From an uncultured Veillonella sp. (GTDB lineage Bacteria; Bacillota; Negativicutes; Veillonellales; Veillonellaceae), in NCBI GenBank assembly GCA_934216375.1, contig CAKQBP010000004.1:1-21565 (forward strand): 21,565 bases of DNA, given 5' to 3'. The first letter of the stretch is position 1. Each line of letters begins with the position of its first letter. This document shows, one piece after another, positions 1-21,565 of this stretch. Both the position numbers and the translations under genes were made by a program. The notes under the pieces are model-generated. The model was not told the DNA's origin. It made no database searches and worked only from the letters and a program-made list of their open reading frames with translations.

Positions 1-568
1 ATGAATCTTCTAAACGAGATATTGTCATACGTACATGATGAGTAAACCCGGCATGAAAACACAATGCCACAATAGCCACGCAAAGACCAGAAGCAGTTGC
101 GACAAGGGCTTCCCCCACACCACCGGTAATAGCAGTAGGTATCGCACCGTCAGCACCGAACACCTGAAAGGCACCGATCATCCCCGTTACAGTACCAAGC
201 AATCCTAATAATGGTGCTATCGTAACAATGGTAGAGAGCCAATCAAGACCACGGGAAGCGTGCGTATAAACATGGGCCACCATATCCTCCATTTTGGATT
301 GCAATACATTGCGATCATGACACTGTCCAAGCACGCGAGTCAGATTATACGAAATATTAGCTGTATATTTAGATTCTAAGCTAGTTAATAAGGATTGCCA
401 ATTTATTTCGCTCTCTTCTAATGCATCATTCAAAGCAAACATTTCCCGCTTCAATTGTCGATAATAAGCTATACGTTCTATCGCTATAGCTACGGTTATG
501 ATAAGTGCCACTAGTAGCGGCCACATAACAAATCCACCATGTAAGAATAATTCCCAAGCCTCTTTCAT
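1..568 (-). CDS. ExbB/TolQ/MotA-family proton channel protein (3' end cut by window)
   Basis: About 189 codons are present; the C-terminus runs off the left edge. I translated it directly from the minus strand. It starts MKEAWELFLHGGFVMWPL, with a hydrophobic helix at about residues 10-30, then a charged cytoplasmic loop. A second helix contains the typical IAPLLGLLGTVTGMIGAF stretch, and a third contains the GGVGEALVATASGLCVAI region. These two stretches are the ExbB/TolQ/MotA signature. Such proteins form an inner-membrane proton channel that energises TonB- or Tol-type machines, or biopolymer transport, across a diderm envelope. The start is supported by AAAGGAGG upstream. An exbD partner would be expected just past the left edge. 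ExbB cannot be separated from TolQ without that neighbour. Confidence 0.9.
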   Translation of the reverse strand, partial: MKEAWELFLHGGFVMWPLLVALIITVAIAIERIAYYRQLKREMFALNDALEESEINWQSLLTSLESKYTANISYNLTRVLGQCHDRNVLQSKMEDMVAHVYTHASRGLDWLSTIVTIAPLLGLLGTVTGMIGAFQVFGADGAIPTAITGGVGEALVATASGLCVAIVALCFHAGFTHHVRMTISRLEDS

Positions 569-647
569 CGTAAACCTCCTTTATAAGTAGCTTAATTCTA
601 TATACTAATTTCCTACACTAACAAACTGATTATAAATAGACTACCCT

Positions 648-676
648 ATTATAAATTGATAAATAAAATCACTTAA
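648..676 (-). promoter_or_regulatory. Possible promoter of the ExbB-like gene
   Basis: On the minus strand TTAAGT at 671-676 and TATAAT at 648-653 are 17 bases apart. They lie about 80 bases before the ATG. The -10 is perfect but the -35 is weak, and the region is AT-rich, so chance matches are likely. Apart from this and the terminator at 792-827, I see nothing in the 569-881 gap. Confidence 0.4.
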
Positions 677-791
677 TAAGTCTATCACATCATACTACAT
701 TTTCCAATCTTATATGTATAACAAGCACTTTAGAGAACATTATAATCTATGAATCTGAAATAATTTTGAATTTATATCTCAATTAATGCGC

Positions 792-827
792 AAAAAAAGC
801 GACCAGGATTTCTCCATGATCGCTTTT
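792..827 (-). terminator. Terminator after the DUF2922 gene
   Basis: An inverted repeat AAAAGCGA/TCGCTTTT encloses a partly paired loop. On the minus strand it is followed by a run of seven T. It lies 55 bases past the stop of the gene ending at 882, which leaves no room for a further cotranscribed gene such as the small YvrJ protein often found in this setting. Confidence 0.75.
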
Positions 828-881
828 ATACTACCTTTAGATTATATTTGTACCTTTCTAGACTACAGCATAGAAGCAGTA

Positions 882-1103
882 CTATTGCAATTCAGTAGTT
901 TGTGTCTTTACTTCACGAGCTGTAGTAAATGCTGCTAATTCTGCATCACCAGAACCAAGAATTACTTTATTAGCCACTAACGCATTAGCCGCTGTTTTAG
1001 CATCTTGTAAAGTAATTCCAGCACGAGGAGCACTAATTGTGACTGATGTGCTTTTACCACCGACCGTAGAAAATGTAAGATATACAACGCGTTTTTCCGC
1101 CAT
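882..1103 (-). CDS. DUF2922 family small protein
   Basis: 73 residues from MAEKRVVYL. The start was chosen because AAAGGAGG lies eight bases before this ATG; six codons further upstream would place the site inside the gene. The sequence reads as two beta strands (VVYLTFSTVGGKSTSVTIS), then PRAGITLQDAKTAANALVANKVI and a final strand. That is the layout of DUF2922, a family of about 70-residue Firmicutes proteins of unknown function. There is no signal peptide, membrane helix or cysteine. It follows the DUF1659 gene on the same strand with a 221-base gap. The two families commonly occur together. Function is unknown; the family call is by recognition of length, strand order and partner. Confidence 0.75.
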   Translation of the reverse strand: MAEKRVVYLTFSTVGGKSTSVTISAPRAGITLQDAKTAANALVANKVILGSGDAELAAFTTAREVKTQTTELQ

Positions 1104-1324
1104 GTGGGCGCCTCCTTTCACGTTTCATAAACAAGTTCATCGAATCTAGATAGGCTGTAAACATGTTAGATTACAAATATACGTATCTTCGATTCATATC
1201 AATAAGGATGGGAATGTGTGGACTTGCTATTTCTACACCTCTTTACGACTATCTGAGAATGTACGAATCTAGCAATAAAATGTGTTTGGATCACCTAAAA
1301 CAAGAATGAGTAGAAACTCTACCC

Positions 1325-1531
1325 TTAATGTCCTAAAGATACTTCATTGACGCGGACCACGTCGGACAAGCTGTGGTCATACAAAGCTGCCAGCGCATTA
1401 CCAACGGTTTTCACATTATCGTCAGACGCTTCTTCTGCAACACGAGTATAGGTTACGTCTTTGTACTTCGGTGCATCTTCGGTACCGATGTTAAAACGCA
1501 ACACCAATTTAGTGCGTTTAATGTTAGCCAT
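1325..1531 (-). CDS. DUF1659 family small protein
   Basis: 68 residues from MANIKRTKLVLRFNIG. The ATG at 1531 follows GAAAGGAGGTGATACG, a near-perfect ribosome site, so the longer upstream reading is rejected. The protein has a beta-hairpin start (KLVLRFNIGTEDAPKYKDVTYTRV), then an acidic segment and a helix with VKTVGNALAALYD. This matches DUF1659, a small family usually encoded beside DUF2922. Both proteins share the scheme of two strands, a short link and a helix with an NALxAL-like core, so they may be paralogues that pair. No biochemical role is known to me. It has its own candidate promoter close upstream. Confidence 0.75.
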   Translation of the reverse strand: MANIKRTKLVLRFNIGTEDAPKYKDVTYTRVAEEASDDNVKTVGNALAALYDHSLSDVVRVNEVSLGH

Positions 1532-1552
1532 CGTATCACCTCCTTTCACCCT

Positions 1553-1581
1553 CTTATATTCCTAAGGTCCTCATTCGACAA
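1553..1581 (-). promoter_or_regulatory. Candidate promoter of the DUF1659/DUF2922 pair
   Basis: On the minus strand TTGTCG (1576-1581) and TATAAG (1553-1558) are exactly 17 bases apart. Transcription would start only about 15 bases before the strong ribosome site of the DUF1659 gene, giving a very short leader. Confidence 0.5.
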
Positions 1582-1654
1582 CCCCTTTGCCGTTATTTAA
1601 GGTACTTATGGTGAAAGTAACTGAACTTTGACTATAATTCTATGAATTGAAATA

Positions 1655-1719
1655 GAAAAAGACCTCTACCTAATGGTATCTAGAAGTTCATCAATCTAGA
1701 TAACACCGGTAAAGGTCTA
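1655..1719 (-). terminator. Long-hairpin terminator after the kinase-like gene
   Basis: Nested inverted repeats (AGACCT/AGGTCT outside, ATCTAGA/TCTAGAT inside, with GGT/ACC between) form one long imperfect hairpin. On the minus strand a TTTTTCTATTT tract follows. It begins about 40 bases past the stop of the gene ending at 1757. The stem is longer than a usual terminator and its inner part resembles a sequence at 1133-1152. Confidence 0.65.
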
Positions 1720-1756
1720 TAAAGTGCTCTTATTACGAGTACTATTCAAATCCATA

Positions 1757-2503
1757 TTATTCGGTTTTCAACGCCAATATAAAGTCATATGCTTTAACAG
1801 CAGCTTCAGTGTCCACAAAATGTAGAGGATTTAACATACGACAGAATTTAAAAAGATACTCATGTTTACGTAAAATTTCTTTTATATGTAGCACTGTCTC
1901 ACGGGCTGTACAAGCTGAGCTATAGCCATTCATCATAGCATATAGATACGAAATGGATAAATTATCCTCCCGAAGGAAGCTGTGAACGAAGACGAGTAAA
2001 TCCCAGCCTTGCGGTGTTAACTCAGGCCAACGACGGCTATTCTCCCAATCGAGCAATGTGATCTTATCTAGTTCAGGCTCATAGGTAATGTCGCGCATAG
2101 CAGGACGGCCATGACTCAAGCCATAATCATGCAACTGACCTAATGTCTTGCCAAACATATAAAAAATATGACTTAACATATCCTGCAAACTATCATCCTC
2201 TGGATGTTGAGCGGGCAATTGGCTATAATATGTTAACGTTTTACCACAAGCTTCTGTAACAAAATAATGTTCTCTAAAACCAGCAATAACAGGAGCTACT
2301 GGCAATTGCGTATTCACAAAAGAAATCTTGTAAAACTCATAATCAAAAGAAGCTCTAGGTGCGGGCTTAATCCAACTAGAGCGATGGTTACTTATATCCT
2401 GTTTTACAAAGTACTGTTTGTTGTTAAAATCCACAGAAAAAACACGATGTTCTGTCTCTTGATCAATCATTCGATCGATATATTCTAATAGCATATCATT
2501 CAT
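1757..2503 (-). CDS. Kinase-fold protein of the LPS-kinase/RIO-like group, variant catalytic loop
   Basis: 248 residues from MNDMLLEYIDRM. This ATG has GGGGGGAAATA in front; a start seven codons earlier lacks a ribosome site. The pattern is that of an atypical protein-kinase fold: an N-lobe with FNNKQYFVKQD (K34 as candidate ATP lysine), then helix E as FGKTLGQLHDYGLSHG, then the loop HGRPAMRDI (131-139), then strand-D-strand ITLLDWEN (D152 as the DFG-like metal ligand). LPS core and Kdo kinases and RIO/Bud32 proteins share this order. In those, the loop is usually HGD-x4-N. Here the Asp position is Arg133 and the Asn position is Asp138, so activity may be altered. There are no membrane helices. 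It is transcribed alone from an operator-bearing promoter. Target unknown; an LPS sugar kinase is plausible in a diderm. Confidence 0.6.
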   Translation of the reverse strand: MNDMLLEYIDRMIDQETEHRVFSVDFNNKQYFVKQDISNHRSSWIKPAPRASFDYEFYKISFVNTQLPVAPVIAGFREHYFVTEACGKTLTYYSQLPAQHPEDDSLQDMLSHIFYMFGKTLGQLHDYGLSHGRPAMRDITYEPELDKITLLDWENSRRWPELTPQGWDLLVFVHSFLREDNLSISYLYAMMNGYSSACTARETVLHIKEILRKHEYLFKFCRMLNPLHFVDTEAAVKAYDFILALKTE

Positions 2504-2666
2504 TATTTCCCCCCGTATATACACTCTATAATGCTAAACGCCCTCTCAAAGCATAATGACTAGCATGTCCAATATAATATCTCCCAAATTTATATTGTAT
2601 AATCTAGTATATATAACATTATAATAATTTATGAATTACAACATATTAGCTATTACTCATATAAGT

Positions 2667-2683
2667 GTATACAATTTGTATAC
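2667..2683. promoter_or_regulatory. Perfect 17-bp palindromic operator
   Basis: GTATACAAATTGTATAC (minus-strand reading) is a perfect 8-1-8 palindrome. It begins two bases after the -10 box of the kinase-like gene's promoter, so it covers the expected transcription start, a classic repressor position. The cognate regulator is unknown; GntR- or LacI/TetR-type dimers bind sites of this form. Confidence 0.65.
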
Positions 2684-2685
2684 TT

Positions 2686-2714
2686 ATTATACTACAATTA
2701 TCAATCGATATCAA
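2686..2714 (-). promoter_or_regulatory. Strong sigma-70-type promoter of the kinase-like gene
   Basis: On the minus strand TTGATA (2709-2714) and perfect TATAAT (2686-2691) are exactly 17 bases apart. The start would be near 2679, giving a leader of roughly 175 bases without a visible ORF. The rest of the 2504-2963 gap is AT-rich with nothing else I can name except the terminator at 2856-2888. Confidence 0.7.
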
Positions 2715-2855
2715 AATCAAATTTATTTATAAAGTTAGTATTTTACTGTATTTATTTTACATTTATCGATTTATATATATTTCACGATTTATAATTCAGT
2801 ACAATTAAATCCAAACTTATTACCATTAACATTACTAAAAATCTATTTATAGAAA

Positions 2856-2888
2856 AGAAAAACCCCCTAGCCTAAGCTAGGGGGTTCT
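2856..2888 (-). terminator. Strong terminator of the sdhABE operon
   Basis: A perfect 11-bp stem AACCCCCTAGC/GCTAGGGGGTT with a four-base loop is followed on the minus strand by TTTTTCTTTT. It lies about 75 bases past the sdhE stop. Confidence 0.92.
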
Positions 2889-2963
2889 TCTGGTAATTAT
2901 GATAATAGGTTTAGATTCAGACTACTATATAGACCAACTCTGATCATGTCTAAATCAAACGAA

Positions 2964-3839
2964 TTAACCTACAAATTTTGTCACTGCCGCAGTATCAGTT
3001 AAGTGACGTTTAGGCATACCCATTTCAGCAGGGGAAATGCCAAGAGCAAGACCTACTAATTGGGACATGTGCAAGATTGGCATATCTTTGCCACCGCCAA
3101 CAACTTCTTTAGCTTCTTTTTGGAACATATCAAGTTGCATTTGGCAAAGTGGGCAAGGAGTAACTACGCAATCTGCGCCTTCTGTAGCCGCATCTTTGTT
3201 GATGGAGCCAGTCATTTGCATTACGGAATCATGTGCAGGGTATACAGCATGGAAACCGCAGCAATCAAGTTTACGGGAGAAGTCGATTGGTGTAGCACCG
3301 ATAGCGGAGATTAAATCTGCTAAGGATGTAGGCATTTGATAATCTTCGAAGCCCAATTCAGTTTGAGGACGAAGAATATGGCAACCATAGTATTCAGCTA
3401 CACGTAAACCAGTTAAAGGTTTAACAACTTTAGCTTTCAATTTGTCCAAACCGTAATCACGGATCAATACCCATAAGAAATGAGTAATATCAGTTGTACC
3501 GCGGTATTGTTTACCGATTTGAGCTAATTTTTTATTAACTTCGTTCTTTTCTTTTTCGTTTGCATCAAGTTCATTTTTAGCTTCACGAAGCATCAAAGTA
3601 CAAGTGTTACATACAGTTAAAAGGTTCAAACCTTTTTCTTCTGCTAGTGCAATATTACGTGCATTTGTAGCAAGTGTAATTTCTGGAGCGATGTCTTGAA
3701 CGTGGGACGCGCCACAGCAAGTCCAACCGTCAAGTTCTTCCAACTCGATGCCTAATTTTTTAGCTACAGCAACTGTTGCTAAGTAGTCTTCTTTGGCAGC
3801 GCTTTCAAGAACGCAACCTGGGAAAAATGCGTATTTCAT
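2964..3839 (-). CDS. sdhE: Succinate dehydrogenase/fumarate reductase SdhE-type (CCG-domain) subunit
   Basis: 291 residues with two cysteine-rich CCG domains of the heterodisulfide-reductase HdrB kind: C9, C41-C42-G, C77, C80 in the first and C153, C193-C194-G, C229, C232 in the second. In type-E complex II (archaeal SdhABEF and the Wolinella/Campylobacter methylmenaquinol:fumarate reductase) this subunit replaces the haem-bearing membrane anchors and passes electrons between quinone and SdhB. The protein has no clear transmembrane helix, so contact with the membrane would be peripheral. Its ATG overlaps the sdhB stop by one base (TAATG), so translation is probably coupled. It is the last gene before the terminator; no SdhC/D/F-like gene follows. 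This SdhE is not the E. coli flavinylation factor of the same name. Confidence 0.9.
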   Translation of the reverse strand: MKYAFFPGCVLESAAKEDYLATVAVAKKLGIELEELDGWTCCGASHVQDIAPEITLATNARNIALAEEKGLNLLTVCNTCTLMLREAKNELDANEKEKNEVNKKLAQIGKQYRGTTDITHFLWVLIRDYGLDKLKAKVVKPLTGLRVAEYYGCHILRPQTELGFEDYQMPTSLADLISAIGATPIDFSRKLDCCGFHAVYPAHDSVMQMTGSINKDAATEGADCVVTPCPLCQMQLDMFQKEAKEVVGGGKDMPILHMSQLVGLALGISPAEMGMPKRHLTDTAAVTKFVG

Positions 3840-4801
3840 TATTTGCTTACCTCCTCAGCTGCTTTCATAAGTCTGCGAACACCATCAATACCATTTACAG
3901 GTTTTTGAGGTACTACAAGTTCGAATGGATTGATTTTGCTGTGTTTCCACAAACGTAAAGCATAGAATGCTTGTTTAGCGGAATCTACAACACCATCAGA
4001 TTTCAAGCTCATAGAAACTTCTTTCAAGCGACCAGTTTTGTAAAGGTCCTCTTTGAAAGCAACTGCATGGCGAACGCCTTTGCTGTTAGTAAGACCAGCT
4101 TTTGTAGCTTCTTTACGCAAGTTGGAAATATCTTGAGCAGGTTTTAAGTGTTTAGGGCAACGGGAGATACAGTTCATGCAGTGAACGCATTTCCAAAGGC
4201 CATTGTCAAATGCAGGTTGAATGTGAGCCATAGGTGCATCATCACGGCTATCCAATACGAAACGGTTAGCTTTTGTGAATACATATGGTTCTAAGAAGTC
4301 ATCTTGACGTGCAGTCAATTTGTTACATTCAGACGCACAGCAACCGCAAAGGATACATTCTGTACCAGCAACGAATTTTTTGAAGTCAGCTGGAGTTTGG
4401 CGAACGATTTTGTCCCCTTCGTTGAATTCAGCTTTAAGGAAAATCCAAGGAGCAACTGTTTTCAAACGATCAACTTTGGATTCCCAGTCAACAACTAAGT
4501 CACGGATAACACGGAAGTTGCCGATCGGAGCGATTGTCAATTCGTCTGTGCCATAACGTTCTGTTAATTCATCGATTTTAGATTCACAGCCGAGCATCGC
4601 TTCGCCGTTTACACGAATGGAGCAAGCGCCGCAAACTGCGGAACGGCAAGCTGCCAAGAATGTCAAAGTTGGATCCTGTGTATCTTTAATTTTTTGAAGG
4701 CCCCAGAGGATTGTACGGTCAGGTTCGTAATCGAATTTGAAAGTCTGTACAAACGCGCGACCTTGTTGGTAACGGTGAATATGATAGGTGATTTGTCTCA
4801 T
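3839..4801 (-). CDS. sdhB: Succinate dehydrogenase/fumarate reductase iron-sulfur subunit
   Basis: 320 residues, longer than the roughly 240 of classical SdhB/FrdB because of a C-terminal extension of about 90 residues. The N-terminal ferredoxin domain carries C52, C57, C60 and C72 (CRSAVCGAC..C) for a [2Fe-2S] cluster. The C-terminal domain has CILCGCCASEC (149-159) and CVHCMNCISRCP (205-216). In classical enzymes the second cysteine of that last motif is replaced and a [3Fe-4S] cluster forms. Here C208 is present, as in type-E enzymes, so a second [4Fe-4S] cluster is expected. The subunit wires FAD in SdhA to SdhE. The ATG is one base past the sdhA stop. Start supported by position and by AAGGAAGT upstream. 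Confidence 0.93.
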   Translation of the reverse strand: MRQITYHIHRYQQGRAFVQTFKFDYEPDRTILWGLQKIKDTQDPTLTFLAACRSAVCGACSIRVNGEAMLGCESKIDELTERYGTDELTIAPIGNFRVIRDLVVDWESKVDRLKTVAPWIFLKAEFNEGDKIVRQTPADFKKFVAGTECILCGCCASECNKLTARQDDFLEPYVFTKANRFVLDSRDDAPMAHIQPAFDNGLWKCVHCMNCISRCPKHLKPAQDISNLRKEATKAGLTNSKGVRHAVAFKEDLYKTGRLKEVSMSLKSDGVVDSAKQAFYALRLWKHSKINPFELVVPQKPVNGIDGVRRLMKAAEEVSK

Positions 4802-4802
4802 C

Positions 4803-6521
4803 TTAGTACTTCCTTTCTTGTGGTTCGTATTTAGTGAACACTACGTCGCGTTCTGTTAATTCGTATTGACCGTCAGCACCTAATTTGATCAAAGAATGTT
4901 TTAAGTATCTTTCATCATTACGTTTAGGATGGTCTTCACGTATATGAGCACCACGAGATTCACGGCGGTGTAAAGCGCCCATAGCAATAGCTTTTGCTAC
5001 TGTTAACATGGAGCCGATTTCACAATAGTTTACGAATGCCATGTTGTAAGTACGTTCAGGGTCACCTACATAGCAAGTTTTATAATCTTCAATCAATTGT
5101 TCGATTTCTTTTAAGGCTTCAGTAATACCTTCTTCATTACGGAAGATACCTACTTTATTCCACATTGCATCAGCCAATGCATCGCGGATTTCTACAACCG
5201 GGCGACCGCCTTCACGGGATGTTACTTCTGTGAAACGAGCTTCCCAAGCTTTTGCAGCTGCAGCAAGTTCCGCATCTACGTTAGGTTGTTCATGTGTTTC
5301 AGCATAATCAGCTGCGCCAGCACCGGATACTTTACCGAATACTACGCCGTCTGCCAAGGAGTTACCACCCAAGCGGTTCGCACCGTGGATAGAGATACAA
5401 GATGCTTCGCCAGAAGCGAACAAACCAGGCAATTCACATGCACAAGTTTTGTAATCCACTACGTCGATACCGCCCATTGTATAGTGACATGTAGGACGAA
5501 TAGGTACCGGTTGAGTCAATGGATCGCAATGTTCGAAGCACATAGCTAAGTCGCGGATACCATGAAGTTTTTCGATAATAACTTCAGGGCCCAAGTGACG
5601 AAGGTCAGCTACTACATATGCGTTAAGGCCAGAACCGAAACCACGACCTGCAGCGATTTCATCTTCGATGGCTTTCGCTACAACGTCACGAGATGCCAAT
5701 TCCATTTTGTTAGGCGCATATTTTTTCATGAAACGTTCGCCTTCAGCGTTAAGAAGGTAACCACCTTCACCACGAACCGCTTCGGACATCAAGATACCAG
5801 TACGACCAAGACCAGTTGGATGGAATTGGATCATTTCCATATCTTTCAAGCCGTTACCAGCGCGGAATGCTGCTGCCATACCATCGCCTGTGGAAAGGAA
5901 TGGGTTTGTAGTACGAGTCCAGAAGATACGGCCTGCACCACCAGTAGACAAGATAATAGCTTTCGCTTTAATTTGTTCTACTTTACCTTCTTTCATGTTC
6001 CAAACTACAGCGCCACCAACGTGACCTTCTGCAGATTTAACAAGATCTAAAAGATACCATTCTTGTAAGAAGTGTACGCCTTCTTTCAAGCATTGTTCGT
6101 AAGTTGTGTGCAAAATAACGTGACCAGTTTTATCCGCAGAGTAGCAAGTACGTGGATAGGATTGACCACCGAAGTTACGTTGCGCAATTTTATTCTCTTC
6201 AGTACGGGAGAATGGAGCACCCATGTGGTCCATTTCAAGTACGCCTTCTGGACAACGAGAGCAGAAGAATTCGATTGCATCTTGGTCGCCAAGATAGTCA
6301 GAACCTTTTACAGTATCGAAAGTATGAGTTTCAACTGTATCTTCAGCTGCAACGTTGTTCAAACATGCATTTACACCGCCTTGCGCCATTGCTGTTGCAG
6401 AGCGAGTTGGGAAAATTTTAGTAATAAGAGCTACTTTTAAGCCTTTGCGACGACCTACTTCAAGAGCCGCACGCATGCCGGCGCCACCGCTACCTACTAC
6501 TAGAACATCAAACTGTTCCAT
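4803..6521 (-). CDS. sdhA: Succinate dehydrogenase/fumarate reductase flavoprotein subunit, lacking the covalent-FAD histidine
   Basis: 572 residues. The N-terminal dinucleotide fold is VLVVGSGGAGMRAAL. Active-site residues of the family are all visible: H234 in FHPTG, E252 in RGEGG, R278 in LASRDVV, H346 in CHYTMGG and R383 in GANRLGGNSL. It interconverts fumarate and succinate in the cytoplasm. There is no Tat signal, unlike the periplasmic Mfr enzymes. Notable: the conserved TRSHT...QGG motif reads TRSATAMAQGG (residues 39-49), so the histidine that normally bonds FAD covalently is Ala42. FAD is then expected to be bound non-covalently. The start follows GAGGAGG. It is first in the sdhABE operon. 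L-aspartate oxidase is related but is excluded by the sdhB and sdhE neighbours. Confidence 0.95.
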   Translation of the reverse strand: MEQFDVLVVGSGGAGMRAALEVGRRKGLKVALITKIFPTRSATAMAQGGVNACLNNVAAEDTVETHTFDTVKGSDYLGDQDAIEFFCSRCPEGVLEMDHMGAPFSRTEENKIAQRNFGGQSYPRTCYSADKTGHVILHTTYEQCLKEGVHFLQEWYLLDLVKSAEGHVGGAVVWNMKEGKVEQIKAKAIILSTGGAGRIFWTRTTNPFLSTGDGMAAAFRAGNGLKDMEMIQFHPTGLGRTGILMSEAVRGEGGYLLNAEGERFMKKYAPNKMELASRDVVAKAIEDEIAAGRGFGSGLNAYVVADLRHLGPEVIIEKLHGIRDLAMCFEHCDPLTQPVPIRPTCHYTMGGIDVVDYKTCACELPGLFASGEASCISIHGANRLGGNSLADGVVFGKVSGAGAADYAETHEQPNVDAELAAAAKAWEARFTEVTSREGGRPVVEIRDALADAMWNKVGIFRNEEGITEALKEIEQLIEDYKTCYVGDPERTYNMAFVNYCEIGSMLTVAKAIAMGALHRRESRGAHIREDHPKRNDERYLKHSLIKLGADGQYELTERDVVFTKYEPQERKY

Positions 6522-6666
6522 AATGACCTCCTCATAACTACCTATTAATAAGAAACCTGTTAGACTATCTCATTTCAAAAACTTATAAAAATTTTTGATA
6601 ACCTAATCATTTTTCTTTCAAGAAAAACCCCATACTTATGCGATTTTTCTTATTTCTTTACCTATA

Positions 6667-6695
6667 ATTATAGAGAGCATTTCAGGTCATGTCTA
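6667..6695 (-). promoter_or_regulatory. Promoter of the sdhABE operon
   Basis: On the minus strand TAGACA (6690-6695) and perfect TATAAT (6667-6672) are 17 bases apart. They lie about 145 bases upstream of the sdhA ATG. The leader contains a small AT-rich hairpin (TTTTTCTT/AAGAAAAA type) of unclear meaning. Confidence 0.6.
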
Positions 6696-7021
6696 AACCC
6701 TATTATGCATAATTAATTTTGATTAATCTAATTGATAATTTATTTCACTTAGCATTTTTGAGGTAAAAAGAGGAGTCAAAAAATTACCTATATGAATAAT
6801 TTTTACAAGAAGTTAAGGATTTTACGAAAGTAGTTCGGTTCCGAAATTTTTCTATGTTTTTATTTCCTTTGGTATCTATAGAATTCGCATAAACACTAGC
6901 TTTTTAATTATTGCTAACCATTCCTAATAATTAATATCCATTAAATTCCTACTAAATTTACCTCGAATTTAATCATCGAAAATTATCGTATTTCTCCGTT
7001 CATAACAAGCATTTATTTCTG

Positions 7022-7036
7022 TGATAATAATTATCA
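7022..7036. promoter_or_regulatory. Perfect 7-1-7 Fur-type box
   Basis: TGATAATAATTATCA is a perfect 15-bp palindrome identical to the canonical Fur core TGATAAT-N-ATTATCA. It sits in the 889-bp gap (6522-7410) between divergent sdhA and the response regulator, about 330 bases upstream of the predicted sdhA promoter and 375 before the regulator's ATG. No gene starts right beside it. It could control sdhA from a distance, the regulator, or an unseen small RNA. Otherwise the gap is very AT-rich, with a TA-dinucleotide run near 7332-7350 and no credible protein gene. Confidence 0.7.
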
Positions 7037-7410
7037 TAAGTTTTTTTAGTGATTTATCGCACATCATCTAAAATCGATAAAATCATCCTCATCTATGCGC
7101 ATACGGCAATCTTCGATATAGTTAGATTTTATTCATTAGCAGAATTCATTAAGTTTCAGTCTTTCACCATTTTTAAGGCTTTCAAAAATGAAGAAACGTC
7201 TTGTAAACTCGCATGTACATTCATCTTTTGCTCATTACTATTGTATAAGGTATGATAATAGATAAATAAGTTATATAATATTATATATATAGTCACCTTA
7301 TATGGTGTTGTGGCTTTCAAAAAAAGAAAGTTTATATATATATATATAATGACTATAATTAATGTAGTTGGAGAGCTATATTTTTAAATCATACATAAGG
7401 AGAACAGAGA

Positions 7411-8085
7411 ATGAAAATTTTACTTGTAGAAGACGAAGAAATGCTGAATGGTATCACGGCTAAATATTTACGTGCAGAAAATATGACAGTTGATACATGC
7501 TTCAATGGGCAACAAGCGATCGATTACGTTAACACATCTAGCTATGACGTTATCGTAATGGATATTATGATGCCAATCCTCGATGGTATCAGTGCTCTTG
7601 CACAAATGCGTAACGACGGTAATACAACACCTGTATTGCTTTTAACAGCAAAGGATTCCTTGCAAGATAAAGTTACAGGCCTTAACACTGGTGCAGATGA
7701 TTATCTTGTAAAGCCTTTCGATCTTGAAGAGTTAACTGCTCGTATTTATGCATTGGCTCGTCGTAATGCGCGTCATGCACAAAACGATATCCATGTAGGT
7801 CCACTTACCATCAATGTTCCTCAACGTACTGTTAAACGCGACGGCGAAACAATTACATTGACTGCAAAAGAATTCGACCTATTATTCTATTTAGCAAGTA
7901 ACGAAAATATCGTATTATCTCGTCAACAAATCCTTGACCATGTTTGGGAATACGATTATGAAAGCTACTCTAACCTTATCGACGTATACATTAAAGATTT
8001 GCGCAAGAAAATTGATACTGATGAGAATGTAAAACTCATTCAAACGGTTCGTGGAGTAGGGTATGTCCTCAAAACAGAAAACTAA
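7411..8085 (+). CDS. OmpR/PhoB-family response regulator
   Basis: 224 residues. The receiver domain (1-115) has acidic E7-D8-E9, phosphoacceptor D51 in VIVMDIMMP, T79 and K101 in LVKPF. The effector domain (about 125-222) is a winged helix with LTAKEFDLLFYLASN, a recognition-helix region ending NLIDVYIKDLRKKID, and the closing IQTVRGVGYVLK. It is a DNA-binding transcription factor activated by phosphorylation. The start follows AAGGAGAACAGAGA. Its 3' end overlaps the kinase gene by 23 bases, so the two are cotranscribed and probably translationally coupled. The stimulus cannot be read from sequence. It is divergent from sdhA, so control of respiration genes is possible but not shown. Confidence 0.95.
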   Translation: MKILLVEDEEMLNGITAKYLRAENMTVDTCFNGQQAIDYVNTSSYDVIVMDIMMPILDGISALAQMRNDGNTTPVLLLTAKDSLQDKVTGLNTGADDYLVKPFDLEELTARIYALARRNARHAQNDIHVGPLTINVPQRTVKRDGETITLTAKEFDLLFYLASNENIVLSRQQILDHVWEYDYESYSNLIDVYIKDLRKKIDTDENVKLIQTVRGVGYVLKTEN

Positions 8086-9478
8086 TGATCCTCACCGAGA
8101 TCTAGATACCATGTCTGGGGCAGCCACCGATTTATTTAATCGGCTGCCCCTAACCTTTAAAATTATGTCTTGGTATACCATCTTTTTGCTTATCATTTTG
8201 ATGGTTGCATCCGCATGGATTTACGCATATACACATGAATCCGACAATAAAGAAGTGCGCGAACGCTTACAACAACAAGCGATGATTATGGCTACGGATA
8301 TCCGCAAGTTTAAACCGTACCAAGATAATACATTCTTCTTTGTATCAACTCAAGACGGCTATATTATTAAAGGCGCCTTGCCAGATGGGTTTCCAAACCA
8401 AACAATCCTTTCCTTAGGCCAAGTTGGTGAAATTGCTGCTGGTGATGATACCTTCTACTACTACGATACTCCGGTCAACGAACCGAACTATCGTGGTATT
8501 TTGCGTGCTGTTACAAAAGTAAAAACAGCCTCTAAAAAGACGGAAAACCTTTTATACAGCTTACTGTTAGGGAATATCATTTTCTTACTAATTTCCTCCC
8601 TAGGCGGTTATCTTTTCATCAAAAAAGGACTTAAACCGGTCCGAACCTTGACGAAAACAGCTAAAGTCATCGGTAAGAACAACGACCTGAGCCGTCGTAT
8701 CGACATTCCGGCTCGCACAGCGAGAGATGAAATCTACGAACTAACTACAACATTTAACCGTATGATTTCAGGTCTTGAGGATTCTTCCAATCGTGAAAGA
8801 CAATTTAGTTCTGACGTATCTCACGAGCTACGTACACCAATTGCCGTTATTAAAGCAGAAAGTGAATTTGCTTTAAAATACGGTCGTACGGAAGCAGATC
8901 TACGGGAAGGTTTAACACATATCTTAGAGCAAGCTAAGTTCATGACTAACCTCGTAAGCCAACTGCTTGATGTAGCCCGCCTTGAAAATGCACAAGGTCT
9001 AAGCTTTGCACCTGTCAATGTATCATTGATGTTATCCAATATGGTCCACGACTATACAAGACTCTGTACAGAAAATACAGATAAACAGATTACGATTACA
9101 TCTCATATTGAACCTAATTTACATATGAATGCTCACGAAGTATCATTACGTCGAGCTATCACAAACCTAGTGGACAATGCCATTAAGTTTACAAACTCTA
9201 CTATTGATATTTCGGCTAAACTAGTAGGCAGAGACTTAGTCATTACCGTAACAGATAATGGTATTGGCATCGAACCTGAAGCTCTGGATCATATTTGGGA
9301 TCGGATGTATCAGACGGAACAATCGCGAAATAAAAAGTCTAATCACGGCATCGGCCTAGGCCTATACTTTGTAAATAAAGTTATTAACTTACACCATGGT
9401 ACAGTAACGGCCACGAGTGAACCACAAGTAAAAACTACATTTACCGTGCGATTACCGTACAATACAAGGGAAGAATAA
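8063..9478 (+). CDS. Sensor histidine kinase (HAMP, HisKA, HATPase_c)
   Basis: 471 residues. It has a cytoplasmic N-tail, a first transmembrane helix at about 36-56 and a short periplasmic sensor region (about 57-162). A second helix at about 163-185 is followed by a HAMP linker (KGLKPVRTLTKTAKVI...). Then come the H-box FSSDVSHELRTPIAV with H254, the N-box LRRAITNLVDNAIKFT, the G1 box VTDNGIGIE and the G2 box HGIGLGLYFV. It autophosphorylates and passes phosphate to the regulator encoded just upstream. The chosen ATG lies inside the regulator's 3' end and is preceded by GGAGTAGGG. A later ATG at codon 17 is possible but lacks a good ribosome site. The periplasmic domain is small, with no metal-binding motif that names a ligand. 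Confidence 0.93.
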   Translation: MSSKQKTNDPHRDLDTMSGAATDLFNRLPLTFKIMSWYTIFLLIILMVASAWIYAYTHESDNKEVRERLQQQAMIMATDIRKFKPYQDNTFFFVSTQDGYIIKGALPDGFPNQTILSLGQVGEIAAGDDTFYYYDTPVNEPNYRGILRAVTKVKTASKKTENLLYSLLLGNIIFLLISSLGGYLFIKKGLKPVRTLTKTAKVIGKNNDLSRRIDIPARTARDEIYELTTTFNRMISGLEDSSNRERQFSSDVSHELRTPIAVIKAESEFALKYGRTEADLREGLTHILEQAKFMTNLVSQLLDVARLENAQGLSFAPVNVSLMLSNMVHDYTRLCTENTDKQITITSHIEPNLHMNAHEVSLRRAITNLVDNAIKFTNSTIDISAKLVGRDLVITVTDNGIGIEPEALDHIWDRMYQTEQSRNKKSNHGIGLGLYFVNKVINLHHGTVTATSEPQVKTTFTVRLPYNTREE

Positions 9479-9481
9479 CAT

Positions 9482-9512
9482 AAACGGGACTGACCAATGG
9501 TCAGTCCCGTTT
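9482..9512 (+). terminator. Terminator after the two-component genes
   Basis: A perfect 14-bp stem AAACGGGACTGACC/GGTCAGTCCCGTTT with a three-base loop starts three bases past the kinase stop. The T tract is short, so efficiency may rely on the stem or on the second hairpin at 9565-9605. Confidence 0.85.
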
Positions 9513-9564
9513 CTATATCCATTTTAATTCAAAAAGCCCATAATGTAGAATTAATTAAACCATA

Positions 9565-9605
9565 AAAAACTAGCATATAGAAGCTCCTTCTATATGCTAG
9601 TTTTT
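9565..9605. terminator. Bidirectional terminator between convergent genes
   Basis: A perfect 19-bp stem (AAAAACTAGCATATAGAAG and its complement) with a three-base loop is flanked by A and T runs, so it can end transcription from both sides: the kinase from the left, the DUF445 operon from the right. Confidence 0.88.
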
Positions 9606-9646
9606 GTGTATTTAATTTTAAAGCAACTTATTATAGATAATTAACT

Positions 9647-10960
9647 TTAGCCTACAAATTGTTGCCAAAACGGCATATATACATATTCGAGGAAGGTCCA
9701 TACAAGCAGACCCGCTACAGCACCAACGATAGCACCATTAATGCGGATCCAGCTGAGATCGTCCTCCACCTTAGATTCAATAAAGTAAATAAATTTATCT
9801 GTACTGAGTCCACCTAATACTTGACGTATGATAGTTTCAATGAGGTCATACCCTTGTTCAAGTACGTAGTCGCCAATATCGTGTAAGGTTTTTTCAATAC
9901 GATTTCTAAGATCGTCCGATTGACCGTATACATTCCATAATTCAAGAGCAATATTAACTAAAACCTGAGCCGGAGTCTCTCCGTTTTCATCCCCTACGAG
10001 CAATAGTTCTTCTATATAAGGGCATAAATGATTTTCGATAACAGATTCCCAGTCTTGTTCGCGAATCCAACGTTCCCACGCTTCATTAAGAGCATCGCAG
10101 ACTTCATGATTCTCTTCAATATTACGAATTGGTTCTACCCATTGTCGCAACCAAGCAGTTCGTTCGGGGCTATTGGGCCGCTTCCAGCTTTCCAGCATCG
10201 CATAGGCCTCTTGTACAATAGCCTCTGCCATTTCTTGATAGTTTACTACATCGGTAGCTTCGGACATAGAAATAAGGAAATCAGACCAGAAGCCTTTTCG
10301 CTTTTTCTTATGTGCCTCTTCTGCTACGACAGCGGTAAGCCAGGTAACCATAGCTGGATGATTAATCCGTTCTTGAATCACGTTTAGAACTTGCACAACC
10401 ATACTTTCATAGCGATTATGCTCACATAAATCGAGTAATACGTGTTTCAAAACGGGCACGAGAGAATGTTGTTGAAGCAATCCACGAATGCGTTTTGCCC
10501 CCCATTGTGCCCATTCTTCATTAGTTTGAGATTTCCATAAAAGGTGTAGTCCTTGATGAATCACAAGGCGTGCTGCTCGTTGCCCCTCAGGAGACAACAA
10601 GAACTTTTCAAACAATGGCACAAATTGCACATTTTTCAATAATACTTTACAACGCTCCTTGGTAAGCATCTTCGTCTCTACAAGTTTAATAACACCATTA
10701 ATGAGGCGATCTTTATTTCGAGGAATTAGCGCTGTATGATATGGGAAACCTAGTGGCTTACGGAATAATGCTGTTACAGCAAACCAGTCAGCCACACTAC
10801 CGATGAGGGCAGATTGAACAGCCCAGTACAACGGTTGATACCAACTTTCATAGCCAAAGAAAAATTGTCCTACAAAAGCAAAACAATACAATACGGCAGT
10901 CAAGCCTAAAATGCCATTAGCACGCTGTTTCAAGGTAAGGGATTTCAAATAACTAATCAT
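9647..10960 (-). CDS. DUF445 family membrane protein (second of a pair)
   Basis: 437 residues. One or two hydrophobic helices lie near the N-terminus (ILGLTAVLYCFAFVGQFFFGY and a stretch up to SVADWFAVTALF), and one at the C-terminus (INGAIVGAVAGLLVWTFLEYVYMPFW). A long, soluble, helix-rich middle lies between. The N-terminal ADWFAVTALFRKPLGFPYHTALIPRNKDRLI is the hallmark of DUF445 (YheB/YjiN-type) proteins, as is the C-terminal RINGAIVGAVAG. Function of the family is not established. Its ATG overlaps the TGA of the upstream DUF445 gene (ATGA), with GGGGGTG as ribosome site, so the two are coupled and may form a hetero-oligomer. Confidence 0.9.
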   Translation of the reverse strand: MISYLKSLTLKQRANGILGLTAVLYCFAFVGQFFFGYESWYQPLYWAVQSALIGSVADWFAVTALFRKPLGFPYHTALIPRNKDRLINGVIKLVETKMLTKERCKVLLKNVQFVPLFEKFLLSPEGQRAARLVIHQGLHLLWKSQTNEEWAQWGAKRIRGLLQQHSLVPVLKHVLLDLCEHNRYESMVVQVLNVIQERINHPAMVTWLTAVVAEEAHKKKRKGFWSDFLISMSEATDVVNYQEMAEAIVQEAYAMLESWKRPNSPERTAWLRQWVEPIRNIEENHEVCDALNEAWERWIREQDWESVIENHLCPYIEELLLVGDENGETPAQVLVNIALELWNVYGQSDDLRNRIEKTLHDIGDYVLEQGYDLIETIIRQVLGGLSTDKFIYFIESKVEDDLSWIRINGAIVGAVAGLLVWTFLEYVYMPFWQQFVG

Positions 10961-12192
10961 TTGAGCACCCCCTCTACAATGATGGTCAAACCGTATAAGG
11001 TGCCCCCAAGGACAGCCCCTATGAGGGAACCATTAATACGCACCATTTGAAGGTCATAGTACATTTTGCCGCGAACAATTTGAGTGATTTCATCAGGCGA
11101 ATAGCGGGATAATTCTTGACCTACCACACTGTCGATGAGGGGGTTCAATTTCTGCAACCACGGAATACTACGCAACAAGAAGAACCGCTCAAAAGGCGCC
11201 TGCTTGTCTGGATTCAACAAAATTTCGGTACCGAGCACATTAAAGCGCTCCATAACGATGTCCATGAGGCGTTTCCAATCCAATGTATCCCCATCGATAA
11301 GTTTGCCTTCCCATTCTTCAAGAACCATTCTAATCCACTGATTTTTATGTTCTTCAATGAAAGCTTGCCACTCTGTATTAGTTTCCAAATTATTGAAAAA
11401 GCGAATAGCTTGGCCCCATACATAGCGTCCCAATGCAGAGTCAATAGATTCATTTTCCTTCAAGAATTGAACGGCCTTTTTCTGTACCGTTTCTACCAAT
11501 CGTTCTGGTGAAAGTCCATCTCCGCCAAAGGCGATGGCCAATTCACGAAAGAAAGAATCCTTTGTATAAGTTTTCATAATGTCTAGCATGACGCGATACA
11601 AATAGGGATATACCTGATTTGATGCGATAACACGCTGACATGTGCGGTTAAAATAAAGCCAAAACACGCTTGCTGTGTGACGTTCTAGCATACAACGACC
11701 AAAGAGAATAACAAGGGGTGTTGCTTTCCAGTTTGTAACCCCCTTATAAATGGCCTTATTAATCTCTTGGCGCATCGGTTCAATATCCATATGAGATAAA
11801 ACTTGATTGCCCACACCGTACAAGAGATTTCGAATTTGAACTTGTCCCACATCGCTCACGCCGTATTCAACGATACGGACCATAACACGTTCTTTTTTGA
11901 TAGCATAATACATCTGTGGCACGCGCAATAGCTCTTCGCTGAGCATAGTGCGGCCTATCTGAATTAATCGTTCCTTACTGCGCGGCAAGATTGCCGTTTT
12001 GAAAGGAATGCCTAAAGGCTTCGTAAAGAGAGCCGTTACTGCATACCAGTCCGCGAGGCCGCCTATCATAGCTGCCCCAGAGATATGCATGATAAAGGCC
12101 CAAAATGTATCATGTCGCTGCGGATATGAAATTAAAAATATAATAGCCATGACAACCAACAGGGTGGTTGCCACTGGTTTAGTTTTCATCAT
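10957..12192 (-). CDS. DUF445 family membrane protein (first of a pair)
   Basis: 411 residues from the ATG at 12192, chosen because AGGA lies seven bases before it; a GTG one codon upstream and an ATG one codon downstream are alternatives. It has the same architecture as its downstream neighbour: N-terminal helix TLLVVMAIIFLISY, the signature ADWYAVTALFTKPLGIPFKTAILPRSKERLI, a long polar middle, and C-terminal RINGSLIGAVLGGTLYGLTIIV. The two proteins are clearly paralogues but diverged along most of their length. This one would lead a two-gene operon, separated by about 95 bases from the hydrolase gene upstream. Role unknown; envelope-related by topology. Confidence 0.88.
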   Translation of the reverse strand: MMKTKPVATTLLVVMAIIFLISYPQRHDTFWAFIMHISGAAMIGGLADWYAVTALFTKPLGIPFKTAILPRSKERLIQIGRTMLSEELLRVPQMYYAIKKERVMVRIVEYGVSDVGQVQIRNLLYGVGNQVLSHMDIEPMRQEINKAIYKGVTNWKATPLVILFGRCMLERHTASVFWLYFNRTCQRVIASNQVYPYLYRVMLDIMKTYTKDSFFRELAIAFGGDGLSPERLVETVQKKAVQFLKENESIDSALGRYVWGQAIRFFNNLETNTEWQAFIEEHKNQWIRMVLEEWEGKLIDGDTLDWKRLMDIVMERFNVLGTEILLNPDKQAPFERFFLLRSIPWLQKLNPLIDSVVGQELSRYSPDEITQIVRGKMYYDLQMVRINGSLIGAVLGGTLYGLTIIVEGVLK

Positions 12193-12241
12193 CACTTGAT
12201 CCTAACTTACTCAATTACGCATATAGACTGTTCCTATATAA

Positions 12242-12263
12242 CGTAGTGACCTCGAGGTCTACG
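12242..12263. repeat. GC-rich perfect palindrome between the hydrolase and DUF445 genes
   Basis: GACCTCGAGGTC (12248-12259) is a perfect 12-bp palindrome flanked by CGTA/TACG. It could be an operator for the DUF445 pair or a hairpin ending the hydrolase transcript, but no T run follows on the minus strand. Confidence 0.4.
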
Positions 12264-12287
12264 GACTTTCACACTTATATCTACAAT

Positions 12288-12989
12288 CTAAAATGTAGCC
12301 TCATCGCCATCTTTTTGAGGTTCCCAAATCGACACCTCCCCAAAGAGAGCTTTAAAGTACACAGACGGTGTCCATAATGGACCATTCAAATGCATTGGAA
12401 TAAAGGCTTTATTCACCTGTACACGGCGCAAAAATTCAATACTGCCCCATTCCATAGCGTCTTCCAAACGATTGTCTACAGGGAACATCGCTACATCTAC
12501 GGACAAGCCCTCTAATTCCTTGAACTCACGCCAAGCCATACGCTTTGCATCCGCATTGTTTTCTGGCGTATCACCAAGCCAATGCCACCAGTTAAGGTCT
12601 CCTGCATGGAAGATAGAGTCAGAGTCGATATTCGCCGTATTTGTCTTTATGTAAAAAGAGCCACCTTCATCGGTGCTGCCATACATATGGATGCCTACAT
12701 CATCTAATAGTGCATCTTGGCCAGGGCGCATGGTAATACATTTTTTTACCTTGCCCTCTAACGGCACATCTTGATGGCAAATATAGCGCGTTTGAGGACC
12801 ATCAAACTCCGTAATGGATGGGTTAAAGTGATCTCCATGAGTGTGACTTACGAAGAACCAAAGTTCACGACCTCGTTTAGCCAACTGCCAAACAATATTA
12901 TTAGGATCCTTATAATAATCAAACACATAGCAACGCTTACCATCCTCTACGAGAAATCCGCTATGCGCTAAAAAAGTAACATGTAACAT
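12288..12989 (-). CDS. Metallo-beta-lactamase-fold hydrolase (UlaG-like)
   Basis: 233 residues from MLHVTFLAHSGFLVE. The ATG at 12989 has GAGGT about ten bases upstream, so the earlier TTG is rejected. The zinc motif is SHTHGDHF (H49, H51, D53, H54). Further ligand candidates are IFHAGDLNWW in the middle and IPMHLNGPLW near the end. The opening TFLAHSGFLVEDGKRCYVFDYY resembles the COG2220 branch that includes UlaG and small cytoplasmic esterases or phosphodiesterases. No signal peptide. Substrate cannot be inferred. It is upstream of the DUF445 pair on the same strand and may be cotranscribed, though a palindrome lies between. Confidence 0.85.
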   Translation of the reverse strand: MLHVTFLAHSGFLVEDGKRCYVFDYYKDPNNIVWQLAKRGRELWFFVSHTHGDHFNPSITEFDGPQTRYICHQDVPLEGKVKKCITMRPGQDALLDDVGIHMYGSTDEGGSFYIKTNTANIDSDSIFHAGDLNWWHWLGDTPENNADAKRMAWREFKELEGLSVDVAMFPVDNRLEDAMEWGSIEFLRRVQVNKAFIPMHLNGPLWTPSVYFKALFGEVSIWEPQKDGDEATF

Positions 12990-13157
12990 TATTATCAATA
13001 CCTCTAATTTATTGAGAATTTATATCATTCGTATTTTTTATTATACCATATTTTTCTAAATGCATGGCATAAACAAATGGCTATTCATGACACATATAAA
13101 GGACTTTTTTAAAGTCTTATCAAATATATAGTGCCCCATATGTATCATAATAAGGGC

Positions 13158-13195
13158 AGAAATGCCGCTGGCATTTCTTAGATGCGGCCAGCGGC
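13158..13195 (-). terminator. Overlapping hairpins at the end of the HxlR gene
   Basis: Two inverted repeats share bases. AGAAATGCC/GGCATTTCT (13158-13166 with 13170-13178) includes the stop codon. GCCGCTGGC/GCCAGCGGC (13164-13172 with 13187-13195) reaches back into the last codons. They cannot form together. The minus-strand tail is only weakly T-rich, so termination is likely but not certain. Confidence 0.55.
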
Positions 13196-13534
13196 TTTCA
13201 TATAGTCGATATATTGGTTACCCCAGTTTTCAAGGGAAGCTAATACAGTTTTAAAACCAGCTCCCACTTCGGTAAGGCTATATTCAACCTTTGGTGGAAT
13301 GGTTCCATATACTTCACGATGTACAAGGCCGTCATCTTCCATTTGGCGCAACGCTCTTGTAAGTGTAGCTTGTGTAATTGGATGTAATCTCCGCTCTAGT
13401 TCACGGAAGCGCACAGGACCTTCAGATAATTCATGCATAATCAACAAAGACCATTTACCAGCCAATAACTTTTGGCTCGTTGCAAAAGGACACCGCCCCA
13501 CTAAATCATGAACATTTACAAGTTGCTCTGCCAT
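13178..13534 (-). CDS. HxlR/YodB-family winged-helix transcription regulator
   Basis: 118 residues from MAEQLVNVHDLVGRCPF. The second ATG was chosen because AAGGAGA is then correctly spaced. The family pattern is clear: N-terminal cysteine C15 in RCPFATSQKLLAGKWSLLIMHEL, then VRFRELERRLHPITQATLTRALRQMEDDGLVHREVYGTIPPKVEYSLTEVG (helix-turn-helix plus wing), then a C-terminal dimer helix. Members sense quinones, aldehydes or other thiol-reactive compounds through the N-terminal cysteine and usually repress an adjacent detoxification gene. Here the gene is divergent from the DOPA-dioxygenase-like gene, with a 440-base gap. A palindrome overlaps its own upstream region. Confidence 0.93.
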   Translation of the reverse strand: MAEQLVNVHDLVGRCPFATSQKLLAGKWSLLIMHELSEGPVRFRELERRLHPITQATLTRALRQMEDDGLVHREVYGTIPPKVEYSLTEVGAGFKTVLASLENWGNQYIDYMKAAGRI

Positions 13535-13567
13535 TGTCATTCTCCTTATATATCTAGCTTAAGTAGC

Positions 13568-13579
13568 TTGTTATAACAA
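13568..13579. promoter_or_regulatory. Candidate operator upstream of the HxlR gene
   Basis: TTGTTATAACAA is a perfect 12-bp palindrome 34 bases before the HxlR start. Its TTGTTA also fits as a -35 with TAGATA 17 bases on. A wider repeat, AGTAGCTT (13562-13569) and AAGCTACT (13597-13604), surrounds it. A second small repeat, TTTCTA/TAGAAA, lies near 13627-13647. The rest of 13535-13974 is AT-rich and shows no gene. Confidence 0.45.
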
Positions 13580-13974
13580 AATTAACATCTATAACTAAGC
13601 TACTCTTTATAGCTACACTACAATTTCTATTTCGGTATTAGAAATATTTCCACTTAATGTAGTTCAAATCATATCACAATTTTTTAGAATTGCAAGTATT
13701 TTATAGTATCATTTTTTAGGGTACAAAAATTTTTGAAAAATTTTTAATCAGTAAATATCACAATTCTATTATATTTGATAGTACCTATCTCAAATAATTC
13801 TACTATTCAAAATATTTGCACCAATATATAATAAACTTACTAACTAAATACAATTATCGGTTGGTGAATCAATAACTATTAGATTTAGTCATCAACATTT
13901 ATAGCTAAACAATTGTATCAATTTTACAGCATTAAACAGATTACACATTATCAATTGAAGGATTAGGTGATATT

Positions 13975-14769
13975 ATGAAACGCATGCCTACACTATTCGT
14001 CGGTCACGGCAGCCCTATGATGGCTTTAGAACATACAGAAACAACAAATACTTTCAAAAGTATAGGACAAAATATAATTAACAACTATGGCAAACCAAAA
14101 GCCATACTTGCCATCTCTGCCCATTGGTATGCAGATGACACCTATGTTCAAAGCGCAGAGAACCCAAAGCAAATTTACGATATGTATGGATTCCCTCAAG
14201 AACTTTACGAAGTTGTGTATCCTGCAAAGGGTGACAGCAATTTAACAAAAAAAGTACAAAAATTACTGGGTAACTCCGTTTCTATAAATGACACTTGGGG
14301 TATCGATCACGGCATGTGGACTGTGTTAGTTCACATGTTCCCTGATGCATCGATTCCCGTTGTCCAACTATCTATCAATAAATACCTAAGCCCAAAAGAA
14401 GCCTATCAACTAGGAACAAAGCTTCAGTCATTACGCGATGAAGGCTATCTTATCATGGGCAGCGGCAACATCGTTCATAATCTAAGACGCATAGAATGGG
14501 ATAATCCATCTGGCACCTCCGCCACAATTGAGTTTGACCAATATATTTCTAAAGCAATCTTAGAAAATGATGTAGATACTGTTGTTAATTACACCCAACA
14601 TCCTCAGGCTAGCTATGCTGCACCTACACCAGATCACTATCTGCCATTACTCTATATTATGGGTGCTAGTGAAAGTGCAAAACCGACTGTATTTAATCAA
14701 ACCTATAATTCAGGTTCCCTATCGATGACAGGTTTTATATTTGAAGATGAGCCTCAAAACATACTTTAA
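13975..14769 (+). CDS. ygiD: 4,5-DOPA dioxygenase extradiol-like (LigB/YgiD family)
   Basis: 264 residues, the usual length for YgiD-type class III extradiol dioxygenases. Motifs in order: PTLFVGHGSPM (H11), AILAISAHWY (H50), TWGIDHGMWTVLVHMFP (H112, candidate catalytic base), LIMGSGNIVHNL (H168), and TPDHYLPLLYIMG near residue 222. The histidines would hold a single divalent metal. The enzyme is expected to ring-open catechols such as DOPA, though E. coli YgiD's physiological substrate is not settled and a strict anaerobe would have little oxygen for it. Start supported by AGGTG five bases upstream. The divergent HxlR gene suggests induction by quinones or catechols. Confidence 0.88.
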   Translation: MKRMPTLFVGHGSPMMALEHTETTNTFKSIGQNIINNYGKPKAILAISAHWYADDTYVQSAENPKQIYDMYGFPQELYEVVYPAKGDSNLTKKVQKLLGNSVSINDTWGIDHGMWTVLVHMFPDASIPVVQLSINKYLSPKEAYQLGTKLQSLRDEGYLIMGSGNIVHNLRRIEWDNPSGTSATIEFDQYISKAILENDVDTVVNYTQHPQASYAAPTPDHYLPLLYIMGASESAKPTVFNQTYNSGSLSMTGFIFEDEPQNIL

Positions 14770-14880
14770 GCCCATAATGATACAAAAAATCTCCTAGGAA
14801 ATTTTGTTTCCTATTCACATAAAACTTTACATTACTATGTATAAACAAAAATAAATATATATATATATATTTATTTACGC

Positions 14881-14917
14881 AAAAGAACCGCTAGTTACAA
14901 AAACTAGCGGTTCTTTT
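14881..14917. terminator. Bidirectional terminator between ygiD and glutathione peroxidase
   Basis: A perfect 15-bp stem AAAAGAACCGCTAGT/ACTAGCGGTTCTTTT with a seven-base loop carries T-rich ends on both strands and lies between convergent genes. Just upstream (about 14849-14876) is a TA-dinucleotide run. Confidence 0.9.
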
Positions 14918-14939
14918 CTTTACCATACTAATGACTCTA

Positions 14940-15482
14940 CTAAATGAGTTTTTTAATGAAAGCTTCCATTTCCATCGGTTTTACAACAGGCTCGAAGCGC
15001 CCTACCACATTACCTTTACGATCTATAACAAACTTAGTGAAGTTCCACTTTACCTCATCGTCCTTTAAATAATTAGGATCGATACCATTGAGATAATCTG
15101 TAAGCATTTCAGTTTTATCACTAGGTGGGAAGCCTTGGAATGGTTGTTCCCGTATCATGTATTTGAAAAGGTCTAATGCACTTTCATCGCGTACATCTGC
15201 TTTCCCCATAACGGTAAAAGTAACACCGTAATTCAATTTGCAGAAAGATTGGATTTCGTTATTAGAACCAGGTTCTTCCTCTCCAAATTGATTGGAAGGA
15301 ACAGCAATAATTTCTAATCCTTGCTCTTTATATTGCTTATAAAGAGCCTCTAGACCCTCATATTGGTGAGTAAATCCACATTTGCTCGCCGTGTTAACAA
15401 TGATAAGAACCTTACCTTCATAAGTTTGTAAGGATTGTAATTCACCAGACTTAGTAGGCAGGGAAAATTGATATACAGACAT
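14940..15482 (-). CDS. gpx: Glutathione peroxidase family (thiol peroxidase)
   Basis: 180 residues with a thioredoxin fold. Catalytic triad residues are visible: C35 in NTASKCGFT, Q65 in VPSNQFGEEEPG and W146 in VKWNFTKF. The active site uses cysteine, not selenocysteine (TGC-type codon, no TGA). It reduces hydrogen or lipid peroxides in the cytoplasm. In bacteria lacking much glutathione the reductant is usually thioredoxin; C81 (SFCKLNYG) is a further cysteine. A segment around 110-142 (PFQGFPPSDKTEMLTDYLNGIDPNYL) is longer than in compact homologues. The start follows TTAGGAGATTCC. It is 31 bases downstream of the unrecognised 264-residue gene and probably cotranscribed. Confidence 0.93.
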   Translation of the reverse strand: MSVYQFSLPTKSGELQSLQTYEGKVLIIVNTASKCGFTHQYEGLEALYKQYKEQGLEIIAVPSNQFGEEEPGSNNEIQSFCKLNYGVTFTVMGKADVRDESALDLFKYMIREQPFQGFPPSDKTEMLTDYLNGIDPNYLKDDEVKWNFTKFVIDRKGNVVGRFEPVVKPMEMEAFIKKLI

Positions 15483-15513
15483 GGAATCTCCTAATTTAAA
15501 TTAAAAATCTTTA

Positions 15514-16308
15514 TTACACTAATAATGTTTTCACATCATAATTAAATTTTGCCGTTGTTTCCGCCGCAGTTTTTTGCCATTCTGTTGTTGCTGTACCATC
15601 TTTTTCAAGGAAGAATCCAGAGTCAAGATAGCGAATAATAATATAGTTGGAATCCTTTTGATCAAAGCCATTACCGCGGGAGAAATCGATACCATGGCCT
15701 GTATTACGCGTTACGATAGCTTCCAACAAAGGCAACGTAATAGCATTCAACGTAATTTTCATATCACATTTGTCGAAAATCTTTTTAAAGAAAGAACTAG
15801 GTTTTTCTTCTTTATATACTAATAGTTTACTAATTGTACCATTAGATGCACACACTACGCGACGAATTTCATTAATAGGAATATCTACCTTACCATTCGA
15901 AATAACACCGTTTTTAATAGTAATTTCTCGTTTACCCATATAGGAGTAATCTAGTGGCAATTGAAGAGTATCTAAATTCGCAGGGAAGTCCGCTGTCAAT
16001 TTATGGCGAGCAAAAGCAGCAATGATTGCTTTGGTTTCACGAATATTATGACCAGTATTATAATCTGTACGGTCAGTATCTAAATCTTGACCTTCTATAT
16101 TTTTCCAATTATGGTCTCTAAATATAATCGAATAGTTACTATTTGAATTTAAATATCTTGTAAGATGAAGCTCATTTACATCATCAAAATCAATGTCAGT
16201 TATAACTTGTCCATTCGAATCTTTACAGAGTACACCATTGTAACTAACCGTCAATATACGATCCGTACTTTCAAAAACAACAGGATTTGTGTCGAATACA
16301 GAAATCAT
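15514..16308 (-). CDS. Unrecognised protein, possibly two PH-like domains
   Basis: 264 residues starting MISVFDTNPVVFESTDRIL, with a strong AAAAGGAGAGGG ribosome site. I do not recognise the family. It is cytoplasmic by sequence: no signal peptide, no membrane helix, two cysteines apart from each other (in VLCKDS and DKCDMK, with a third in VVCASN). Two halves each look like seven beta strands closed by a helix. The first ends NIRETKAIIAAFARHKL; the second starts REITIKNGVISNGKVDIPINEIRRVV and ends ITLPLLEAIVTRNTG. That is the plan of bacterial PH-like domains, an inference from pattern only. A Gly/Asp-rich tail (GHGIDFSRGNGFDQKDSNYIIIRYLDSG) follows. It precedes glutathione peroxidase, probably in one transcript. 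Confidence 0.6.
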   Translation of the reverse strand: MISVFDTNPVVFESTDRILTVSYNGVLCKDSNGQVITDIDFDDVNELHLTRYLNSNSNYSIIFRDHNWKNIEGQDLDTDRTDYNTGHNIRETKAIIAAFARHKLTADFPANLDTLQLPLDYSYMGKREITIKNGVISNGKVDIPINEIRRVVCASNGTISKLLVYKEEKPSSFFKKIFDKCDMKITLNAITLPLLEAIVTRNTGHGIDFSRGNGFDQKDSNYIIIRYLDSGFFLEKDGTATTEWQKTAAETTAKFNYDVKTLLV

Positions 16309-16376
16309 AGCCCTCTCCTTTTCACGACTTCAAACATACCTACACCTGTATATATCAAGTGCATTTACTCAATATA

Positions 16377-16397
16377 TTGATTAAAGATATTAATCAA
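16377..16397. promoter_or_regulatory. Candidate operator upstream of the 264-residue protein
   Basis: TTGATTAA-N5-TTAATCAA is a perfect 8-5-8 inverted repeat about 70 bases before the ATG. Half-sites resemble FNR/CRP halves (TTGAT/ATCAA), but these are 11 bases apart instead of four, so the regulator is not FNR-like in standard form. Confidence 0.45.
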
Positions 16398-16493
16398 ATA
16401 TAGTTAACTTAATCATACACCTTCTATATGAATTTATGCAAATGATGTATTTCCCCCATACTATAGCTACAAACTCATGATTCTCAAGATAAC

Positions 16494-16559
16494 AAAAGAC
16501 ACCAACCATTCAATTGGTGTCTTTACTACATACAAGGAGCCATTTTGCAATAGCTCCTT
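16494..16559 (-). terminator. Double hairpin after the RIC gene
   Basis: In transcript order on the minus strand, AAGGAGC/GCTCCTT (16534-16540 with 16553-16559) comes first and has no T run. Then AAAGACACCAA/TTGGTGTCTTT (16495-16505 with 16514-16524) follows, with TTTT after it. The second is the likely terminator. Confidence 0.8.
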
Positions 16560-16585
16560 GTTCGTTATATAGATGATATTATAAT

Positions 16586-17245
16586 CTATTTCATGTCAAA
16601 CAAAACAGAATTTTCTAAGAAAATATGTTCATGAAGGCCTTCTTCTAAGGCTTTCATGGTCTTAAATACATAGACATAAGTAGCACAGCCATCTGCTGGT
16701 GCTGTGTACTGGTTGGTCAATGCACTTAAGGATTCCAAAAGTACACCTGCAGCTTCGTGTTCAGCACGAAGTTCTTCAAAGTCTACGGGTTTCCCCGCTT
16801 TAAACTCAGGGAAGTCTACATGTTCTTCATGCCGGAAATGAGGTACAAGAGCGGATTTGAGTTGCAAAAAGGTTTGATAAATCTTTGTCAATTCCTCACC
16901 ATGATGGTCATAATGTACATTTAGCAGTTTTGCCAACCCTTGGTCAATTTCATCAATCATATTTAATTGTTCTCGATGGTAATTATGAACGATATAATCA
17001 ATCAATTGGTCTTTAGAATAGCTAAGCACCTCTGCACGAGAAGATTTCTGAGCAACTTGTACATCATTTAGCATAGCAATGTATGCATCCACATCTTTAC
17101 CTGTTTCTGCAATAGCCTCTGCTAAAGGATGTCCACCACCACAGCAAAAATCAATTCCATCTTTTGCTAATACATCCATTAACTCTGGATTTACTTTAAC
17201 CGCATCAGCTACGGTCATGGATTTATTAATAGTTTCAAAACTCAT
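16586..17245 (-). CDS. ric: Iron-sulfur cluster repair di-iron protein (RIC/ScdA/YtfE)
   Basis: 219 residues from MSFETINKSMTVAD. The ATG at 17245 sits seven bases after GGAGGTG; the earlier TTG is the ribosome site itself. The N-terminal domain carries GIDFCCGGGHPL with C34 and C35. The C-terminal hemerythrin-like four-helix domain has the expected histidines and glutamates: IVHNYHREQ, HYDHHGEEL, VPHFRHEEHVDFPEF, ELRAEHEAAG and GLHEHIFLENSVLF, enough for a di-iron centre. The protein repairs or delivers iron to Fe-S clusters damaged by nitric oxide or peroxide. This fits a cell relying on Fe-S enzymes such as the SdhABE complex. It appears monocistronic. A palindrome lies in its upstream region. 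Confidence 0.95.
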   Translation of the reverse strand: MSFETINKSMTVADAVKVNPELMDVLAKDGIDFCCGGGHPLAEAIAETGKDVDAYIAMLNDVQVAQKSSRAEVLSYSKDQLIDYIVHNYHREQLNMIDEIDQGLAKLLNVHYDHHGEELTKIYQTFLQLKSALVPHFRHEEHVDFPEFKAGKPVDFEELRAEHEAAGVLLESLSALTNQYTAPADGCATYVYVFKTMKALEEGLHEHIFLENSVLFDMK

Positions 17246-17283
17246 AAGATACACCTCCAATGGTTTACGCCGATCTATATTCT

Positions 17284-17298
17284 TATAGTTATACTATA
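17284..17298. promoter_or_regulatory. Candidate operator in the ric promoter region
   Basis: TATAGT-N3-ACTATA is a perfect 6-3-6 palindrome about 40 bases upstream of the ric ATG. Its minus-strand reading contains -10-like TATAGT and TATAAC, so a bound dimer could block the promoter. It is not the usual NsrR motif. Confidence 0.4.
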
Positions 17299-17425
17299 CG
17301 ATCAACCATGGATTCTGTCTGTCGCGGTGGCTACGAATTTGAAATTAACATGACAACAATGGTAAGGCCGTAGAAAATAACATAAAGTAATGAATATAAA
17401 AATATATGGATATATATTGAACATA

Positions 17426-17454
17426 CAAAAAGCTGGCCCTATAGAGCCAGCTTT
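17426..17454 (-). terminator. Terminator of pta
   Basis: A 9-bp stem AAAGCTGGC/GCCAGCTTT with an eight-base loop is followed by TTTTTG on the minus strand, about 55 bases past the pta stop. Confidence 0.9.
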
Positions 17455-17508
17455 CAGCATATCAAAATATATATGACATATGTTTATATATAATTGTGTG
17501 AGTAACTA

Positions 17509-18507
17509 TTAGATGCTTTCAATAGCAGCGATAGCGGCAACATCTACAACGTCTTGAGCGGAGCAACCACGGGAAAGGTCATGAACTGGTTTAGCCAAAC
17601 CTTGAATCAATGGGCCAAGAGCATCAGCGCCGGAGAAGCGTTGTACCAATTTGTAACCGATGTTAGCAGCTTGAAGATCAGGGAAGATCAAGATGTTAGC
17701 TTTACCAGCTACGTTGGAGCCAGGAGCTTTCTTTTCTGCTACGGAAGGAACGATGGAAGCGTCCAATTGTAATTCGCCGTCGAATTTGAAGTCAACATTG
17801 CGTTCTTTCAAGATGTTAACAGCTTCAACCACTTTATCTACTTCAGGAGTGGAAGCAGAACCTTTTGTGGAGAAGGACAACATGGATACGCGAGGATCAG
17901 CCATGCCAACAACTTTGCGAGCTTTTTCTACAGTGGATTCTGCGATATCAGCTAATTGTTCGCTAGTTGGGTTAGGCAATACGCCACAGTCGGAGAAGAT
18001 GAGTACGCCATCATCACCATATTCTTTTTTATTTGTGAACATAATCATTGTGGAAGATACAGTTTTAAGACCTGGTTTAGTACCTACAACTTGTAATGCA
18101 GCGCGCAATACGTTTGCAGTTGGGCAAGCAGAGCCAGCAACCATGCCGTCTACTGTACCAAGGCGAACAAGCATAGCACCGAAGAACAAGCAATCACCTT
18201 TCATAGTTGCATCAGCCTTTTCAGGAGTCATACCTTTTTTAGCGCGCAATTCTACGAATGTATCAACCATTTCTTGGTAACGATCGTAGTTAGCAGGATC
18301 GATGATTTCAGCACCTTCAATGGATACACCAACAGCTTTAGCAGCTTCAGCGATTTCAGCAGGGCTACCAACGAGTACAGGTGTTACGAAACCTTCTTTC
18401 AAAATAATTTCAGTTGCTTTCAATACGCGTTCATCTTTGTATTCTGGCAACACGATTTTTTTACCTAATGGTTTTACTTGGTCTTTTAATTTTTGAATTA
18501 AATCCAC
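17509..18507 (-). CDS. pta: Phosphate acetyltransferase
   Basis: 332 residues, the size of the short, single-domain Pta. A GTG start (VDLIQKLKDQVKPLGKK) is chosen because AAGGAGG lies eight bases before it. Diagnostic segments are KIVLPEYKDERVLKA at the start, FFGAMLVRLGTVDGMVAGSACPTANVLRAALQVVG in the middle, and GLAKPVHDLSRGCSAQDVVDVAAIAAIES at the end. It converts acetyl-CoA and phosphate to acetyl phosphate and CoA in the cytoplasm, which acetate kinase uses to make ATP. No ackA is adjacent on either side. It has its own promoter inside the 3' end of the upstream ATPase gene, so it need not depend on that gene. Confidence 0.96.
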   Translation of the reverse strand: MDLIQKLKDQVKPLGKKIVLPEYKDERVLKATEIILKEGFVTPVLVGSPAEIAEAAKAVGVSIEGAEIIDPANYDRYQEMVDTFVELRAKKGMTPEKADATMKGDCLFFGAMLVRLGTVDGMVAGSACPTANVLRAALQVVGTKPGLKTVSSTMIMFTNKKEYGDDGVLIFSDCGVLPNPTSEQLADIAESTVEKARKVVGMADPRVSMLSFSTKGSASTPEVDKVVEAVNILKERNVDFKFDGELQLDASIVPSVAEKKAPGSNVAGKANILIFPDLQAANIGYKLVQRFSGADALGPLIQGLAKPVHDLSRGCSAQDVVDVAAIAAIESI

Positions 18508-18553
18508 GATTTTTGCCTCCTTAACATTGGCATTACGCCATATCAATACTATT

Positions 18554-18582
18554 ATTATAGCAAGTTAACGACTCTCTAACAA
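18554..18582 (-). promoter_or_regulatory. Promoter of pta
   Basis: On the minus strand TTGTTA (18577-18582) and perfect TATAAT (18554-18559) are 17 bases apart. The -35 and spacer lie in the last codons of the ATPase gene. A small inverted repeat, TGGC-N5-GCCA, follows in the leader just before the ribosome site. Confidence 0.75.
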
Positions 18583-19779
18583 CCATTCTAAAACATTTCG
18601 TTGTTGAATTCCGTCGTAGTTGGCATTTTTATTTAGTTCATCTAAGGTGAGCAAAAACTTAGAGTATTGGTCTTGTACCGCCTCAAGCGGTGCTAGTTCT
18701 CGGCTCAAAGTATTAGAGTCAAGTACGGTCTCACTAACTTGATAATATTCGGTAATCCCCCCTTTTTGTGCTACAAAATCTATTTCACCCTTAGCCAATT
18801 GCCCTACATATACGGTGTATCCTCGTCTAATGAGCTCTAGAAAAACGATATTTTCTAGTATATGACCTGTATCACGACTCGCATTCCCCACTAGCAAATT
18901 TCGTAATGTTACATCAACACTATAATACTTTGCATTGATACGTAGTAATTCTTTACCTCGTACGTCATAGCGATTTACCTTATATAACAACAAGCTATCC
19001 TGTAATCCTTGTAAATACCGTTCTACAGTTTTATTATCGATTTTTCGACCTGCACTAACGAGAGAGTTGGCTATTTTATTTGGTGAAAGTAAACTACCAA
19101 TATTTGCCATAATATACCGCACTATATCTTGTAAAATTGTGACATCATTAATTTTCAATCGAGCCACAACATCATGCAATAACAAAGTATTATATAATCC
19201 ACGTAAATATTCTTGAATATCAAAGTCTTCGCCCCCTAATTGCTGAGTATAAGGGAAGGAACTTTCACGAAGATAGGCCTCATAGGCAGGAATCAAAGAA
19301 TACTGATTACCCTCATACTTGCTATGGTAAAACTCACTGAAGGACAATGGCAACATCTGAATTTCCACATATCGTCCAGTCAATAATGTGGCGATATCAG
19401 AAGACATAAAGTATGCATTGGAGCCCGTAATATATAAATCTGTGTTCTCTTTTACAAACAAGCTATCTACGACACGATGAAATTGATCTACATGCTGAAT
19501 TTCATCAAGAAAAATGTAATTCGTTTCATTAGGCTGCATACGTTCTAAAATATATTGATACAACGCATGGTAATCTCGCAAATGCTCGTATTCCAATTCT
19601 TCAAAATTAATGGAAATAATCTGTTCAGGCTTCACATTATCTGCCAATAACTCATCTTTAACCAGCCTAAACAATGTAGATTTACCACAACGGCGTATGC
19701 CTGAAACGACCTTAATAATAGGCCGCTCTCGATTACGCCGTAAAAAATCTAGATATCCTTGGCGCTGAATTAACTTCAT
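18565..19779 (-). CDS. AAA-type ATPase with C-terminal DUF4143 domain
   Basis: 404 residues from MKLIQRQGYLDFL. The ATG at 19779 follows GAGGAGG by five bases; 22 upstream codons are rejected. The P-loop is GIRRCGKST (27-35), and Walker B is YIFLDEIQHV with D92-E93. A sensor-like ITGSNAYFMSS and the LPLSFSEF segment typical of this family come next. The C-terminal DUF4143 domain ends with an HILENIVFLELIRRGYTVYVGQLAKGEIDFVAQK stretch; its E-I-D and final K resemble a PD-(D/E)XK core. Such proteins are widespread and mobile in prokaryotes and poorly characterised; defence or toxin-like roles have been suggested for relatives but none is shown here. No DNA-binding domain is obvious. A repeat array lies directly upstream. 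Confidence 0.9.
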   Translation of the reverse strand: MKLIQRQGYLDFLRRNRERPIIKVVSGIRRCGKSTLFRLVKDELLADNVKPEQIISINFEELEYEHLRDYHALYQYILERMQPNETNYIFLDEIQHVDQFHRVVDSLFVKENTDLYITGSNAYFMSSDIATLLTGRYVEIQMLPLSFSEFYHSKYEGNQYSLIPAYEAYLRESSFPYTQQLGGEDFDIQEYLRGLYNTLLLHDVVARLKINDVTILQDIVRYIMANIGSLLSPNKIANSLVSAGRKIDNKTVERYLQGLQDSLLLYKVNRYDVRGKELLRINAKYYSVDVTLRNLLVGNASRDTGHILENIVFLELIRRGYTVYVGQLAKGEIDFVAQKGGITEYYQVSETVLDSNTLSRELAPLEAVQDQYSKFLLTLDELNKNANYDGIQQRNVLEWLLESR

Positions 19780-19840
19780 AAGGGCCTCCTCATCTATGTA
19801 CCTTCTCATAGATGGAACCCATGTATTAGTACTATCAGAT

Positions 19841-19849
19841 ATCATATCA
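19841..19849 (-). promoter_or_regulatory. Extended -10 promoter element of the ATPase gene
   Basis: TGATATGAT on the minus strand fits an extended -10 (TGn plus TATGAT), about 60 bases before the ATG. No good -35 is present at the right distance; the nearest copy of the palindromic repeat occupies that place. Confidence 0.45.
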
Positions 19850-19863
19850 CTTACCTAATAAAT

Positions 19864-19959
19864 TTGGATTCCAATCCAACTTTATATTAATTTTATCATA
19901 AAGTTGGATTTCATTCCAAATTTTTATTATTTTAAGTATAAAATTGGATTAGATTCCTA
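19864..19959. repeat. Three palindromic repeats at exact 40-bp spacing
   Basis: Copies are TTGGATTCCAATCCAA (19864-19879), TTGGATTTCATTCCAA (19904-19919) and TTGGATTAGATTCCTA (19944-19959). Start-to-start distance is 40 bases both times. On the minus strand similarity continues a few bases past each palindrome (NTTTAT). Halves of copies 1 and 2, with their flanks, also make a perfect 13-bp inverted repeat (19873-19885 with 19898-19910) and an outer 8-bp one (19861-19868 with 19915-19922). The array is centred near -38, -78 and -118 of the predicted ATPase promoter, so tandem operators are the best reading. The rest of the 19780-20124 gap is AT-rich and empty. Confidence 0.8.
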
Positions 19960-20124
19960 AAGTTTTACTTTAAATTTTAACATACAGCACTTCAATTAAT
20001 GTTTATCCATGAACTACATACCAATAATTGAACTCTTTACACATAATACGCTACAATAATAGAAACAAAATACGGATAGCCAAATGCCAATTTATAGTCC
20101 TTATACACCCATTTAGGAGGTCTT

Positions 20125-20802
20125 ATGGCGAATACAGAGACAACGATCAACGCTGTTATACATCCAAAATACAATGACACACCTATAGACATAGAGAAAA
20201 CAATTAAAGCCTTGGAACGCAATAATTTTGTAGTCCATTATTTCGAAACAGGTACTGAAGCTATTTCCTATTTAAAAGATCGTATTCAAAACAAACATGT
20301 AGCCATCGGGGACTCTCGCACGTTACTAAAACTCAACGCTTATGAAGCCCTATCCGAAGTCAACGAAGATGTAACGGATATTCAACGTCCCCTTCCTGGT
20401 GAAAGCTTCCGCGACACCGCATTGCGCACCATGGGGCGTGATGTATTTCTCACCTCAGTCAATGCTCTTGCTCAAACGGGGGAAATGGTCAATATTGATG
20501 GTACGGGTAATCGTGTTGCCGCCTCACTCTTTGGCTCTCAAGAAGTATTTTTTGTGCTAGGCATCAACAAAATTACGCCGGATTTAGCTTCCGCCATCTA
20601 TCGTGCACGCAATGTGGCCGCTCCGCTCAACAGCAAAAAGAACAAAAAGAGCTCTCTCAATCCATGTGCCACATTAGAAGAGAAATGCTATGACTGTGGT
20701 TCTCCCGACCGCATATGTAATGCATTAACCATTTACTATAAAAAGATGCGCAATATGCAAACCATGGAAGTCATCATCATTAATGAATCTTTAGGCTTCT
20801 AA
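20125..20802 (+). CDS. LUD-domain protein (LutC/YkgG-like, DUF162)
   Basis: 225 residues from MANTETTINAVIHPKYN, with TTAGGAGG seven bases before the ATG. The LUD fold is shown by VAIGDSRTLLKLN, the VFLTSVNALAQTGEMVNIDGTGNRVAA core (about 107-133) and the FFVLGINKITPDLASAIYRARNVAAP helix. A C-terminal extension carries C181, C188, C191 and C198 (C-x6-C-x2-C-x6-C), a plausible metal or Fe-S site. Relatives with the Lut operon oxidise lactate, but no lutA or lutB is adjacent, so a role in lactate use is only a suggestion. It appears monocistronic and overlaps the convergent XRE gene by 23 bases. Confidence 0.88.
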   Translation: MANTETTINAVIHPKYNDTPIDIEKTIKALERNNFVVHYFETGTEAISYLKDRIQNKHVAIGDSRTLLKLNAYEALSEVNEDVTDIQRPLPGESFRDTALRTMGRDVFLTSVNALAQTGEMVNIDGTGNRVAASLFGSQEVFFVLGINKITPDLASAIYRARNVAAPLNSKKNKKSSLNPCATLEEKCYDCGSPDRICNALTIYYKKMRNMQTMEVIIINESLGF

Positions 20803-21055
20803 TTGTTTGCGGCCCATTCAAAAAATCTTGTATATTCATTTCTCCAAGTCCATACACTACTCTATAAATTGTGGACCACCGAGGATCTACGGCACCACTT
20901 TCAAGATCACTAATATAAGATTGGGCTAAACCAGATTTATCTGCCAATTGATATTGAGTCATTCCCAATTGTCTGCGCCAAAGTAAAATCAATACACCAA
21001 GCTTGTGAACTTCTTGTCGAACTTGTAGATCTTGACAACATACGATAGGATTCAT
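20780..21055 (-). CDS. Small XRE-family helix-turn-helix regulator
   Basis: 91 residues from MNPIVCCQDLQVRQEVHKLG, with GAGG five bases upstream. The five-helix HTH domain spans about 17-80: LGVLILLWRRQLGMTQYQLADKSGLAQSYISDLESGAVDPRWSTIYRVVYGLGEMNIQDFL, with TQYQLADKSGLAQSYISDLESG as the turn and recognition helix. The variant DPRWSTIYRVVYGLG replaces the more usual NPTLxTLxKIAxAL. There is no ligand-binding domain. The last codons lie within the LUD gene's end on the other strand. Its targets are unknown; the repeat array at 19864-19959 is one candidate to test, with no direct evidence. Confidence 0.88.
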   Translation of the reverse strand: MNPIVCCQDLQVRQEVHKLGVLILLWRRQLGMTQYQLADKSGLAQSYISDLESGAVDPRWSTIYRVVYGLGEMNIQDFLNGPQTIRSLKIH

Positions 21056-21151
21056 GCCAACCTCTATCTACTTTCTCCCTCAACACATATTTATGCCTTT
21101 ACTATAAATCTGGGCTCAATCATTTCCTAGTAGTGGTTGAAAAGCGATAAC

Positions 21152-21204
21152 ACAAAAGCCTTAACAAAAACTAATGTGTAAATCATTTTAGTTAAGGCTT
21201 TTGT
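21152..21204. terminator. Bidirectional-looking hairpin
   Basis: A perfect 14-bp stem ACAAAAGCCTTAAC/GTTAAGGCTTTTGT surrounds a 25-base, partly paired loop. TTTTG follows on either strand. It lies upstream of the XRE gene, so it would end transcripts arriving from beyond the right edge on the minus strand. Confidence 0.6.
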
Positions 21205-21407
21205 ACTATGCAGATTTCATTGCGTAGGATTTCATCATTTCGTGGAATTTTAGTATATATAAAAGTTATTATCATTAAAAATACAGATAGCAAATCAAAA
21301 ATACAGGTATTATCTATATATTGCAATTTTTATACAGCATTTATACATTATGCATACACTTGATTTATAAAATCACCTAGTTCTATTCATAATACAAGAA
21401 GACTATA

Positions 21408-21439
21408 CGATATATAGTAAATGCGATATATAGTAAATA
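21408..21439. repeat. 16-bp tandem duplication
   Basis: CGATATATAGTAAATG is followed at once by CGATATATAGTAAATA, one mismatch at the last base. It sits in the AT-rich 21056-21565 gap, which shows no gene. Confidence 0.8.
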
Positions 21440-21488
21440 CGCAATATTGTTAAAATACATTTAGGAATAATAAGTCTATTAACAATAC

Positions 21489-21539
21489 AAGGGGCTGTAA
21501 CAGAATGCGGTTTTACCGCATTCTAGTTACAGTCCCTTT
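21489..21539. terminator. Long hairpin near the right edge
   Basis: Nested stems AAGGG/CCCTT, CTGTAAC/GTTACAG and AGAATGCGGT/ACCGCATTCT form one nearly perfect hairpin of about 22 pairs with a three-base loop. T runs on both sides are short, so a terminator for a gene beyond the edge is likely but a structured RNA or repeat element is possible. Confidence 0.55.
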
Positions 21540-21565
21540 AAAATATAAGAAACACCAAGAAAATT

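Follow-up and report, generated by a model that had tools for sequence, protein, structure and literature searches.

A palindrome array with 40-bp spacing upstream of a Veillonella PDC-S01 ATPase gene as the probable operator of the ATPase itself

The array and the ATPase gene

The stretch of DNA analyzed here (the window, 21,565 nucleotides of a contig from an uncultured Veillonella sp.) contains three closely similar palindromes upstream of a gene encoding an AAA_14-DUF4143 ATPase, and the question that it raises is which protein reads these sites and with what effect on the gene. The sequence confirms the three palindromes and their period of exactly 40 bp, as described in an earlier note on this DNA (Table 1). 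The pattern TTGGA-N6-TCCAA, with at most one mismatch, has three matches in the whole window and all of them are array copies, compared with a mean of 0.76 matches in shuffled versions of the window, where three of 100 shuffles reach three matches if the spacing is ignored. The statement that the copy nearest the gene is the only perfect one is correct within the window and does not extend to the other Veillonella loci with an orthologous ATPase gene, all four of which have TTGGATTCCATTCCAA, which is not a perfect palindrome, at the position of copy 1. The long imperfect cruciform that had been read from copies 1 and 2 does exist as an inverted repeat (19860-19890/19893-19923) with 31-nt arms that are 84% identical, and it arises because two palindromes stand in tandem. 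This repeat is what could be said for chance palindromes or for a structural DNA or RNA element, such as a cruciform or an attenuator, and such an explanation is almost certainly wrong given that the spacing of the copies is kept while the spacers diverge, that no Rfam match to a structural RNA was found in 19700-20200, and that the 40-bp period recurs in the ATPase family, as described below. A separate long inverted repeat with a short T-run at its end, which by eye is terminator-like, is located at the end of the window (21490-21539).

The ATPase most likely starts at the ATG at 19779, which is preceded by GAGGAGG and for which a start at 19845 was set aside, and the array is therefore located 85-180 bp upstream of the start codon. 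Copy 1 overlies the -35 position (19864-19869), 17 bp before the putative -10 element, TATGAT (19846-19841). The earlier proposal that this copy takes the place of the -35 in front of an extended -10 is thus retained as far as the position is concerned; the TG of the extended -10, however, is missing from the orthologues of G011 and G014. The -35 within copy 1 is itself poor (ATCCAA on the minus strand). The leader of the ATPase gene also contains an inverted repeat, CATCTATG/CATAGATG, at 19791-19814 that overlaps the ribosome-binding region.

Table 1. Positions of the features discussed in the text, in window coordinates.
Feature	Position	Strand	Basis
pta (phosphate acetyltransferase), GTG start	17509..18507	-	sequence
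Promoter-like site of pta: TATAAT with TG, 18559-18554; -35-like TTGTTA, 18582-18577	18554..18582	-	sequence
AAA_14-DUF4143 ATPase (PADLOC PDC-S01), most likely start ATG 19777-19779	18565..19779	-	sequence, PADLOC, Pfam
PD-(D/E)XK-like C-terminal region of ATPase, residues 301-378	18646..18879	-	model; fold name inferred
Predicted winged helix-turn-helix of ATPase, residues 213-287, proposed array reader	18919..19143	-	model pLDDT 90.5, Foldseek/VIA
Recognition helix, residues 249-261 (K250 codon, 19030-19032)	18997..19035	-	sequence, model
AAA+ ATPase domain, residues ~1-172	19264..19779	-	Pfam AAA_14 at 22-150 and structure model
Ribosome-binding GAGGAGG of ATPase	19785-19791	-	sequence
Putative -10 of ATPase promoter, TATGAT	19841..19846	-	sequence, inferred
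Array copy 1, perfect TTGGATT-CC-AATCCAA, TTGGATTCCAATCCAA	19864..19879	no strand	sequence
Array copy 2, TTGGATT-TC-ATTCCAA, TTGGATTTCATTCCAA	19904..19919	no strand	sequence
Array copy 3, TTGGATT-AG-ATTCCTA, TTGGATTAGATTCCTA	19944..19959	no strand	sequence
LUD-domain gene	20125..20802	+	sequence
XRE-type HTH protein, candidate binder of the earlier note	20780..21055	-	sequence

The ATPase (404 aa) contains Walker A and Walker B sequences (GIRRCGKST and FLDE) and consists of AAA_14 followed by DUF4143 (PF13173, E 1e-34, and PF13635, E 1.7e-18, both above the curated cut-offs). It matches the PADLOC model PDLC04787, that of PDC-S01, over residues 1-402 (E 4.6e-155), which makes it a candidate anti-phage protein, and neither it nor the LUD protein has an NCBIfam match at E 0.001. 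It is 99% identical to the ATPase of V. parvula SKV38, and the genome in the comparison set nearest to the window (G001) has 59% of sampled 31-mers in common with it. The earlier note saw no DNA-binding domain in this protein and took an outside factor to be implied. In the predicted structure (a model rather than a solved structure), the DUF4143 region takes the form of a winged helix, and the Pfam winged helix-turn-helix family MCM_C matches residues 239-270 weakly (E 0.0016; 18.7 bits, where the cut-off is 27); because the DUF4143 region is modelled in this way, an outside factor is not implied. In the C-terminal region, E332, D334, and Q347 are invariant in A1, the canonical Lys was not seen, and PDDEXK_5 matches weakly in two of 29 family members (Pfam). 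Since the structural comparison tests residues 1-302 well and the remainder barely, the PD-(D/E)XK-like assignment rests on the order of secondary structure and on these weak Pfam matches.

Distribution of the array in Veillonella and its relation to pta

A pattern of two copies with a 24-bp gap and at most three mismatches was found in 11 of 14 Veillonella genomes (in G007 at three mismatches only, and in G012 with one additional three-mismatch match elsewhere), while the reversed control pattern had one match in the same 14 genomes, in G006. With at most two mismatches, 12 of the 61 genomes of the order have a match, 10 Veillonella together with G043 and G047 (the latter at two mismatches and with no ATPase nearby), and the control has none. 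Neighboring copies are always 40 bp apart in the 11 mapped loci that have at least two copies (the window and 10 genomes), and the spacers between them have diverged. Nor is the motif scattered at random, the outcome that the earlier note had named as speaking against it, as 14 of the 15 exact matches to TTGGAWTNNAWTCCAA in nine Veillonella genomes are array copies. The only exact match outside the array in these nine genomes is at G004:C7:8405-8420. A regulon of single sites was also considered and set aside: at up to one mismatch there are 45 sites outside the array in these nine genomes, while the reversed control pattern has 27, and a few single sites, such as TTGGATGTAAATCCAA and TTTGAATACATTCCAA, recur between species.

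All three copies are found before the ATPase orthologue in each of the four other Veillonella genomes that have one (G001, G009, G011, and G014), and these sequences support the suggestion that the ATPase gene is accompanied by a spaced operator array. The distribution of the gene itself is patchy: at the 12 mapped loci the ATPase is present in five (the window included), reduced to a 3′ remnant in one (G008), and absent from six. The remnant in G008 (L102 9667-9813) lies between the array and pta and is the trace of a lost ATPase copy. The array without an ATPase at the locus occurs in G003, G004, G007 (one full and one degenerate copy), G010 (two copies), G012, and G013, and at the ATPase-less loci it begins ~90-140 bp upstream of the pta start codon. 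No ATPase relative was detected at E≤0.001 in G003, G004, G012, and G013, the palindrome cores of which are 90% identical compared with 56% for the inner spacers (6 pairs), and these orphan palindromes therefore look constrained. Four genomes in which no ATPase relative was detected have thus retained an array that looks constrained, which counts against the array being the operator of the ATPase itself and is not explained by that reading.

The same data can be taken to mean that the host regulates pta through the array, with the neighboring XRE protein or another Veillonella regulator as the binder, and that the ATPase gene merely landed between array and pta. Consistent with this, every one of the 12 mapped loci that contain a full copy or more has the array upstream of pta, with an XRE gene following it; this position holds where the ATPase is absent and where the LUD gene is elsewhere, as in G008 and G010, in both of which the array remains at pta beside an XRE gene; the orphan cores are conserved as just described; and no second array was found at up to two mismatches in any of the 14 Veillonella genomes. 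Against it, the 40-bp architecture precedes ATPases of this family in other phyla with other neighbors, and overall we consider this explanation unlikely. An operator of pta or the LUD gene read by the XRE protein was in fact our first hypothesis and it fitted the Veillonella maps; it was dropped as the main reading because the same spacing appeared before ATPases elsewhere. The XRE protein, put forward in the earlier note as a possible binder, is located beside the array in all mapped Veillonella loci and is nonetheless a weaker candidate, as the array of G014 is accompanied by an XRE protein of only 48% identity, no array is present in G006 even though an XRE relative (46%) is located beside its pta gene, and the same spacing is seen before ATPases in many other genomes. 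The two XRE comparisons are not decisive, since the helix core QSYIS is common to all 13 XRE rows. Of 53 relatives of the XRE protein, only two carry names, both of them Veillonella.

In the window the -10 of pta (TGCTATAAT) comes after the ATPase stop codon and the -35-like TTGTTA, at a spacing of 17 bp, lies inside the 3′ end of the ATPase gene. Where Veillonella lack the ATPase, the pta -10 is preceded by another sequence, which is conserved among them. The pta promoter thus differs between the ATPase-bearing and ATPase-less states. An RNA-seq study reports that V. parvula pta was down 5.7-fold in coaggregates with S. gordonii (PMC6529473), so that pta levels do change. The retrieved passages of the literature on Veillonella pta and its regulators describe no such site.

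A history that is compatible with a self-operator is that the ATPase brought the array with it and that, after loss of the gene, the array was kept as an element of pta, or else that gain and loss of the ATPase recur within species and thereby keep the arrays under selection. The patchy occurrence of the ATPase is in keeping with this history, as is the finding that copies 1 and 2 are nearly identical between G001/G009 and G011/G014, all of which have the ATPase, and that copy 3 differs between the two groups. We hold it as a tentative but quite possible account, because the sample contains one genome per species and the pta tree is too poorly resolved for gains and losses to be counted. The orphan arrays can accordingly be read in two ways, as the sites of a second reader at pta or as the result of an ATPase gene coming and going within species.

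Arrays with 40-bp spacing in the ATPase family and the recognition helix

The lead beyond the genus came from L201 in G043, where TTTGGA-type sites 40 bp apart directly precede an ATPase that is 54% identical to that of the window, and the upstream regions of other relatives contained other motifs at the same spacing. For the family scan, 151 entries (the window, L011-L059, L201, and L204-L303) were filtered for at least 100 bits, a near-complete N terminus, at least 200 bp of upstream sequence, and at least 300 aa, giving 127 entries in 79 clusters at 80% identity. When periods of 20-70 were compared, the best palindrome pair had a period of 39 or 40 in 28 of the 79 clusters, among them 17 of the 18 clusters that scored at least 26. 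Fourteen plasmid loci, picked for taxonomic spread from 240 records with a match, were added to the clusters, and 92 of these 93 loci could be counted (one lacked 300 bp of upstream sequence). At a pair score of at least 25, period 40 was found in 21 of these 92 non-redundant loci, period 39 in six, and period 41 in one, and each other period from 20 to 70 in at most one locus. Stretches from far upstream (n=90), from downstream (n=88), and from within the gene (n=92) served as controls together with shuffled sequence (n=92), and none of them gave a pair with this score at period 39-41. With a looser rule, in which the best score is at least 24, the period was 39-41 in 28 of 37 real upstream regions, versus one of five shuffles, none of four far-upstream regions, and none of four downstream regions. 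A held-out set comprised the 20 clusters that remained of 61 loci with a usable start once 41 that were at least 80% identical to earlier loci or to each other had been removed; here period 40 was found in five and period 39 in one (a locus may count under two periods), with no other period represented, and 19 stretches from far upstream and 19 from downstream gave no match whatever the period. No pair with a score of at least 24 was seen in 78 of 113 loci, which means that not every family member has the array, or that the copies have in many cases degenerated too far to be recognized.

The 35 array-bearing loci have two (18 loci), three (11), four (4), or five (2) copies by the extension rule. 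They include loci of Succinivibrio and of a Chitinispirillales MAG, plasmids of Ruminococcus, Streptococcus, Monoglobus, Lactobacillus, Enterococcus, and Moraxella, and also viral contigs. TTTGGA-N6-TCCAAA arrays are present in Succinivibrio (L045) and in G043 (L201), and at least one such site in MAGs named Endomicrobium, Alphaproteobacteria, and Azobacteroides; a Veillonella paralogue (67% identity) has a TTAGGTTTTAAAACCTAA-type array, L037 a TTTCGA..TCGAAA array, and L366, upstream of its ATPase, a series of five sites close to TATCAGTTATAACTGATA that follow one another at 39-40 bp, the cleanest long array seen. Relatives with a GRT helix (L018-L022) have no clear array, a weak 40-bp pair with a score of 23 being present in L018. 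In the archaeal relative from Metallosphaera (L059), TTGGGAGTACACTCCGTA and TTGGGAGTACACTCCACA are repeated upstream of the ATPase at 34 bp rather than 40. The check suggested in the earlier note, whether the motif tracks the DUF4143 ATPase genes, therefore comes out differently for the 40-bp architecture, which recurs in the family, for the motif, which differs by subfamily, and for the array in Veillonella, which survives also without the ATPase. G014 has two ATPases (L014 and L033), and the array in front of each has a motif of its own, an arrangement that argues against a single host factor common to both.

The position of the arrays also bears on the sign of regulation. In the 35 loci the center of the nearest copy lies a median of 47 bp upstream of the start codon (quartiles 27.5-63), for which reason activation, the effect that had tentatively been suggested, looks less likely than repression. 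Direct activation by an outside factor at the -35 would make sense of a copy 1 that coincides with a poor -35 at 17 bp from TATGAT; yet the nearest copy is centered 16-30 bp before the start codon in 11 of the 35 array-bearing loci, which is better suited to blocking, and the winged helix-turn-helix is predicted in the ATPase itself, and we regard such activation as very improbable.

If the ATPase reads its own array, the sequence of the palindrome may be expected to vary with the recognition helix, and statistically it tracks the residue aligned to K250, with exceptions, when this residue is compared with the half-site consensus of the 35 loci. Lys goes with GG after TT[TA] in seven of 10 loci (eight if the best copy of L044 is counted), Arg with TTGCA in three of four, Asp with TCGA in two of two, Glu with TATCAG/TnTAAG in three of five, Asn with TTTC in four of four, and His with TTGGAA in two of three. 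The exceptions are L258, L306, and L044 (pair consensus) for K250, L329 for R250, L213 and L025 for E250, and L039 for H250, and K250 accompanies both TTTGGA and TTAGGT. Pairs of loci with the same residue are more alike in motif (0.568, 74 pairs, versus 0.266), and the partial correlation with the motif is 0.307 for residue 250 and 0.311 for the recognition-helix window 248-253, each reached in 0 of 2000 permutations and with relatedness only partly corrected. In a tree built without the winged helix-turn-helix columns, the TTTGCA motif occurs in three separate places (L210, L205, and L034), each time with R250. For the K/GG association, well supported branches give only four independent pairs (on average 2.8 concordant, 0 discordant, and 1.2 without a difference), from which no significance is possible; the motif states for this tree comparison were set by hand for 36 rows that include near-duplicates and single-site loci. 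The maximum over all windows in a first covariation scan of 27 loci was not significant (134/1000), and in an unbiased window scan residues 17-22 rank above the recognition helix (0.368 versus 0.348). These residues (RERPII, 19714-19731) thus correlate with the operator sequence as strongly as the recognition helix does. Of seven motif predictions made beforehand for plasmid relatives, one was partly right (L306) and six were not confirmed, no such array being found. The guess that Asp or Glu at this position goes with CGA was not confirmed for the plasmid relatives; only the Asp loci (2/2) have TCGA, and the Glu loci have mostly TATCAG/TnTAAG.

A proposed mechanism and its relation to known systems

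Based on the family-wide spacing and the predicted structure, we put forward the proposal that the array is probably the ATPase's own operator, bound cooperatively through its predicted winged helix-turn-helix in negative autoregulation. What would be looked for in such an operator appears to be present, namely copies upstream of the gene's own start that are kept with the gene, as far as the compared sequences indicate, and a product that is modelled with a DNA-binding domain. We propose that two ATPase protomers engage each palindrome as a pair, using the winged helix of their DUF4143 regions, and that the 40-bp spacing lets neighboring bound pairs touch so that an AAA+ oligomer could form on the DNA. 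As copy 1 covers the -35, bound protein would keep RNA polymerase off the -35 or the core promoter and would thereby hold expression of the ATPase low, along with any read-through into pta. Release would occur perhaps when the ATPase changes its nucleotide state or is engaged by an invader. Binding, stoichiometry, cooperativity, the sign of regulation, and the trigger are all what we infer for this scheme.

Regulation of this general kind has well-known counterparts. Lambda cI and the repressors of toxin-antitoxin systems use several palindromic operators over their own promoter for cooperative repression, as in the proposal made here, from which they differ in that the proposed reader is an AAA+ ATPase and the spacing is fixed at 39-41 bp. 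Archaeal Orc1/Cdc6 initiators mark replication origins, whereas the sites described here are in the gene's own promoter region and have a motif that varies by subfamily, and the rmsd values are high (10.0 and 8.5). The archaeal AAA+ ATPases SSO1545 (2fna) and PABY2304 (2qen) are 14-20% identical to the window ATPase, and to our knowledge no cognate DNA arrays have been described for either of them. A loose precedent for the combination of an ATPase with a DNA-binding domain is IniR, reported to have an ATPase domain modelled on SSO1545 and a DNA-binding domain at its end (PMC5760070).

A more far-reaching version of the proposal, which we put forward as speculation and consider quite improbable as a whole, is that PDC-S01 ATPases on a 40-bp lattice made up of their own palindromes form a DNA-bound AAA+ ring or filament, with a protomer pair per palindrome, that is itself the sensor. 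Binding, cutting, titrating, or replicating past the lattice by an invader would free the ATPase and start the response, several ATPases in one cell would be kept independent by a code in which residue 250 is the main letter, and Veillonella would have retained the orphan arrays at pta as tripwires, or as landing sites for an ATPase gene that is repeatedly gained and lost.

PDC-S01 has been reported to rank fourth in frequency among the defence systems of prokaryotes as a whole, most PDCs still awaiting validation (PMC12988326), and to be the most frequent individual locus in rumen genomes (PMC13356809), and a Thermus gene with 'AAA 14, DUF4143, HTH motifs' is located downstream of a CRISPR array (PMC4406477). 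The passages retrieved from these three papers on PDC-S01 or DUF4143 mention no operator array, and a full-text search of the open-licence PMC literature, within the passages that it returned, gave no report of 40-bp arrays before PDC-S01/DUF4143 ATPases. The Veillonella array is thus one example of a pattern that precedes many genes of a large, uncharacterised candidate anti-phage family, and an array of fixed spacing together with a candidate specificity residue would provide a concrete handle on what the PDC-S01 ATPases bind and how they are controlled.
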